Shown: piece by piece, positions 1 through 64,000 of the stretch | How positions within the stretch are numbered: the stretch's first letter is position 1 | Layout of the letters: each line of letters begins with the position of its first letter | From: Pseudomonas sp. SJZ079 | Lineage (GTDB): Bacteria; Pseudomonadota; Gammaproteobacteria; Pseudomonadales; Pseudomonadaceae | Direction of reading: 5' to 3' | DNA: 64,000 bases | NCBI RefSeq assembly: GCF_007993865.1 | Contig: NZ_VIUH01000001.1 | Span: forward strand, 310,001-374,000 | Program-made: the position numbers and the translations under genes | Notes under the pieces: model-generated | What the model was told of the DNA's origin: nothing | Database searches by the model: none | What the model saw: the letters and a program-made list of their open reading frames with translations, nothing else

Positions 1-1
1 T

Positions 2-451
2 CAATCCTTGCGCAACAACCAAGGGGAGCAGCGTTATCAATTCGCCAACAGCCAACAGATAGTCCTGAAGCCCACAGCAGGCGATGACTGGGCGGACAAC
101 CTGGTCGGTGCGCAATACCTGGAGCTGCCGAAAGGCAGTCAAACCACCGTCAACCTCAAGGTCCGCGCCGTGCGCATGGACTCAAACGGCGCCCGACTAC
201 AGCTGAAAACCAAGGAGTTCGACCGTGAGGTGATCCTGCCGGTGCCCGAACTACCACTGCTCACACTCGACCACCCGATTGCGCTGAGTTTTACCTTCAA
301 CAACCTCGACACACGCAAGGCCTTCTCCTTCCACCTGCTCGGCCAAGGTCGAGGCACCATCGAAATCACCGACTTCAGCGTGGTCAGCGAAGCCGTGACA
401 GATGAACTGCTGTCGTCCAAGGTCGGCGTGGTCAAGCCCAAAAAGCACTGA
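2..451 (+). CDS. C-terminal part of an unidentified beta-rich protein (cut by window edge)
   Basis: The frame is open from the window edge to the TGA ending at 451, so the true start lies outside; 149 residues are visible. The TTG at 8 is the first start-like codon but has no ribosome binding site in view. The visible part alternates short hydrophobic and polar stretches, as in a beta-sandwich (for example LELPKGSQTTVNLKVRAVRM), and ends in a basic tail KPKKH. It contains no cysteine. I do not recognise the family. It converges on the sugar dehydrogenase gene downstream. Confidence 0.6.
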   Translation, partial: QSLRNNQGEQRYQFANSQQIVLKPTAGDDWADNLVGAQYLELPKGSQTTVNLKVRAVRMDSNGARLQLKTKEFDREVILPVPELPLLTLDHPIALSFTFNNLDTRKAFSFHLLGQGRGTIEITDFSVVSEAVTDELLSSKVGVVKPKKH

Positions 452-516
452 GTGCTGAATCTGCGGCCACCTCGCAGGCATCAGCTGCACACGAATCACT
501 CGATTACAGAGGCGCG

Positions 517-1653
517 TTACTGCGCCTGCAAACTCAGGCGCAATAACTGGCCATCGGCCGCATCGGTCAGCACATACAGGTAACCATCGGGCCCCTGGCG
601 GACATCCCGAATGCGCGCACCGAGTTCTTCCAGCAAGCGCTCCTCGTGCACGACTTGATCGCCGCTCAACTCCAGCCGAATCAGCGCCTGCCCGGCCAAT
701 GCACCGATAAACAGATTGTGCTGCCAGCCCGCAAAGCGTTGGGCAGCGTAAAAGGCCATGCCGCTGATCGCCGGGGACTTCGCCCAGACGTAGTGCGGCG
801 GCTCGGTCCCGGCGACCGTCTTGCCCTGCGCTTCGGGGATCGGCAAAAGCGAATAGTTCACCCCGTGAGTGGCGATCGGCCAACCATAGTTCTTGCCGGC
901 TTGCGGGATATTGATCTCATCGCCGCCACGCGGGCCGTGTTCGTGAGTCCACAGCTGCCCGGTCCAGGGATTGAGCGCCGCGCCCTGCGGGTTACGGTGG
1001 CCATAGGACCAGATCTCCGTACGCACGCCTCGTCGCCCGACAAAGGGGTTGTCGCTCGGCACTCGGCCGTCCGGGTGCAGGCGAACCACCTTGCCTTGTA
1101 ACTTGCCGAGGTCTTGCGCGGTCGGTCGCTGGTTGTTTTCACCCAAAGTGATAAACAGGTAACCGTCACGGTCGAACACCAGGCGCGAACCGAAATGCTC
1201 GCCACTGGAAAGTTTCGGCTGCTGCCGGAAGATCACCTCGAAGCCGTCCAGTCGGCTGTTATCCACCGACAACCTGCCCCGCCCCACTGCCGTGCCGGCA
1301 TATTGACCGTCGCCGCCCTCGGCGTAGGAGAGGTAGACCCAGCGGTCCTGGGCAAACTCGGGCGACAAAGCCACATCGAGCAATCCACCCTGACCGTTGG
1401 CATAGACCCTCGGCACACCACCGATAGGGGCGGACAGTGCGCCCCGCAGGCTGACCAGACGCAAACGACCGGGCCGCTCGGTGACCAACAGGCCTTGCCG
1501 ATCCGGCAGAAAAGCCAGGCCCCAGGGGTGTTCCAGCCCCGAAAGCAAAACGGTGACCTGCACCACACCTCGCTCGCTGGGGTATTCCGCAGCCTGTGCC
1601 GCGGTCAGTAACACGACCAGGCTCAAGGCCGAGACACAGCGTTTCAGCGACAT
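517..1653 (-). CDS. yliI: Periplasmic PQQ-dependent aldose sugar dehydrogenase (YliI-like)
   Basis: Predicted soluble quinoprotein of the glucose/sorbosone dehydrogenase family, which oxidises aldoses in the periplasm using PQQ. The 378-aa product has a Sec signal peptide (about 1-21, ending TAAQA). Family motifs are present: HPWGLAFLP (42-50), GEHFGSR (151-157, with the catalytic-type His), GHRNPQG (218-224) and HEHGPRGGDE (237-246), as expected for a six-bladed propeller. The length matches the family. AGGAG lies 7 bases before the ATG. Symbol assigned by resemblance to E. coli YliI; the in vivo substrate is unknown. Confidence 0.85.
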   Translation of the reverse strand: MSLKRCVSALSLVVLLTAAQAAEYPSERGVVQVTVLLSGLEHPWGLAFLPDRQGLLVTERPGRLRLVSLRGALSAPIGGVPRVYANGQGGLLDVALSPEFAQDRWVYLSYAEGGDGQYAGTAVGRGRLSVDNSRLDGFEVIFRQQPKLSSGEHFGSRLVFDRDGYLFITLGENNQRPTAQDLGKLQGKVVRLHPDGRVPSDNPFVGRRGVRTEIWSYGHRNPQGAALNPWTGQLWTHEHGPRGGDEINIPQAGKNYGWPIATHGVNYSLLPIPEAQGKTVAGTEPPHYVWAKSPAISGMAFYAAQRFAGWQHNLFIGALAGQALIRLELSGDQVVHEERLLEELGARIRDVRQGPDGYLYVLTDAADGQLLRLSLQAQ

Positions 1654-1797
1654 GCTTTTCTCCTACGGGAAGTCGCCCTGGCTTGCCGCTTCCCGACCCG
1701 ATGATCGTGCACTAAGGCCAGCCTGCACCCACTCACGCCACGTGTTCAACGTGCGAGCCTGGGACTGCAAACATCCAGGCTCAGGCAGCTGTACCAG

Positions 1798-2520
1798 TCA
1801 ATACATCGCGTAATTGCGTTCGATGGCACGGTACTCGCCGCTCGCACGAATCGCGGCAAGTCCTCGGTCGAACAGCTTGCGCGGCCCCTCCTGTGCGAAG
1901 CCCACCTGATAGGGCGTCGGCGGGAACACCGAATACTCGGCGAGCGGCTGGCTGACATCGACCTGATCCAGCACTTCACGGTTGAAGTAACGGAAAATGC
2001 GCATATCGGCAACCACCACATCGATCCGCCCGCTGTAGAGCAGACGATTGCGCGCGATCTGCCGGGCCTCTTCGTGGTAACGCGGATTGCTCTCGGCCAT
2101 ACGCTGGAATTCGTTACCGAGTAAAAAGCGCGCACGCTGAAAGGCGCTGACCGAGTATTGGCCCAGGTCGGCAATCCGCTGGATGTGGTAGTGCCGCACC
2201 CGCAGGGCGATCGCAACATTCTGGTAGTAGATATAGGGTTCGGAATAGAAGGCGCTGATACCGCTCTGGGTATTGGTTGAGGCAATACCGTCGATTTCCC
2301 CCCGACGCAGCATCAAGTGCAGACGTTCCATCGGCGCATAGCGGACCTCAACGGTAAAACCGGCGCGCTGCGCGGCGGCAACCACTATCTCGTACTCCAG
2401 CCCTCTGGCCTCGCCTTCGAACACGTAGGGAGGTTTATTGCTGCCGAAGCCCAAGCGCAGCGGCTCTGCCACTGCCATCAAACTGAGCCAGAACAGGCCG
2501 AGCCCCCATAACCATTGCAT
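1798..2520 (-). CDS. Extracellular solute-binding protein, family 3-like
   Basis: A 240-aa periplasmic protein of the SBP_bac_3 fold, the family that binds polar amino acids or acts as a receptor module. A signal peptide (about 1-18, ending AVA) is followed by the usual opening RLGFGSNKPPYVF and GLEYEIVVAAA. The open frame runs further upstream, but the ATG at 2520 is chosen because the signal peptide starts there. No permease or ATPase gene is adjacent, so this may be an orphan binding protein. It is divergent from the oxidoreductase gene at 2689. Confidence 0.8.
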   Translation of the reverse strand: MQWLWGLGLFWLSLMAVAEPLRLGFGSNKPPYVFEGEARGLEYEIVVAAAQRAGFTVEVRYAPMERLHLMLRRGEIDGIASTNTQSGISAFYSEPYIYYQNVAIALRVRHYHIQRIADLGQYSVSAFQRARFLLGNEFQRMAESNPRYHEEARQIARNRLLYSGRIDVVVADMRIFRYFNREVLDQVDVSQPLAEYSVFPPTPYQVGFAQEGPRKLFDRGLAAIRASGEYRAIERNYAMY

Positions 2521-2688
2521 CTCATGCCCTTTTGTCTGCCAACAGCGCATGCCCAGGCTAACCGCTGAAGGTGCCAGCGAACCAGCACCGCGCGTTATCA
2601 CCGGCGACGATAGCGCGCAATTCGCCCACTGTCGGATACTACGATCTAGACTGATTGCCACCTGTTTAGTGCCCCTGGGAGAACCTTC

Positions 2689-3669
2689 ATGCTCAAAGCC
2701 GAATACCAACAACGCGGCCCGGTGCCGCAAGATGTGATCGCTGCGGTCGAGTTACAGCTGCCGCCGCTGGCCGCTGGCCAGGTGCGCATCAAGGTGCTGG
2801 CCGCGCCCATCAACCCATCCGACGTGCTCACCCTGACCGGCGAGTACGGCATACTGCCGCCCCTGCCGGCAATCGGTGGCAATGAGGGTGTCGGCCGTGT
2901 CGAAGAACTGGGACCGGATGTCAGCACGCTGAAGGTCGGCCAGATGGTGTTGTTGCCGGTCGGCTGCGGTACCTGGGTCACTCACCTGAATGCCTCGGCC
3001 CATAAGCTGATTCCACTGCCGGAGGCCGACCCACAGCAGTTGGCGATGATGACCGTCAACCCGCCGACCGCCTCCCTGCTGCTCAGCGAGTTCGTCGCCC
3101 TCAAGCCAGGCGACTGGGTGATCCAGAATGCCGCCAACTCCGGCGTCGGCAGCTACCTGATCCAGCTGGCCAAACTGCGCGGGTTCAAAACCATCAACGT
3201 GGTACGCCGCGAATCCGCAGTGGCGGGAGTCACCGCCGAAGGCGGCGATGTGGTGCTGGTGGATGGTCCGGACCTGGCCAAACGTGTGCGCGAGGCCACC
3301 GCTGGCGCGCCGGTGCTGCTGGGCATCGATGCAGTGGGCGGCACGGCCACGGACCACCTCGCCGCGAGCCTGGGCGACGGCGGCATTCTGGTTAACTACG
3401 GGATGATGAGTCGGCAACCCTGCCAGGTGTCGCCGGCGTCTTTCGTGTTCCGCGGCGTCACCCTGAAGGGCTTCTGGCTGGCCAAGTGGTTCCAGAACGC
3501 CAGCCAGGCCGAGCAGATGAAGGTATTTGGCGAACTGACCCAACTGATCGCCAGCGGCAAGCTGCAGACCCGCGTGGCCGCGACCTTCGACGTCAGCCAG
3601 ATCAAGCAAGCGGTTGCCGCAGCCGCTGGCGGCGAGCGCAATGGCAAGATACTGATAGTGCCGAAGTAA
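2689..3669 (+). CDS. Zinc-independent MDR alcohol dehydrogenase / 2-enoyl thioester reductase-like
   Basis: A 326-aa medium-chain dehydrogenase/reductase. The N-terminal catalytic domain has NPSD (42-45) and GGNEGVG (63-69); the Rossmann domain has NSGVGS (150-155). Together these resemble the MECR/ETR branch (NADPH-dependent trans-2-enoyl thioester reductases) more than generic quinone oxidoreductases. No structural zinc cysteine cluster is visible. Start chosen at ATG with GGGAGAACC upstream. The substrate cannot be read from the sequence; quinone reductase is the main alternative. Confidence 0.8.
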   Translation: MLKAEYQQRGPVPQDVIAAVELQLPPLAAGQVRIKVLAAPINPSDVLTLTGEYGILPPLPAIGGNEGVGRVEELGPDVSTLKVGQMVLLPVGCGTWVTHLNASAHKLIPLPEADPQQLAMMTVNPPTASLLLSEFVALKPGDWVIQNAANSGVGSYLIQLAKLRGFKTINVVRRESAVAGVTAEGGDVVLVDGPDLAKRVREATAGAPVLLGIDAVGGTATDHLAASLGDGGILVNYGMMSRQPCQVSPASFVFRGVTLKGFWLAKWFQNASQAEQMKVFGELTQLIASGKLQTRVAATFDVSQIKQAVAAAAGGERNGKILIVPK

Positions 3670-3892
3670 TCGCCGGCAGATTAGCCAGTCACCCGTCGGC
3701 GCCTCACGCGGCCGGCGGGTACCGGGACACTAACCAGACCTACCCCCGGATACAGTTCGGGAAAACCCTCGCCCCCGGCCCTGCTTCCCGGATTGCATCC
3801 GGGGCCATGCCCGGGCCAAGCACCACCAGGTCGGCTACATTCGAGCTGCGCATCGCTCAACCTCCACCGACCTTCGTCACTAACCGGGCTGC

Positions 3893-5251
3893 TTACTCCG
3901 CCGCCGGCTTGCGGCGCTTGAGCGGCGCCAAACCGTCCTGACTGACCAGTACCGGGGCATCAGCCTTGGGTTTGTTGACCGTATTACGCTTGGCCGGCGC
4001 CTTGGCGGCCACCTTCTTCACCGCGCCCTTCTTGGCGGTCTTGCCGTCGGCAGTTTTTTTCTTCTTCGCCCCCACCGCCTTGCCGGAGGCCTTGAGATTT
4101 TTCGGCCCCTGGTAGATGCCCAGCACATCCTTGATGTTGCGGCGTTCGAAGCGCTGCTTGAGGTAGCGCTCAATGCTCGACATCAGGTTCCAGTCGTTGT
4201 GGCAGATCAGCGAAATCGCCAAACCTTCGCCACCGGCGCGACCGGTACGGCCGATGCGGTGCACGTATTCATCGCCCGAGCGCGGCATGTCGAAGTTGAT
4301 CACCAGGTCCAGGCCGTCGACGTCCAGACCACGGGCCGCCACGTCGGTGGCCACCAGAATCTTCACTGCGCCCTGCTTGAGGCGGTCGATGGCCAGCTTG
4401 CGGTCCTTCTGATCCTTCTCGCCGTGCAGCACGAATGCCTTGAACTCATGGGCGACCAGCTTGCCATACAGGCGATCGGCCTGAACCCGGGTGTTGGTGA
4501 AGATGATCGCCTTGTCATAGGTCTCGTTGGCCAACAGCCACTCGACCAAACGCTCTTTGTGGTAATTGTGGTCGGCGGTGATGATCTGCTGGCGGGTGCC
4601 CTCGTTGAGCTGACTGACGGCGTTAAGCTGCAGGTGCTGCGGCTCTTTGAGTACCTTGCCGACCATCTCGCGCAACCCTGCACCGCCACTGGTGGCGGAG
4701 AACAGCAGGGTCTGGCGTTCTGGGCTGCTGCAGAGGTCGGCCAGGCGCTGCACATTCTCGGCAAAGCCCATGTCGAGCATGCGGTCGGCCTCATCGAGCA
4801 CCAGCACTTCGACCTCATCCAGCGGCAAGTTGCCGGCGTTGGCGTGTTCGATCAGGCGCCCCGGCGTGCCGATCAGGATGTCCACCCGACGCAGCATGGC
4901 CGCCTGCTGCTTGAAGTCCTCGCCGCCGGTGATCAGGCCGGCCTTGATGAAGGTGAACTGGGCGAAACGCTCGACTTCCTTGAGGGTCTGTTGCGCCAAC
5001 TCGCGGGTCGGCAGCAGGATCACCGCGCGCAGGCTCATACGGGGTTGGGCCGCACCGTCACCGAGCAGACGATTGAGCATGGGCAACACGAAGGCGGCCG
5101 TCTTGCCACTACCCGTCTGTGCGATCACCCTTAAATCGCGTCCCTGCAATGCCAGCGGAATAGCTGCCACCTGCACCGGGGTGGGCTCGACAAAGTTCAG
5201 CTCAGCCACGGCTTTAAGCAGGCGTTCATGCAGGGCGAATTGAGAAAACAC
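3893..5251 (-). CDS. DEAD-box ATP-dependent RNA helicase
   Basis: Cytoplasmic RNA helicase with a complete DEAD-box core. Counting from the GTG at 5251 it has a Q motif near 20-27, AQTGSGKT (44-51), PTRELA, the DEAD box (VLVLDEADRMLDMGF), SAT and RIGRTGRAG. The last ~70 residues are a Lys/Ala-rich basic tail (AVGAKKKKTADGK), typical of RNA-binding extensions in pseudomonad RhlE/SrmB-type helicases. I prefer the GTG because GAGG lies 9 bases before it and the protein then starts VFSQFALHERLL; an in-frame ATG at 5290 would add 13 residues but lacks a good RBS. Confidence 0.9.
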   Translation of the reverse strand: MFSQFALHERLLKAVAELNFVEPTPVQVAAIPLALQGRDLRVIAQTGSGKTAAFVLPMLNRLLGDGAAQPRMSLRAVILLPTRELAQQTLKEVERFAQFTFIKAGLITGGEDFKQQAAMLRRVDILIGTPGRLIEHANAGNLPLDEVEVLVLDEADRMLDMGFAENVQRLADLCSSPERQTLLFSATSGGAGLREMVGKVLKEPQHLQLNAVSQLNEGTRQQIITADHNYHKERLVEWLLANETYDKAIIFTNTRVQADRLYGKLVAHEFKAFVLHGEKDQKDRKLAIDRLKQGAVKILVATDVAARGLDVDGLDLVINFDMPRSGDEYVHRIGRTGRAGGEGLAISLICHNDWNLMSSIERYLKQRFERRNIKDVLGIYQGPKNLKASGKAVGAKKKKTADGKTAKKGAVKKVAAKAPAKRNTVNKPKADAPVLVSQDGLAPLKRRKPAAE

Positions 5252-5427
5252 GGGGGTTAACCTCGACGAAAAAACGGAAATCAGCTGCATAGCCTAACGG
5301 TTTCCCGCGCTGCGGCCGAATTTCTTTGTGGATACCCGCACAACATCGCGCTGTAGGGCCTTGAACCAACGCCCCTATGCGCGCTCCAATCAACCATCAT
5401 AACGGCCCATTCGGCCCTGGAGATTGC

Positions 5428-5844
5428 ATGATCCGTTCATCTCGTACCCTGCTGATCGGTAGCGGCCTGGCCATGCTGCTGGCCGCACAAAGCACCCTGG
5501 CCGCGCCGAAACACGACAACGCCGGCAAGCATGGCTCAGGTCATAACGGCGAGGCCGGCATCCACCTGCAAGGTCCGTCTATCGATATTGGCCGCGTACG
5601 CATCATCCTCGGCGACAACCGCCACCTGATCGGCCCGAGCAGTTCGCTGCCGCCAGGCATCGCCAAGAACCTCGCCCGCGGTAAGCCGCTGCCGCCCGGC
5701 ATCGCCAAAAACTTCGACACCCGCCTGCTCGGCCAACTGCCGCGTTATGACGGCTACGAGTGGAAACAGATTGGCACCGACGTGGTACTGGTGGCGATTG
5801 CCACCGGAGTGATCTACGAAATACTGAGAAACGTACTGGACTGA
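5428..5844 (+). CDS. CigR-like anti-virulence regulator family protein
   Basis: A 138-aa envelope protein. It has a signal peptide (about 1-25, QSTLA then APKHDN), a Gly/His-rich linker (26-46), a twice-repeated LPPGIAKN motif (74-81 and 88-95), the motif LPRYDGYEW (104-112) and a hydrophobic C-terminal helix (118-133) that may sit in the membrane. This layout is that of the CigR family, named after a Salmonella SPI-3 protein; the function outside Salmonella is unclear. GGAG lies 6 bases before the chosen ATG. Confidence 0.7.
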   Translation: MIRSSRTLLIGSGLAMLLAAQSTLAAPKHDNAGKHGSGHNGEAGIHLQGPSIDIGRVRIILGDNRHLIGPSSSLPPGIAKNLARGKPLPPGIAKNFDTRLLGQLPRYDGYEWKQIGTDVVLVAIATGVIYEILRNVLD

Positions 5845-5939
5845 TCAGTCCAGGGCAGCATCGGCCCGGGTATCGAGCACCACTCGCTCGGCCAGATCGG
5901 CAGGCACTGCCACCCAGGCAATTATCCTACCCACAGGCA

Positions 5940-6833
5940 TCAGCGACGCATCTGCTTAATCAGCAGGCGCGCGCTGTCCCAGCCGACCAGCACCACCGCC
6001 AACCAGATCGGCAGATACGTCAGCCATTGCGCCGGGTCGAAATGCTCGCCGAGAAACAGCAACGCAACCGCGAATAGCAGTACCGGCTCGACGTAACTGA
6101 GAATACCGAACAACCCCAACGGCAGCAGACGACTGGAGGCCATCATCGTGGCGAACGCCAGTGCGCTGAGCAGGCCCAGCCCCGGCAACAGCCACCACAG
6201 CTGCGGGGCCAGAGTGAAGACGTCCTCTAGGCCCCAGCCGATGATCAGCCAGATCGCTATCGGCGCCATCATCAGCATTTCCAGGACGAAGCCGGACAAG
6301 GCATCCAGGCGCATCCAACGACGCAGCATGAAATACGGCGGATAGCCCAGGGCGGCCACCAGGGTGACCCAGGAAAACGCCTGGGTACGCCACAGTTCAT
6401 GCAGCACACCGACCGCCGCACAGGCCACCGCCAACTGTTGCAGCGGGCGCAAATACTCGCCATAGAACAGCCGGCCGACCAGCACCATGGCCAAGGGCAG
6501 CAGAAAGTAGCCCAGCGACACATCCAGCATGCGGCCGGCCAAGGGCGCCCAGACGAACAAGGCCCACTGGATACCCATCAGAAACGCTGCCAACGGCAAG
6601 GCGGCCAGCAATAACGGCTCATGTCGCAGGCGCACGAAGGCCGCCGCCAACACCGTCCATTGTCGCGACAGGGCGACCAGCAGCAACACCGCCGGAATCG
6701 ACCACAGCACGCGCTGAGCGAACACCTGCACACCGTCCAGCGGCGCCAGTTGCTGCACATAGCCGGGTACCAGGGCAAACAAGACCGAGGCGATTACCGA
6801 CAAGGCCACGCCACGTCCAGATAGAGTCATCAC
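5940..6833 (-). CDS. rarD: EamA-family transporter, RarD type
   Basis: A 297-aa inner-membrane protein with about ten hydrophobic segments in two EamA repeats, beginning RGVALSVIASVLFALVPGYV. The RarD subgroup is recognised from GVQVFAQRVLWSIP, GIQWALFVWA and the C-terminal SYVEPVLLFAVALLFLGE. Substrates of RarD are not established. The ATG overlaps the TGA of the upstream transporter gene by 4 bases (ATGA), so the two drug/metabolite transporters are translationally coupled. Confidence 0.85.
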   Translation of the reverse strand: MMTLSGRGVALSVIASVLFALVPGYVQQLAPLDGVQVFAQRVLWSIPAVLLLVALSRQWTVLAAAFVRLRHEPLLLAALPLAAFLMGIQWALFVWAPLAGRMLDVSLGYFLLPLAMVLVGRLFYGEYLRPLQQLAVACAAVGVLHELWRTQAFSWVTLVAALGYPPYFMLRRWMRLDALSGFVLEMLMMAPIAIWLIIGWGLEDVFTLAPQLWWLLPGLGLLSALAFATMMASSRLLPLGLFGILSYVEPVLLFAVALLFLGEHFDPAQWLTYLPIWLAVVLVGWDSARLLIKQMRR

Positions 6834-7702
6834 GCCACCTTCATAGCAGGCCGCTGCCTGCTACTGCGCCGAATCAGCAGCAGCGACACGCCGATCACCG
6901 CCCCGCCCAGGCTCAGGCGCAGTAGGTCGGCATCACGGTTCCACAGCAGCAAGTTGACCAGCAAGCCAGCCGGCACCAGCGCGTTATTCATCACCGCCAG
7001 GGTGCCGCCATCGACCAGACTGGCGCCCTTGTTCCACCAGTAAAGACCAAGCCCGGAAGCCGCCAGCGCGAGCCAGACCAACACACTCCACTGCAGCGTC
7101 GTGGCGGGCAGCTTGCTGGCGTTGCCGAACAACAGGAACGCGGGCAATGCAATAGCCAACGCGCCCAGGTAGAAGTAGCCGAAGCGTCGGTACTGCGGGA
7201 CATCCGCAGGGTGCCGCGCCAGCAGGTGCTTGTAGCCCACCTGGCCGGCGGCAAAGGTGAAGTTGGCGAGTTGCAGCAGCGCAAACCCCAGGTAGAAGTC
7301 TGCGCTGATCTGCTCGTAGCGAATCACCGCCGCCCCCGCCACCGCGACCAGCGCGGCGAGCAGGGCCCAGGGGTTGAAGCGACGATTGCAGGCGTCCTCG
7401 ATCAAGGTCACGTGCAGCGGGGTGAGAACAGTGAACAACAGCACCTCCGGCACCGTCAGCACACTGAAGCTCAGGTACAGGCAGACGTAGGTGACGCCGA
7501 ACTGCAGCGCACCGATCAGCAACATGCCACGAATGAAGCCTGGCGCCACGCCGCGCCAACGGGTCAGCGGCAGAAACACCAGCCCCGCGATGACCACGCG
7601 CGTCAGCACGGCAAAGTAGCTGTCCACCTGGCCGGCCAGGTATTCGCCGATCAGGCTGAAGGAGAAGGCCCATAGCAGGGTCACGAACACTAGATAACGC
7701 AT
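6830..7702 (-). CDS. DMT (EamA) superfamily transporter
   Basis: A 290-aa membrane protein starting MRYLVFVTLLWAFSFSLIGE, with about ten transmembrane helices in two EamA repeats. It belongs to the carboxylate/amino acid/amine transporter-like branch of the DMT superfamily; the cargo is unknown. The open frame extends 54 codons upstream, but the ATG at 7702 has GAGGTGG just before it and begins directly with a membrane helix. It forms a two-gene unit with the RarD-type gene. Confidence 0.85.
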   Translation of the reverse strand: MRYLVFVTLLWAFSFSLIGEYLAGQVDSYFAVLTRVVIAGLVFLPLTRWRGVAPGFIRGMLLIGALQFGVTYVCLYLSFSVLTVPEVLLFTVLTPLHVTLIEDACNRRFNPWALLAALVAVAGAAVIRYEQISADFYLGFALLQLANFTFAAGQVGYKHLLARHPADVPQYRRFGYFYLGALAIALPAFLLFGNASKLPATTLQWSVLVWLALAASGLGLYWWNKGASLVDGGTLAVMNNALVPAGLLVNLLLWNRDADLLRLSLGGAVIGVSLLLIRRSSRQRPAMKVA

Positions 7703-7843
7703 GGCCACCTCGCAGAAAACCGGCGACCTTAGCCTGTTAATGCTGGCGTGGCCAATGCCTTGTGCGATGCAGGCAGCGCCGCGCTCGCGAACTGCCGGAG
7801 GGTTAAGCATTGAAAAATCGCCCGTCTGCTTGCGACGCCACAT

Positions 7844-7883
7844 AAAAAAGCCCAGCCGCCCCATTTAAGAGGGTCGACTGGGC
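7844..7883 (-). terminator. Intrinsic terminator of azoR
   Basis: On the minus strand GCCCAGTCGACCC pairs imperfectly with GGGGCGGCTGGGC across an 8-base loop and is followed by six T residues. It lies about 55 bases after the azoR stop. Confidence 0.8.
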
Positions 7884-7937
7884 ATGTGCGCGCCCAGGAG
7901 CGGGGGGCGCGAAGGAAGTCGCTGTACTACTTAAACA

Positions 7938-8537
7938 TTAGGCCACTTGAGCCAGCTGCGCCTTGGCCTCGGCCAAGCCTTTTTCCAGGAACTCACCGCC
8001 CAGGTTGAGGCCCTCGGCATGGATGAAGCTGACATCGTGAATCCCGATAAAGCCCAAGGCCTGACGCAGGTAGGGTTCCTGATGATCCATGCTGCCGCCG
8101 GCATAGATACCGCCACGCGCGGTCAGCACGAAGGCGCGCTTACCACTGAGCAAGCCCTGCGGACCGCTTGCGGTGTACTGGAAAGTCACGCCGGCACGCA
8201 GCACATGGTCCAACCAGGCCTTCAGGGTGCTGGGAATGGTGAAGTTGTACATCGGCGCGGCCAGCACCAGCACGTCGGCGGCCAGCACTTCATCGGTGAG
8301 CGTGTTGGAAAGCGCCAGCGCGGCCTGCTCCGCGTCGCTCTGCTGTTCGGCCGGGGTCATCCAGCCACCCAGCAGGTTGGCATCCAGGTGCGGTACCTGA
8401 TTGACCGCCAAGTCACGCACGCTGATTCGATCGGCCGGGTGAGCCGCTTGCCAGTGGGCAATGAACTGCTCGGTGAGTTGGCGGGAAACCGAACCCTGCT
8501 GGCGGGCACTGCTTTCGATTACGAGGACGTTAGCCAT
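7938..8537 (-). CDS. azoR: FMN-dependent NADH-azoreductase
   Basis: A 199-aa flavodoxin-fold quinone/azo reductase acting in the cytoplasm on quinones and azo compounds with NADH. Visible FMN-site signatures are SARQQGSVSRQL (9-20), APMYNFTIPSTLKAWLDHV and the TARGG loop. The length matches the AzoR/AcpD family. GGAG lies 9 bases before the ATG. It is monocistronic, with its own terminator and a palindromic operator candidate upstream. Confidence 0.93.
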   Translation of the reverse strand: MANVLVIESSARQQGSVSRQLTEQFIAHWQAAHPADRISVRDLAVNQVPHLDANLLGGWMTPAEQQSDAEQAALALSNTLTDEVLAADVLVLAAPMYNFTIPSTLKAWLDHVLRAGVTFQYTASGPQGLLSGKRAFVLTARGGIYAGGSMDHQEPYLRQALGFIGIHDVSFIHAEGLNLGGEFLEKGLAEAKAQLAQVA

Positions 8538-8630
8538 GAATTTTGCTCCATCGAGGGGTTAGTGAAGGTCGATGGGCAGAGAATAGGAGCATCAATATCG
8601 ATTAAAAAGCGCAATTAATCGCCTATAAAC

Positions 8631-8645
8631 ATCAACAAAGTTGAT
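8631..8645. promoter_or_regulatory. Palindromic operator candidate upstream of azoR
   Basis: ATCAACAAAGTTGAT is a perfect 6-3-6 palindrome that fits the LysR-type T-N11-A pattern. It sits 94 bases upstream of the azoR ATG in an A/T-rich spacer. That azoR genes are often controlled by LysR-type regulators is general knowledge; no such regulator gene is adjacent to this side. Confidence 0.45.
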
Positions 8646-8706
8646 TTGTAGGTGATCCCACACTAGGCTCAATGCTGCTACCAACATCGAGCATCGCCGG
8701 GCCCGC

Positions 8707-9021
8707 TTACTTGACACCACAGGTCAACTGAACACGCAGCTTGATGATGCTGCGGGCGAACTTGACCGTCATGTTGCTGCTCTCTCCTGCTGCCAGCAGC
8801 ACCTTGCGGGTACGCGGCACTTCGGGGCCATTGCGAAACACCGCCTTACAGTGTGCAGCGGTCTGGCCGTAGTTGTAGAGCAGCACAGCGCCCATGTTGT
8901 GGTCGATTTCCTGAGTGGTGACCGACACCTCGGCGCCATTGAGTTGTTTCTCCACCTCGATCGGGTAGGCGAAAGCGGTCAGCGGCAACAGGGCGATCAA
9001 AGCACAACAGAATTTTTTCAT
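8707..9021 (-). CDS. Small secreted protein of unknown function
   Basis: A 104-aa protein with a clear Sec signal (MKKFCCALIALLPLTAFA, cleavage near 18). The mature part has two cysteines (KAVF-flanked Cys and the one in LTCGVK) that could form a disulfide, and many beta-type stretches. I recall near relatives across Pseudomonas under uninformative names. No partner gene is evident: azoR lies downstream on the same strand behind a long spacer. Confidence 0.75.
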   Translation of the reverse strand: MKKFCCALIALLPLTAFAYPIEVEKQLNGAEVSVTTQEIDHNMGAVLLYNYGQTAAHCKAVFRNGPEVPRTRKVLLAAGESSNMTVKFARSIIKLRVQLTCGVK

Positions 9022-9114
9022 GCGGCAGTCTCCAACAAAGGACTGCCAGTTTAGGGCGAGTTCGCCGCGCTGTGCACCCAGCAGCGCGATAACTCAGGTT
9101 TACAGGAGGCGGTG

Positions 9115-10041
9115 ATGAAAGCGCCCCGCGTTACTCTCGATCAATGGCGCACCCTGCAGGCGGTGGTCGATCAGGGCGGTTTCGCCCAGGCCGCCGAGGT
9201 GCTGCACCGCTCGCAATCCTCGATCAGCTATACCGTGGCGCGCATGCAGGAACAGCTCGGCATGCCGCTGTTGCGCATCGAAGGCCGCAAGGCGGTGCTC
9301 ACCGAAGCCGGCGATGTGCTGTTGCGTCGCTCGCGACAACTGGTGAAACAGGCCAGCCAGCTGGAAGACCTGGCCCATCACATGGAGCAGGGCTGGGAAG
9401 CCGAGGTGCGCCTGGTGGTCGATGCCGCCTACCCCAGCGCCCGCTTGGTCCGCGCGCTCACCGCCTTCATGCCGCAGAGCCGCGGCTGCCGGGTGCGACT
9501 GCGTGAGGAAGTGCTGTCCGGTGTCGAGGAAGTGCTCAAGGAAGGCGTCACCGACTTGGCGATCAGCGGCTTCAGTATTCCCGGTTATCTCGGCGCGGAG
9601 ATGAGTTCGGTGGAGTTCATCGCCGTCGCTCACCCCGATCATCCGCTGCATCGTTTGCAACGCGAACTGAGTTTCCAGGATCTGGAAACCCAGATGCAGG
9701 TGGTGATCCGCGACTCCGGCCGGCAGCAGCCACGCGATGTCGGCTGGCTCGGCGCCGAACAGCGCTGGACGGTGGGCAGCCTGGCCACCGCCGCCACCTT
9801 CGTCGGCAGTGGCCTGGGCTTCGCCTGGCTGCCCCGGCACTTGATCGAACGCGAACTGCATGATGGCCTGCTCAAGCCACTGCCGCTGGATCAGGGCGGC
9901 AGCCGCAACCCGCAGTTCTACCTGTATTCGAACAAGGACAAAGCACTCGGCCCGGCCGCAGAAATCCTCGTCGAACTGATCCAGCGCTTCGATGCCGCAC
10001 CGCTGAATGCCGCCTTCGCAGCGCCCCAGCCCCCCGCCTGA
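9115..10041 (+). CDS. LysR-family transcriptional regulator
   Basis: A 308-aa regulator with an N-terminal winged helix-turn-helix (TLQAVVDQGGFAQAAEVLHR and SQSSISYTVARM, about 14-50) and a periplasmic-binding-like effector domain. GGAGG sits 5 bases before the ATG at 9115; a GTG directly before it (9112) is possible. It is followed closely by an alpha/beta hydrolase and a cyclophilin gene on the same strand. The inducer and targets are unknown. Confidence 0.88.
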   Translation: MKAPRVTLDQWRTLQAVVDQGGFAQAAEVLHRSQSSISYTVARMQEQLGMPLLRIEGRKAVLTEAGDVLLRRSRQLVKQASQLEDLAHHMEQGWEAEVRLVVDAAYPSARLVRALTAFMPQSRGCRVRLREEVLSGVEEVLKEGVTDLAISGFSIPGYLGAEMSSVEFIAVAHPDHPLHRLQRELSFQDLETQMQVVIRDSGRQQPRDVGWLGAEQRWTVGSLATAATFVGSGLGFAWLPRHLIERELHDGLLKPLPLDQGGSRNPQFYLYSNKDKALGPAAEILVELIQRFDAAPLNAAFAAPQPPA

Positions 10042-10054
10042 GAGGAAGTTGCCC

Positions 10055-10870
10055 ATGTCCTATTTCGATAACGACGGTTGCCAGTTGCACTACGAAGAAT
10101 ACGGCCACGGCGCGCCAGTCCTGTTAGTCCATGGCCTGGGCTCCAGTACCCGCGACTGGGAGTACCAGCTCCCCGAACTGGCTAAGCACTACCGGGTGAT
10201 CGCCCTCGACGTGCGCGGTCATGGCCGCTCCGACAAGCCGCGCGAGCGCTACAGCATCGCCGGCTTCGCCGAGGACGTGGCGGCGCTGATCGAGCACTGC
10301 CAGCTCGGTGCGGTGCACCTGGTCGGCATCTCCATGGGCGGGATGATCGGCTTTCAGCTCGGCGTCGACCGCCCGGAATTGCTGAAGAGCCTATGTATCG
10401 TCAACAGCGGACCGGAAGTGAAGGCGAAAAGCCCACGCGACTACCTGGAAATCGCCAAGCGCTGGAGTCTGTCGCGCCTGCTCAGCCTGAAGACCATCGC
10501 CAAGGCCCTGGGTAAGCTGCTGTTTCCCAAACCCGAACAGGCCGAGCTGCGGCAGAAGATCGAAGATCGCTGGCCACAAAACGACAAACGCGCCTACCTC
10601 GCCAGTCTCGACGCGATTATCGGTTGGGGCGTACGGGAACGTCTGGCGCGCATCACCTGTCCTACTCTGGTGGTCAGCGCCGACCGCGATTACACCCCCG
10701 TGGCGCAGAAGGCCGCTTACGTCAAGGAGCTGCCCAATGCACGGTTGCTGGTGATCGAAGATTCGCGTCACGCCACACCACTGGATCAACCGCAGTGTTT
10801 CAATAGCCACCTGTTGGCCTTCCTCGCCGAAGTCGAACAGGCCGCACCCACTCCCTCTAAGGACCACTAA
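10055..10870 (+). CDS. Alpha/beta hydrolase
   Basis: A 271-aa alpha/beta-fold hydrolase without a signal peptide. The oxyanion motif HGLGSS (26-31), nucleophile elbow GISMGG (Ser93), acid residue in VVSADRDY (Asp210 or Asp212) and His239 in SRHATP make a complete catalytic triad. The closest architectural match is the 3-oxoadipate enol-lactonase/esterase branch, but the substrate is not evident. Start ATG at 10055 follows GAGGAAG. Two bases separate its stop from the ppiA start, so they are likely cotranscribed. Confidence 0.85.
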
Positions 10871-10872
10871 GC

Positions 10873-11427
10873 ATGTTGAAGAAACTCGCCCTCGCCGCCT
10901 GCTCCCTGCTGTTTGCCGCCAGCCTGCTGGCTGCGGAGAACCCGAAAGTGTTGCTGACCACCAGTCTCGGCGAAATCGAAATCGAACTGGCCGCCGACAA
11001 AGCACCGATCAGCGTAGAGAACTTCCTCGCTTACGTGGACAGCGGCTATTACGCGGGCACCCAGTTCCACCGGGTGATCCCTGGCTTCATGGTCCAGGGC
11101 GGCGGCTTCGACGCCGACCTGCAGCAGAAACAGACCCGCGCACCGATCAAGAACGAAGCCGACAACGGCCTGCACAACGTCCGCGGCACCCTGGCCATGG
11201 CCCGTACCCAGGTTCGCGACTCGGCCACCAGCCAGTTCTTCATCAACCACAAGGACAATGCCTTCCTCGACCATGGCAGCCGTGACTTCGGTTATGCCGT
11301 GTTCGGCAAGGTGGTGCGCGGCATGGAAGTGGTCGACCAGATTGCCCAGGTACCTACCGGCAACCGCGCAGGCCAACAGGATGTGCCGAACAAGCCGGTC
11401 TTGATTCTCGAAGCCAAGCGCCTATAA
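10873..11427 (+). CDS. ppiA: Periplasmic peptidyl-prolyl cis-trans isomerase (cyclophilin type)
   Basis: A 184-aa cyclophilin that speeds proline isomerisation during protein folding in the periplasm. The signal peptide covers about 1-20 (ending SLLAA). Catalytic core motifs follow: [13 protein letters not shown] (active-site Arg/Phe), ATSQFFIN and the loop YAVFGKVV. The length agrees with PpiA. It ends in a strong hairpin. Confidence 0.92.
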
Positions 11428-11428
11428 C

Positions 11429-11458
11429 CAGAGGGCGGCGCACGAAGGCCGCCCTCTG
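11429..11458 (+). terminator. Hairpin after ppiA
   Basis: CAGAGGGCGGC and GCCGCCCTCTG form a perfect 11-bp stem with an 8-base loop directly after the ppiA stop. No T-run follows, so it is a terminator candidate or an mRNA-stabilising hairpin. Confidence 0.6.
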
Positions 11459-11634
11459 TACAGCCACCATCGCGTAACCGCCGCCAAGGCCCTGCAACGC
11501 GCAGCGTCTGACCAACGTCCCGCCCTCGCGGCGGCCTGCTCGGCCCGCACGCACCTCGCGCCTTGGGGGCTATGCCGCCAGCGCCCCGGCTTCACGCCGA
11601 GGAACCGACAGCACACACTCGGCAGGATTACCAC

Positions 11635-11811
11635 TTACTGCTCGTACTCATCCTCGGCCGGGGCAGGCTCAGTTGGCATGGGCTCCGCCGGCGCGGGAGC
11701 CTGCTGCTCCTGTACCGGTGGCGCCGGTGGAACACTAGGCTGTTCCGGTTCCTTGTCGCACCCCACCAACGCCAGGGCGAAAACCGCGGGTAACAGAAGT
11801 AAAATATTCAT
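11635..11811 (-). CDS. Small proline-rich lipoprotein (58 aa)
   Basis: A short gene found by translating the minus strand. The product starts MNILLLLPAVFALALVGCDK: a hydrophobic signal ending in the perfect lipobox LVGC (Cys18). The rest is a Pro/Glu/Gln/Ala-rich low-complexity tail ending EDEYEQ, as in many small surface lipoproteins. GGAGG lies 6 bases before the ATG. No sorting Asp problem is obvious except Asp at +2 (after Cys), which in enterobacteria favours inner-membrane retention; the rule differs in Pseudomonas. Function unknown. Confidence 0.75.
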   Translation of the reverse strand: MNILLLLPAVFALALVGCDKEPEQPSVPPAPPVQEQQAPAPAEPMPTEPAPAEDEYEQ

Positions 11812-12092
11812 GTCTGACCTCCATCACTAATGGCTATCCGAACTCGGGCAGGCAGGTTTAGCCGCCCCTCGCTCTTATGGACCTGTATCAGGCGCATGAG
11901 TGCCGTAAAGGCCGACAGGGCTCAGCCGCTCAACCCTGGCCGCACGAGTCACACCCCCAGTCGATGATCGACAGCAGATACCTGCGCCCCCCAGGTACGG
12001 CCTTAACGCTGCGGCATTGCCCGGCGGTCGAGCGCCTGCGGGTTAAGGGATAGAATCAGGTTCTTCTCCCTGACTTGGGCAGGATGCCTGAC

Positions 12093-13925
12093 ATGCTGTT
12101 TCGCCGCTTCGAAGCCCTGCTCGACGTATTCAAAGCCAGCCCCGACCATGAGCCGCCGCAAGGTGTCCTGCCGTTCTACGCCCATTATCGGCGCCAGGCC
12201 TGGCCGCTGCTGATCGCCGTACTGGTGGTCGGGTTCTTCGCCGCGCTGATCGAAGTGGCGCTGTTCAGCTTTCTCGGCCGACTGATCGACATGACCCAGG
12301 CCACGCCGAGTAGCGCCTTCTTCAGCCAGTACCGGGGCGAACTGCTGTGGATGCTGCTGGTCGCGATGATCCTGCGCCCGGTGGTCTTCGGCCTGCACGA
12401 CCTGTTGGCCAACCAGGCGATCACCCCCAACCTGACCAATCTGGTGCGCTGGCAGAACCACCGTTATGTGCTCAAACAGAGCCTGAGTTTCTTCCAGAAT
12501 GACTTCGCCGGACGCATCGCCCAACGCATCATGCAGACCGGCCCGGCCCTGCGCGACTCGGCCCTGCAGGTGGTCGATGCGCTCTGGCACGTGCTGGTCT
12601 ACGCCGGCAGCGCGCTCTACCTGTTCGCCGAGGCCGACCTGCGCCTGATGCTGCCGTTGCTGCTGTGGATTGTCGGCTACTGCCTGCTGCTGCGGCACTT
12701 CGTGCCGCTGATCAAGCAGCGTTCGGCCACCGCCTCGGCGGCGCGCTCCACGTTGATGGGCCGGGTGGTGGACGGCTACACCAACATCATGACCCTGAAG
12801 CTGTTCGCCCACACCCGCGAGGAGGAAGGCTACGCCCGCACCGCCATGCAGGACCTGCTCGACAAGGTGCGCCTGCAGACCCGCACCGTCACCGCCCTGG
12901 ATTTCAGCGTCACCTGCCTCAACGGCCTGCTGATCGGCAGCACTGGCACTCTGGCCCTGTGGCTGTGGAGCCAGGGGCTGATCAGCACCGGCGCCATCGC
13001 CCTGGCCATTGGCCTGGTGATCCGCATCAACAACATGGCCGAGTGGATCATGTGGGTGGTCAACGGCATCTTCGAAAACGTCGGCACCGTGCAGGACGGC
13101 ATGCAGACTATCGTCCAGCCCTGTCACCTGCTCGACCAGACAGGTGCCCAACCGCTCGTGGTGCAGCGCGGCGCCGTGCACTTCGCCGCCATCCACTTCC
13201 ACTACGGCAAGCCCTCCGGGGTGATCGACGGTCTCGACCTGCAGGTGCATCCCGGCGAGAAAATCGGTCTGGTCGGTCCATCGGGGGCGGGCAAGTCGAC
13301 CCTGGTCAGCCTGCTGCTACGCCTGTATGACCTGCAGGCCGGGCGCATTCTGATCGACGACCAGGACATCGCCGCAGTGACTCAGGAAAGCCTGCGCGAG
13401 CAGATCGGCGTGGTCACCCAGGACTGCTCGCTGCTGCACCGTTCGATTCGCGACAACCTGCGCTACGGCAAGCCCGACGCCAGCGAGGCGGAGCTGCGCG
13501 CGGCCGTGCGCAAGTCGCGCGCCGATAGCTTCATCGCCCAACTGGACGACAACCAGGGCGGCCGCGGCTTCGACGCCAAGGTCGGCGAACGCGGGGTCAA
13601 ACTCTCCGGTGGACAGCGCCAGCGCATCGCCATCGCTCGCGTGCTGCTGAAAGACGCGCCGATCCTGGTGCTCGACGAAGCCACCTCGGCGCTGGACTCA
13701 GAGGTCGAGGCGGCGATCCAGGAGAGCCTGGATACCTTGATGCAGGGCAAAACCGTGATTGCCATCGCCCACCGCCTGTCGACCATCGCGCGCATGGACC
13801 GCCTGGTGGTGATCGATCAGGGCCGCATCGTCGAAAGCGGCACGCACAGCCAGCTGATCGCCCACGGCGGTCTCTACGCCCGTCTCTGGCAACACCAGAC
13901 AGGGGGTTTCGTCGGAGTGGAGTGA
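12093..13925 (+). CDS. ABC transporter, fused permease-ATPase (multidrug/lipid exporter type)
   Basis: A 610-aa half transporter expected to work as a homodimer in the inner membrane. The N-terminal half (about 30-320) carries six membrane helices. The C-terminal ATPase has Walker A GPSGAGKST (about 395-403), signature LSGGQRQR (about 504), Walker B with DEATSALD and the H-loop IAHRLSTIARM. I start at the ATG beginning MLFRRFEALLD; an in-frame ATG at 12084 would add three residues. Cargo is unknown: MsbA-like lipid or drug export are both possible. Confidence 0.85.
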   Translation: MLFRRFEALLDVFKASPDHEPPQGVLPFYAHYRRQAWPLLIAVLVVGFFAALIEVALFSFLGRLIDMTQATPSSAFFSQYRGELLWMLLVAMILRPVVFGLHDLLANQAITPNLTNLVRWQNHRYVLKQSLSFFQNDFAGRIAQRIMQTGPALRDSALQVVDALWHVLVYAGSALYLFAEADLRLMLPLLLWIVGYCLLLRHFVPLIKQRSATASAARSTLMGRVVDGYTNIMTLKLFAHTREEEGYARTAMQDLLDKVRLQTRTVTALDFSVTCLNGLLIGSTGTLALWLWSQGLISTGAIALAIGLVIRINNMAEWIMWVVNGIFENVGTVQDGMQTIVQPCHLLDQTGAQPLVVQRGAVHFAAIHFHYGKPSGVIDGLDLQVHPGEKIGLVGPSGAGKSTLVSLLLRLYDLQAGRILIDDQDIAAVTQESLREQIGVVTQDCSLLHRSIRDNLRYGKPDASEAELRAAVRKSRADSFIAQLDDNQGGRGFDAKVGERGVKLSGGQRQRIAIARVLLKDAPILVLDEATSALDSEVEAAIQESLDTLMQGKTVIAIAHRLSTIARMDRLVVIDQGRIVESGTHSQLIAHGGLYARLWQHQTGGFVGVE

Positions 13926-13989
13926 ACTTTCCCGTCATCGAGGGTCACATGAAGTCCTTGTAAGCAGACTCCAGCAGAGGAACAGCCAT

Positions 13990-14265
13990 ATGAAATTGGC
14001 CTCAGTTGTCAGCGCCGTGATTTCCAGTCTCGCGCCCGGTGTATTTGCCCAGGATGGCCTGCAAGACCGTAGCGTGGGAATTCCCGCGGTGAACTACCAC
14101 TACGGGATGAAAGTCGATGTACAGAAGGTGCTGCAACGCACCGACACCTCCCAGCACAAAGGCGTGGTACCGGTGACCCTGGTCTATGAAGACAGTAAAG
14201 GGGCGGTGCACAAGATCCGTTTCCTCGAATGGGGCGGCAGCGGCGACTCCAGCAAATTCACCTGA
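13990..14265 (+). CDS. DUF2790 family small secreted protein
   Basis: A 91-aa protein with a Sec signal (about 1-20, ending GVFA) and the DUF2790 core: VNYHYGMKVDVQKVL and GVVPVTLVYEDSKG. This is a family of unknown function, common and often multi-copy in Pseudomonas. Its stop (14263-14265) directly abuts the stop of the converging gene at 14266. Confidence 0.8.
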   Translation: MKLASVVSAVISSLAPGVFAQDGLQDRSVGIPAVNYHYGMKVDVQKVLQRTDTSQHKGVVPVTLVYEDSKGAVHKIRFLEWGGSGDSSKFT

Positions 14266-15390
14266 TCAGAGCTGTCGATAGGGGAGCAGGCTGCGCGCCT
14301 CCTCGGCGTAGCCCTGCACCCCCACTCGCTCCTGCTCGAGAAAATTCGCCACCGCCGCGCGCAAGCCGGGATGGCAGAGGTAATGCCAGGAGTGGGTGAT
14401 CACCGGTTCGAAGCCACGGATCAACTTGTGCTCGCCCTGGGCACCGGCATCGAAGCGCTGCAACCCCTGAGCGATGGCATAGTCCATGCCTTGGTAGAAA
14501 CAGGTCTCGAAGTGCAGGCGGTCGAACTCCGCCAGGCAGCCCCAATAGCGGCCGTATAAACTGCCGGCGCCGGTCAGGCTGAAGGCCATCGCCACCGGCT
14601 GCGCGCCCCGACGCGCCAACACCACGCGGATGGCCTCGGGCATGCGCTCGGCCAACAGGCTGAAGAACGTCCGGGTCAGATAGGGTGCTTGGCCACGCAC
14701 CTGATAGGTATTGGCGTAACACAGGTAGACGAAATCCCACTCGACCTCGCTGAGCTGATGCCCCTCGCGCCAGTCGAACTCGATGCCCTGCCCCGCCACC
14801 TGCTCGCGCTCCTTGCGAATCTGTTTGCGCTTGCGTGAACTCAGGCCGTCGAGGAAATCCTGAAAGTCCCGGTAGTCGCGGTTGCGCCAGTGGAACTGGC
14901 AGCCGAGTCGTTCCAGCCAACCCTCGCGCCCCCGCAGCAGGACATCGGCGGCCGCATCGGTAAAATTGATATGCAGGCTGGATAAGCCTTGAGACTCCAA
15001 CTGCGCGGTGAGCTCATCGAGCAACTGCGTCGCTGCGGCCGGGGCACCGAGCAAGCGCGGGCCGCCCACCGGCGAGAAGGGAATGGCGCCGAGCAGCTTG
15101 GGGTAATAGCCGATCCCGGCGCGCAGGCAGGCGTCGGCCCAGCCATGATCGAACACGTACTCGCCGTAGGAGTGGTTTTTCACGTACGCCGGCAGCGCCG
15201 CCAACGGCTGCCCCTGGGCATCGAGCAACACCTGATGCGCCGCCTGCCAACCGCTGCGCCCACCGACGCTGGTGCTGTCTTCCAGAGCAGAGAGAAAGGC
15301 ATGGCGGAGAAAGGGCTGCGGCGCAGGCAGCAGACCATCCCAGGTCGCGGCGGCGAGTTCGCTCAAGCGGTGCAGGCTGTAAACGGGCAT
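14266..15390 (-). CDS. FemAB-like / GNAT-fold acyltransferase (peptidogalycan biosynthesis family)
   Basis: A 374-aa cytoplasmic protein of the FemAB_like (PF04339, formerly DUF482) family, made of two GNAT-type halves. Motifs seen are PFLRHAFLSALE (about 26-37), SYGEYVFDHGWADA, KLLGAIPFSPV and a C-terminal RFDAGAQGEHKLIRGFEPV. The family name implies cell-wall aminoacyl transfer, but no substrate is proven. It is a single gene, with no RBS stronger than the average. Confidence 0.78.
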   Translation of the reverse strand: MPVYSLHRLSELAAATWDGLLPAPQPFLRHAFLSALEDSTSVGGRSGWQAAHQVLLDAQGQPLAALPAYVKNHSYGEYVFDHGWADACLRAGIGYYPKLLGAIPFSPVGGPRLLGAPAAATQLLDELTAQLESQGLSSLHINFTDAAADVLLRGREGWLERLGCQFHWRNRDYRDFQDFLDGLSSRKRKQIRKEREQVAGQGIEFDWREGHQLSEVEWDFVYLCYANTYQVRGQAPYLTRTFFSLLAERMPEAIRVVLARRGAQPVAMAFSLTGAGSLYGRYWGCLAEFDRLHFETCFYQGMDYAIAQGLQRFDAGAQGEHKLIRGFEPVITHSWHYLCHPGLRAAVANFLEQERVGVQGYAEEARSLLPYRQL

Positions 15391-15495
15391 CCCAGGTATC
15401 CGCAGTCACTGAATAGGCAGAGGCAATCAGCCTGCACTATATCGCTAATGGCGACCACGCCAGAGGGCTACAGGCTGGAGGCATTCCTGGCGCAC

Positions 15496-15521
15496 AAAAA
15501 AAGGGGCGACCTAAGTCGCCC
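15496..15521 (-). terminator. Intrinsic terminator of ccoM
   Basis: On the minus strand GGGCGAC-TTAG-GTCGCCC is followed by C and seven T residues. It starts about 30 bases after the ccoM stop, making ccoM a monocistronic unit. Confidence 0.88.
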
Positions 15522-15553
15522 GAATTGCCTTGCGTGCCCATTGCCGGAGGGAT

Positions 15554-15670
15554 TCAGTGCGTCTTGCGCTTGTGCGAATCCTTCCAGATGAAATAACCGA
15601 CGCCGGCGAAGAACGCGACCATCAGGCCGACGGTGCCGATACCGGCGAGAACCACCACATCGATAAACAT
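15554..15670 (-). CDS. ccoM: cbb3-type cytochrome c oxidase small subunit CcoM (38 aa)
   Basis: A 38-residue single-span membrane protein read from the minus strand. It starts MFIDVVVLAGIGTVGLMVAF, continues GYFIWKDSHKRK and ends in a basic tail. This matches the CcoM subunit first seen in the Pseudomonas stutzeri cbb3 oxidase structure, where it contacts CcoN/CcoP and aids assembly or stability. AGGAGG lies 5 bases before the ATG. It has a perfect ANR box upstream and its own terminator, and is not linked to ccoNOQP in this window. Identification rests on remembered sequence likeness, which is strong for such a short protein. Confidence 0.85.
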   Translation of the reverse strand: MFIDVVVLAGIGTVGLMVAFFAGVGYFIWKDSHKRKTH

Positions 15671-15708
15671 GCTTGCCTCCTGCACCAGTCCTTGCTGGGA
15701 ATGACTGC

Positions 15709-15750
15709 AAGGTACGTGGCGGCGCGGCAACGGGCATTGATCTGGATCAA
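15709..15750 (-). promoter_or_regulatory. ANR/FNR-dependent promoter of ccoM
   Basis: TTGATCTGGATCAA (15737-15750) is a perfect FNR/ANR box (TTGAT-N4-ATCAA). A -10-like TACCTT lies at 15709-15714 on the minus strand, giving a start near 15702. The box centre then falls at about -41.5, the class II FNR position. This predicts oxygen-limited induction of ccoM. Confidence 0.8.
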
Positions 15751-15821
15751 TACAGTCGCGCTTGCCGTCGGACGGGGACGCCCGGCGAACGATTCACGGC
15801 GTCCACGGACGCCGGGCAGGC

Positions 15822-15983
15822 TCAGCGTTTTTTCGGTTTGCTTTTCGACTTTTTCTTGCCCGAGGGTAGCGGCAGCGCCTGTTCGAAGGCCTGGCGCATC
15901 TCGTTGAGCTTCTTGTCGCGCAGGTCGTGGATACGCTTGTCGCGTTCGGCGCCGAAGTCGATCAGTTTGTCGTCATTGCTCAT
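15822..15983 (-). CDS. Small basic protein coupled to alkB (53 aa)
   Basis: A 53-aa charged protein beginning MSNDDKLIDFGAERDKRI and ending in a Lys/Ser/Pro-rich basic tail (GKKKSKSKPKKR). It likely forms one helix (about 8-35) followed by a disordered nucleic-acid-binding-like tail. Its ATG overlaps the alkB TGA by 4 bases (ATGA), which decides the start and implies translational coupling. Function unknown; the linkage hints at a role near AlkB or simply cotranscription. Confidence 0.7.
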   Translation of the reverse strand: MSNDDKLIDFGAERDKRIHDLRDKKLNEMRQAFEQALPLPSGKKKSKSKPKKR

Positions 15984-16588
15984 GCTGGAGACCGGATTAA
16001 GCGAAATGTCAGGTTCAGGCGCGGCGCACAGGGGGTGCGCGTCTTCGCCACTTGGTGCTGCCAATAATGCTGCGTCGACCCGCGCATGACCAGCAGCGAG
16101 CCATGATTAAGCGCTAAGGAGTGCTCGATGCGCGACTGCCCTGTGCGCCGCAGATCGAAACGCCGGGTGCCGCCGAGACTGAGCGAAACCACCACCGGAT
16201 CACTGCCCAGCTCGGCTTCGTCGTCGCTGTGCCAGCCCATGGAGTCTTGCCCGTCGCGGTAGTAGTTGAGCAATACGCCGTTCAGCGGCTGCCCGGCGGC
16301 TTCGACCACCCGCGCGCGTATCCCTTGCAGCAACGGCGTCCAGGGCAGCGGCCGATGGGTTTGACCGGAGTAACAATAACTGGCCTCGGCATCGCCGTAC
16401 CAGGCGAGCAGACGCGGCACCGGACAGACGCGGCCATATAGCCGCACCTGGGGCTGCTGCCAGGGGGTTTCATCGAGTAACTGCTTGAGCCACAGGTCCG
16501 CCGTCGCGTCATCCAGCCAGTCCGACTGATAGTCGAGCTCGGCATGCGCCAGGTACAACTCGCTGTCATTGAAAAGATTCACAGGCAT
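15980..16588 (-). CDS. alkB: AlkB-like 2-oxoglutarate/Fe(II) dioxygenase
   Basis: Predicted to repair alkylated nucleic-acid bases by oxidative demethylation. The 202-aa product (ATG at 16588, MPVNLFND) has the iron triad HSD (His120, Asp122) within GWHSDDE plus His178 (YWQHQVAK), NYYRDG (109-114) and the 2-oxoglutarate-binding RLNLTFR (190-196). This matches the AlkB/ALKBH2-3-like branch rather than E. coli AlkB proper. The SD is weak (GCCGAG directly before ATG). Downstream is the coupled 53-aa gene. Confidence 0.85.
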   Translation of the reverse strand: MPVNLFNDSELYLAHAELDYQSDWLDDATADLWLKQLLDETPWQQPQVRLYGRVCPVPRLLAWYGDAEASYCYSGQTHRPLPWTPLLQGIRARVVEAAGQPLNGVLLNYYRDGQDSMGWHSDDEAELGSDPVVVSLSLGGTRRFDLRRTGQSRIEHSLALNHGSLLVMRGSTQHYWQHQVAKTRTPCAPRLNLTFRLIRSPA

Positions 16589-16620
16589 CTCGGCACTGCA
16601 GAGGAACGGGGCCCAGGCAT

Positions 16621-16917
16621 TCAGACCTCCACATCCACCCACACACCTTGCCGGGGCAACTCGTCGAGCGCCGCCTCATCGGCCTCGTCCACTTCGCCCG
16701 CCGCCAGTTGCTCGGGGGTGTAACCGCGGCGCTGACGCCGCCGCTGCTCTTCGCGCAACAGCGCCTCGGCATCCTGTGGATGACGTTTATCCAGGTTCAG
16801 GGCACTCTCCTTGGCGCTCGCCTGAACCGGCGTCACCGGCGCAATGTCCGGCCTGGGCTTGATCACGTCCTGCTGGGCAGTGACCGGCACCAGGCTGTGC
16901 GGAATGGGTGGTAGCAC
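16621..16917 (-). CDS. Conserved hypothetical protein, charged and disordered (98 aa)
   Basis: A 98-aa protein starting at GTG (LPPIPHSLVPVTAQQ), with GGGGAGG 9 bases upstream. The middle is rich in Arg, Gln and Glu (EALLREEQRRRQRRG) and the C-terminal part is acidic (VDEADEAALDEL). There is no signal peptide or membrane segment. I recognise it as a type seen in Pseudomonas but know no function. It precedes alkB on the same strand with a 32-base gap. Confidence 0.65.
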   Translation of the reverse strand: MLPPIPHSLVPVTAQQDVIKPRPDIAPVTPVQASAKESALNLDKRHPQDAEALLREEQRRRQRRGYTPEQLAAGEVDEADEAALDELPRQGVWVDVEV

Positions 16918-17081
16918 GTTATTAGGCCTCCCCTTTGGTCAGTCTGTCGGCCAGGCAAACGCCGACTTGAGGCAGCCTCGCTACACTTTTGACTGAAGTT
17001 GGCTCGCTAAGTGCCATTGCGTCTTTGGTCTTGGCGTGACGTTCCGTTACCATAGCCGGCTTTTTCACGCGGGAGACAGGC

Positions 17082-19925
17082 ATGGCGCAATACGAACCGG
17101 GGCAACGCTGGATCAGTGACAGCGAGGCAGAGTTGGGTTTGGGCACCGTCCTGATGCAGGAAGGCCGCATGCTCACGGTGCTCTACCCGGCCACCGGCGA
17201 AACCCGTCAATACGCCGCGCGCAATGCCCCCCTGACCCGCGTGCGCTTCTCGCCCGGCGATGAGATCACCCACTTCGAAGGCTGGAAACTGACCGTACAG
17301 GAAGTCGATGATGTCGACGGTCTGCTGGTTTACCACGGCCTCGATGGGCAGAACCAGAGTGTCACCCTGCCGGAAACCCAGCTGTCCAACTTCATTCAGT
17401 TCCGCCTGGCCAGCGACCGCCTGTTCGCCGGGCAAATCGACCCGCTGCCCTGGTTCGCCCTGCGCTATCGCACCCTCGAATTCACCAGCCGCCAGCTGCA
17501 ATCCTCGCTCTGGGGCCTCGGCGGCGTGCGCGCGCAGCCCATCGCCCACCAGCTGCACATCGCCCGTGAAGTCGCCGACCGCGTCGCCCCGCGGGTGCTG
17601 CTGGCCGACGAAGTGGGTCTGGGCAAGACCATCGAGGCCGGCCTGGTGATCCACCGTCAACTGCTCAGTGGGCGCGCCAACCGCGTGCTGATCCTGGTGC
17701 CGGAGAACCTGCAGCACCAGTGGCTGGTGGAGATGCGCCGCCGCTTCAACCTGGAAGTGGCGCTGTTCGACCAGGAACGTTTCATCGAGAGCGACGCCAG
17801 CAATCCGTTCGAGGACTGCCAGTTGGCCCTGGTGGCCCTGGAATGGCTGTGCGAGGACGAGAAGGCCCAGGACGCGCTGTTCGCCGCCGGCTGGGACCTG
17901 CTGGTGGTCGACGAAGCGCACCACCTGGTCTGGCACCCGGACCGCGCCAGCCCGGAATACACCCTGGTCGAGCAACTGGCCGGGGTCATTCCCGCCGTGT
18001 TGCTGCTCACCGCCACCCCCGAGCAACTGGGCCAGGACAGCCACTTCGCGCGCCTGCGCCTGCTCGACCCGAACCGCTTCCACGACCTCGAAGCCTTCCG
18101 CGCCGAGAGTGCCCACTACCGCCCGGTCGCCGAGGCGGTGCAGGAGCTGCTCGACCAGGGCAGCCTGTCGCCCGCCGCCCACCAAACCATTCATGATTTC
18201 CTCGGCAGCGAGGGCGAAGGCCTGCTGGCCGCAGTCAACGCGGGCGACAGCGAGGCGTCCGCGCGTCTGGTGCGCGAGCTGCTCGACCGCCATGGCACCG
18301 GCCGTTTGCTGTTTCGCAACACCCGCGCGGCGGTCCAGGGCTTCCCCGAGCGCGACCTGCACCCCTACCCGCTGGCGAGCCCGGACGAGTACATGGAGCT
18401 GCCGATTGGCGAGCACCCCGACCTGTACCCGGAAGTCAGCTATCAGGCCCAGTCCGAGATCGACGAGGATCAGCGCTGGTGGCGCTTCGACCCGCGCGTC
18501 GAGTGGCTGGTCGACACCCTGAAGATGCTGAAGAAGTTCAAGGTGCTGGTGATCTGCGCCCACGCCGAGACCGCCATGGACCTGGAAGACGCCCTGCGCG
18601 TGCGCAAAGGCATCCCCGCCACCGTGTTCCACGAAGGCATGAGCATCCTCGAGCGCGACCGCGCCGCGGCTTACTTTGCCGACGAAGAGTTTGGCGCCCA
18701 GGTGCTGGTCTGCTCGGAAATCGGCAGCGAAGGGCGCAACTTCCAGTTCGCTCACCACCTGGTGCTGTTCGACCTGCCGGCCCATCCGGACCTGCTCGAA
18801 CAGCGCATCGGTCGTCTCGACCGGATCGGCCAGAAGCACCGTATTCAGCTGCACGTGCCCTACCTGGAAAACAGCCCGCAAGAGCGCCTGTTCCAGTGGT
18901 ATCACCAGGGCCTGAACGCCTTCCTCGCCACCTGCCCGACCGGCAACGCCCTGCAGCACCAGTACGGCGGCCGTCTGTTGCCGCTGCTGGAAAGTGGCGA
19001 CGACGGTGAATGGCAGAGCCTGTTGGACGAAGCCAAGGCCGAGCGTGAACGCCTCGAAGGTGAGCTGCACGCCGGCCGCGACCGCCTGCTGGAACTCAAC
19101 TCCGGCGGTGCCGGCGAAGGCGAGGCGCTGGTCGAGGCGATTCTCGAACAGGACGATCAATTCGCCCTGCCGATCTACATGGAGCAGCTGTTCGATGCCT
19201 TCGGCATCGACAGCGAAGACCACTCGGAGAACGCCCTGATCCTGCGCCCCAGCGAGAAGATGCTGGACGCCAGCTTCCCGCTCGGCGACGACGAAGGCGT
19301 GACCATCACCTACGACCGCAATCTGGCCCTGGCGCGCGAGGACATGCAGTTCCTCACCTGGGAACACCCGATGGTGCAAGGCGGAATGGACCTGGTGCGC
19401 TCCGGCTCGATGGGCAACACCGGCGTGGCCTTGATCAAGAACAAGGCGCTGAAACCCGGCACCGTGTTGCTGGAACTGCTCTACGTCAGTGAAGTGGTGG
19501 CCCCGCGCGCCCTGCAACTAGGGCGCTACCTGCCGCCGGAGGCGCTGCGCTGCCTGCTCGATGCCAATGGCAATGACCTGGCGCACAAGGTGGGCTTCGA
19601 GACCCTCAACGACCAGCTGGAAAGCGTACCCCGCGCCAGCGCCAACAAGTTCGTCCAGGCCCAGCGCGACGCGCTCAACCCGCAGATCAGTGCCGGTGAA
19701 GAGAAAGTCGCACCGCGCCACGTCGAACGAGTTGCCGAAGCGAAACGCCGCCTGGCCGCCGAGGTCGATGAAGAGCTGACCCGCCTGACCGCCTTGCAGG
19801 CGGTCAACCCCAGCGTACGCGATAGCGAACTGGACGCCCTGCGCCAGCAGCTCGAACAAGGCCTGGCCCTGCTCGACAAAGCCGCGCTGCGTCTGGAAGC
19901 GATTCGGGTACTGGTGGCCGGCTAA
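17082..19925 (+). CDS. rapA: RNA polymerase-associated Swi2/Snf2 ATPase RapA
   Basis: RapA (HepA) recycles RNA polymerase by ATP-driven remodelling of stalled post-termination complexes. The 947-aa product (E. coli 968) has the N-terminal Tudor-like region ([19 protein letters not shown]), Walker A in [13 protein letters not shown] (about 175-187), DEAH in [10 protein letters not shown] (about 274-283), LLTATPEQ, and helicase motif [16 protein letters not shown] (about 570-583). It is a single gene ending in a strong bidirectional terminator. Confidence 0.96.
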
Positions 19926-19947
19926 ACTCGGCTGGCTTAGACCCGTT

Positions 19948-19983
19948 CAACCATAAGGCCCGCATTTGCGGGCCTTATGGTTG
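19948..19983. terminator. Strong bidirectional hairpin after rapA
   Basis: A perfect 16-bp stem (CAACCATAAGGCCCGC and its complement) closes a 4-base ATTT loop, 23 bases after the rapA stop and before the converging MFS gene. Flanks lack long T-runs, but the stem strength fits termination from both sides. Confidence 0.75.
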
Positions 19984-20047
19984 ATGCAAGCAAATCTGGA
20001 GCACGTCTATATCTGTGGGGGCATGTACACCTGCAACCCCTGGGCCG

Positions 20048-21385
20048 CTAGGCTGGCACCGCTTCGAGCATGCCCGTGCGCATCCGCGCGGCGTCCCGCG
20101 TGAAACAGCGCGAAGCCTGCACCAGTGCCAGCATGGTGAGAAACAGCGCCACGGGGATCAGGTACATCGCGTCATGCAAGCCCACCGCCTTGAAGGTTTC
20201 GCTCATCTGCGTGGCACCAGCAGCGAGCATCGCCGCATTGGCGAAGTAGTCGGACAACAGCCCAACCGCGATGGGACCCAGGCCGCCACCCAGCAGGTAC
20301 AGGCCGGCGAAGAACAGGGCCATGGCGGTCGCCCGCAGGCGCGGCTCGACCACATCCTGAATCGCCGTATAGACGCAGGTGTAGAAGTTGTAGGAAAACA
20401 GCCAGCCTATGCTGAACAGCGCCACGAACAGGCCGATCTGGACATGTCCGGAGAACAGCGCATAGCCGGTGCACCCCGCCGCCACCAGCATGCTCACGGC
20501 GGCAAACAGTAGACGTCCGGATTCGGACTTCTGGTGAATCCGGTCCGCCAGCCAGCCGCCAAGCGTCAGGCCGAACAGTCCGGTCACGCCGACTATGACC
20601 CCAGTGGCCACGGCCGCCTGCTCCAGCGGCAACAGGAAATAGCGCTGCAGCATCGGCACCATGAAGGAATTGCAGGCGTAAGTGGAGAAGTTGAAGGTCA
20701 AACCGGCCAGCACCAGCCACCAGAAAGTGCGAATTGCCAGGACCTTGCGTATCGGTTGCCGCACCGGCTCGACCGCCACCTGCACGACCTCAGCGCCACC
20801 ACGCTTGGGTTCTTTGATGAAGAACATGAACAACGCCAGGATCAGCCCTGGCACCGCGGCGATGAAGAAGGGTGCGCGCCAACTGTCGAAGGCCTTGACC
20901 ATGGCGCCGATAGTGAAGAAGGCCAGCAGCAGACCCAATGGCAGGCCCAGCATGAAAATGCCCATGGCCCGCGCGCGTTTGTGCGGCGGGAACAGGTCGC
21001 CGATCAGCGAGTTGGCCGCCGGCGCATAGCTGGCCTCGCCAATACCCACCCCCATGCGCACCAGCAGAAAACTCCAGAAGTTCCAGGCCAGACCGTTGAC
21101 GGCGGTCAGGCCACTCCACACCGTCAGGCCCCAGCCCATGATCTTGCGCCGCGCGCCGGTATCGGCCATACGCCCCAAGGGTACGCCGGCGATCGCATAG
21201 ACGATGGTGAACGCGGTGCCGATCAAGCCCAGCTGAAAGTCACTGAGGCTCCATTCCAGGCGGATCGGTTCGATGATGATCGCCGGAATGCTGCGATCGA
21301 AGAAGTTGAACAGGTTGGCAAGGAAAAGCAGGAACAGAATGCGCCAAGCATTCGCCACTGGCTGGGACTGCTGCATGGAATCCAT
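20048..21385 (-). CDS. MFS transporter, spinster-like
   Basis: A 445-aa membrane protein with about twelve helices. Signature segments are ANLFNFFDRSIPAIIIEPI (helix 1), GRMADTGARRKIMGWGL (the MFS loop 2-3 motif) and RMGVGIGEASYAPAANSLIGD (helix 5 region), which fit the spinster-like MFS group. Cargo unknown. The start at ATG 21385 is weakly supported; an ATG three codons in (21376) is as plausible. Confidence 0.85.
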   Translation of the reverse strand: MDSMQQSQPVANAWRILFLLFLANLFNFFDRSIPAIIIEPIRLEWSLSDFQLGLIGTAFTIVYAIAGVPLGRMADTGARRKIMGWGLTVWSGLTAVNGLAWNFWSFLLVRMGVGIGEASYAPAANSLIGDLFPPHKRARAMGIFMLGLPLGLLLAFFTIGAMVKAFDSWRAPFFIAAVPGLILALFMFFIKEPKRGGAEVVQVAVEPVRQPIRKVLAIRTFWWLVLAGLTFNFSTYACNSFMVPMLQRYFLLPLEQAAVATGVIVGVTGLFGLTLGGWLADRIHQKSESGRLLFAAVSMLVAAGCTGYALFSGHVQIGLFVALFSIGWLFSYNFYTCVYTAIQDVVEPRLRATAMALFFAGLYLLGGGLGPIAVGLLSDYFANAAMLAAGATQMSETFKAVGLHDAMYLIPVALFLTMLALVQASRCFTRDAARMRTGMLEAVPA

Positions 21386-21868
21386 CTCTATTGTTGTTAT
21401 AGATAGCCACCACTCGGGGGCGCCAGCGAGCCTGGCGAGACTTAGTGGCCGGTAGGGCTGAGTTCAATTAGCCAATTTCGGCATCTGAGGCCCCGGTACT
21501 GCGGCCATCCGAACTTGAGTTAATCCACTAACCGTACAGGCCCTAGCCTGGCATGCGCAGAAGGCAATCTAGAGGCCTGTGCTCTATCTGTCTGCGACTA
21601 TTCGCCGTCGTTATGCAACGAAATGGCGGCTCTGCCGGCAAAGCGTCGGCACAGAGGCCGCCAGGGGCCGCCAGGGGCCGCGGGCACTTGAAAGGGAACA
21701 GTCTGCGGCAGCCTCAGTCAACGCCAAGCGCTCGCATTGCACGCCTTCGCCGCCGGCGCCCACCGCGCTACCGCCGAGCTGTAACAGGCAAGCTGTTTAT
21801 TGACGTAAGCGCCAACCCTGTCCATGGTCTTACAAGGCCCTAAATCACCGCGCCTACGGCTGATCGCT
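21386..21868. other. Non-coding spacer with short GC-rich direct repeats
   Basis: Between the divergent MFS and GGDEF genes I find no convincing gene. It contains two and a half copies of a 10-base direct repeat GGCCGCCAGG (21656-21685). Short open frames here lack ribosome binding sites and Pseudomonas-like codon choice. Confidence 0.5.
21656..21685. repeat. Tandem 10-base repeat GGCCGCCAGG
   Basis: Two exact copies followed by a partial third (GGCCGCGGGC). It may be a slipped-strand tract; no function is visible. Confidence 0.6.
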
Positions 21869-23554
21869 ATGTTCGAACTGTTTGCCAGCCACACGACACG
21901 GCCCCCATCCCCTGATCGAGCACCAGGCGCACGCTGGTTAGCCATTAGCCTGCTGTTAGCCCAGACCCTGTGGCCAGCCGATGTCCTGGCGACCGAGACC
22001 ATGCGCCTGCAACTGCGCTGGCTGCATCAATTTCAGTTCGCCGGTTACTACATGGCCCTGGAAAAAGGCTATTACCGGCAAGCCGGGCTGGAGGTGGATA
22101 TCCTGCAAGGTGGGCCAGGCACGCCCAATCCGATAGACGCCATGCTCAACGGCGATGTCGACTTCGCCATCGCCAATAGCGGCCTGATCATCGCCCGCAT
22201 GCAGGGCAAGCCGGTCGTCGCCCTGGCGGCCATCATGCAAAGCTCGCCGGTGGTGTGGATCGTCCGCGCTGATTCGAACATCTACACACCACTCGACCTG
22301 GCCGGCAAACGGGTGATGCTGATGCCCGAACCGGAAAGCGCCGAGCTGCGCATCACCCTGGCCCGCGAAGGCATCGACCTGAACGAACTGCTCGTGAGCA
22401 AAACCAGTTTCAACCCGCAAGATCTGGCAGACGGCAACATCGATGCCTACGACGGCTACCTGTCCAATGAGCCCTTCTGGCTGGACCAGCACAAGGTGGC
22501 CTATCGGCTGATCAACCCCCGCGAATACGGCGTGAATTTCTACAACGACGTGCTGGCCACCCGCGAAGCCCTGCTGCAGGAGCGACCCGAACAAGTCGAG
22601 GCCTTCATTCAGGCCAGCCTCGACGGTTGGCAATATGCCCTGGAACACATCGAAGAAAGCGTACAACTGATCCATCGGCGCTACGCGCCTGACAAGAGCC
22701 TGGAGCACTTGCGCTTCGAGGCCCAGGCGCTGAAAAAACTGATCATGCCCGATCTGGTGCAACTGGGGCACATGAACCCCGGACGCTGGCAAACCATCGC
22801 CAACAGCTACGTCCAGCTGGGCATGGCCACAGGGCCGGTCGACCTGGACGAGTTTATCTACAGTCGCAAGCATGAAACCGATCACAACCTGCTCTATCAG
22901 GTAGTGATCGGCGCACTGTCGGCACTGCTTGTCGTCGGCGCCGTGGCTTGGCGCTTCGCTCACCTGACCCAGCACCTGCGCCTGGAGATCAAACGTCGGC
23001 GTCAGGTCGAGCAGGCGCTGCTCAACAGCAACCTGCAACTGGAACACTTGGCCAATACCGACCGCCTGACCGGGCAGTGGACTCGACTGAAATTCGAAGA
23101 AGTAGCGCTGCACGAAATCAAGCGTGCCGAGCGCTATGGCTTTCCGCTCGCCCTGATCTTCTTCGACATCGATCGTTTCAAACTGATCAACGATGAGCAT
23201 GGCCATGAAACCGGCGACTACGTGCTGAGGGGCGTGGCGCAACGGATCAAGACGCAGCTGCGTGAGTCCGATTGCCTATGCCGCTGGGGCGGCGAAGAAT
23301 TCATCATCCTGATGCCGCATACCGACCTCGAGCACGCCGCCGTCATGGCGGAAAAACTGCGCCTGCTGCTGGTCGCCGAGCCGCTGACCGAGCGGATTAG
23401 CGTCACCGCCAGCTTTGGCGTCACCCAGTGGCAACCCGGACAGGGCTTGCGCGAACTGGTGCACTGCGCCGACCAGCTGCTCTACCGCGCCAAGCAGCTG
23501 GGGCGCAACCGGGTCGAGTGCGTTGAGCTTGATACCGCCCAGACTCAGCCATGA
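21869..23554 (+). CDS. Diguanylate cyclase with periplasmic NMT1/THI5-like sensor domain
   Basis: A one-protein sensor that should make c-di-GMP when its periplasmic domain is engaged. From the ATG at 21869 (561 aa): a signal/anchor near 22-42, an NMT1-like ligand domain (LQLRWLHQFQFAGYYMALEK and onward, about 48-330), a membrane helix (YQVVIGALSALLVVGAVAW), a short coiled linker, then GGDEF. The active site is GGEEF (474-478) and the inhibitory site RESD (465-468) sits five residues before it, so it should be active and feedback-inhibited. Thiamine-pyrimidine precursors are typical NMT1 ligands, but the ligand here is unknown. The start is uncertain: ATG at 21824 would add 15 residues. Confidence 0.85.
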   Translation: MFELFASHTTRPPSPDRAPGARWLAISLLLAQTLWPADVLATETMRLQLRWLHQFQFAGYYMALEKGYYRQAGLEVDILQGGPGTPNPIDAMLNGDVDFAIANSGLIIARMQGKPVVALAAIMQSSPVVWIVRADSNIYTPLDLAGKRVMLMPEPESAELRITLAREGIDLNELLVSKTSFNPQDLADGNIDAYDGYLSNEPFWLDQHKVAYRLINPREYGVNFYNDVLATREALLQERPEQVEAFIQASLDGWQYALEHIEESVQLIHRRYAPDKSLEHLRFEAQALKKLIMPDLVQLGHMNPGRWQTIANSYVQLGMATGPVDLDEFIYSRKHETDHNLLYQVVIGALSALLVVGAVAWRFAHLTQHLRLEIKRRRQVEQALLNSNLQLEHLANTDRLTGQWTRLKFEEVALHEIKRAERYGFPLALIFFDIDRFKLINDEHGHETGDYVLRGVAQRIKTQLRESDCLCRWGGEEFIILMPHTDLEHAAVMAEKLRLLLVAEPLTERISVTASFGVTQWQPGQGLRELVHCADQLLYRAKQLGRNRVECVELDTAQTQP

Positions 23555-23601
23555 GCAGCCCGCCCCCTGCCGCGCCTAGCCCGATCCTTCGAGCGCTCGC
23601 G

Positions 23602-24390
23602 CTATCGGCCGCCGGCGCGCCACGCGGGCAACCACGTTAGTCCCGCGCGAGTTCCGTCTTCGCCCGGCCTATACTCGGCCCCCAACCAGCCCCGATAACC
23701 GCTATCGCGCAAGGCGGCCAAGACAGGAGCGAAGTCAATCCGCCCGGTGCCCGGGGCACCTCGACCGGGGCAGTCGGCGAACTGCACATGGCCGATGCGT
23801 CCGGCCAACAGCTCGATACCCGCGACCAGGTCCAGGTCCTGTCGCGCCATGTGATAGAGGTCGTACTGGGCCCGGCAGTTGCGGTGATCGACGGCGCGCA
23901 ATAGCGCATCCAGCTGCTCCGGGGTGTTGATCAGGAAGTCCGGCATATCCAGCGGGTTGATCGCCTCGCAGAGCACCACGATGCCCAACAGTTGGAAAGC
24001 CTCGGCGGCCTTGCGCAGGTTAGCGGCCAGCGTCGTCAGCGCCTGCTGGCGGCTGACACCCGCCAGCAAACGCCCCGGCAACACATTGACACAGGCCGGG
24101 CGCACCATCGCCGCGTAGGTCAACGCCTCGTGCAGCGCGCGGTCGAAGTCACCCTGGCGCGCCGGCACGGCGGCCAGCCCGGCACCGCCGCGCATCAGGT
24201 CACCGGCCGGCAGGTTGATCAGCACCAGGGGCATGCCGGCCGCCGCCAAGGCTTCCTTCAGGCGTAACGCCGGCAGTTCATAGGGAAACTGGATCTCCAC
24301 GCCATCGAAGCCGGCGGCAGCGGCTGCCACCACACGCTGATGCAGGGGCAGCTCGGTGAATAGCAGCGACAGGTTGGCAGCTATCTTCAT
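23602..24390 (-). CDS. hyi: Hydroxypyruvate isomerase family TIM-barrel protein
   Basis: A 262-aa sugar-isomerase-like TIM barrel of the Hyi/OtnI group. Motifs: KIAANLSLLFTELP at the N-terminus, VLCEAINPLDMP (metal Glu), QYDLYHMARQ and GHVQFADCPGRGAPGTG. Hyi interconverts hydroxypyruvate and tartronate semialdehyde in glyoxylate metabolism; OtnI acts on 2-oxo-tetronates. Its ATG overlaps the stop of the upstream reductase gene by 4 bases (ATGA). No gcl (glyoxylate carboligase) or otnC kinase is beside it, so the pathway is not settled. Confidence 0.75.
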   Translation of the reverse strand: MKIAANLSLLFTELPLHQRVVAAAAAGFDGVEIQFPYELPALRLKEALAAAGMPLVLINLPAGDLMRGGAGLAAVPARQGDFDRALHEALTYAAMVRPACVNVLPGRLLAGVSRQQALTTLAANLRKAAEAFQLLGIVVLCEAINPLDMPDFLINTPEQLDALLRAVDHRNCRAQYDLYHMARQDLDLVAGIELLAGRIGHVQFADCPGRGAPGTGRIDFAPVLAALRDSGYRGWLGAEYRPGEDGTRAGLTWLPAWRAGGR

Positions 24391-25277
24391 GCGTCTGGCT
24401 CACGGTACAGGCTCACCAGAGTGGCCGGATCGCACTCGAGATTGCCCTGACTGCCGTGCAAACGCATCAGCTGCGCGGCCAGGCCACTGAGCGGGGTCGC
24501 CGAGCCCGTCTCGCGCGACAGTTTGGCGGCGCTATCCAGATCCTTGAGCAGGGTACGCACATGCCATTTCACCGGTTCGAACTCACTGTTGGCCATTTGC
24601 GGAGCCAGTATCTGCAGCGGCTTGGAGTCGGCAAAGCCGCCCGCCAGGGCCGGGGCAATCAGGCGCGCATCCACTCCGGCTTTCTCGGCCAGGGCCACCA
24701 CTTCGGCGATCACCAGGGCGTTGCAGGCGACGATCATCTGGTTGCACACCTTGGTCACCTGCCCGGCACCGACCTCGCCCATGCGCGTCAGGCGTTGCCC
24801 CAGGTGCGCCAGAATCGGCCGCGCGCGTTCGACGTCTTCGGCCCGGCCACCGGCCATGATCGCCAGGCTGCCAGCCTCGGCGCCCGGGGTGCCGCCGGAC
24901 ACCGGCGCGTCCACCCAGTGCATGCCGCAGCGCCGCTCCAGCTCGGCGGCCATCTCGCGGGTTGCCGCCGGTTCCAGGCTGGAGAAGTCCACCAGCAACT
25001 GCCCCGGCTTGCCGCCCTCGACGATCCCGCCGGGGCCGAACACCACCTCACGCACCACCTCGGTATTGGCCAGGCAGAGCATCACTGTGTCGGCCTCGGC
25101 ACAGAGTTCGGCCGGGGTTTGCGCGCACTGCGCGCCCAAGTCCACGAGCGGCTGGCACTTGTCCGGCGAGCGGTTCCAGACCCACAGTGGATAACCGGCG
25201 GCGAGCAGCCGGCGGGTCATCGGCAGACCCATCAGACCGATACCGGCGAAGGCGATTGAAGGCAGCGAGGCGGTCAT
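24387..25277 (-). CDS. glxR: NAD(P)-dependent beta-hydroxyacid dehydrogenase (tartronate semialdehyde reductase-like)
   Basis: A 296-aa member of the 3-hydroxyisobutyrate/tartronate semialdehyde reductase family. N-terminal Rossmann motif GIGLMGLPM (about 12-20), substrate-loop VDAPVSGGTPGAEAGSL and the catalytic Lys segment GAGQVTKVCNQM are all present. It is translationally coupled to the hyi-like gene. Glyoxylate-to-glycerate conversion (glxR) is the first guess; L-threonate dehydrogenase (ltnD) is the alternative because it pairs with the same isomerase family. Confidence 0.75.
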   Translation of the reverse strand: MTASLPSIAFAGIGLMGLPMTRRLLAAGYPLWVWNRSPDKCQPLVDLGAQCAQTPAELCAEADTVMLCLANTEVVREVVFGPGGIVEGGKPGQLLVDFSSLEPAATREMAAELERRCGMHWVDAPVSGGTPGAEAGSLAIMAGGRAEDVERARPILAHLGQRLTRMGEVGAGQVTKVCNQMIVACNALVIAEVVALAEKAGVDARLIAPALAGGFADSKPLQILAPQMANSEFEPVKWHVRTLLKDLDSAAKLSRETGSATPLSGLAAQLMRLHGSQGNLECDPATLVSLYREPDA

Positions 25278-25406
25278 ACAGCAGCTCCGTAAGGTTCAGC
25301 GAAGCCTGCATCTTAATCCCAGTGCGGGTGAATGAAAGCTGCGCAGAACCCAACATATCCCTATAATTCGCCCCCGCTTTCCCCGCTATTGAACCGGAGA
25401 ACCCCC

Positions 25407-26258
25407 ATGTATAAGCGTACCCTGGCGCTCGCCGCCGGCCTTGCCCTGTCCCTTTCCAGCCTGTTCAGCCAGGCCGCAGACGTACTGAAAGTTTCCGCCA
25501 TCCCCGATGAAGCCCCCACCGAACTGCTGCGCAAGTTCGAGCCACTGGGCGCTTACCTGGAACAGCAACTGGGCATGAAAGTCGAATTCATTCCGGTCGC
25601 CGACTACGCCGCCGTAGTCGAAGCGATTGCCGCGGACCGCATCGACCTGGCCTGGCTGGGTGGGTTCACCTTCGTCCAGACCCGCCTGAAGACCGGCAAT
25701 GCCATCCCCCTGGTGCAGCGCGCCGAGGATGCCACCTTCACCAGCAAGATCATCAGCGCCGACCCGAGCGTGCACTCGCTGCAGGACCTGAAGGGCAAGA
25801 CCTTCGCCTTCGGCTCGGTGTCCTCCACCTCCGGCAGCCTGATGCCGCGCTACTTCATGCTCCAGGACGGGATCAAGCCGGAGGCCTTCTTCAGCCGTAT
25901 CGCCTACTCCGGCGCCCACGACGCCACCGCTGCCTGGGTCCAGGCCGGCAAGGCCGACGGCGGCGTACTCAACGCCTCGGTGTGGGACAAACTGGTGGCC
26001 GCCGGCAAGGTCGATACCGACAAGGTCAAGGTGATCGCCACCACCCCGCCGTTCTTCGATTACAACTGGACCGTGCGCGGCAGCCTCGACCCGGCACTGC
26101 GCGAGAAGATCCAGGCGGCGTTTCTCGCCCTCGATCCGGCCAATCCGCAACACAAGGCGATCCTCGACCTGCAGGCCGCCAGCCGCTTTATCGCCACCCA
26201 GGCGGAGAATTACCAGGGTATCGAGGAAGCCGCCCGCGCCGCCGACCTATTGAAGTGA
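25407..26258 (+). CDS. PhnD-type ABC substrate-binding protein (putative selenate/oxyanion)
   Basis: A 283-aa periplasmic receptor with a signal peptide (about 1-23, [12 protein letters not shown]). The PhnD-fold ligand region is visible in [29 protein letters not shown] and [19 protein letters not shown]. This subgroup is usually labelled putative selenate-binding by genome pipelines; experimental proof of the ligand is lacking to my knowledge. GGAGA precedes the ATG. It heads a four-gene operon with overlapping reading frames. Confidence 0.82.
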
Positions 26259-27058
26259 GCCTGAACCTCACTGGCGTGGGGTTGACCCACGCCAACGGCC
26301 AGGTTGCTCTGCTCGAGATCGATCTACGGGTGCAGCCCGGTGAGCGGATCGCCATCATCGGTCCCTCGGGCGCCGGCAAGACCAGCCTGCTACGACTGCT
26401 CGCCACCAGCCTGCAACCGAGCGCCGGTCAACTCGAGCTGTTCGGCCAGCAGCCCTGGCAACTCGGCGCTCAGCAGCGCCAGCAGTTGCGCGGGCGCGTG
26501 GGCTTGATCCATCAGGCGCCGCCGCTACCGCCACGGCAACGGGTGGTCACCGCGGTGCTGGCCGGCAAACTCGGCCAGTGGTCACTGGCCAGGAGCCTGC
26601 TCAGCCTGCTGCATCCGGTCGATATCCAGGGCGCCAGCAGCGCACTCGGCCGCCTGGATCTGGAGGACAAACTGTTCGCGCGCTGCGACCAGCTGTCGGG
26701 AGGCCAATTGCAGCGGGTTGGCATCGCCCGCGTGCTGTACCAGGCGCCCGAGCTGATCCTCGCCGACGAGCCGGTGTCGGCCATGGACCCCCTGCTCGCC
26801 GGGCATACCCTGAGCGTGCTCAATCAGGAGGCCAGCGCCCGCAAGATGACCCTGCTGGCCAGCCTGCATGCGGTGGAACTGGCCCTGGCACACTTTCCGC
26901 GGATCATCGGCGTACGTGAAGGACGTATCGTCTTCGACCTGCCACCCGAGGCGATCAGCCCGGCCGCGCTGGAAGCCCTGTACGCCAATGAGCAACTGCA
27001 AAGTCTCGAGGCTGTGGCACCGGCGCTGCCCGTTTGCGTGCAAATCCCACGATGCTGA
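26255..27058 (+). CDS. PhnC-type ABC transporter ATPase
   Basis: A 267-aa ATPase: Walker [10 protein letters not shown] (about 38-46), signature [15 protein letters not shown], Walker [13 protein letters not shown]. The start is a GTG overlapping the TGA of the receptor gene (GTGA, 4 bases), which decides it. It is predicted to power the two permeases encoded next. Its own stop overlaps the following start by 7 bases (ATGCTGA). Confidence 0.85.
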
Positions 27059-27879
27059 ACCCCGCCTTGCGTGATCCGGCAGCCCTGCCCCGCCTGGCCC
27101 TGACGCTGCTGGCGGTGCTGCTGCTCTGGCCGGGGCTGTCGCTCAGCGAGCTGAATCTGGCGGTGCTGGTCGATAGCGATAACGCCGCGAACATGGGCCG
27201 TTTTCTCGCCGATTTCTGGCCGCTGGCACATGACCCGCAGTTCCTCCGCCTGCTCGGTCGCGCCACCCTGGAAACCCTGGCCATCGCCACTGCCGGCATG
27301 GCCCTGGCGCTGCTGATCGCGATCCCCGGTGCACTGCTGGCCAGCCGCGCCCTGTCGCTGTCGGCCGCACACCGTAGTGGTCGACCGGCCTGGTGGGCAC
27401 AGGCCCTGCGCTGGCCGGTACGCGGCGTGCTGATTGTGCTGCGCAGCGTGCCGGAAATCGTCTGGGCACTGCTGTTCGTGCGCGCCGTTGGCCTGGGCCC
27501 GACCGCAGGGGTGCTGGCCATCGCCATCACCTACAGCGGCATGCTCGGCAAGGTCTACGCCGAAATCTTCGAGTCGGTCGACCCGCGCCCCAGCCGCGCC
27601 CTGCTGATCGCCGGCAGCCCACGCCTGGCGGCCTTTGCCTATGGTGTGCTGCCCAACGCCGCGGCGGAAATGCTCTCCTATACGGTGTATCGCTGGGAAT
27701 GCGCGATCCGCGCCTCGGTGATCATGGGCTTTGTCGGCGCGGGCGGCCTGGGGCAACAGATCGACCTGTCGCTGCGCATGTTCGCCGGCGGCGAAGTGGC
27801 GAGCATGCTGCTGACCTTCCTGGTGCTGGTGCTGTTGGCCGACCAGCTCAGCCGCCTGCTGCGCACGAGACTGCTATGA
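27052..27879 (+). CDS. PhnE-type ABC permease, first copy
   Basis: A 275-aa inner-membrane permease with about six helices and the cytoplasmic EAA-type loop ([18 protein letters not shown]), ending in the PhnE-like [19 protein letters not shown]. Starts at the ATG that overlaps the ATPase stop. It is longer at the N-terminus than the second permease. The two permeases probably form a heterodimer. Confidence 0.85.
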
Positions 27880-28658
27880 CGCGACTGGTGGCTCAGCGTT
27901 TGACCAACTACGGCCTGCTCGCCACCTTGCTGATCGCGGTGATCGCCTCGTTCGTCTACCTCGGCATCGACCTCGGCGCATTGTTCGGCAGCGATAGCCT
28001 GAGCCAGATGGGCCATTATGCCGGCGGTTTCTTCAGCCCTGACTTCTCCGCGACTCACCTGCAACGCATCGCCCAGGGCGCCCTGGAGACCCTGGCCATG
28101 TCGGCCATCGGCACGCTGCTGGCGGCGCTGCTTGGCCTGTTGTTGGCCTTGCCGGCAGCAGGGCGTTTCGGCTGGCCGGCCCGCAGCGGCTCGCGCTTTA
28201 TCCTCAATGCCCTGCGCGCGGTGCCGGAGCTGGTCTGGGCCGCGCTGGTGGTGCTGGCCGCAGGCCTCGGCCCGAATGCCGGCACCCTGGCCCTGGCCTT
28301 GCACACCGCCGGGGTGCTCGGGCGCTTGTTCGCCGAAGCCCTGGAGAACACCCCGAACGAGCCGGCCGAGGCGATTCGCCTGGGCGGCGGCGGACGCATC
28401 GCGGCGTTCTGCTACGGCACCCTGCCGACCGTCTGCCCGCAACTGATCGCCTACTCGCTGTACCGCTGGGAGAACAATATCCGCATGGCCAGCGTACTCG
28501 GCTTTGTCGGGGCAGGCGGTTTGGGGCAGATGCTCTATGTCAGTCTCAGCCTGTTCCAGGAAGCCCAGGCGGCGACGGTGATACTGAGCATGCTGCTGCT
28601 GGTATTGGCTGTGGATGCGCTCAGCAGCTGGGCGCGGCAGCGCTGGGTCAGCGCGTAG
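27876..28658 (+). CDS. PhnE-type ABC permease, second copy
   Basis: A 260-aa permease paralogous to the previous gene: it repeats EDGE-like features such as VPELVWAALVVLAAGLGPNA and [22 protein letters not shown] overlaps the first permease stop by 4 bases (ATGA). Having two PhnE genes in one operon supports a heterodimeric channel. Last gene of the operon. Confidence 0.85.
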   Translation: MTRLVAQRLTNYGLLATLLIAVIASFVYLGIDLGALFGSDSLSQMGHYAGGFFSPDFSATHLQRIAQGALETLAMSAIGTLLAALLGLLLALPAAGRFGWPARSGSRFILNALRAVPELVWAALVVLAAGLGPNAGTLALALHTAGVLGRLFAEALENTPNEPAEAIRLGGGGRIAAFCYGTLPTVCPQLIAYSLYRWENNIRMASVLGFVGAGGLGQMLYVSLSLFQEAQAATVILSMLLLVLAVDALSSWARQRWVSA

Positions 28659-28737
28659 GGCGGTCTCGAAGCGAAGCGACAGCCCGCCACAGGCTACTCC
28701 GCGAATCTACGCCGAGTAACGCCCTAGTCGATAGCCG

Positions 28738-29106
28738 CTACAGACCGTCCTTTTCCAGATGATCGAGGTTGACCGGATCGCCGGTGTGGCTGCCAAGCTT
28801 GGCGCGGATATCGGCGAACATCTGGTCGTACTCCTGATGAGTACGTGCAATCAGACTGGTGTTGGCCGGTAGACCATGCTTCAAGGCAATCCGACTGGCG
28901 ACGCTGGCGAAGTTGAAGGCCGTATCGCGATGCAGCTCGAACTGTTCTTCGAACGACTTGCCCGCCACTTCACCAACCATGCGCATGTGCAGCATCGGCC
29001 CCTCGACTGGGTCTTGGCGCACCTCATAGTGCAGATCGATGCTGAACGCGGGCTGCCCCTTGGTTCCGGCAGGGTTATTGCGATGCAGGTGGCCGGGCGC
29101 GAACAT
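28738..29106 (-). CDS. DUF5064 family protein
   Basis: A 122-aa cytoplasmic protein beginning MFAPGHLHRNNPAG, with the core DLHYEVRQDPVEGPMLHMRM. This is the DUF5064 family, widespread in Pseudomonas and of unknown function. AAGGAG lies 8 bases before the chosen ATG at 29106; the 14 upstream codons are not used. Confidence 0.78.
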   Translation of the reverse strand: MFAPGHLHRNNPAGTKGQPAFSIDLHYEVRQDPVEGPMLHMRMVGEVAGKSFEEQFELHRDTAFNFASVASRIALKHGLPANTSLIARTHQEYDQMFADIRAKLGSHTGDPVNLDHLEKDGL

Positions 29107-29186
29107 GCGGGTGCTCCTTCTGCGGATCATCACCGAGCATAGCCCCAAGCGACCCGGACTGCCTCTTCAGCCGCATGGACCTGCCC

Positions 29187-29504
29187 TCAGGACCGAGTCG
29201 GCGCCTCCGCACGCTCCTGGACCATGACCCAGGGCGCCACGACCACGGCCCAGAGTTGCGGATCACGCGCCAGCAAGTCCTCGGCCCGCGCATCATCGAG
29301 CTTACTCAACAGCCCGGACTCCAGCCAGGCAGCCACTTTATCCTGGTCGTTTTCCGCCACGGCTTGCGCTGCCGCGATCAGATCCTGCGTGCTCTCGACC
29401 CACAGCAACGCGCCGCGGGCGAAGAAAGGTTGCAACTCCTGCCAACTGATTGGCGCAGTTTCACCAAGCAACTTGGCATATAGGGTGCTAGCTTGTTCAG
29501 TCAT
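29187..29504 (-). CDS. DUF2288 family protein
   Basis: A 105-aa protein starting MTEQASTLYAKLLGETAPIS. The DUF2288 core is visible as WQELQPFFARGALLWV and DKVAAWLESGLL. Function unknown. It precedes the DUF5064 gene on the same strand (80-base gap) and is divergent from braC, an arrangement I recall beside bra operons in other pseudomonads. Confidence 0.8.
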   Translation of the reverse strand: MTEQASTLYAKLLGETAPISWQELQPFFARGALLWVESTQDLIAAAQAVAENDQDKVAAWLESGLLSKLDDARAEDLLARDPQLWAVVVAPWVMVQERAEAPTRS

Positions 29505-29802
29505 GGTATGCCTTGTGTGGATAGCCCGGTTTTCAATCGGACGCCATGATAACGCCGAGCAACTGACAGGCAAGTCCGCCTGACGCAGAGGGTCGGCTCG
29601 AAGGCACGCCGTTTTTCTATACATTTCTTACATTTAAGCGACATCCAGGTACGTTGCCCTCGGCAGTCGGCTTTTCAAGGCGCAAACCAGCGCTCTACAC
29701 TGTACCGGTACAATTGCCGGGGGTATGACCGGGGATGCAACCCGGTTCTGCAGCTTTGGCCGCCAGAACTACAACAATGAAAAAACATAAGAGTGGAGCA
29801 CT
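29505..29802. other. Promoter-bearing spacer upstream of braC
   Basis: About 300 bases between the divergent DUF2288 gene and braC with no gene visible. It carries a perfect 12-base palindrome TGTACCGGTACA (29701-29712), 90 bases before the braC ATG. Confidence 0.5.
29701..29712. promoter_or_regulatory. 12-base palindrome upstream of braC
   Basis: TGTACCGGTACA is a perfect palindrome in the long leader region of braC. It is an operator candidate only; no known consensus is matched with confidence. Confidence 0.35.
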
Positions 29803-30930
29803 ATGAACAAGGCTACTAAGCAGATCTCCAAACTGTTTGCCGCCATGGCCATGGCCGGCGTTGCCAGCTACTCCGTAGCGGCTGACACCATCAAGATAGG
29901 CCTGGCTGGCCCGGTTACCGGACCAGTCGCGCAATACGGTGAAATGCAATTCGTGGGTGCCAAGATGGCCATCGAGCAGATCAACAAAGCCGGTGGGGTG
30001 AACGGTTCGATGCTCGAAGGCGTGGTCTACGACGACGCCTGTGACCCGAAACAAGCCGTGGCCGTAGCCAACAAAATCGTCAACGACGAAATCAAGTTCG
30101 TGGTCGGCCACCTTTGCTCCAGCTCCACTCAGCCGGCGTCCGACATTTACGAGGACGAAGGCATCCTGATGATCAGCCCGGCGTCCACCAGCCCGGACAT
30201 CACCTCGCGTGGCTATGAACTGATCTTCCGCACCATCGGTCTGGACAGCCTGCAAGGCCCGACTGCCGGCAACTACATCGCCGACCATATCAAACCGAAA
30301 AATGTTGCAGTCCTGCACGACAAGCAGCAATACGGTGAAGGCATTGCCACCGCGGTCAAGCAGACTCTGGAAAGCAAAGGCATCAAGGTTTCCCTGTTCG
30401 AAGGCCTCAACGCCGGCGACAAGGACTTCTCCGCCATGATTTCCAAGCTCAAGCAAGCCGGCGTGGACTTCGTCTACTACGGCGGCTACCACCCGGAGCT
30501 CGGTCTATTGCTGCGTCAGTCAGCCGAGAAAGGCCTGAAAGTAGGCTTCATGGGACCGGAAGGCGTGGGTAACAAGGAAATCTCGGCCATCGCCGGCCCG
30601 GCTTCCGAAGGCATGCTGGTGACCCTGCCGAAATCCTTCGACCAGGATCCGAAGAACCAGGCCCTGGTCGCTGCATTCAAGGCCAAGAACGAAGACTCGA
30701 CTGGCCCCTTCGTATTCCCCGCCTACGCAGCCGTGCAAGTGATTGCCGAAGGCATCGAGAAAGCCGGCAGCACCGATACCGCAAAAGTCGCGGCCGCCCT
30801 GCGTGCCAACACCTTCGACACCCCGACCGGCGCCCTGTCCTTCGACGCCAAAGGCGACCTCAAGGACTTCAGCTTCGTGGTTTACCAATGGCACCAGGAC
30901 GGTACTAAAACCGAAGCGCCTCTTAACTAA
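29803..30930 (+). CDS. braC: Branched-chain amino acid ABC transporter binding protein
   Basis: A 375-aa periplasmic Leu/Ile/Val(/Ala/Thr)-binding protein of the LIV-I system. Signal peptide about 1-26 (ending SVAA), then IKIGLAGPVTGPVAQYGEM, the Type I fold opening, and the disulfide-forming pair in VVYDDACDP and VVGHLCSSST. GTGGAG precedes the ATG. It heads braCDEFG; a hairpin after it should raise its expression over the membrane genes. Confidence 0.96.
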   Translation: MNKATKQISKLFAAMAMAGVASYSVAADTIKIGLAGPVTGPVAQYGEMQFVGAKMAIEQINKAGGVNGSMLEGVVYDDACDPKQAVAVANKIVNDEIKFVVGHLCSSSTQPASDIYEDEGILMISPASTSPDITSRGYELIFRTIGLDSLQGPTAGNYIADHIKPKNVAVLHDKQQYGEGIATAVKQTLESKGIKVSLFEGLNAGDKDFSAMISKLKQAGVDFVYYGGYHPELGLLLRQSAEKGLKVGFMGPEGVGNKEISAIAGPASEGMLVTLPKSFDQDPKNQALVAAFKAKNEDSTGPFVFPAYAAVQVIAEGIEKAGSTDTAKVAAALRANTFDTPTGALSFDAKGDLKDFSFVVYQWHQDGTKTEAPLN

Positions 30931-30952
30931 GAAGACGCTTCAGGCCTGAACC

Positions 30953-30982
30953 CAAAGCCCACTGCCGATGCAGTGGGCTTTG
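30953..30982 (+). terminator. Hairpin between braC and braD
   Basis: CAAAGCCCACTGC-CGAT-GCAGTGGGCTTTG, a perfect 13-bp stem followed by a short T-rich stretch (TTTATC). It probably acts as a partial terminator or 3'-end stabiliser that lets the receptor be made in excess. Confidence 0.8.
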
Positions 30983-31054
30983 TTTATCAAAAGAATTCCG
31001 GTCTCACGCTGCGCCACAAGCGCCGCCTTGCGTGACGCGCCCAGGAGTTAGGCA

Positions 31055-31978
31055 ATGCCTGATCTTTATCACTACCTGCAACAGCTGGTTAACGGTCTGA
31101 CCGTTGGCAGCACTTATGCCTTGATCGCCATTGGCTACACAATGGTCTACGGCATCATTGGCATGATCAACTTCGCCCATGGCGAGGTTTACATGATTGG
31201 TTCGTACATCACCTTTATCGTGATTGCCGGGCTTGCCATGTTCGGCATCAACAGTTTGCCGATCCTGATGATCGCGGCCTTCGCCGGCAGCGTCATCGTC
31301 TGCAGTGCTTATGGTTACAGCATCGAACGAGTCGCCTATCGCCCCTTGCGCGGCGGCAACCGCTTGATCCCGCTGATCTCTGCGATTGGCATGTCGATCT
31401 TCCTGCAAAACCTGGTCTTGCTGTCCCAGGATTCCAAGGACAAAGCCATTCCCAATCCGCTGCCGGGAAACTTCGTGTTTGGTGAAAGCACCATGAATGG
31501 TGTGGTTATTTCCTACATGCAGGTGCTGATCTTTGTCGTCACCTTTTTAGTGATGGTTGGTTTGACACTGTTCATCTCCCGTTCGCGTCTTGGCCGCGCT
31601 TGCCGCGCCAGCGCCGAAGACCTGAAGATGGCCAACCTGCTGGGCATCAACACCAACAACATCATCGCCCTGACCTTCGTCATCGGCGCCGCCCTGGCCG
31701 CGGTGGCCGCCGTGCTGCTGGGCATGCAATACGGTGTGATCAACCCGCACCTGGGCTTCCTCGCCGGCATCAAGGCATTTACCGCCGCGGTATTGGGCGG
31801 CATCGGCAGCATTCCAGGTGCCGTACTCGGCGGCCTGGTACTCGGCATAGCCGAGGCCTTCGGTGCCGACATTTTCGGCGACCAGTACAAAGACGTGGTG
31901 GCCTTCAGCCTGCTGGTACTGGTGCTGCTATTTCGCCCGACCGGCATCCTCGGTCGTCCGGAGGTTGAAAAAGTATGA
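31055..31978 (+). CDS. braD: Branched-chain amino acid permease, LivH type
   Basis: A 307-aa inner-membrane permease with about eight helices; hallmark segments are [15 protein letters not shown] and the EAA-like loop [20 protein letters not shown]. Pairs with BraE to form the channel. AGGAG precedes the ATG. Its stop overlaps the braE start by 4 bases (ATGA). Confidence 0.95.
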
Positions 31979-33243
31979 CTTCTGCAGTTACGAAAAACCT
32001 CAAAACCGCCTTCTTCAGCGCCCTGTTGGTGCTGGCCGTAGCCTACCCGGTACTTGGCCTGAAGCTGACCATCGTCGGCATCAAGCTGGAAGTGCATGGC
32101 GCCAGTTCTGCGGGGCTGTGGGCCATCGCCGCGGGTGCCATCGCCATGTTCTTCTGGCAGCTGCTGCGCAGCCGGTTGAGTGCGGCCTGGGCTCTGGCGC
32201 CTAAACTGCCGCGCGTGCCGAGCCAAGCCAGCGACTTCTTGACCAAACCGTCGACGCAACGCTGGTTCGTCCTCGCGCTGGTTCTCGTTGGCCTGGCCTG
32301 GCCGTTCTTTGGCAGTCGTGGGGCGGTCGACATCGCTACGCTGATCCTGATCTACGTGATGCTCGGCCTCGGTCTGAACATCGTGGTCGGCCTGGCCGGC
32401 CTGCTCGATCTGGGTTACGTCGCCTTCTACGCTGTCGGGGCCTACAGCTATGCGCTGCTCTCTTACTATTACGGCCTGAGCTTCTGGGTATGCTTGCCGA
32501 TCGCCGGCCTGATGGCCGCCTCCTTCGGCTTTATCCTGGGTTTCCCGGTGCTGCGCCTGCGCGGCGATTACCTGGCCATCGTCACCCTGGGTTTCGGCGA
32601 GATCATCCGCATCCTGCTGAACAACCTGACCTGGCTGACCGGCGGCCCCAACGGCATCGGCTCGATTCCCAAACCAAGCCTGTTCGGCCTGTCCTTCGAC
32701 CGCCGCGCGGCCGAAGGTATGCAGACCTTCCACGAGTATTTCGGTGTCCCCTATAGCTCGATCAACAAGGTGATCTTCCTCTACCTGATCGCCCTGGTGC
32801 TGGTGCTGCTCACTCTGTTCGTGATCAACCGCCTGCTGCGCATGCCGCTCGGCCGCGCCTGGGAAGCCCTGCGCGAAGACGAGATCGCCTGCCGTACACT
32901 GGGTATGAACCCCACTGTGATAAAGCTCTCGGCCTTTACCCTGGGCGCCTGCTTCGCCGGTTTCGCTGGCAGTTTCTTCGCCGCCCGCCAGGGTCTGGTG
33001 ACCCCGCAATCCTTCACCTTCATCGAGTCGGCGACCATCCTCGCCATCGTCGTGCTGGGGGGCATGGGCTCGCAGCTCGGGGTGATCCTCGCGGCCGTGG
33101 TGATGATCCTGCTGCCGGAGCTGATGCGTGAGTTCAGCGAATACCGCATGCTGATGTTCGGCGCCTTGATGGTGCTGATGATGATCTGGCGTCCCCAGGG
33201 CTTGTTGCCCATGCAGCGCCCACACCTGGAGCTGAAGCCATGA
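31975..33243 (+). CDS. braE: Branched-chain amino acid permease, LivM type
   Basis: A 422-aa permease. The N-terminal ~95 residues form the extra LivM extension (DUF3382-like) with two hydrophobic segments; the core has [20 protein letters not shown] and [20 protein letters not shown]. Coupled to braD and braF by 4-base ATGA overlaps. Confidence 0.95.
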
Positions 33244-34007
33244 GCCGCCCGATTCTCGAAGTAAGCGGTCTGTCCATGCGTTTCGGCGGCCTGCTGGCGG
33301 TCAACGGGGTTGACCTGGTCGCCAATGAAAAACAAGTGGTATCGATGATCGGCCCGAATGGTGCCGGTAAGACCACGGTATTCAACTGCCTGACCGGCTT
33401 TTACCAGCCAACCAGCGGCAACATCCGTCTCGACGGCGAGCAGATCGAGGGCCTGCCAGGGCACAAGATCGCCCGTAAAGGGGTGGTGCGGACCTTCCAG
33501 AACGTACGCTTGTTCAAGGACATGACGGCGGTGGAAAACCTGCTGGTAGCCCAGCATCGCCACCTCAACACCAACTTCCTTGCCGGTTTGCTGAAAACCC
33601 CGGCATTTCGCAGGAGCGAGCGCGAGGCGATGGAGTACGCCGCGCACTGGCTGGAGCAGGTCAACCTGACCGAGTTCGCCAACCGCCCGGCCGGCACCCT
33701 GGCCTACGGTCAGCAGCGCCGCCTGGAAATCGCTCGCTGCATGATGACGCGCCCGCGCATCCTCATGCTCGACGAGCCGGCCGCCGGTCTCAACCCACGC
33801 GAAACCGACGACCTGAAAGCCTTGATCCGTATGCTGCGCGATCAGCACAACGTCACCGTGCTGCTGATCGAGCACGACATGAAGCTGGTAATGAGCATTT
33901 CCGACCACATTTTCGTGATCAACCAAGGCTGTCCGCTTGCCAACGGCACACCGGAACAGGTCCGCGACAATCCGGATGTGATCAAAGCCTACCTGGGGGA
34001 AGCTTGA
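33240..34007 (+). CDS. braF: Branched-chain amino acid ABC ATPase, LivG type
   Basis: A 255-aa ATPase: Walker [10 protein letters not shown] (about 39-47), signature [15 protein letters not shown], Walker [14 protein letters not shown], switch His in [10 protein letters not shown]. The long insertion between Walker A and the signature is typical of LivG. Coupled by ATGA overlaps on both sides. Confidence 0.96.
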
Positions 34008-34708
34008 TGCTGTATTTCGACAATGTTTCCACCTTCTACGGCAAGATCCAGGCGCTGCATGACGTCAGCGTCGAGGTTCGCCAAGGCGAAATCGTCACCC
34101 TGATTGGGGCCAACGGCGCCGGTAAATCAACCCTGCTGATGACCCTCTGCGGCACGCCGTGCGCGTCCAGCGGCAGCATCCGCTACCAGGGCGAGGAACT
34201 GGTTGGCCAGGACACCCCGGAGATCATGCGCAAGAGCATCGCCGTGGTCCCGGAGGGCCGCCGCGTGTTCGCCCGCCTGACCGTGGAGGAGAACCTGGTG
34301 ATGGGGGGCTTCTACACCGCCAAAAGCGACTTCCAGGATCAGCTGGATAAGGTGCTACACCTGTTCCCGCGTCTGAAAGAACGTTTCGAGCAGCGCGCCG
34401 GCACCATGTCCGGTGGCGAACAGCAGATGCTCGCCATCGGCCGCGCCTTGATGAGCAAGCCCAAGCTGCTGCTGCTCGACGAGCCATCACTGGGTCTGGC
34501 ACCGATCATCATCCAGCAGATCTTCGACATCATCGAACAGCTGCGCAAGGACGGCGTCACGGTATTCCTGGTCGAGCAGAACGCCAACCAGGCGCTGAAG
34601 CTGGCCGATCGCGGATACGTGCTGGAGAACGGTCGAATCGTCATGCAGGGCAGCGGCCAGGAATTGCTGAACGATCCCAAAGTGCGCGACGCCTACCTGG
34701 GCGGTTAA
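34004..34708 (+). CDS. braG: Branched-chain amino acid ABC ATPase, LivF type
   Basis: A 234-aa ATPase: Walker A GANGAGKST, signature MSGGEQQMLAIGRAL, Walker B LLLLDEPSLGLAP, and FLVEQNANQALKLADRGYV, all LivF-type. Last gene of the bra operon, followed by a classic terminator. Confidence 0.96.
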   Translation: MMLYFDNVSTFYGKIQALHDVSVEVRQGEIVTLIGANGAGKSTLLMTLCGTPCASSGSIRYQGEELVGQDTPEIMRKSIAVVPEGRRVFARLTVEENLVMGGFYTAKSDFQDQLDKVLHLFPRLKERFEQRAGTMSGGEQQMLAIGRALMSKPKLLLLDEPSLGLAPIIIQQIFDIIEQLRKDGVTVFLVEQNANQALKLADRGYVLENGRIVMQGSGQELLNDPKVRDAYLGG

Positions 34709-34758
34709 AAACGACTGGCTCGACACGTTTTTAACCAATGCCGCATAGCCGCCTGACT

Positions 34759-34784
34759 AAACCGCTCCTCGGAGCGGTTTTTTT
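34759..34784 (+). terminator. Terminator of the bra operon
   Basis: AAACCGCTC-CTCG-GAGCGGTTT with a run of seven T residues, 50 bases after the braG stop. Confidence 0.9.
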
Positions 34785-34846
34785 ATCCGCGTCAGCGCAC
34801 CCCGGCCAGTTACAATGACGGCCAACACTTTACCGATGACGCTACC

Positions 34847-35560
34847 ATGACCGACCCTATCCGCCTGTCCAAACGCCTGATCGAACTGACCGGCTGCTCA
34901 CGTCGTGAGGCTGAGTTGTATATCGAAGGCGGCTGGGTAATGGTGGATGGGGTGGTGGTGGACGAGCCGCAGTTCAAGGTGCAGGAGCAGCGCGTCGAAT
35001 TGCATACCGATGCCGTCGCAGCCCCGGTCGAGCCCGTCACCTTGCTGCTGCACATCCCGGCCGGGCACAACAGCGCCGAGCGTATTGCCGACAGCATTAG
35101 TCAGGACACGCACTGGGCGGAGGACAGCTCGGGCATACGCATGCTCAAGAGTCATTTCGTCAACCTCAAGCCATGCATCCCCTTGCAGGCGGGTGCCGAA
35201 GGCTTGCACGTGCTGACCCAGGACTGGCGCATCGAGCGCAAACTGCGTGACGACCAGAGCAAACTGGAGCAGGAATATGTGGTCGAAGTCAGCGGTCAGC
35301 TGAGCGCCAAGGACCTCAAGCGCCTGAGCCATGGCCTGGTCTTCAATGGCTTCGCGCTGCCACCGTGCAAAGTCAGCTGGCAGAACGAAACCCGCCTGCG
35401 CTTCGCCCTGAAGAACCCACAGCCGGGGCAAATCGTCTTCATGTGCAATGAAGTCGGGCTGAAAGTATTGAGCTTCAAGCGCATCCGCGTCGGCGGTGTA
35501 CCGCTGTCGAAAGTACAGCCTGGCCAATGGCGTTACTTGGCCGCTAAAGAGCGTTTCTAA
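34847..35560 (+). CDS. RsuA/RluB-like pseudouridine synthase family protein lacking the catalytic Asp
   Basis: A 237-aa protein with an N-terminal S4 RNA-binding domain (RLSKRLIELTGCSRREAEL, about 6-40) and a C-terminal pseudouridine-synthase-like fold (EQEYVVEVSG, 141-150; EVGLKVLSFKRIRVGGV). In active RsuA/RluB/RluF enzymes the motif is GRLD-x-x-TEG. The aligned stretch here is IPLQAGAEG (111-119), so Gln114 replaces the catalytic Asp and the Arg before it is also lost. Homologues I recall in Pseudomonas share the loss. It may be an RNA-binding pseudoenzyme rather than a synthase. Confidence 0.75.
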   Translation: MTDPIRLSKRLIELTGCSRREAELYIEGGWVMVDGVVVDEPQFKVQEQRVELHTDAVAAPVEPVTLLLHIPAGHNSAERIADSISQDTHWAEDSSGIRMLKSHFVNLKPCIPLQAGAEGLHVLTQDWRIERKLRDDQSKLEQEYVVEVSGQLSAKDLKRLSHGLVFNGFALPPCKVSWQNETRLRFALKNPQPGQIVFMCNEVGLKVLSFKRIRVGGVPLSKVQPGQWRYLAAKERF

Positions 35561-35629
35561 GCGCCCTTCCCGCATTTACCTGGCAGTTAGGCCGAGTCCA
35601 GCTGCCCACTACGTTTTCAGGACAATCTC

Positions 35630-36091
35630 ATGATCAATAACGATGTACTGCGCAGCCTGCGCTACCTGCTCGATATCAGCGATGCACAAGTGGCCTCAAT
35701 CGTCGAGCTGGCTGGCCGGCCGACCAGCGAAGCCGAAGTCGGCGTGCTGCTGAAGAAGGACGACGAAGAGGACTATCAGGATTGTCCGGATGAGCTGATG
35801 GCGCACTTTCTCGATGGCCTGGTGGTCTTCAAGCGTGGTAAGGATGACAACCGCCCCGCGCTGCCGCTGGAGCTGCCGGTCACCAACAACATGGTGCTGA
35901 AGAAACTGCGGGTGGCCTTCGAACTCAAGGAAGACGACATGCATGCGATCATGCAGAGCGTCGATTTCCCGGTGTCCAAACCGGAAATGAGCGCACTGTT
36001 TCGCAAGTTCGGCCACAGCAACTACCGCACATGCGGCGACCAGTTCCTGCGCAACTTCCTCAAAGGCCTGACCCTGCGCGTGCGCGCCTGA
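35630..36091 (+). CDS. yehS: DUF1456 family protein (YehS-like)
   Basis: A 153-aa protein made of two tandem copies of the DUF1456 repeat: NDVLRSLRYLLDISDAQV at 3-20 and NNMVLKKLRVAFELKEDDMH at about 85-104, each followed by a YxxC-type element (DYQDCPDELM, NYRTCGDQFL). Cytoplasmic, of unknown function; the E. coli counterpart is YehS. A single gene. Confidence 0.85.
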   Translation: MINNDVLRSLRYLLDISDAQVASIVELAGRPTSEAEVGVLLKKDDEEDYQDCPDELMAHFLDGLVVFKRGKDDNRPALPLELPVTNNMVLKKLRVAFELKEDDMHAIMQSVDFPVSKPEMSALFRKFGHSNYRTCGDQFLRNFLKGLTLRVRA

Positions 36092-36147
36092 ACCTTAGCG
36101 AACCGACAGCGCAGCGCTGCATGGCGCTGCATTCCCAAGCGCAATAG

Positions 36148-36162
36148 TGGCTCCCGTATCGC
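36148..36162 (+). promoter_or_regulatory. Weak sigma-54-like element upstream of rhlG
   Basis: TGGCTCCCGTATCGC matches the -24/-12 layout TGGCAC-N5-TTGC with two mismatches, 46 bases before the rhlG ATG. A sigma-54 promoter has been reported for P. aeruginosa rhlG, which makes the match worth recording, but it is poor. Confidence 0.3.
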
Positions 36163-36208
36163 GGTCGCGCGCATAGGGTAGTGGCATCCCCTCCCACAAG
36201 GACTCGCC

Positions 36209-36979
36209 ATGCACCCTTACTTCTCCCTGCAAGGCCGCACCGCCCTGGTTACCGGCGGCACCCGCGGTATCGGCAAAATGATCGCCAAGGCCTTTGTCGA
36301 AGCCGGCGCCAACGTGTATGTCTGCGCCCGCGATGGCGAGGCCTGCGCGCAAACCGCCGAGGAACTGTCGGCCTTCGGCAGCTGCCACGGCATCGCCGCC
36401 AACCTGGCCCAGGAAGAAGGCGTGCAGGCCCTGGCCAGCCAGCTTGCCGCTGAAATCGGCCAGCTGGATATTCTGGTCAACAATGCCGGTACCACCTGGG
36501 GCGCGCCACTGGAAAGCTACCCGGTCAAAGGCTGGGAAAAGGTCATGCAGCTCAACGTCACCTCGGTGTTCAGCTGCATCCAACAGTTGCTGCCGCTGTT
36601 GCGCAAGGCCGGTTCGGCCGCCAACCCGGCGCGGGTGATCAATATCGGTTCGGTCGCCGGCATCACCTCGCACGGTGAAGATGCCTACGCCTATGGACCG
36701 AGTAAGGCCGCGCTGCATCAACTGTCGCGCATGCTCGCCCGCGAGCTGGTCGAGCAGCACATCAACGTCAACGTGATCGCCCCAGGGCGCTTTCCCAGCA
36801 AGATGACTCAGCACATCGCCAAGGACGAAGCCGCCATGGCCGAAGACAGCGCGCTGATCCCGATGAAGCGCTGGGGCCGCGAAGAGGAAATGGCCGCCCT
36901 GGCGATCAGCCTGGCGAGCACCGCAGGCGCCTATATGACTGGGAATATCATCCCGATCGATGGCGGTTTCAGCCTCTAA
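36209..36979 (+). CDS. rhlG: NADPH-dependent short-chain dehydrogenase RhlG
   Basis: A 256-aa classical SDR very like P. aeruginosa RhlG from start (MHPYFSLQGRTALVTGG) to finish (MTGNIIPIDGGFSL). Cofactor motif GGTRGIG (16-22), NNAG (91-94), and catalytic Ser148, Tyr162 and Lys166. RhlG is a beta-ketoacyl reductase once assigned to rhamnolipid synthesis, though its substrate has been disputed. No rhlAB genes are nearby. Confidence 0.85.
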   Translation: MHPYFSLQGRTALVTGGTRGIGKMIAKAFVEAGANVYVCARDGEACAQTAEELSAFGSCHGIAANLAQEEGVQALASQLAAEIGQLDILVNNAGTTWGAPLESYPVKGWEKVMQLNVTSVFSCIQQLLPLLRKAGSAANPARVINIGSVAGITSHGEDAYAYGPSKAALHQLSRMLARELVEQHINVNVIAPGRFPSKMTQHIAKDEAAMAEDSALIPMKRWGREEEMAALAISLASTAGAYMTGNIIPIDGGFSL

Positions 36980-37138
36980 GAGCGGCCAGTCGGCTCAGAC
37001 TGAAGACTGCCTGCAAGCCCTGAGACGGCCGGTTGCCTGGCCACTGGTCAGGCATACCGGCCGACGACTGTGGCCTTGCTAAGCTTAGTGACTGGGGCAA
37101 TAGCACCTCACGCCGCACCGACGGCAAGGAGGTAGGCC

Positions 37139-37774
37139 ATGAGCATGGCTGACTGGCGCATGCAGGGCGTCGAGTTTGCTACCTGCAACTGCAACTGGGG
37201 CTGTCCGTGTCAATTCAGCGCCCTGCCCAGCCACGGTAATTGCGAAGCCGTGGTGTCCATGCGGATCGAGCAAGGCCATTACAACCAGACAAATCTGCAC
37301 GGCCTGTGCTGGGTCGGCGTATTTGCCTGGCCGCGCGCCATCCACGAAGGCAACGGTCGCTGCCAGCTGTTCATCGAGGACAAGGCCACGCCGGAGCAGC
37401 GCGAGGCGTTGCTGCGCATCCTCGCCGGCGAAGACACCGAGCCCGGCACTACCGTGTTCTCGGTGTTCGCCAGCACCATCAGCGAGATGCACGAACCGCA
37501 GTTCGTGCCCATCGAGTTCTCGGTGGATGTCGATCAGCGCGTGGCGCACACGCGAATACCCGGCCAACTCGAGGTGACTGGCGAGCCAATTCGTAACCCG
37601 ATCACCGGCGAACCACAGGAGGCGCGGCTGACATTACCCAAGGGCTTCGAGTTTACCGAGGCGCAAATGGCCAGTGGCAGCTTCCAGACCCAGGGCGCGA
37701 TCAAGATCGGCTCACAGGGCAGTCATGGCCACTTCGCCCGGCTGCACTTCACCGGCCAAGGGGTGGTGCGCTGA
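37139..37774 (+). CDS. DUF1326 domain protein
   Basis: A 211-aa protein with the DUF1326 signature CNCNWGCPC (Cys16, 18, 22, 24), which looks like a metal or redox site, followed by an all-beta domain. No signal peptide. DUF1326 genes commonly neighbour DUF2182 membrane-protein genes, as here, where the stop overlaps the proposed CTG start of the next gene. AAGGAGG lies before the ATG. Function unknown. Confidence 0.82.
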   Translation: MSMADWRMQGVEFATCNCNWGCPCQFSALPSHGNCEAVVSMRIEQGHYNQTNLHGLCWVGVFAWPRAIHEGNGRCQLFIEDKATPEQREALLRILAGEDTEPGTTVFSVFASTISEMHEPQFVPIEFSVDVDQRVAHTRIPGQLEVTGEPIRNPITGEPQEARLTLPKGFEFTEAQMASGSFQTQGAIKIGSQGSHGHFARLHFTGQGVVR

Positions 37775-38577
37775 GCCTGCTTGACAGCTCCGAGCGGCTC
37801 GCCGAGCGCCTGCCGCACTGGCCTCTGCACAGGGAGCAGTGGCCAGTACTGCTCTGCCTGCTGACCCTGACGGGGCTGGCATGGCTGGCGCTGCAACGCA
37901 TGGCCGTCGCGATGGCTGCGCCGGGCGGCATGGCGGATATGGCGATGGCCGGCATGCCGATGCCCTGGAGCCTGGTCGATGCGTTGCTGATGCTGGCGAT
38001 GTGGGGGGTGATGATGTTCGGCATGATGCTACCCAGCGCCCTGCCGATGATCCTGCTCTACCAGCAGATACTGCACAAACGGTCGGCGAACGCGCAGCGC
38101 CACCTCGCCCTGCTGTTGTTCTGCCTGGCCTATCTAGTGGTCTGGGGCGGCTTCAGCCTGATCGCGACTGCGCTGCAGTGGGGGCTGGATCAGCTCGCCC
38201 TGCTCAGTCCGGCGATGCGCAGCCAAAGCCACTGGCTGGGTGCCGGCCTGCTGCTGGCTGCTGGCGTTTACCAGTGGCTGCCGGGTAAAGCCGCATGCCT
38301 GGCGCACTGCCGTGGTCCGGTGCTGTTTCTCATGAGCCACTGGCGCCCCGGCGTCGCCGGCGGCTGGCGCATGGGCCTGCGCCATGGTCTCTACTGCCTG
38401 GGCTGCTGCTGGGCGCTGATGGGCCTGCTGTTCGTCGGCGGGGTGATGAACCTGCTGTGGGTGGCGCTGATCGGCGCCTATGTATTGCTGGAGAAGCTCC
38501 TACCACACGGGCGCTGGCTCAGCCGATCTGCCGGAGCGCTGCTGATCGCCTGGGGATTCGCCTTGTTGCTGACTTAA
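37771..38577 (+). CDS. DUF2182 predicted metal-binding membrane protein, probable CTG start
   Basis: A polytopic membrane protein whose conserved core includes MMFGMMLPSALPMILLY and RHGLYCLGCCWALM, the DUF2182 hallmarks with Met- and Cys-rich membrane faces. The first ATG (37900) would cut off the first helix (WPVLLCLLTLTGLAWLAL). In frame upstream there is no ATG, GTG or TTG, but a CTG at 37771 overlaps the previous stop as CTGA. From there the protein is 268 aa, the usual family length. I therefore propose a CTG start coupled to the DUF1326 gene; a base error removing an ATG is the alternative. Confidence 0.7.
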   Translation: MSLLDSSERLAERLPHWPLHREQWPVLLCLLTLTGLAWLALQRMAVAMAAPGGMADMAMAGMPMPWSLVDALLMLAMWGVMMFGMMLPSALPMILLYQQILHKRSANAQRHLALLLFCLAYLVVWGGFSLIATALQWGLDQLALLSPAMRSQSHWLGAGLLLAAGVYQWLPGKAACLAHCRGPVLFLMSHWRPGVAGGWRMGLRHGLYCLGCCWALMGLLFVGGVMNLLWVALIGAYVLLEKLLPHGRWLSRSAGALLIAWGFALLLT

Positions 38578-38633
38578 GGCCACCTCGCGTTACGGGTAAG
38601 ATGGCACTCCTTGCCACTGCTGGCCGCGTCCCC

Positions 38634-39329
38634 ATGCCCTACTCCGTCTCGCCCATCGGCTTCATCCGTTCCTGCTTCAAGGAGAAATTTGCCATTCCTC
38701 GCCAACCGCAGCTGGCACCGGCGGCGCGCGGGGTATTGGAGCTGCTGACACCCTTCGACCAGGGCGAAGCGGTACAGGGCCTGGAGCAGGTCAGTCACGT
38801 CTGGCTGCTGTTCCTGTTTCACCAGACCCTGGAGGACAAGCCGCGGCTGAAAGTACGCCCACCACGTTTGGGCGGCAATCAATCGGTCGGCGTGTTCGCC
38901 AGCCGCGCCACCCATAGGCCGAATGGCATCGGTCAGTCGGTGGTCAAGCTCGACAGGGTCGAAGCGGGCAAGCTCTGGCTGTCCGGCATCGACCTGCTCG
39001 ATCAGACCCCCGTGCTCGACATCAAACCCTATGTGCCCTATGCCGACAGCGTGACCGATGCCTACAACCGCATTGCCGACAGCGCCCCCAACCTGATCGA
39101 GGTCGAATGGCAGGAGACCGCGCGGGAACAGGCACATCGGCATGGCCTGCGCCTGGACCAACCGTTGTGCGAGTTGATCGAGCAGTGCCTGGCGCAGGAC
39201 CCGCGCCCGGCGTACCAGCAGCCTTTGCCCGAACGTCGTTACGGGACACGCCTGTGGGATGTCGATGTGCGTTGGCACTACCCACAGCCAGGTCAGATTC
39301 GGGTATTGGAGGTGGTCGCAACCAGCTAG
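38634..39329 (+). CDS. trmO: tRNA (N6-threonylcarbamoyladenosine-37)-N6-methyltransferase TrmO
   Basis: A 231-aa SAM-dependent enzyme (TsaA/YaeB) that methylates t6A37 in tRNA-Thr. The beta-barrel domain opens YSVSPIGFIRSCFKEKFAIP; signature segments include GLEQVSHVWLLFLFHQ, RATHRPNGIGQS and LDIKPYVPYADS. The C-terminal domain is complete. Starts at ATG 38634; the open frame upstream lies within the previous gene. Confidence 0.92.
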   Translation: MPYSVSPIGFIRSCFKEKFAIPRQPQLAPAARGVLELLTPFDQGEAVQGLEQVSHVWLLFLFHQTLEDKPRLKVRPPRLGGNQSVGVFASRATHRPNGIGQSVVKLDRVEAGKLWLSGIDLLDQTPVLDIKPYVPYADSVTDAYNRIADSAPNLIEVEWQETAREQAHRHGLRLDQPLCELIEQCLAQDPRPAYQQPLPERRYGTRLWDVDVRWHYPQPGQIRVLEVVATS

Positions 39330-39404
39330 CAGGTTGACCTGCGCAGGCAGGGCCGATCGAAGCAACCAGCCGTAAACCACGGCAATGCCGCTGCTACCTC
39401 GCCG

Positions 39405-39710
39405 TCAGCTACGCTGCGGATTGAGCCCCAGCACATCCGCCTCTATCACCTGCTGGCTGAGAATCAGCGGATTGACCAGCGGCCTGCTGGCGAGGAAATG
39501 CGCGGTCTGGGTATGCGCCTCGAACGCGGCTTCGTCGTGGTAGAGCTCGTACAACCAGACGAGATCGGGATCACTGCGATCGCGCAGCACATCGAAGGTC
39601 ACACAGCCCAGTTCGTCGCGTACCGAAGCCGCCGCATTGAGCGCCATGGCCTCGATGAAAGCATCGAAGCTGCCGGGTTTGAGTTGAGTCTTGAGTAGCA
39701 AGCAGTACAC
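39405..39710 (-). CDS. Antibiotic biosynthesis monooxygenase (ABM) domain protein
   Basis: A 101-aa dimeric alpha/beta-barrel protein, MYCLLLKTQLKPGSFDAFIE at the start and CVTFDVLRDRSDPDLVWLYE in the core, like quinol monooxygenase YgiN. Probably a small cofactor-free oxygenase; substrate unknown. Divergent from the VOC protein gene across a 60-base spacer with a palindrome. Confidence 0.82.
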   Translation of the reverse strand: MYCLLLKTQLKPGSFDAFIEAMALNAAASVRDELGCVTFDVLRDRSDPDLVWLYELYHDEAAFEAHTQTAHFLASRPLVNPLILSQQVIEADVLGLNPQRS

Positions 39711-39744
39711 AGGGCGTTCCTTTTTGTCTTATATTCAACGCGAA

Positions 39745-39754
39745 TTGTATACAA
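39745..39754. promoter_or_regulatory. GntR-type palindrome between ABM and VOC genes
   Basis: TTGTATACAA is a perfect palindrome of the type bound by FadR/FCD-group GntR regulators, midway between two divergent genes. No GntR gene is in view. Confidence 0.4.
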
Positions 39755-39770
39755 ACTGGAGTACAGATAA

Positions 39771-40190
39771 ATGCTCGAACGCCCCAGCCGCCTCAACGGC
39801 CTGCGCCACCTCGCCCTGCTGGTACCGAATCTGGAGGCCTGCGAACGCTTCTACGTCGATGTCCTCGGCATGCAGGTGCTGCACCGTGCCAATGACGACC
39901 TGGTCTACCTGACCTGCGGCAACGACAACCTCTCCCTCGGTCGCGCCTATGTCGAGAGCAGTGGTGTGCAGGCGATGGACCACTACGGTTTTATCGTCGA
40001 CAGCGTGGAAGAACTGGAGGCTTGGTACCAGTACCTCAAGGCCCAAGACGTGACGCTGCTGGATCGCCCCTTCGATCATGGCGACGGAGCACGCAGCTTC
40101 CACCTGCTCGATCCCGCCGGTAACAAGGTGCAGCCGATCTATCACCCCGCCGTATCCGGACAGCGCTTCAGCCCGCCAGAAAAGGCCTGA
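39771..40190 (+). CDS. VOC (glyoxalase/dioxygenase fold) family protein
   Basis: A 139-aa vicinal-oxygen-chelate protein. GLRHLALLVPNLEACERFY gives the first metal-ligand His, HYGFIVDSVEELEAWY the second and RSFHLLDPAGNKVQPIY the Glu/other-ligand segment. Could be a glyoxalase, an extradiol dioxygenase fragment or a resistance protein; the context does not decide. Good RBS (GGAG) in the spacer. Confidence 0.8.
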   Translation: MLERPSRLNGLRHLALLVPNLEACERFYVDVLGMQVLHRANDDLVYLTCGNDNLSLGRAYVESSGVQAMDHYGFIVDSVEELEAWYQYLKAQDVTLLDRPFDHGDGARSFHLLDPAGNKVQPIYHPAVSGQRFSPPEKA

Positions 40191-40202
40191 GCCGCGCAAA
40201 CG

Positions 40203-40226
40203 AAAAAGCCCGCCAAAAGGCGGGCT
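40203..40226 (-). terminator. Terminator of fpr
   Basis: On the minus strand AGCCCGCC-TTTT-GGCGGGCT runs into five T residues, 20 bases after the fpr stop. The hairpin also serves the converging VOC gene. Confidence 0.88.
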
Positions 40227-40244
40227 CGGTCTTCGCTCGCGCGC

Positions 40245-41024
40245 TTACTTCTCGACGAAGGCGCGCTCGATCAGGTAGTCGCCCGGCTCGCCCATGCGCG
40301 CCGAGACTTTCAGGCCGAAGCTCTCCAGCACCTGGCTGGTCTCGTCGAGCATGCTCGGGCTGCCACAGATCATCGCGCGATCGTCCTGCGGGTTGATCGG
40401 CGGCAAGCCGATGTCGCGGAACAATTTGCCGCTGCGCATCAGGTCGGTCAGCCGGCCCTGATTCTCGAACTCCTCGCGGGTCACGGTCGGGTAATAGATC
40501 AGCTTGCTCTTCAGCGACTCGCCAAAATACTCGTTCTGCGGCAAGTGCTCGGTGATGAACTCACGGTAGGCCACTTCGTTGGCATAACGCACGCCGTGCA
40601 CCAGCACGACTTTCTCGTAGCGCTCGTAGGTCTCCGGGTCCTGGATCACGCTCATGAACGGTGCCAGGCCGGTACCGGTGCTGAGCAGATAGAGGTGCTT
40701 GCCCGGCAGCAAATCGTCCAACACCAGGGTACCAGTGGGCTTGCGGCTGACCATCAGCTCATCGCCCGGCTTGAGGTGTTGCAGCTGCGAGGTCAGCGGG
40801 CCGTCCTGCACCTTGATGCTGAAGAACTCCAGGTGCTCTTCATAGTTCGGGCTGGCGATCGAGTAGGCACGCATCAAGGGACGCCCCGTGTCCTGCTGCA
40901 GGCCAATCATCACGAACTGACCGTTGTCAAAACGCAGACCCGGGTTGCGGGTGGTCTTGAAGCTGAACAGGGTGTCGTTCCAGTGGTGGACGCTGAGCAC
41001 TCGCTCGACGTTTAAATTACTCAT
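40245..41024 (-). CDS. fpr: Ferredoxin/flavodoxin-NADP+ reductase
   Basis: A 259-aa FAD enzyme that exchanges electrons between NADPH and ferredoxin or flavodoxin and is part of the oxidative stress response. FAD motif RAYSIASPNYEEHL, NADP site STGTGLAPFMS and MICGSPSML, and the bacterial subclass IIA ending FVEK. Divergent from finR, its known LysR activator in Pseudomonas. Confidence 0.95.
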   Translation of the reverse strand: MSNLNVERVLSVHHWNDTLFSFKTTRNPGLRFDNGQFVMIGLQQDTGRPLMRAYSIASPNYEEHLEFFSIKVQDGPLTSQLQHLKPGDELMVSRKPTGTLVLDDLLPGKHLYLLSTGTGLAPFMSVIQDPETYERYEKVVLVHGVRYANEVAYREFITEHLPQNEYFGESLKSKLIYYPTVTREEFENQGRLTDLMRSGKLFRDIGLPPINPQDDRAMICGSPSMLDETSQVLESFGLKVSARMGEPGDYLIERAFVEK

Positions 41025-41140
41025 GCAGGCTTCCTCGGAAAGTCGCGGACACCGATCGTGGGTGGTTGCACGGCATTCTAAGCGGAGGCAGAATATCTGT
41101 TAAGTTGATTATCAAGATATAGAATATCGGTTATATAGAT
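41025..41140. promoter_or_regulatory. fpr-finR divergent promoter region
   Basis: An A/T-rich spacer with repeated ATATC/GATAT elements and the palindrome TTGATTATCAA (41105-41115). In Pseudomonas FinR binds this spacer and activates fpr upon superoxide stress; the exact site cannot be fixed from the sequence alone. Confidence 0.55.
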
Positions 41141-42067
41141 ATGCGATTTACGCTTAGACAACTCCAGGTATTCGTCATCGCCGCCCAGCAGCAGAGCGTT
41201 TCCCGCGCGTCCGAGGCGTTGGCGCTGTCGCAGTCGGCCACCAGCACCTCACTGAGCGAGCTGGAGCGCCAATCCGGCTGCCAACTGTTCGACCGCGCCG
41301 GTAAACGCCTGCGCCTCAACTCCCTGGGTCAGCAACTGCTGCCGCAAGCGGTGGCCTTGCTCGATCAAGCCAAGGAAATCGAACGCCTGCTGGTCGGCAA
41401 GAGCGGCTTCGGCTCATTGGATGTCGGTGCCACCCTGACGGTGGGTAACTACCTGGCAACCTTGCTGATCGGCCGTTTCATGCAACGCCACCCGGAGTGT
41501 CGGGTGAAACTGCAGGTGCACAACACCGCCCATGTCGTGCAGCAAATCGCCCAGTATGAGTTGGACCTGGGGATGATCGAAGGCGATTGCCAGCATCCAG
41601 ATATCGAGGTGCAGCCTTGGGTCGAGGACGAGCTCGTGGTGTTCTGCGCACCGCAGCACCCACTGGCCAAACGCGGCGAGGCGAGCCTGGCGGAGCTGAC
41701 CCGCGAGACCTGGATTCTTCGCGAGCAGGGCTCCGGCACCCGCTTGACCTTCGACCAGGCCATGCGCCACCACCCGGCGGCATTGAATATCTGCCTGGAG
41801 CTTGAGCACACCGAGGCGATCAAACGGGCGGTGGAGTCGGGGCTGGGTATCGGCTGCATCTCGCGCCTGGCCCTGCGCGACGCCTTTCGCCGCGGTAGCC
41901 TGGTGCCCGTGGAAACCCCGAGCCTGGATCTGCGCCGGCTGTTCTACTTCATCTGGCATAAGCAGAAGTACCAGACGCCGGTCATGCGTGAATTCCTCAG
42001 CCTGTGCCGGGAGTTGACCGCCGGCGTCAGGCGCAGCGATGAAATTGTGCTGCCGAACATCGCCTGA
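41141..42067 (+). CDS. finR: LysR-family regulator FinR
   Basis: A 308-aa LysR regulator, HTH in RQLQVFVIAAQQQSVSRASE and SQSATSTSLSEL (about 6-45), then a two-lobed effector domain. Assigned as FinR from its divergent position next to fpr, the conserved arrangement in P. aeruginosa and P. putida, where FinR is needed for fpr induction by superoxide and sulfur-related stress. Confidence 0.85.
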   Translation: MRFTLRQLQVFVIAAQQQSVSRASEALALSQSATSTSLSELERQSGCQLFDRAGKRLRLNSLGQQLLPQAVALLDQAKEIERLLVGKSGFGSLDVGATLTVGNYLATLLIGRFMQRHPECRVKLQVHNTAHVVQQIAQYELDLGMIEGDCQHPDIEVQPWVEDELVVFCAPQHPLAKRGEASLAELTRETWILREQGSGTRLTFDQAMRHHPAALNICLELEHTEAIKRAVESGLGIGCISRLALRDAFRRGSLVPVETPSLDLRRLFYFIWHKQKYQTPVMREFLSLCRELTAGVRRSDEIVLPNIA

Positions 42068-42129
42068 AGGCGTATGCCGCACTGCCGCGCGCGGCAGCGG
42101 CAACCCCCGTTCGCGGCTGACCGCCCGGT

Positions 42130-42495
42130 TCAGCCCAGTAGAATCACCGCCCAAACACTGGCGATGAGCGCCAGGGCGACGAATTGCGCGGCGCTGCCCA
42201 TGTCCTTGGCTTTCTTCGACAAGGGGTGCAGGTCCAGCGAAACTCGGTCAATCGCCGCTTCAACCGCCGAATTGAGCAACTCGACGATCAGCGCCAGCAG
42301 GCAGACCCCAACCATCAACGCACGCTCGCCTCGGCTGACCTCGAAGTAGAACGCCAGCGGAATCAGCAGCAGGTTGAGCAGCAACAACTGCCGAAATGCG
42401 GCTTCACCGACAAAGGCCGCGCTCAGCCCGTCCAGCGAATAGCCCGCAGCATTGAGGATACGTCTCAGGCCGGTCTGGCCCTTGAATGGCGACAT
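42130..42495 (-). CDS. dgkA: Diacylglycerol kinase
   Basis: A 121-aa integral membrane kinase that phosphorylates diacylglycerol to phosphatidate. Three membrane helices and the family motif ELLNSAVEAAIDRVSLDLHPLS (cited in part; the Glu and Asn are catalytic) are complete. ATG at 42495 gives the standard DgkA length. Adjacent to erdR as in P. aeruginosa. Confidence 0.93.
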   Translation of the reverse strand: MSPFKGQTGLRRILNAAGYSLDGLSAAFVGEAAFRQLLLLNLLLIPLAFYFEVSRGERALMVGVCLLALIVELLNSAVEAAIDRVSLDLHPLSKKAKDMGSAAQFVALALIASVWAVILLG

Positions 42496-42565
42496 AGGAT
42501 GCTGTCCACGATAATAAAAGCCCGGCAGGCTACGCCAACCCCAGGCAAAAGTCCGGGGAAATCTG

Positions 42566-43216
42566 TTAGTTGGCCGGGATCGATTCCATCTGCTGCAACA
42601 ACAATGCGGCCTGGGTTCGCGTACGCACACCGAGCTTGCGGAATATCGCCGTGACATGCGCCTTGACCGTCGCCTCGGAAACACTCAGCTCGTAAGCGAT
42701 CTGCTTGTTCAGCAAGCCCTCGCAGACCATGGTCAGCACGCGAAACTGCTGCGGCGTCAAACTGGCCAGCCCTGCACTTGCAGCTTTGGCCTCGGCGGAA
42801 ACGCCGGCCGCTTGTTCGGACTGCTGAGGCCACCAGGCATCACCGTCGAGCACCTGGCGCACCGCTTGCTGGATGGTTTCCAGCGAACTCGATTTGGGGA
42901 TAAAGCCGCTCGCCCCGAACTCGCGGGAGCGTGCCACCACTGCGGCATCTTCCTGCGCCGAGATCATCACCACGGGAATTTGTGGGAATTGCCCACGCAA
43001 CAGGACCAACCCGGAGAAACCATGGGCGCCGGGCATGTTGAGGTCGAGCAACACCAGATCCCAATCCGCTTTCTGCGCCAGGCAGGCTTCCAGCTCGGCG
43101 ATGCTGGCCGCCTCCACCAGGCGTACGTCTTGGCCCAAACCCAAGGTCAGCGCCTGCTGCAGTGCACTGCGAAACAGCGGGTGATCGTCGGCAATCAGGA
43201 TTTCATAAACAGCCAT
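42566..43216 (-). CDS. erdR: NarL/LuxR-type response regulator ErdR
   Basis: A 216-aa response regulator. Receiver acidic pocket IADDHPLF (8-15), phosphoacceptor Asp58 (LVLLDLNMPG), Lys in FIPKSSS; GerE-type HTH at the C-terminus (LTPQQFRVLTMVCEGLLNK). ErdR controls ethanol/acetate oxidation genes in Pseudomonas. The dgkA-erdR linkage supports the name. The partner kinase is not adjacent. Confidence 0.85.
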   Translation of the reverse strand: MAVYEILIADDHPLFRSALQQALTLGLGQDVRLVEAASIAELEACLAQKADWDLVLLDLNMPGAHGFSGLVLLRGQFPQIPVVMISAQEDAAVVARSREFGASGFIPKSSSLETIQQAVRQVLDGDAWWPQQSEQAAGVSAEAKAASAGLASLTPQQFRVLTMVCEGLLNKQIAYELSVSEATVKAHVTAIFRKLGVRTRTQAALLLQQMESIPAN

Positions 43217-43433
43217 TGGCAGATCCTGTTCTTGTTATATGAATACCGGTTGGCGGTATTTCCCGAGGCAGTGCCGAAAAGCACTTGATACTGCCATCCA
43301 GTTGCGCGGCAAGTACTACAGCCCGCAAGCGGAAATGCGCCGGAGGCGGCGCCCAGCATGCCGAGCGATGACGGGGTGGTCAAGCGCGATGCTTTGCGGC
43401 ACAGTCAGCGCTTTTGTTCAGCGAGAACCTGTA

Positions 43434-44357
43434 ATGCGGAACCAAGCCTTGCGCGCCGACCTGTTGATGCTACTGACCGCAATGATCTGGGGCTCGGCGT
43501 TTGTCGCGCAACGGCTGGGCATGGACTCGATTGGCCCCTTCCTCTACAGCGGCATACGCTTCGCGCTCGCTGCCTTGATTCTCCTGCCCCTGCTGCCATT
43601 GCTGCAATACCGCTCGCGCGGCACGCCGCAGCCCCCGCTAAACCGGCACTTGCTCGTAGGTGGCAGCCTGATGGGCTTGGCGCTAGCGCTGGGGATCAAC
43701 CTGCAACAGGCGGGCTTGTTGTTCACCAGCGTGACCAACTCAGGCTTCATCACCGGTTTGTACGTGATCATCGTGCCATTGCTCGGCCTGTTCATCGGCC
43801 AGAAAACCGGCCTGGGCATCTGGCTGGGCGCCTCGCTGGCCGTGACCGGGATGTTCTTGCTGAGTGTCGGCGAAGGCTTTCAGGTCGCCTCCGGCGATTG
43901 GCTGCAGCTGGCCGGGGCATTCGTCTGGGGCGTGCATGTATTGTTGGTGAGCTTCTTCGCCGGGCGACATGATCCACTGCGCCTGGCCGTGGTGCAGTTC
44001 GCCGTGTGTGGGCTGATCAGCCTGCTGCTGGCACTAGTCTTCGAAGAGATTCGTCTCGACGCGATCATCGCCGCCGGTCCGGCGATTCTCTATGGCGGGG
44101 TGTTCGGCGTGGCGATCGGCTTCACCTTGCAGGTGGTGGCGCAAAAACACGCGATCGCCTCCCACGCCGCGATCATCCTCTCGCTGGAAGCGGTGTTTGC
44201 CGCGGTTGCCGGGGCCTTGCTGCTGGGCGAGTCACTGGAACTGCGTGGCTATTTCGGCTGCGCACTGATGCTCGGCGGCATGCTGCTGGCGCAGTTGTGG
44301 CCGAAGAAGTTACCGCCACAGGCGCAAGCTCAACTGCAACCGCAGCAAACCTTATAA
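43434..44357 (+). CDS. DMT (EamA) superfamily transporter
   Basis: A 307-aa membrane protein with ten predicted helices in two EamA repeats; starts RADLLMLLTAMIWGSAFVAQ. Cargo unknown. The open frame extends upstream but ATG 43434, with GAGAA before it, starts just ahead of helix 1. Its stop TAA and the stop of the converging tapT gene share the palindrome TTATAA. Confidence 0.83.
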   Translation: MRNQALRADLLMLLTAMIWGSAFVAQRLGMDSIGPFLYSGIRFALAALILLPLLPLLQYRSRGTPQPPLNRHLLVGGSLMGLALALGINLQQAGLLFTSVTNSGFITGLYVIIVPLLGLFIGQKTGLGIWLGASLAVTGMFLLSVGEGFQVASGDWLQLAGAFVWGVHVLLVSFFAGRHDPLRLAVVQFAVCGLISLLLALVFEEIRLDAIIAAGPAILYGGVFGVAIGFTLQVVAQKHAIASHAAIILSLEAVFAAVAGALLLGESLELRGYFGCALMLGGMLLAQLWPKKLPPQAQAQLQPQQTL

Positions 44358-45062
44358 GAACACCCCCAGCCGCTGATGCAGCGTATCGCTCAGGTCTACC
44401 GCGCGCGGCGCCTTAGCCGCCAGATAATGCTGACTGAAGACATCCAGATAGGCATCCAGCGCCTCAGCGGCGCTTAGATCGCCCGCCAGCTCCAGACACA
44501 GCGCGGCCACCTCGGCGGTACACAGGTGATCATCGCGCTTGGAACGCCGCAACCGATAGCGCGACAGCTGTTCCGGCTGCAGGCTCAGCACCGGCAAGCT
44601 GTCGAGGTAGGGGCTTTTGCGAAACATCTTGCGCGCCTCGGTCCAGGTCGCATCGAGCAAGACGAACAAAGGCCGCTTGCCAGCCTTCAGCTCGACCGTA
44701 CTGACCACCCGTTCAGGCGCCGCATATTCGCCAGGAAACACCAGATAGGGTTGCCATTGCGGATCACTCAATAGCGCCGGCAAGGCCGGGTCGACCAGCG
44801 TGCGCAACCAGCCGAATGCCGAGGTATCGGCCAGCACGTCGGCAATCAGCCAGCCGGTATTGCTCGGTTTAAGCACCTCGATATCGTGCATCAACAGGCA
44901 CACCGCCGATTGTGCCGCGACCCGCGGGCGCCAGGCGCACAGACAATGACTCAGGGCCAGCCGACAGGCGTGGCAACGCACCGCCTTGGAACCACGGGCG
45001 AGGAAGGGTTTTTCACTGCGTGCCAGACGCGCAGCACGTAAACGGGCGACGGCGTGGCTCAT
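44352..45062 (-). CDS. tapT: tRNA-uridine aminocarboxypropyltransferase (DTW domain)
   Basis: A 236-aa DTW-domain enzyme that makes acp3U in tRNA. N-terminal zinc-type cysteines Cys30, Cys33, Cys40, Cys42; catalytic D-x-T-W at Asp137-Trp140 (LLDATWTEA); the basic loop RLRRSKRDDHL near the C-terminal part. E. coli counterpart is YfiP/TapT. ATG at 45062 chosen because it begins the Arg-rich leader of the family. Confidence 0.83.
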   Translation of the reverse strand: MSHAVARLRAARLARSEKPFLARGSKAVRCHACRLALSHCLCAWRPRVAAQSAVCLLMHDIEVLKPSNTGWLIADVLADTSAFGWLRTLVDPALPALLSDPQWQPYLVFPGEYAAPERVVSTVELKAGKRPLFVLLDATWTEARKMFRKSPYLDSLPVLSLQPEQLSRYRLRRSKRDDHLCTAEVAALCLELAGDLSAAEALDAYLDVFSQHYLAAKAPRAVDLSDTLHQRLGVFL

Positions 45063-45262
45063 AGAGACAGCGCCACGAGGTAGGTAGGGGACGGCATACT
45101 TGATCCAGAGTCGACAATCGCGGCAGTCTAACAAAGTGCTTCCCGCCATAGCGCCACATGCGACTGACAGTACAAAGATCCAATGACCCAGTAAGATTGT
45201 CGCCTGCTGAACCTCTATGGGCACCCGCCTGTCGAAGGTTCGAACCGTTCCTGGAGAACCCC

Positions 45263-45664
45263 ATGCTGCGCCTCACTGCTCTACTTCTCGCCTTGAGCCT
45301 GCCCTGCCTCGCCCACGCCGAGTCGCTGAAAGACTTCGAGCTGACCAAGCTGCTCGAACAGGTCGCACGGCAAAGCAGCCAAGGCACGCCACGCGCGATC
45401 AACGCAGACATCCTCGATCAGGGCTACACAGTCGAAGGCAATGAACTGGTCAACCACCTCAGCGTGCGTGCCGGCCATGCCGCACAGATGCGTGGCAACC
45501 CGGACACGGTACGCGCCCAACTCGCCAACAGCGTGTGCCGTAATGCCGGTTATCGCCAGCTGCTCGCCCAAGGTGCGGTACTGCGTTACGAGTTCAGCGA
45601 ATACAAGAGCAATCGCCCGGTGAGCACAGAGCGCTTCAGCAGGAACGATTGCGGGCAACCGTAA
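45263..45664 (+). CDS. Quorum-sensing-regulated virulence factor family protein (PA3611-like)
   Basis: A 133-aa secreted protein: signal peptide about 1-19 (PCLAHA), then mature ESLKDFELTKLLEQVAR and a Cys pair (SVCRNAGY and RNDCGQP) that could form a disulfide. It matches the QSregVF family defined on PA3611. Its place between the erdR region and the recX-recA region also matches P. aeruginosa. Role unknown despite the name. Confidence 0.8.
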   Translation: MLRLTALLLALSLPCLAHAESLKDFELTKLLEQVARQSSQGTPRAINADILDQGYTVEGNELVNHLSVRAGHAAQMRGNPDTVRAQLANSVCRNAGYRQLLAQGAVLRYEFSEYKSNRPVSTERFSRNDCGQP

Positions 45665-45690
45665 TAGGCGGGCCTCGCCGACAACAACAG

Positions 45691-45885
45691 TTAGCCCTTC
45701 TGGGTCCGCTGCTGCTCGTCGTCCGTGTCCAGCTCTGCGAGCAACGCCTCCAGATAGCGGGATCGGCGTCCCCCTCCGTCCAGACGCCGCAAGCATTCGT
45801 CCTGCAAGCTGAGACCGTTAGTCCGAGCCGTCTGCAACAGCAGACGGTAGAGGTCGATGTCGACCTCGATATTCAACACAGGCAT
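45691..45885 (-). CDS. Small conserved protein with a helical RHH-like look (64 aa)
   Basis: A 64-aa protein starting MPVLNIEVDIDLYRLLLQTA: a short beta strand then helices, resembling a ribbon-helix-helix or antitoxin-type N-terminus. The tail is acidic (ELDTDDEQQR). GGAGG lies 7 bases before ATG 45885. No toxin gene is adjacent, so a toxin-antitoxin role is not supported. Function unknown. Confidence 0.6.
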   Translation of the reverse strand: MPVLNIEVDIDLYRLLLQTARTNGLSLQDECLRRLDGGGRRSRYLEALLAELDTDDEQQRTQKG

Positions 45886-45958
45886 GTCCGTCCCTCCATG
45901 ACCCGCCAGCACGCTGCTGACGCCTCACTGTCCTTTCTTTAATGTCACCCATGTCCGC

Positions 45959-46664
45959 TCAATATTGGCACGCCGGATCGCCATGACCCGTGAGCGCTGC
46001 CCGCTCATGCTCGGCCAGCAGATCGCCCAAGGGCAGACTCAACAACTGAGCCGATGCTTCCAGCACGCTGGCCCAGTTGGCGCGATTAGCGAATAGCAAT
46101 CCCGCTTCGTTCAGGGCGCCACCCTGATTACGATAGCCCAGTCCGCGATTGTTGCGCGCCTCCCCAAGAATCGGCCAAAGGTGTCCTGTGTCACTTCCGC
46201 ACGCACATGAGTGAGCAATACACGGCGTTTGCACTGCTCGGGAAGCAGCACATTGCGCACGGCTGCCTCGGCCGCTCGCGTCTGCTTCACAACGATCGCG
46301 CGGTGCGCGAAAGCGGCCCGGCTCTTGTAGATAAATCAGGCGCCAGGCACAGCCTGCAACGCTCAGTCTAACTGCCGCACGGCGCATTCCCGCCAACTGG
46401 TAACCGCCTATCGCAAACAGCAGCAGCGCCTCATCGGCTGTCACTTGCTCATTCAGCACAATGGCACCGTCACGCGCCAGCACGAACAAATTGGCATACC
46501 AGATGGCACTGCAACAGGCACTGCACGAGCGGCTCAACGGGATCGTCACTATCCCCGAACAAAGCGAACAAATCGCCATCTGAACCGGACGGCTCTGTTG
46601 TACCTATTAATCGGTTCACCAAAGTCGGCTGAAAGACCGCGGGCTTGTTCGGCGTTTTCCTCAC
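45959..46664 (-). pseudogene. Frameshifted remnant of a conserved protein gene
   Basis: Three reading frames must be joined to give a protein with normal codon use. The N-terminus (46664 downward, MRKTPNKPAVFQPTLVNRL to VEPLVQCLLQCHL) passes near 46500 into a second frame (WYANLFVLARDGAIVLNEQ to LIYLQEPGRF). Near 46312 it passes into a third frame (AVRNVLLPEQCKRRVLLTHV), and near 46195 back into the second (DTGHLWPILGEARNNRGLGY to the stop). A continuous 206-codon frame exists, but its middle reads as Cys/Ser/Ala noise. I do not know the family. Either a decayed gene or sequencing indels (+1, +1, -1). Confidence 0.65.
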
Positions 46665-46754
46665 AAACTTTCACGGCCCAGCCATACTTTGAAAAGAGCT
46701 GGGCTTTTCAGGGAGTTGAAAAGATCCGGCCGGCATCCAGAAAGGAGAAGTTGA

Positions 46755-47825
46755 ATGCCTTACGAACCGGACGATTACCTATCCCGTCACTTCCAAACCA
46801 CCGGCATCGACCTGACCCATAAAGTCGATGAGCTGGTTAATTTGGTCGCCCCCACCGGCAGCCCGAACCTGAAACTCTATCGCGACATGCTGACCACGGT
46901 GATGCGCATGGCTCAGGCCGACCGCAACCGCTGGGACGCCAAGATCATGCTGCAAACCCTGCGCGAGATGGAACTCGCGTTCAGCACTTTGGAGAAGTTC
47001 AAACGCCGGCGCAAAGTCACCGTATTTGGCTCGGCGCGGACACCCACCGATCACCCTCTTTATGCCCTGGCCCGCGAACTGGGCGCCACCCTGGCGCGCC
47101 ATGACCTGATGGTCGTTACCGGCGCCGGCGGCGGCATCATGGCCGCCGCCCATGAAGGTGCTGGCCGGGAAGACAGCCTGGGCTTCAACATCGCCCTGCC
47201 CTTCGAGCAGGGCGCCAACGCCACCGTCGAAGGTAGCGGCAACCTGTTGTCATTCCATTTCTTCTTCCTGCGCAAACTGTTCTTCGTCAAAGAAGCCGAT
47301 GCGCTGGTGCTCTGCCCTGGCGGTTTTGGCACATTGGATGAGGCACTGGAAGTGCTGACGCTGATTCAAACGGGCAAGAGCCCGCTGGTACCCGTGGTAC
47401 TGCTCGACCAGCCGGGAGGTAGTTTCTGGAAGGATGCAATTGGGTTTATCGAAAAACAGCTGCAAGGCAACGGTTACATCCTGGCGAGCGACATGAACCT
47501 GATGCGACTGGTGCACAGCGCCGAAGAGGCGGCCGAGGAAATTGCCCAGTTCTATCGTAACTATCACTCCACCCGCCTGCTCAAGGATCGCTTCGTGATC
47601 CGCCTGAACCATGCGCTAAACGATACCGCCATGCAGTTGTTGAACAGTGAGTTCGCCGAGCTGTGCCTGAATGGTGGATTCCGCCAGCAGCCACCTGCCG
47701 AGGCCGAACAGGACGAGCCCGAGTTACGCCACCTGACTCGCCTGGCGTTCGCCTTTAATGGCCGCGACCATGGGCGCTTGCGTGAATTGCTCAATACGGT
47801 CAACCAACCCCAGCACTGGGCTTAG
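46755..47825 (+). CDS. LOG family nucleotide phosphoribohydrolase-like protein
   Basis: A 356-aa protein with a LOG Rossmann core: GAGGGIMAAA (123-132) and the catalytic PGGFGTLDE (188-196). LOG proteins release nucleobases from nucleoside monophosphates. The ~85-residue N-terminal helical part and the ~100-residue C-terminal part make it larger than plant-type LOG proteins. A matching gene precedes recX in P. aeruginosa. GAAAGGAG before the ATG. Confidence 0.83.
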   Translation: MPYEPDDYLSRHFQTTGIDLTHKVDELVNLVAPTGSPNLKLYRDMLTTVMRMAQADRNRWDAKIMLQTLREMELAFSTLEKFKRRRKVTVFGSARTPTDHPLYALARELGATLARHDLMVVTGAGGGIMAAAHEGAGREDSLGFNIALPFEQGANATVEGSGNLLSFHFFFLRKLFFVKEADALVLCPGGFGTLDEALEVLTLIQTGKSPLVPVVLLDQPGGSFWKDAIGFIEKQLQGNGYILASDMNLMRLVHSAEEAAEEIAQFYRNYHSTRLLKDRFVIRLNHALNDTAMQLLNSEFAELCLNGGFRQQPPAEAEQDEPELRHLTRLAFAFNGRDHGRLRELLNTVNQPQHWA

Positions 47826-47897
47826 TCCAGCGGGTTCAATCCGCCAGTCGAGCGTACAGCCCATGCGCGGCGCGGTTAGCTTAAGAGGGCAACCTCT

Positions 47898-48362
47898 TTA
47901 ATCCTCAAGCGCGCCGCGCAACAGGCGGCCTATAAGCTCCACTGGATAGCCACGATAACTGAGAAAGCGCCCCTGCTGCGCCCGCTCGCGGGCGTCGCCA
48001 GGCAACTGACCGGCGAACTTGCGTCGCCAGGTACTTTCCAGTTGCTCGCGCCAGTCGATCCCACTGTCGCGCAACGCCTGCTCGATATCCTCACGCGCCA
48101 AACCCCGCTGCGTCAGCTCTTCGCGGATCCGCAGCGGCCCGTAACCGGCACGCGCGCGGTAACTGACGAAACTCTCCAGATAACGCGCCTCAGACAACAA
48201 GCCCTCTTCCGCCAGGCGGTCGAGGGCTGTGTTTATCAGGTCGAGGGGAGCGCCACGTTTGCGCAGCTTGCGCGTTAGCTCGACGCGTCCGTGTTCACGG
48301 CGCGCCAGTAGGTCCATGGCCGCCCGCCGCACTGCGACGGGATTATCGAGGACGATGGACAT
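47898..48362 (-). CDS. recX: RecA regulator RecX
   Basis: A 154-aa all-helical protein that blocks or reverses RecA filament growth. Three-repeat RecX pattern: [36 protein letters not shown] and [20 protein letters not shown]. It lies 11 bases after recA on the same strand and is probably SOS-coinduced. Confidence 0.95.
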
Positions 48363-48373
48363 ACTCGGCTAAA

Positions 48374-49417
48374 TCAGGCGTCGGCTTCTGCGGCAACCAG
48401 ATCGGCGGCGGCAGCTTTAGTCGGCGTGGCGGGAGCCAGCAACTTCTCGCGAATCAGGCCTTCGATGGTACGGGCCACCTCTGGATTATCTTCCAGGTAC
48501 TTGGCCGAGTTGGCCTTGCCCTGACCGATCTTGTTGCCTTGGTAGCTGTACCAGGCACCGGATTTCTCCAGCAGACCCTGTTGCACGCCCAGATCGATGA
48601 TCTCGCCGTTGCGGTAGATGCCCTTACCGTAAAGGATCTGGAATTCGGCCTGACGGAACGGTGGCGCGACCTTGTTTTTAACCACCTTGACCCGGGTTTC
48701 GCTGCCGACCACTTCGTCGCCCTCCTTCACCGCGCCGGTGCGGCGGATATCCAGACGCACCGAGGCGTAGAACTTCAGGGCGTTACCGCCAGTCGTGGTT
48801 TCCGGGCTGCCGAACATCACCCCGATCTTCATACGGATCTGGTTGATGAAGATCACCAGGCAATTGGCGTTCTTGATGTTGCCGGTGATCTTGCGCAGCG
48901 CCTGGGACATCAAACGGGCTTGCAGGCCCACGTGCATGTCGCCCATCTCGCCTTCGATTTCCGCCTTCGGCACCAGCGCCGCTACGGAGTCGATGACGAT
49001 CACGTCGACGGCGTTGGAGCGCACCAGCATGTCGGTGATTTCCAGGGCTTGCTCGCCGGTATCCGGCTGAGACACCAACAGATCATCGACATTGACGCCC
49101 AGTTTTCCGGCATATTCGGGGTCAAGCGCGTGCTCGGCATCGACGAAGGCGCAGGTAGCACCCAGTTTCTGCGCCTCGGCAATCACCGACAGGGTCAGCG
49201 TGGTTTTACCGGAGGACTCCGGGCCGTAGATTTCGACTATCCGACCTTTCGGCAGACCGCCAATGCCCAGCGCGATATCCAGACCCAGCGAACCGGTGGA
49301 AATGGCCGGAATCGCCTGGCGATCGTGATCGCCCATGCGCATCACCGCGCCCTTGCCGAATTGCTTTTCGATCTGGCCCAGGGCTGCCGCCAAGGCGCGC
49401 TTCTTATTCTCGTCCAT
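48374..49417 (-). CDS. recA: Recombinase RecA
   Basis: A 347-aa DNA strand-exchange ATPase and SOS coprotease. Walker A GPESSGKT (65-72), Walker [12 protein letters not shown]1/L2 loops ([26 protein letters not shown]). The acidic/Ala-rich C-terminus ends AAEADA. ATG at 49417 (MDENKKRAL) follows GAGGA; the four codons upstream are not used. A LexA box overlaps the promoter. Confidence 0.99.
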
Positions 49418-49460
49418 TGAAGTCCTCACGTGATCAAGAGGGCCTGACGGCCACCAACAA

Positions 49461-49494
49461 CTGTATAAGTAGACAGTATTATTCCATAGGGCAA
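49461..49494 (-). promoter_or_regulatory. recA promoter with LexA (SOS) box
   Basis: CTGTATAAGTAGACAG (49461-49476) fits CTGT-N8-ACAG exactly. On the minus strand a -35 TTGCCC (49489-49494) and -10 TACTTA (49466-49471) are 17 bases apart, so LexA would cover the -10. Confidence 0.9.
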
Positions 49495-49503
49495 GTCGCC
49501 CGC

Positions 49504-50016
49504 CTACCCCAGTATTGGATTTTCTTCTGTAGCAAGCCGCAGCAGCCCCTCTAGTGCGGCCTCAACCGTTTGTCGGCGAACCTCGGCGCGGTCACCGGTA
49601 AACTGCCGGCGCACGCTGTATACCCTTTCCGCATCGCCCCAGGCCAGCCATACGGTGCCCACCGGTTTGTCTGGCGAGCCGCCATCCGGGCCCGCGACGC
49701 CACTGACCGCTACCGCGTAGCGTGCGCCGCTGTTGGCCTGGGCGCCACGCACCATGGCTTCGACCACCTCACGGCTGACCGCCCCCACGGAGGTAAACAG
49801 CTGCTCGGGCACCGCCAGCTGTTTACTCTTCTGCGCATTGGAATAGGTGATGTAACCGGCCTCGAACCAGGTGGAACTGCCGGGAACCCGGGTAATGGCC
49901 TCGGCAATCCCGCCACCGGTGCAGGACTCGGCGGCAGTTACTTGAACCTTGGCGGCAGCCAGGCGCCTACCCAGCTCTGTCGCCAGCCGAGTCAAACGTC
50001 GATCGTTTTCGGTCAT
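49504..50016 (-). CDS. pncC: Nicotinamide-nucleotide amidase (CinA C-terminal family)
   Basis: A 170-aa deamidase that turns NMN into nicotinate mononucleotide (pyridine nucleotide salvage). Motifs: [16 protein letters not shown] (active-site Ser/Thr region), [15 protein letters not shown] and [20 protein letters not shown]. It is the stand-alone C-terminal domain form, upstream of recA as in other Pseudomonas. Confidence 0.94.
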
Positions 50017-50251
50017 TTGAACTCCAGGGGTGAACGCGGGTTAGAGAAAAACCCTAGACCAAGTATTTGGCTGGCTCAGGCTAATTGTGACTCAGCGCGC
50101 CAGCACAAGCTCGTCATGGTGCCGTCTCGAGCATCCCAGGCCGCCGCTGAATGGTCGGAGGCACCGAGGCGCTCGAGTCCTAGCAAACTACAGCGGAAGT
50201 GGCACACGATGGCAATCTTTACTGCACATGCTGGCGGCTAACCGCCTCGCC

Positions 50252-50503
50252 TCACCGGTTAGCGAGCAACCGTCTGACCTCGCGCTGAACCATGCTGGCG
50301 TATTCAGGTGGCGACATGTTCCCAAGCTGGCTTCGCAGCCACTCCTCCCACTTGCCTTTGCGCTTGGCCTTCTCGCCAACCAAACGCGCCGCATCGACCT
50401 TGGCACGATGCAAGTTCTGCTGCCACAGCTGGAAAAGTCGCGACTTCTCGTCCTCACCGGCATTGCGTACTTCGGCGGATTGGTTGGCCAAGTTAAAGCT
50501 CAT
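50252..50503 (-). CDS. Conserved hypothetical protein (83 aa)
   Basis: An 83-aa, very charged helical protein beginning MSFNLANQSAEVRNAGEDEK, continuing LQ-rich with KAKRKGKWEEWLRSQL and ending MVQREVRRLLANR. No signal or membrane part. GGAG lies 6 bases before ATG 50503. Related genes sit between cinA and mutS in other pseudomonads, so this marks the left boundary of the copper block. Confidence 0.7.
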   Translation of the reverse strand: MSFNLANQSAEVRNAGEDEKSRLFQLWQQNLHRAKVDAARLVGEKAKRKGKWEEWLRSQLGNMSPPEYASMVQREVRRLLANR

Positions 50504-50679
50504 CGAGCGCTCCAGTTCGTAAAAAAGGGCGCGCATTCTACGCATTTTATCCGGGCCCGCCAGGGCAACGATGCCACCAGCAATCGCTTAGTCGACGTCA
50601 AAGGCAGAGTTGCAGAGACGCGAGGAGAAGGCTCGATCAGCCTGGCCGGATGATCGAGCATCAGCTGACAAACTAATGG

Positions 50680-51150
50680 TCAGTTTACCGGATACTCCGC
50701 GACCACTTGATCGCTACCGGTCTTGCTCAAGCCGATGACCTGATAGGCCTGCTGCTGCCCACCGACCTCCATGCCGGGAGAACCTGTCGGCATACCCGGT
50801 ACAGCGATCCCAAGCAGGTCGGAGCGTTTGCTCAACGCCACGATCTGAGCCGCAGGAACGTGCCCTTCGACGAATTTCCCATCGATCACGGCGGTGTGGC
50901 AGGCGGCTAAGCGCGGAGCAACGCCGAGGCGCTGCTTGACTGCCGTCATGTTCGACTCGACATGATCGATGACCTTGAAGCCATTGGCCTCGAGGTGCGC
51001 GACCCATTGCTTGCAGCAGCCGCAGTTGGCGTCGCGGTGCACATCGATGGTCAGGGGATCAGCCGCTTGCGCCGCAGAGCCGCTGAACAATGCCGCCAGT
51101 GCGGCGACACGCAGTAATCGCCCCCGGTGAAAGCGTCTTTTAGTCGGCAT
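50680..51150 (-). CDS. copG: Copper-resistance periplasmic protein CopG (DUF411)
   Basis: A 156-aa DUF411 protein with a signal peptide (about 1-29, AAQA) and the CxCC site CGCC (Cys43, 45, 46; NCGCCKQW), which in P. aeruginosa CopG holds a multi-copper(I) cluster in a thioredoxin-like fold. Likely redox-handles periplasmic copper. ATG 51150 overlaps the end of the cytochrome gene by 11 bases, so it is the last gene of the copA operon. Confidence 0.85.
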   Translation of the reverse strand: MPTKRRFHRGRLLRVAALAALFSGSAAQAADPLTIDVHRDANCGCCKQWVAHLEANGFKVIDHVESNMTAVKQRLGVAPRLAACHTAVIDGKFVEGHVPAAQIVALSKRSDLLGIAVPGMPTGSPGMEVGGQQQAYQVIGLSKTGSDQVVAEYPVN

Positions 51151-51970
51151 GCATGTGCTCCTTGCCATCGGCATGGGTGTGGGAACTGTCAGCCAGTTTG
51201 GACTTGGGCGCAGGCTTGTCAGCGGCTTGCTTGGCGCCATGGTGACTCATGTCAGCCTTTTCGCCGGCATGGTGATCTTCGTTGGCTGCGTCATGCTGGC
51301 TTGCCCCAGCCGCCTCGCCGGCGTGATGATCTTCGACGGCCGCGTCATGCTGACTGGCGCCAGCCATCTCAGCGGCATGCTGGTCTTCGCCTGCCGCTTC
51401 TGCGCCGCCGTGCTGGCCTTCATGGTTGTGCATGATGGTCTCGCCACCGCCATGCTGGTGACCGCTGCTGGCGGCGACCAGCGTTTGATACTGCTGCGCA
51501 TCGAGCGTCGGCAACTGCTGCAGGAAGGCGACCATTCCCCAAATATACGGATCACCCATGCTCTTGCCCCACGCGGGCATGCCAGTGGCCTTGATGCCAT
51601 GCTTGATGGTCCAGAAGGCCGCCGCCGGGTTGCCATCGACGCCCAGCCTGGTCAAGTTCGGCGGTGCGGGGTAGAGACTCTGGCTCAACTCGGTTTCGGC
51701 TGTGCCAGGGGCCAGGTGACAGCCGATGCACATCGAGTTGTAGTTACCGGCCCCGGCACGAATCAGCGTCTCATCCTGCAGATCAGGCACCTGGATATCC
51801 CGGGAGCGCACCTCGATGGAGCGATCACGGGCCATACTCAAGAAGGCATACACGGCCGGCAGATGGGGATCGTCGGCACCGACGTTAACCAGACCATAGT
51901 AGGCACCGGCGGTGACCGCGACGCTGGCGACAACACTGGCTGCAAGCAAGGTTTTAATGGTTCTTTTCAT
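51140..51970 (-). CDS. Periplasmic monohaem cytochrome c with a His-rich tail
   Basis: A 276-aa protein: signal/anchor (about 1-22), then a cytochrome c domain with CIGCH (81-85) and axial Met131 (KATGMPAWG), then a ~105-residue low-complexity tail (171-276) with about 20 His in imperfect repeats such as EDHHAGEAAGASQHDAA. The tail should bind copper or other metals. Placed between copB and copG. A role as electron acceptor for CopA-type copper oxidation is inference; plain metal storage is equally possible. Confidence 0.8.
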   Translation of the reverse strand: MKRTIKTLLAASVVASVAVTAGAYYGLVNVGADDPHLPAVYAFLSMARDRSIEVRSRDIQVPDLQDETLIRAGAGNYNSMCIGCHLAPGTAETELSQSLYPAPPNLTRLGVDGNPAAAFWTIKHGIKATGMPAWGKSMGDPYIWGMVAFLQQLPTLDAQQYQTLVAASSGHQHGGGETIMHNHEGQHGGAEAAGEDQHAAEMAGASQHDAAVEDHHAGEAAGASQHDAANEDHHAGEKADMSHHGAKQAADKPAPKSKLADSSHTHADGKEHMHAD

Positions 51971-51979
51971 GTCAGGCTC

Positions 51980-53089
51980 TCAAAACCACAGCCGAATACC
52001 GGCGACCAAGCGTGCCTCGCTGACATCGCCGCCTTCATCGCGCAGCAGGTCGGCGGTATTGCCGTAGGCGCGATTCCAGGTCACCCCGATATAGGGCGCG
52101 AACTCGCGGCGGATTTCATAACGCAAGCGCAGGCCCACCTCCGTATTTGCCAGCCCGGAGCCAATACCGCGCTCAGGGTCGCTCTTGCCATAGAAGTTCA
52201 CTTCAGCAGTGGGCTGCAGGATCAGGCGGTTGGTCAGCAGGATGTCGTAATCGCCTTCCAAACGTGCGGCAGTCTGGCCGTTCTCGCCGATGAAGGCCGT
52301 GGCTTCAGCTTCGAAGGCATAGAGCGCCATGCCCTGGATACCGAAGGCCGCCCAGGTCTGTGGCGAGCTGGGTTTGAAGTCTTGGCGCACCCCGCCGACC
52401 ACGTCCCACCAGGGACCGATGGAGTGGCCCCAGAGCGCCTGGATTTCGGCATCTTCGGTCACGCCATTGGTCCGCTCACCTTCGGAGCGCAACCACAAAC
52501 GGTCGATATCGCCGCCGATCCAACCTGAGGCGTCCCAACTGAGCACGCTGCCTTCATCGGCAGCCTGATACTCCAGCTGGTCGAACAGGAAGAACGAATT
52601 AATCGCGTCGTCATGCACGGCATGACCATCCAGCGGCGGGAATGCAGCTTCACGATCGGCATCGGTGAGCACGGGAATCGGCGTGCGACTGGTGGTGCGC
52701 GGGGAGTCCTGTGCATCGCCCTGGTCCATCTTGCTGTGATCCATGGAGCTGTGATCCATGGCGCCGTGGTCCATCGAGCTCATTGAGCCCTGGTCCATCT
52801 GCGCATGGTTCATTTTGCTGTGATCCATCGCGCCCATTGGGCCGGACTGCGTGGACTGCATGGCGCCATGCCCCATTGCCGCATGATCCATCGGGGCGTC
52901 GCCGCCGTACTGTTTGGCCGAGGGCTTTTTAGGCGTTGATGCAGGTTGTGCCTCGACCGTCGCCGCCGCGGCCGCAGATGAGTGCATCGAGTGATCCATA
53001 GGCTCGGCAGCGCTGGCCATGCCGGCCGTCACGGTGCCGAGCGAGACCGCCAGGGCAATCAGGCTCGGGCGAGAAAACCTACTGGTCAT
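51980..53089 (-). CDS. copB: Outer-membrane copper resistance protein CopB
   Basis: A 369-aa protein: signal peptide about 1-27 (MASA), a Met/His-rich segment (about 30-125) with many MDHSKM-type motifs, and a C-terminal ~215-residue beta-barrel domain from [12 protein letters not shown] to the terminal Phe (GIRLWF), as required for outer-membrane insertion. CopB helps sequester or export periplasmic copper. ATG 53089 overlaps the preceding gene stop by 11 bases. Confidence 0.9.
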
Positions 53090-53396
53090 GATGGTTATCC
53101 GCCGCAGCCGGGTTGGCGCTGTGCCCATGCTGCTTGGTGTCATGCGCCATCTTGCTGTGATCCATCGAGGCATCCGCCATGGAACCCTTGGTCATGGCGG
53201 CGTGATCCATTTTCTGGGCGTCAGCGGCATGGCCCATGTGCTGGGTGGTGGCCTTGTCCGCAGCAGGCGCTGCGAGGTGTGCATGCTCGGCATGATCGCC
53301 GGCTGCAAGCGCGCCGGACAGCTGTGCAAGGCTCAGCCAGCCGAGCACCAAGGCGCTAGCGACCAGCGCTTTACGATTCATAAATGTGCTCATCAT
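53079..53396 (-). CDS. Small Met/His-rich periplasmic protein in the cop operon
   Basis: A 105-aa protein with a signal peptide (cleavage near LAAG, about 31) and a mature part of [12 protein letters not shown] / [10 protein letters not shown] motifs plus scattered His: a soluble copper sponge similar in motif to parts of CopA and CopB. AGGAAG precedes ATG 53396; an ATG next to it (53393) is possible. Unassigned family. It sits between copA (12-base gap) and copB (11-base overlap). Confidence 0.72.
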
Positions 53397-53408
53397 CGGT
53401 CTTCCTAA

Positions 53409-55283
53409 TTACTCATCCACACGGACTTCACGGAACATGCCCATTTCCATGTGCAACAGCAGGTGACAGTGGTAGGCCCAACGACCTAGCGCGTCTGCAG
53501 TGACCCGGTAGCTGCGCTTGGAGCCTGGCGGCATGTCGATGGTGTGCTTGCGCACCATGAAATTGCCGTTCTCGTCTTCCAGGTCGCTCCACATGCCATG
53601 CAGGTGAATGGGGTGAGTCATCATGGTGTCGTTGACCAGGGTGATGCGCAGACGCTCGCCGTACTTGAGCCGCACAGGCTCCGAGCTGGAGAACTCGATG
53701 CCGTCGAACGACCAGGAGAATTTCTCCATGTGACCGGTCAGGTGCAGCTCGAGGGTACGGCCAGGCTCGCGTCCGTCCGGATCGGCGAAGGTGCTCTTGA
53801 GGTCGGCATAGGTCAGCACCCGACGACCGTTGTCGCGCAAGCCCATGCCCGGATCATTCAATTTATGGGTTGGCATCATGGTCTGCATGTCGACCAGCGG
53901 GTTGTTGGTCTCGGACGCCGGGTGCGATTGCATCTGGCCGCTCATGCCAGCCATACCGGCCATCTTGCTGTGATCCATGCCGGCCATGTCGCCCATACCG
54001 GCCATCTTGCTGTGATCCATGCCGGCCATGCTGCCCATACCGGCCATCTTGCTGTGATCCATGGCGGCCATGTCGCCCATACCGGCCATCTTGCTGTGGT
54101 CCATGCCGGCCATGTCGCCCATGCCAGCCATCTTGCTGTGATCCATGCCACCCATGCTGCCGTGGTCCATACCCATGTCGCCCATGCCGATCAACGGGCG
54201 TGGATCGAGTTCAGGCACAGGCGCGCTCAGCCCTTCACGCACGGCCAGAGTGCCGCGGGCATAGCCGGTGCGGTCCATGGACTGGGCGAAAATGGTGTAA
54301 GCCTCGGCACTGGACGTTTCAACGATCACGTCATAGGTTTCCGCCACGGCAATGCGCAACTCATCGACGCTGACCGGCTTGACGTGCTGGCCATCGGCGG
54401 CCACCACGGTCATTTTCAAGCCTGGGATGCGCACATCGAAGTAGCTCATGGCCGAGCCGTTGATGAAGCGCAGACGGAGCTTCTCGCCCGGTTTGAAGAT
54501 ACCGGTCCAGTTACCGTTGGGCGCCTGGCCGTTCATCAGGTAGGTGTAGGTGTAAGCGCTGACGTCGGCGAGATCGGTGGGACTCATCTTCATCTCCGCC
54601 CACATCTTGTGATCGGCCACGGCCGCGGACCAACCTTGCTGGCTGACGTCGTCGATGAAGTCACCGACTGTGCGCTTATGGAAGTTGTAGTAGTCCGACT
54701 GCTTCTTCAGCTTGGCCATGACCCGCGAGGGATCTTCATCGGTCCAGTCGCTCAGCATCACCACGTAGTCGCGATCGTACTGGAAAGGCTCCGGCTCTTT
54801 GGCGTCGATGACCAGCGGCCCGTAGACCCCGATCTGCTCCTGCAGCCCCGAGTGGCTGTGGTACCAGTAGGTACCGTTCTGCTGCACCTTGAACCTGTAT
54901 TCGTACATGCCATCGGGCGCGATGCCATGGAAGCTCAGGCCGGGGACACCGTCCATGTTGGCCGGTAGGATGATGCCGTGCCAGTGGATCGAGGTGTCTT
55001 CACTCAGGCGATTGCGCACCCGCAGGGTGACAGTATCGCCCTCGCGCCAGCGCAGCAGAGGCCCCGGCAGACTGCCGTTGATGGTCATGGCGGTACGCGG
55101 CGAACCGGTGATGTTCACCGGGGTTTCGCCAATGAACAGTTCGAAATCGGTGCCGCTGAGCACGTTCGGCTGGCCTGGGCTGACGACTGCCCAGGCTGGG
55201 GCTCGCCACAGGCCTAGCCCTGCCAGTATGCCGCCGGCGGTCAGGCCCTTGACGAATGTTCGCCTCGAGGTTTTGGATTGCAT
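53409..55283 (-). CDS. copA: Multicopper oxidase CopA
   Basis: A 624-aa periplasmic copper oxidase of the CopA/PcoA family, exported by Tat (SRRTFVKG, twin Arg at 7-8). Copper ligands: HWHG and HSHSG in domain 1, HPIHLHG and [12 protein letters not shown] in domain 3. A Met-rich insertion (about 375-455) holds five 14-residue repeats with [12 protein letters not shown] 55283 is preferred to an in-frame TTG at 55298. First gene of the cop operon. Confidence 0.93.
53951..54160. repeat. 42-base tandem repeat inside copA
   Basis: Five head-to-tail copies with a 42-base period (starting 53951, 53993, 54035, 54077, 54119), nearly identical, in frame, each coding 14 residues including MDHSKMAGM. 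Copy number may vary between strains. Confidence 0.88.
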
Positions 55284-55456
55284 GCCGTTTATGTCCAATC
55301 GATCAAAGGAAATCAGTGCTGAGTAGCCAGCGCGCAGACTTGCAGCTTAGGGAGCTCGCCCAGGAAGACTGCTCGGCCCCACGCCACCCAGCCACAGCTT
55401 GGTTCAATGCGCGCGGCCAGCGAGCCCAGAAACTGCCACAGTTAAACCGTCGGGGT

Positions 55457-55476
55457 GATTACATTTCTGTCAGCTT
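55457..55476. promoter_or_regulatory. CopR box upstream of copA
   Basis: GATTACATTTCTGTCAGCTT, 174 bases before the copA ATG, is identical over 20 bases to a site before copR. The core TTACA-N4-TGTCA resembles reported cop boxes. Confidence 0.75.
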
Positions 55477-55494
55477 GGGCACGCCCTGCCAAGA

Positions 55495-55701
55495 TCAGCA
55501 GCTGGCGTGGTCAGTCATCTTGGCCTGGCTTTTGACCGAGGGCGCCTCACGCTTCTGCGCCTGGGCAACTTGCTCGACTTGCGACGATACTTGCTGAGCT
55601 TGCTCGACGCGGGCAAGGGTTCGCTCGGCGCCCCCTTCGGCCAACGCCAAGGAGGAAAGGCTCAGGGCGGCGACTACGAAGAGCGTTTTCATGGATTTCA
55701 T
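55495..55701 (-). CDS. ptrA: PtrA-like small copper-inducible periplasmic protein
   Basis: A 68-aa protein: signal peptide about 1-21 (MKSMKTLFVVAALSLSSLAL), short helical mature part (RTLARVEQAQQVSSQVEQV), one Cys at the C-terminus (TDHASC). Resembles PtrA of P. aeruginosa, encoded next to copRS and copper-induced; first reported as a type III secretion repressor, later linked to copper tolerance. GAGG lies 8 bases before ATG 55701. Confidence 0.78.
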   Translation of the reverse strand: MKSMKTLFVVAALSLSSLALAEGGAERTLARVEQAQQVSSQVEQVAQAQKREAPSVKSQAKMTDHASC

Positions 55702-55825
55702 CTGGGTATCCTCAAGTGCGATTCGGTTAGCCCATCGACGCCACCTCTCACAGTGGTACTTAGGGCTGAGCTTCAGGCTCGCAGTGACCTTAACTGGCAG
55801 ACCCTGTCGGCAACCTGAGGCGAAC

Positions 55826-55841
55826 ATTACGGTTCAGTCAG
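55826..55841. promoter_or_regulatory. Degenerate CopR box upstream of ptrA
   Basis: ATTACGGTTCAGTCAG matches the 16-base core of the two perfect boxes at 13 positions, 125 bases before the ptrA ATG. Confidence 0.5.
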
Positions 55842-55973
55842 TTCGATATGGTCTTCGTAAAAGGCCACCTGCGGTTGGGTAGCGCTTGGCTCAAGCGAGC
55901 GCCCGAATGCCTGGGCTTGGTTAATCCAGGCTCGGATAATGGAGCCCATCAACCCGGCAGTGCGATGCCTCAT
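55827..55973 (-). CDS. Hypothetical small ORF B in the copper block (48 aa)
   Basis: An open frame starting MRHRTAGLMGSIIRAWINQA and ending FYEDHIELTEP. Its ATG overlaps the stop of small ORF A by 4 bases (ATGA), so it would be translationally coupled. GC at third positions is about 64 percent, lower than neighbours. No known family. It fills an otherwise empty stretch between copZ and ptrA. Confidence 0.4.
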   Translation of the reverse strand: MRHRTAGLMGSIIRAWINQAQAFGRSLEPSATQPQVAFYEDHIELTEP

Positions 55974-56080
55974 AGCGCCACCACCCCGAGCGCACACTGC
56001 AGCAGCGCGAACTCAACCGGCACAACTGGAGCAATACGACCGGGCCGCACCGATTTGAACGGCGCTAACAACACCGGCAT
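55970..56080 (-). CDS. Hypothetical small ORF A in the copper block (36 aa)
   Basis: An open frame starting MPVLLAPFKSVRPGRIAPVV and ending in a hydrophobic stretch with one Cys (LQCALGVVAL). AGAGGA lies 8 bases before the ATG. It may be a small membrane-associated protein. Existence rests on the RBS and the coupling to ORF B; no homologue recognised. Confidence 0.35.
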   Translation of the reverse strand: MPVLLAPFKSVRPGRIAPVVPVEFALLQCALGVVAL

Positions 56081-56216
56081 GTTGCATCCTCTGCATGCGT
56101 CAGACTGCAAGCGCTCACGCACCTTGCTCACCCCCAGCCGCATTTCGGCGGCTAGAGAAGTTAAGAATTCTATGGGTTAGCTATGTGCCCAAACCGGGAG
56201 ACCTACTGTCAGCGTG

Positions 56217-56417
56217 TTACCGGGCGATCTTGACGGGGTAGCCCAAGGCTTCGATCAAGGCGCCTATATGCTCCGGGCTTTCAGTGCTCTCAACCCTTAC
56301 TTTGCCGCTAGGACGGTCGATCGATACGCTGGCCTCGGCATCGTCCGCCTTGATCGCACGGGTGATCTTACTGACACAACTTCCACACCCCATGCCTGAC
56401 ACTTCCAAGACGAACAT
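56217..56417 (-). CDS. copZ: Copper chaperone CopZ-like (HMA domain)
   Basis: A 66-aa single heavy-metal-associated domain: MFVLEVSGMGCGSCVSKITR with the Cu(I) site GMGCGSC (Cys11, Cys14) and a ferredoxin-like beta-alpha-beta-beta-alpha-beta layout (KVRVEST, IGALIEALGY). A cytoplasmic copper carrier. GAGGAG lies 8 bases before ATG 56417. A MerR-type promoter lies directly upstream, implying CueR control rather than CopRS. Confidence 0.88.
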   Translation of the reverse strand: MFVLEVSGMGCGSCVSKITRAIKADDAEASVSIDRPSGKVRVESTESPEHIGALIEALGYPVKIAR

Positions 56418-56460
56418 ACGGGTTCTCCTCAAGTTAAGCGGCCAGTTGAACCGCAGCTAC

Positions 56461-56491
56461 AGCTTCAGCCTTGCCACGACAGCAAGGTCAA
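56461..56491 (-). promoter_or_regulatory. CueR/MerR-type promoter of copZ
   Basis: On the minus strand -35 TTGACC (56486-56491) and -10 GAAGCT (56461-56466) are 19 bases apart, the long spacing used by MerR regulators. The spacer holds the dyad CCTTGC-N7-GCAAGG (56469-56487), like known CueR operators. Confidence 0.82.
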
Positions 56492-56591
56492 GAGCCGCTA
56501 TAACCTCATTTCGTTGTCGACAACCCGCGGCAACCCTGAGCTCGGCGTTGCGCCCAGTGCGGCCATCCCGCTCGGCGAACTGATCCGGGAG

Positions 56592-56611
56592 GATTACATT
56601 TCTGTCAGCTT
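56592..56611. promoter_or_regulatory. CopR box upstream of copR
   Basis: GATTACATTTCTGTCAGCTT, 60 bases before the copR ATG and identical to the site before copA, which suggests autoregulation of copRS together with the resistance operon. Confidence 0.78.
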
Positions 56612-56670
56612 CTAGTTGCTTGGCCCATCTCCCTGCACACTTATGCAGTCCTTTAGGTATGAGCGGTCAT

Positions 56671-57354
56671 ATGAAACTTCTAATCGCAGAAGATGAACCC
56701 AAAACCGGCACCTATCTGCAGCAAGGGCTTAGCGAGGCCGGATTCACTGTCGACCGGGTCACCACGGGAACGGATGCCCTGCAACATACGCTCAGCGACG
56801 CCTACGACCTGCTGATCCTGGACGTGATGATGCCCGGGCTGAGCGGGTGGGAGGTCCTGCGTCAGGTCCGTGCTGCGGGTAAAGACGTCCCGGTACTGTT
56901 CCTGACTGCCCGCGACCATGTAGAAGACCGGGTCAAAGGACTTGAACTGGGCGCTGACGACTACCTGATCAAGCCTTTCGCTTTTTCCGAGCTGCTTGCC
57001 CGAGTCAGAACGCTTCTACGCCGAGGGAACAGTGCGCCAGTGCAGACGCACATGCGGGTCGCCGATCTTGAGGTCGACCTGATGAAGCGTCGGGCGGTTC
57101 GTAGCGGCAAGCGCATTGACCTGACCGCCAAGGAGTTCGCGCTCCTGGAATTGCTACTGCGTCGGCGCGGCGAGGTACTGCCGAAGTCGCTGATCGCCTC
57201 GCAAGTCTGGGACATGAACTTCGATAGCGACACCAACGTCATCGAGGTGGCCATCAGGCGTTTGCGCGCGAAAATCGATGATGACTTCGAGCCCAAGCTT
57301 ATCCACACCGCTCGCGGCATGGGCTACATGCTGGACGCCCCGGAGAGCACATGA
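56671..57354 (+). CDS. copR: Heavy-metal response regulator CopR
   Basis: A 227-aa OmpR-type regulator: receiver with acidic pair AEDE (6-9), phosphoacceptor Asp51 ([10 protein letters not shown]), Lys in [12 protein letters not shown]; winged HTH in the last 95 residues ([32 protein letters not shown]). Subgroup CopR/CusR/CzcR. ATG 56671 ([10 protein letters not shown]) chosen; one four codons upstream is possible. Coupled to copS by ATGA. Confidence 0.92.
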
Positions 57355-58745
57355 GGCGCCTGTCCCTGACCGCACGCCTGAGCCTGATGTTCATGCTCGC
57401 AGTGACTGGGGTACTGATAGTGGCCGGGCTCAGCTTTAATCGTCTGAGCCAGCATCATTTCGAAGCCCTTGATCGGCAAGAGCTGCTGGAAAAGGCCCAT
57501 GCGGTCCAGGGTATTCTCGGAGAGCTGAAGAGCCTCGAGAACTTTGCAGCACTGAAGCCGCAACTGAGTGCCTTGCTCGGCGCCCACAGAGACCTGAAAG
57601 CGGTCATCAAGGACAGCGCTGGCCGGGTGCTGTTCGCCGATCCTGGGCCGGTCGATCTTCCCGAACGCTTCAACGTCATCGCGAGCAACGTCATCTGGAT
57701 GTGGCAGGATCGGCAGCAGGTGTTTCGTGGCCTGACCCAGCAGGTAACAGGCCCCGCCCTGGAGACCCCTCTGACCCTGGTGCTGGTGCTCGATGTAACC
57801 CAGCACATGCACTTCTTTAATGCGCTGGAGCGTTGGTTCGCGATTGGTCTGATCATCAGCGCCCTGGTCAGCGCCGCACTGGGCTGGGTATTGGCCCGCA
57901 GTGGTTTAGGCCCCTTGCGTCAGGTCACTGCAGTGGCGGCCGCCATGTCAGCCAAGTCGCTCAAAGAACGCATTCCCCTGGCGCCGGTGCCATTAGAACT
58001 GCAGCAACTGGTTTCATCCTTCAACGCCATGCTGTCACGCCTGGACGAGGCCTTTGTGCGGCTCTCCAATTTCTCCGCCGACATCGCGCACGAGCTGCGC
58101 ACGCCCGTCAGCAACCTGATGACCCACACCGAGGTGGTGCTGTCCAGAAAGCGCAATACCGAGGACTACGAGAACAACCTGCACTCGAACCTGGATGACT
58201 TGAGACGCATGTCGCGGATGATCGATGACATGCTCTTCTTGGCCAAGGCGGACAACGGCTTGATCACCCCGGAACATAAGAAGATTGCCCTTGAGCAGGT
58301 AATCGACAAACTGTACGAGTATTACCGCCTGCTGGCAGACGAACATCATATCGAGCTCAAGCTGACCGGCTCTGGCGAGGTTCAGGGTGATGTACTGATG
58401 CTCCACCGCGCCATTTCCAACCTGCTGTCCAATGCCCTTCGCTATACGCCAGAGCACCACGCCATCACTGTGAATATCAGTCAGACCACGCAGAGCACCC
58501 TGCTGACCGTGGAGAACCCGGGCGAGACCATCTCACCCGAACACCTTGAACGACTGTTTGACCGCTTCTACCGCGCGGACCCTGCCCGCCGCGAAGGCAG
58601 CCCGAGCAATGCGGGCCTCGGCCTGGCCATCACCCGTTCCATCGTCGAGGCGCACCAGGGCAAGATCTGGTGCACCTCAGCCAATGGCCGGACCGCATTC
58701 CATATGCAGTTTCCTCGGCCGGAGGACTCTGCCGCGCAGCAATGA
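57351..58745 (+). CDS. copS: Heavy-metal sensor histidine kinase CopS
   Basis: A 464-aa membrane kinase: TM1 about 9-29, periplasmic sensor about 30-160 (with HxH in TQHMHFF), TM2 about 163-183, HAMP, phospho-His247 ([12 protein letters not shown]), N-box ([12 protein letters not shown]), G boxes ([13 protein letters not shown]). CopS/CusS/CzcS group, sensing periplasmic Cu. Start overlaps the copR stop by 4 bases. Confidence 0.93.
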
Positions 58746-59037
58746 CAACGGACGAACCTTGAATAGCGGGCGGGTCTCTCGCCTGTGGCGATTAACGATC
58801 AGCGCTACCCAACGCCGCCCACCTGCACCTGCTTGTGATCGGCAGCCCGTGGTACCCTTGCGCCCATTTCTAAACAGTTGGGCCGCAGGGCATCGGCATG
58901 CGGGTCTGGTTCTATTCAAATTGGATAGCCAACCCGTCGCTCAACGGGTCGCAGCCACCTGCTACGGCCTGCACCACGCCCGGCGAACAGCCCCAAAATC
59001 TGCCCCATCCAATTTAAAGACTCGCGCTAACTATCGA
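58746..59037. other. Spacer between copS and mutS
   Basis: 292 bases without a credible gene. Contains the 9-base inverted repeats AAATTGGAT (58918-58926) and ATCCAATTT (59007-59015) and, between them, a hairpin ACCCGT/ACGGGT (58932-58949). This is the right boundary of the copper block and must hold the mutS promoter; no clear -35/-10 is assigned. Confidence 0.5.
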
Positions 59038-61617
59038 ATGAATATGGCTACTCTGGATTTATCCGCTCACACCCCGATGATGCAGCAGTACTGGCGACTG
59101 AAGAGTCAGCATCCGGATCAGCTGATGTTTTACCGCATGGGCGACTTCTACGAGATCTTCTACGAGGACGCCAAGAAGGCGGCCAAGTTGCTCGACATCA
59201 CCCTGACCGCGCGTGGCCAATCCGCCGGCCAGGCCATCCCCATGTGCGGGATTCCCTATCACGCCGCCGAAGGTTATCTGGCCAAACTGGTCAAGCTCGG
59301 CGAATCGGTGGTGATCTGCGAGCAGATCGGCGACCCGGCGACCAGCAAAGGCCCGGTGGAGCGCCAGGTGGTGCGCATCATCACCCCCGGCACGGTCAGC
59401 GATGAAGCCTTGCTCGATGAACGCCGCGACAATCTGCTGGCTGCGGTATTGGGCGACGAACGCCTGTTCGGCCTGGCGGTACTGGATATCACCAGCGGCC
59501 GTTTCAGCGTGCTGGAGATCAACGGCTGGGAAAACCTGCTGGCCGAACTCGAACGCCTCAACCCGGTCGAGCTGCTGATTCCGGATGACTGGCCGCAAGG
59601 CCTGCCGGCCGAAAAGCGCCGTGGCGCAAAGCGCCGTGCGCCCTGGGACTTCGAGCGCGATTCGGCGCTCAAGAGCCTCTGTCAGCAGTTTGCCACTCAG
59701 GACCTGAAGGGCTTCGGCTGCGAGAACCTGACCCTGGCCATCGGCGCCGCCGGCTGCCTGCTCGGCTATGCCAAGGAAACCCAGCGTACCGCCCTGCCGC
59801 ATCTGCGCAGCCTGCGTCATGAGCGCCTCGACGACACGGTGATTCTGGATGGTGCCAGCCGGCGCAATCTGGAGTTGGACGTGAACCTCGCCGGCGGTCG
59901 CGACAACACCCTGCAGTCGGTGGTCGATCGCTGCCAGACCGCCATGGGCAGCCGCCTGCTCAGTCGCTGGCTGAATCGTCCGCTGCGTGATCGCCTGGTG
60001 CTGGAGGCGCGCCAGGAGTCAATCGCCTGCCTGCTCGAGCGTTATCGCTTCGAGACCCTGCAGCCACAACTCAAGGAAATCGGCGACCTGGAGCGCATCC
60101 TCGCCCGTATCGGCCTGCGCAATGCCCGCCCACGGGATCTGGCGCGCCTGCGTGACGCCCTGGCGGCGCTGCCTGAGCTGCAAACGGCCATGGCGGAACT
60201 GGACTCGCCACACCTGAGTGAGCTGGCCGACACGGTGCGTACCTACCCCGAGTTAGCCGAGCTGTTGGCGCGCGCGGTGATCGACAATCCTCCGGCGGTA
60301 ATCCGTGACGGCGGCGTACTGAAGACCGGCTACGACGTCGAACTGGACGAGTTGCAGTCGCTCAGCGAAAACGCCGGGCAGTACCTGATGGACCTGGAGA
60401 CCCGGGAAAAAGCCCGTACCGGCCTGGCCAATCTCAAGGTCGGCTATAACCGCGTGCATGGCTACTTTATCGAGCTGCCGAGCAAGCAGGCCGAACAGGC
60501 ACCCGCCGACTATATCCGCCGGCAGACCCTGAAAGGCGCCGAACGTTTTATCACCCCGGAGCTCAAGGAGTTCGAAGACAAGGCGTTGTCGGCCAAGAGC
60601 CGCGCCCTGGCCCGCGAGAAGCTGCTGTATGACGAGTTGTTGGAACACTTGATCAGCCATCTCGCCCCTTTGCAGGACAGCGCCGCCGCACTGGCCGAGC
60701 TGGATGTGCTGAGCAACCTGGCCGAACGGGCGCTGAATCTCGATTTGAATCGCCCACGCTTCGTCGACGAACCCTGCATGCGCATTGAGCAGGGTCGTCA
60801 TCCGGTGGTCGAGCAGGTGCTGTCCACGCCGTTCGTCGCCAACGACCTGAGCCTGGATGATGCGACACGCATGCTGATCATCACCGGGCCGAACATGGGC
60901 GGTAAATCCACCTACATGCGCCAGACCGCCTTGATCGTACTGCTCGCGCATATCGGTAGTTTCGTCCCGGCGGCCAGCTGCGAATTGTCCCTGGTTGACC
61001 GCATCTTCACCCGCATCGGCTCCAGCGACGACCTGGCCGGTGGCCGCTCAACCTTTATGGTGGAGATGAGCGAGACCGCGAACATCCTGCACAACGCGAC
61101 CGAACGCAGCCTGGTGCTGATGGACGAAGTCGGTCGAGGCACCAGCACCTTCGATGGCCTGTCGCTGGCCTGGGCCGCCGCCGAGCAACTGGCCCACCTG
61201 CGTGCCTATACACTGTTCGCTACCCACTACTTCGAACTCACCGTGCTACCGGAAAACCAACCGATCGTAGCCAACGTGCACCTCAACGCCACTGAACATA
61301 ACGAGCGCATCGTCTTTTTGCATCACGTCCTGCCCGGCCCCGCCAGCCAGAGCTATGGTTTAGCGGTCGCCCAGTTGGCCGGCGTACCCAACCCGGTGAT
61401 CCTCCGTGCCCGTGAGCACCTGGCCCGGTTGGAAACCACCAGCCTGCCACACGACTTGCCACATCCCGAATCCGGTCAGAGCAGCACGCCGCAACAGAGC
61501 GACCTGTTTGCCAGCCTGCCACACCCCGTGTTGGAAGAATTATTGAAGATCAACCTGGATGATCTAACGCCACGTCGAGCACTTGAGCTGTTATATACAT
61601 GGAAAGCACGAGTCTAA
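59038..61617 (+). CDS. mutS: DNA mismatch repair ATPase MutS
   Basis: An 859-aa mismatch-recognition protein. The N-terminal mismatch-binding motif lies in [20 protein letters not shown] (Phe-x-Glu: FYE), followed by connector, lever and clamp domains; Walker [10 protein letters not shown] (about 617-625), Walker [17 protein letters not shown], helix-turn-helix with the C-terminal dimer tail ([16 protein letters not shown]). ATG 59038 is chosen by likeness to relatives beginning MNKAT; ATG 59044 is possible. The SD is weak. Confidence 0.97.
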
Positions 61618-61757
61618 CGTCCGCCCGTTCAAGCTGTTAGAATCGCGCGCGCTTTGGAGTCTGCGGCCTATAGCCGAGCGTCGCAGCAATAGTTTCCGAG
61701 CCGAGGGGCTGTCTATGAGGGACCGCCCCCTGCCTTAGCCTGAGGAGAGAATTAGAA

Positions 61758-62081
61758 ATGACCTTCGTCGTCACCGACAACTGCATCAAGTGCAAGTACA
61801 CCGACTGCGTGGAAGTCTGTCCGGTGGACTGCTTCTACGAAGGCCCGAACTTCCTGGTGATCCACCCGGACGAGTGCATCGACTGCGCGCTCTGTGAGCC
61901 AGAATGCCCAGCCCAGGCTATCTTCTCCGAAGACGAAGTGCCCGAGGACATGCAGGAATATATCGAGCTGAATGCTGACCTGGCCGAGGTCTGGCCAAAC
62001 ATCACCGAAAAGAAAGAAGCTTTGGCTGACGCCGAAGAGTGGGATGGCGTGAAAGACAAACTGCAGCACCTGGAACGCTAA
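61758..62081 (+). CDS. fdxA: 7Fe-8S ferredoxin FdxA
   Basis: A 107-aa ferredoxin with cysteines at 9, 12, 17, 21, 25 and 40, 43, 46, 50, giving a [3Fe-4S]/[4Fe-4S] pair as in Azotobacter FdI-type proteins, and an acidic C-terminal extension. Electron carrier; it lies between mutS and rsmZ/rpoS as in P. aeruginosa. GAGGAGA before the ATG. Confidence 0.95.
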
Positions 62082-62100
62082 GCTATATCCTGCGCTAACT

Positions 62101-62127
62101 AGAAGACCCGCCTAGAGCGGGTCTTCT
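62101..62127 (+). terminator. Terminator of fdxA
   Basis: AGAAGACCCGC-CTAGA-GCGGGTCTTCT, a perfect 11-bp stem followed by GCTTTTCTT, 20 bases after the fdxA stop. Confidence 0.9.
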
Positions 62128-62141
62128 GCTTTTCTTCAGGC

Positions 62142-62277
62142 AAAAAAAGGGGCGGTATTACCCGCCCACTCTTTTGTCCCTATTCCCTCTATTTCCCAGC
62201 TCATCATCCTGATGAAGTTGCATCCCGCTACTGTCCTGGCCACCATCCTTAGCAACCCGTGTCTGTCCGTTGACACA
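62142..62277 (-). ncRNA. rsmZ: Regulatory small RNA RsmZ
   Basis: About 136 nt on the minus strand. It holds eight GGA motifs, several in hairpin loops: the 5' hairpin GTGTC-AACGGACA-GACAC (62259-62276) and CATC-AGGAT-GATG (62202-62214). It ends in the terminator GGGCGG-GTAATA-CCGCCC plus a T-run (to 62142). RsmZ titrates the translational repressor RsmA/CsrA. The 5' sequence, the position between fdxA and rpoS, and the GacA site upstream all agree with rsmZ of P. aeruginosa and P. protegens. Ends are estimated to a few bases. Confidence 0.93.
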
Positions 62278-62283
62278 GGTGTA

Positions 62284-62289
62284 ATACTA
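62284..62289 (-). promoter_or_regulatory. -10 element of rsmZ
   Basis: TAGTAT on the minus strand, 6-7 bases before the predicted rsmZ start. No good -35 is seen, as expected for a GacA-activated promoter. Confidence 0.65.
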
Positions 62290-62340
62290 GCGCTTTCCCG
62301 GTCCCGCACAAGTCACGCACAGCGCGCCGAGGACAGCGAA

Positions 62341-62406
62341 TCCATCTAACACAAAATTTAAACTTCATAAAAATCAGCAAGTTATCTAAAACAAAAAAGA
62401 ACAATA
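62341..62406. promoter_or_regulatory. A/T-rich tract between the GacA site and rsmZ
   Basis: A stretch of about 75 percent A+T with A and T runs (AAAATTTAAA, AAAACAAAAAAG), unlike the rest of the window. In P. aeruginosa the H-NS-like proteins MvaT/MvaU bind such DNA upstream of rsmZ. Confidence 0.55.
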
Positions 62407-62448
62407 GCGCTTTACCAGCCCTCGTTCACCGCAATCACTTACACACCG

Positions 62449-62466
62449 TGTAAGTGATGACTTACG
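62449..62466. promoter_or_regulatory. GacA upstream activating site of rsmZ
   Basis: TGTAAGTGATGACTTACG fits the GacA consensus TGTAAG-NNATNN-CTTACA with one mismatch and lies about 180 bases upstream of the rsmZ start, the known spacing. It overlaps a second perfect dyad TCACTTACAC-ACC-GTGTAAGTGA (62435-62457). Confidence 0.9.
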
Positions 62467-62477
62467 CGCCCGCGCAC

Positions 62478-62501
62478 AAAAAACCCGGCAGAAGCCGGAT
62501 T
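62478..62501 (-). terminator. Terminator of rpoS
   Basis: On the minus strand an 8-bp stem with one mismatch (AATCCGGC-TTCT-GCCGGGTT) runs into a six-T stretch, 22 bases after the rpoS stop. Confidence 0.85.
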
Positions 62502-62523
62502 CAGTGTGGATGAGTGGGTGATA

Positions 62524-63531
62524 TCACTGAAACAAGGCATCACTCGATAGACCATTCTTTTCCAGAATTTCCCTCAATCGCTTGAGTGCCTCAACCTGGA
62601 TTTGCCGCACGCGCTCACGGGTCAGGCCGATTTCCTGGCCGACTTCTTCCAAGGTACAGCTTTCATGGCCACGCAGACCAAAGCGGCGCACCACCACTTC
62701 ACGCTGCTTATCGGTCAATTCACACAGCCATTGATCGATGCTTTGCGAGAGATCATCGTCTTGCAATAACTCGCACGGATCGGTGGGACGGTCATCGGTC
62801 AGGGTGTCGAGCAGCGTTTTGTCCGAATCCTGACCCAGCGAGACATCCACCGAAGACACCCGCTCATTCAGGCCAAGCATGCGCTTGACGTCACTCACCG
62901 GTTTATCCAGCAGATTGGCAATCTCTTCGGCTGAAGGCTCGTGATCGAGCTTCTGGGTGAGCTCACGAGCGGCGCGCAGGTAGACATTGAGTTCTTTGAC
63001 CACATGAATCGGTAAGCGGATGGTCCGCGTCTGATTCATGATTGCCCGTTCGATGGTCTGACGAATCCACCAGGTCGCATAGGTCGAAAAACGGAAACCG
63101 CGCTCGGGATCGAATTTTTCGACAGCCCGGATCAGGCCGAGGTTGCCCTCTTCGATCAAGTCCAGCAGAGACAAACCACGATTGACGTAGCGGCGAGCAA
63201 TTTTCACCACCAGACGCAGATTGCTCTCGATCATGCGCTTACGCCCAGCCGGATCGCCCTTCTGCGCTAGGCGTGCGAAGAACACTTCCTCTTCGGGGGT
63301 GAGCAGGGGGGAAAAGCCAATTTCGTTGAGATACAGCTGAGTCGCGTCGAGTGCGCGAGTGTAGTCGATGTACTTGTGCTGCTTGCTGCTGGTGGAGTTT
63401 TTAGCCTTAGTGCGAGCGGGTTGCTTTTCAGCCTCCTCATTCGACACATCGTCCAAGACAATGCCTGGCTCCATCAGGAGCACTTCATCGTCGACGTCAA
63501 ACTCCGGCGCTTCTTTTTTTTTGAGTGCCAT
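62524..63531 (-). CDS. rpoS: RNA polymerase sigma factor RpoS
   Basis: A 335-aa stationary-phase/general stress sigma-38. Region 2 ([35 protein letters not shown]), region 3 and region 4 HTH ([20 protein letters not shown]) are complete. ATG 63531 ([12 protein letters not shown]) is the start conserved in Pseudomonas. The main rpoS promoter of this genus lies inside nlpD, so it is at least partly off the window's right part. Confidence 0.98.
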
Positions 63532-63636
63532 TATTGTTGTCCCTTGCTGAGTTCGACAGCAAGCTCGGGCGGCGCCACTCTCCTTGGCATCACCAAAGCC
63601 CGTCCATCCCACGTGGAGGATCAGGCTGAACGCAGA

Positions 63637-64000
63637 TCAACGGCGAGGCAGGTACTGCAGTGGATCGACAGGTTTTCCCTGACGGCGAATTTCGAAGTGA
63701 AGCTTCACCCGGTCGGCTCCTGTGGAACCCATTTCGGCAATCGTCTGCCCGACTTTGACCCGTTGTCCCTCCTGCACCAGCAGCCTGCGGTTGTGTCCGT
63801 AGGCACTTACGTAGGTATCGCTGTGTTTGATGATCACCAACTCGCCGTAGCCCCGCAAACCACTCCCGGCGTACACAACTGACCCATCAGACGCAGCTAA
63901 AACAGGCTCGCCCAATTCCCCGGCGATATCAATGCCTTTATTCAAACTCCCGTTTGAGGAAAATCGCCCGATGACTGTGCCCTTCGACGGCCAAGCCCAG
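63637..64000 (-). CDS. nlpD: Lipoprotein NlpD, C-terminal LytM domain (cut by window edge)
   Basis: The frame is open to the right edge and about 120 residues are visible: WAWPSKGTVIGRFSSNGSLN, then the LytM/M23 core GIDIAGELGEPVLAASDG, SAYGHNRRLLVQEGQ and VKLHFEIRRQGKPVDP. NlpD activates the cell-division amidase AmiC. Its LytM site here is degenerate for the zinc ligands (HFEIR kept, the first His-x-Gly-x-Asp replaced by NKGIDI), as in non-enzymatic LytM activators. Upstream of rpoS as always in pseudomonads. Confidence 0.95.
   Translation of the reverse strand, partial: WAWPSKGTVIGRFSSNGSLNKGIDIAGELGEPVLAASDGSVVYAGSGLRGYGELVIIKHSDTYVSAYGHNRRLLVQEGQRVKVGQTIAEMGSTGADRVKLHFEIRRQGKPVDPLQYLPRR

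Follow-up and report, generated by a model that had tools for sequence, protein, structure and literature searches.

PhrS of Pseudomonas aeruginosa is an sRNA induced by low oxygen in an ANR-dependent manner, and carries a conserved open reading frame (ORF) of 37 amino acids followed by a 12-nucleotide element called creg; in the accessible parts of the literature the function of the peptide is called unknown (PMC9308961, PMC8395346, PMC8672173) and the encoded protein unnamed (PMC5521070). PhrS is known for the control of pqsR and CRISPR, and cyoA is also reported to be lowered by it. Its action on the CRISPR leader depends on creg and not on the ORF, such that deletion or point mutation of creg abolishes the effect in PA14, according to the available text of that study (PMC6700203). 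The main text of an Anr-regulon study makes no mention of PhrS or PA3305 (PMC6588701). CcoM is a subunit of the cbb3 oxidase of P. stutzeri, and the accessible portions of the papers that describe it (PMC10433244, PMC9264385) assign no regulatory-RNA role to its mRNA; proteomics in that species found more CcoN and CcoP in air than when oxygen was limiting (PMC10433244). SgrS/SgrT provides a further comparison, where one RNA is both the message for a small protein and a regulator. We found no relevant paper naming both PhrS and CcoM; a text match for the two names, within a partial coverage of the literature, gave unrelated papers only.

The window, by which we mean the whole 64-kb stretch of Pseudomonas sp. 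DNA that was analyzed, contains ccoM as a 38-amino acid ORF on the minus strand at 15670-15554, read directly from the sequence. We consider it very probable that this locus is phrS and that its peptide is CcoM, so that one ANR-driven RNA would be translated to CcoM and would also carry the creg regulator. The features of the locus are as follows.

15737..15750, minus strand: ANR/FNR box TTGATCCAGATCAA, perfect, with its centre at about -41.5
15709..15714, minus strand: -10 element TACCTT, 36 bases after the start of the box
15676..15681, minus strand: Shine-Dalgarno AGGAGG, from the sequence
15554..15670, minus strand: ccoM, 38 amino acids, putative cbb3 oxidase subunit CcoM, from profile and structure-chain matches and a pN/pS of 0.265
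15526..15537, minus strand: creg pairing element GCACGCAAGGCA in the 3' UTR, from the sequence, whose core is identical in 149 of the 153 distinct relatives
15496..15521, minus strand: intrinsic terminator, a 7-bp stem (15521-15504) and then C and seven T, from a terminator scan and the sequence
15495..15705, minus strand: PhrS sRNA family RF01673, model positions 1-212, covariance match of 184.1 bits
15822..15983, minus strand: gene for a small basic (lysine-rich) protein upstream of ccoM on the same strand, without a Pfam match

The box, -10 element, AGGAGG ribosome binding site and terminator had all been proposed in the first-pass annotation, and direct reading confirms each of them together with their spacing. 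A class II FNR/ANR promoter has its box centred at -41.5 in combination with a -10 element. This geometry is found at ccoM, where taking TACCTT as the -10 places the centre of the box 41.5 bases upstream of a predicted start at about 15702. With the start set from the geometry of the box, the predicted transcript is monocistronic and extends from about 15702 to 15496, some 207 nt. A generic sigma-70 scan of the window found no promoter, and the single terminator given by a generic scan is no more than shuffles give (0.9). The small basic gene upstream is a frequent neighbour of phrS/ccoM, and marks the ccoM slot in many relatives.

The exact sequence TTGATN4ATCAA occurs once in the window, as the ccoM box, against 0.01 expected in shuffles. 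The box is not a chance occurrence, since 189 of 197 CcoM loci have such a box, scoring 8 or more of 10, where it would be expected (about 1% of shuffled upstream regions reach 8), and it is followed by a TAnnnT at a conserved offset. By group, such a box is present at 95/96 loci in the genus, 58/59 in the rest of the family apart from genus g5, 10/10 in g5 and 26/32 outside the family. Counting distinct loci that have the box, TAnnnT lies 35 or 36 bases after its start in 93/93, 52/57, 10/10 and 26/26, respectively, where the second figure is for the other family members. Which regulator reads the box is a separate question, because to our knowledge ANR and DNR boxes are not distinguishable by sequence, and DNR or another FNR relative might be the main reader. 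We regard that as distinctly unlikely, given that one of the three FNR-model matches in the genome of this strain, on contig C24, is over the cut-off and has the cysteine pattern of the oxygen sensors (cysteines 15, 18, 24 and 117). ANR control, as first suggested from the letters alone, is thus supported by the conserved promoter geometry, by this FNR/ANR protein with sensor cysteines in the same genome, and by the putative ANR site upstream of P. aeruginosa phrS in the available text of a paper on that organism (PMC12101431).

The identity of the transcript is provided by a covariance match to RF01673 at 15705-15495 that spans the full model and exceeds the gathering score of 37 by a wide measure (E = 5.9e-48). 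Conversely, translation of the reading frame within the Rfam PhrS consensus (38 codons) gives a peptide scoring 67.2 bits against the CcoM model NF041600. The genus sample yields 90 CcoM places (in 89 of 99 genomes) and 90 PhrS matches above 100 bits, and the two coincide in all 15 cases compared by eye. Because the transcript is RF01673 at full length and the Rfam consensus itself encodes a peptide that scores as CcoM, the ccoM mRNA and PhrS are, on sequence grounds, very probably one dual-function RNA, with CcoM as the PhrS peptide. The likeness to P. aeruginosa PhrS covers the whole-length covariance match, the ORF, creg following the ORF, the terminator and a putative ANR site upstream, and the difference is that the peptide of that RNA goes unnamed and without assigned function in the accessible text, whereas here it matches CcoM. 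The locus had been described as a stand-alone micro-gene; the description is incomplete in that the transcript is the PhrS sRNA with a conserved 3' element, so that the RNA would also be a regulator.

The 38-amino acid ORF scores 74.5 bits against NF041600 (NCBIfam), where the equivalog cut-off is 40, and matches chain N of PDB 5djq with E = 2.4e-14 over 35 residues of the 36-residue chain. We take 5djq to be the P. stutzeri cbb3 oxidase. A Pfam search of the ORF gave nothing above cut-off (FixQ at 12.7 bits against 29). The profile and structure-chain matches support the assignment of the product as CcoM, a putative cbb3 subunit whose close homologue is 5djq chain N, and the profile search against CcoM proteins found the similarity that the first-pass annotation had predicted. 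Its remark that the gene is too short for usual gene calling needs one correction, since NCBI now has the model NF041600, by which annotation can pick up the gene. The genome has one ccoM, on contig C1. On contig C24 matches above cut-off were obtained for each of ccoN, ccoO, ccoP and ccoG, and a 61-amino acid ORF that matched no NCBIfam model occupies the ccoQ position; the ccoNOQP-ccoG genes are thus on a different contig from ccoM. Some 0.5 kb upstream of ccoN there is also an ANR box that matches at 9 of 10 positions (L309 1715-1728, contig C24). A related genome (G014) contains two ccoM-like copies about 4.8 kb apart, the first (L027) with a changed creg and the second (L140) with no normal start or box found.

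Might the RNA be the functional product, and the ORF a relic? The accessible PhrS literature is mostly concerned with the RNA, the ORF is not needed for the CRISPR effect, and ORF-less forms exist. Yet the CcoM frame has a pN/pS of 0.265 over 154 loci (without correction, over 4000 randomly drawn pairs whose divergence is high, with pS = 0.68, and leaving L140 out here and in the column-conservation set), which indicates selection at the protein level. Moreover, loci outside the family retain the frame although they lack creg, and a close homologue of the peptide has been resolved as one chain of a PDB structure. A relic ORF is therefore very improbable.

How general is the combination of CcoM and creg? 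CcoM was found in 89/99 genomes of the genus, 78/99 of the family, 37/145 of the order (29 over the family cut-off and 8 under) and 0/14 controls, the genus, family and order samples being overlapping sets that all share the genome of this strain. PhrS matches were found in 97/99, 94/99 and 28/145 of the same samples, with 96, 82 and 22 over cut-off, and there is a match below cut-off in 1/14 control genomes. The creg core follows the ORF at 94/96 loci in the genus and 56/59 in the rest of the family apart from g5 (150/155 together), and was found in 0/10 CcoM loci of g5 and 0/32 outside the family. The ANR promoter and the CcoM frame do reach outside the family. Searches of plasmid and phage records found nothing similar.

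Where present, creg hardly varies. The core is exact in 149 of 153 distinct sequences; eight of the 12 columns are fixed by the anchoring of the alignment, and the other four are at least 99% conserved without it. Near-variants are found in L027 and in L186-L188, the latter being three loci of g7 with the variant ATGCAAGGC, which may be a natural alteration in what creg pairs with. Third positions of the ccoM codons are free to vary, with a mean commonest-base frequency of 0.59, while creg is invariant. Taken with the pN/pS value this indicates that protein and creg are selected separately. The coding and regulatory modules are separable.

The strong conservation of creg might have another origin, if ccoM were an ordinary mRNA here with the 12 nt conserved for termination, Hfq binding or stability, and not for pairing with targets. 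An exact search for the creg complement in 19 genomes, including that of this strain, gave 41 places, and in the latter there was none besides phrS itself. As a direct creg target we tried cyoA, and rejected it. Pairing was scored ungapped, with no bulges, against 30 cyoA leaders, these being the top-scoring loci of a search through 40 genomes, of which 35 gave a match over cut-off. The longest runs were 7 nt in 17 of the 30 leaders and 8 nt in 13, and 128 of 600 shuffled-seed controls reached at least 9, so the leaders pair no better than shuffled seeds. Both results are in keeping with an ordinary mRNA. Against it, creg is not part of the terminator stem and is preserved at 22 loci without an intact ORF (a biased set, fetched as PhrS matches), and its deletion or point mutation abolishes the CRISPR leader effect in PA14 in the accessible text (PMC6700203). 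On balance we think it unlikely that creg serves the message alone, and favour a pairing role for it. No CyoA match over the family cut-off was found in the genome of this strain (G000), and the species may lack cytochrome bo3 oxidase.

The coding part is lost from a number of loci. Eight of the 10 CcoM-less genomes of the genus have a PhrS match (G026, G031, G051, G056, G066, G080, G086 and G094), with none found in G023 and G043. The creg core persists in 14 of the 21 CcoM-less genomes of the family; the PhrS match in G110 and G137 is weak and lacks the core, and no match was found in G126, G133, G147, G149 and G151, of which G133, G147 and G149 are less than 90% complete. The creg sequence ACGCAAGG is kept in 22/22 loci without an intact CcoM (L198-L219, eight from the genus and 14 from the family), a count that is biased because the loci were fetched for matching PhrS, and the terminator also remains. 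L222, a second weak match, and L223, outside the family, have no creg core. At 14 of the 22 loci (L200, L204-L206, L209, L210, L212-L219) a box of at least 8/10 lies 78-99 bases before creg, giving compact predicted RNAs of 68-90 nt, with start sites set from the box, in which a 5' stem is followed by creg and the terminator. L207 and L208 share this compact layout with weak boxes. TAnnnT is seen by eye at an offset of 35 or 36 in 15 of these 16 compact loci, L212 being the exception, and 5' stems were found in 9/9 chosen sequences, with z from -2.06 to -4.28. When nine loci were given to Rfam at its cut-off, L198, L205, L207 and L209 were reported and L204, L212, L213, L216 and L218 were missed.

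The remaining loci are less regular. L198 has a decayed ccoM frame, and L201, L203 and L211 also fall outside the compact set (L201 and L203 are not compact, and the boxes of L203 and L211 are 7/10). At L199 there are two tandem PhrS-like RNAs, their creg elements about 680 bases apart, with truncated CcoM-like frames of 22 amino acids, in a genome with no ccoN over cut-off. L202 has one 22-amino acid CcoM-like frame and no good box, and its genome keeps ccoN. At ten of the 22 loci (L198, L200, L205-L212) the slot is that of ccoM in the window, with the small basic gene preceding the element. That gene was not found near L204 and L213-L219 (genus g6), nor in the 8-kb P. oryzihabitans and P. 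rhizoryzae records searched (L224, L229, L233, L234).

A scan of a collection of 84 980 species for a box, 55-85 nt and creg returned 25 stretches, 15 in Pseudomonas and 10 in other organisms. A terminator follows creg in 15/15 of the Pseudomonas stretches, compared with 0/10 of the others. One of the Pseudomonas species concerned, P. oryzihabitans, is described as oxidase-negative in the available text of one report (PMC5362990); others include P. rhizoryzae, P. viridiflava, P. trivialis, P. poae, P. triticifolii and P. typographi.

The ORF-less loci could be decaying remnants without function. Such decay would fit the weak boxes of L202, L203, L207, L208 and L211 (7/10), the decayed frame of L198, the lack of compactness of L198, L199 and L201-L203, and the failure to find creg in seven of the 21 CcoM-less family genomes. 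It does not readily account for a good box with a compact 68-90-nt RNA in 14 of 22 loci, for the positioning of TAnnnT (two weak-box loci included), for the 5' stems in every sequence chosen, or for the terminator after creg in all 15 Pseudomonas records. We therefore think decay rather unlikely as a general explanation. The compact forms may be termed mini-PhrS.

On a tree of rapA, comprising 40 chosen rows (11 without an intact ORF and 29 with CcoM, some rows being partial, and g6 represented by G187 alone on a long branch), the state of the ORF requires six changes, at least five of them on starred branches. A single clade for the ORF-less rows is rejected (p-AU 8.8e-57). Since the CcoM frame is the older, these changes are most simply losses. 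Of the family genomes sampled, 77 have both CcoM and ccoN and 16 have neither, while one has CcoM alone and five have ccoN alone (P = 2.9e-13, Fisher, kinship ignored); ccoN is thus still present in five of the 21 CcoM-less genomes. In these counts a genome with weak ccoN matches alone (best E 9.3e-27 or worse) is scored as lacking ccoN, a ccoN match may represent a fragment, and the group labels and lists of presence and absence were compiled by hand from search tables. In the genus no more than one ccoN match is found in 10/10 CcoM-less genomes versus 6/89 of the others, the genome of this strain among the six (P = 5e-10, Fisher, kinship ignored). Among independent pairs ccoN changes in the same direction in 4.3 of 5 and in none oppositely (P = 0.06-0.25). 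Loss of the ORF goes with loss or reduction of cbb3, an association that is not significant after correction for kinship.

These data suggest a scheme for the function of the locus. At low oxygen ANR would become active and bind the box at -41.5, generating the monocistronic transcript. From its own ribosome binding site the 38-amino acid membrane subunit CcoM would be made, to join the cbb3 oxidase encoded elsewhere. In the same RNA, between the stop codon and the terminator, the 12-nt creg could base pair with other RNAs. The higher levels of CcoN and CcoP in air in P. stutzeri speak against this scheme, so that a rise of the CcoM protein at low oxygen is a tentative part of it. The sequence identity, promoter geometry, conservation and loss pattern come from the present analysis; ANR dependence, creg function and Hfq binding are taken from the accessible papers on P. 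aeruginosa, and CcoM as a cbb3 subunit from those on P. stutzeri. For this organism itself, transcription, translation and targets are what we infer.

In evolutionary terms, PhrS is probably at root the mRNA of a cbb3 subunit. The ANR promoter and ORF would be old, being found in other families of the order, with creg added to this older ANR-controlled ccoM message within the Pseudomonadaceae (or, alternatively, lost in g5). On the assumption that an ORF once lost does not return, the protein part would then have been discarded on at least five occasions, mostly in lineages where cbb3 is lost or reduced. This would leave mini-PhrS forms, roughly 70-90 nt long, whose 5' stems are new and which often have an ANR-like box; some of these forms are missed by the Rfam cut-off. 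Unlike SgrS/SgrT, therefore, the protein here would be a subunit of a respiratory complex, and relatives keep the RNA element after the protein has gone.

The locus offers a candidate answer to a question stated as open in the accessible literature, that of the function of the PhrS peptide, and it would connect riboregulation under oxygen control with the oxidase by which scarce oxygen is used. Deletion of phrS would remove an oxidase subunit, and deletion of ccoM may remove a regulator. If so, the phenotypes of phrS and ccoM deletions so far mix the effects of RNA and oxidase. A ccoM knockout in P. stutzeri reportedly changes anaerobic growth; if that change is real, loss of the PhrS RNA is a candidate cause. 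The natural ORF-less forms would provide ready-made cases of separation of function with which the targets of creg may be found.
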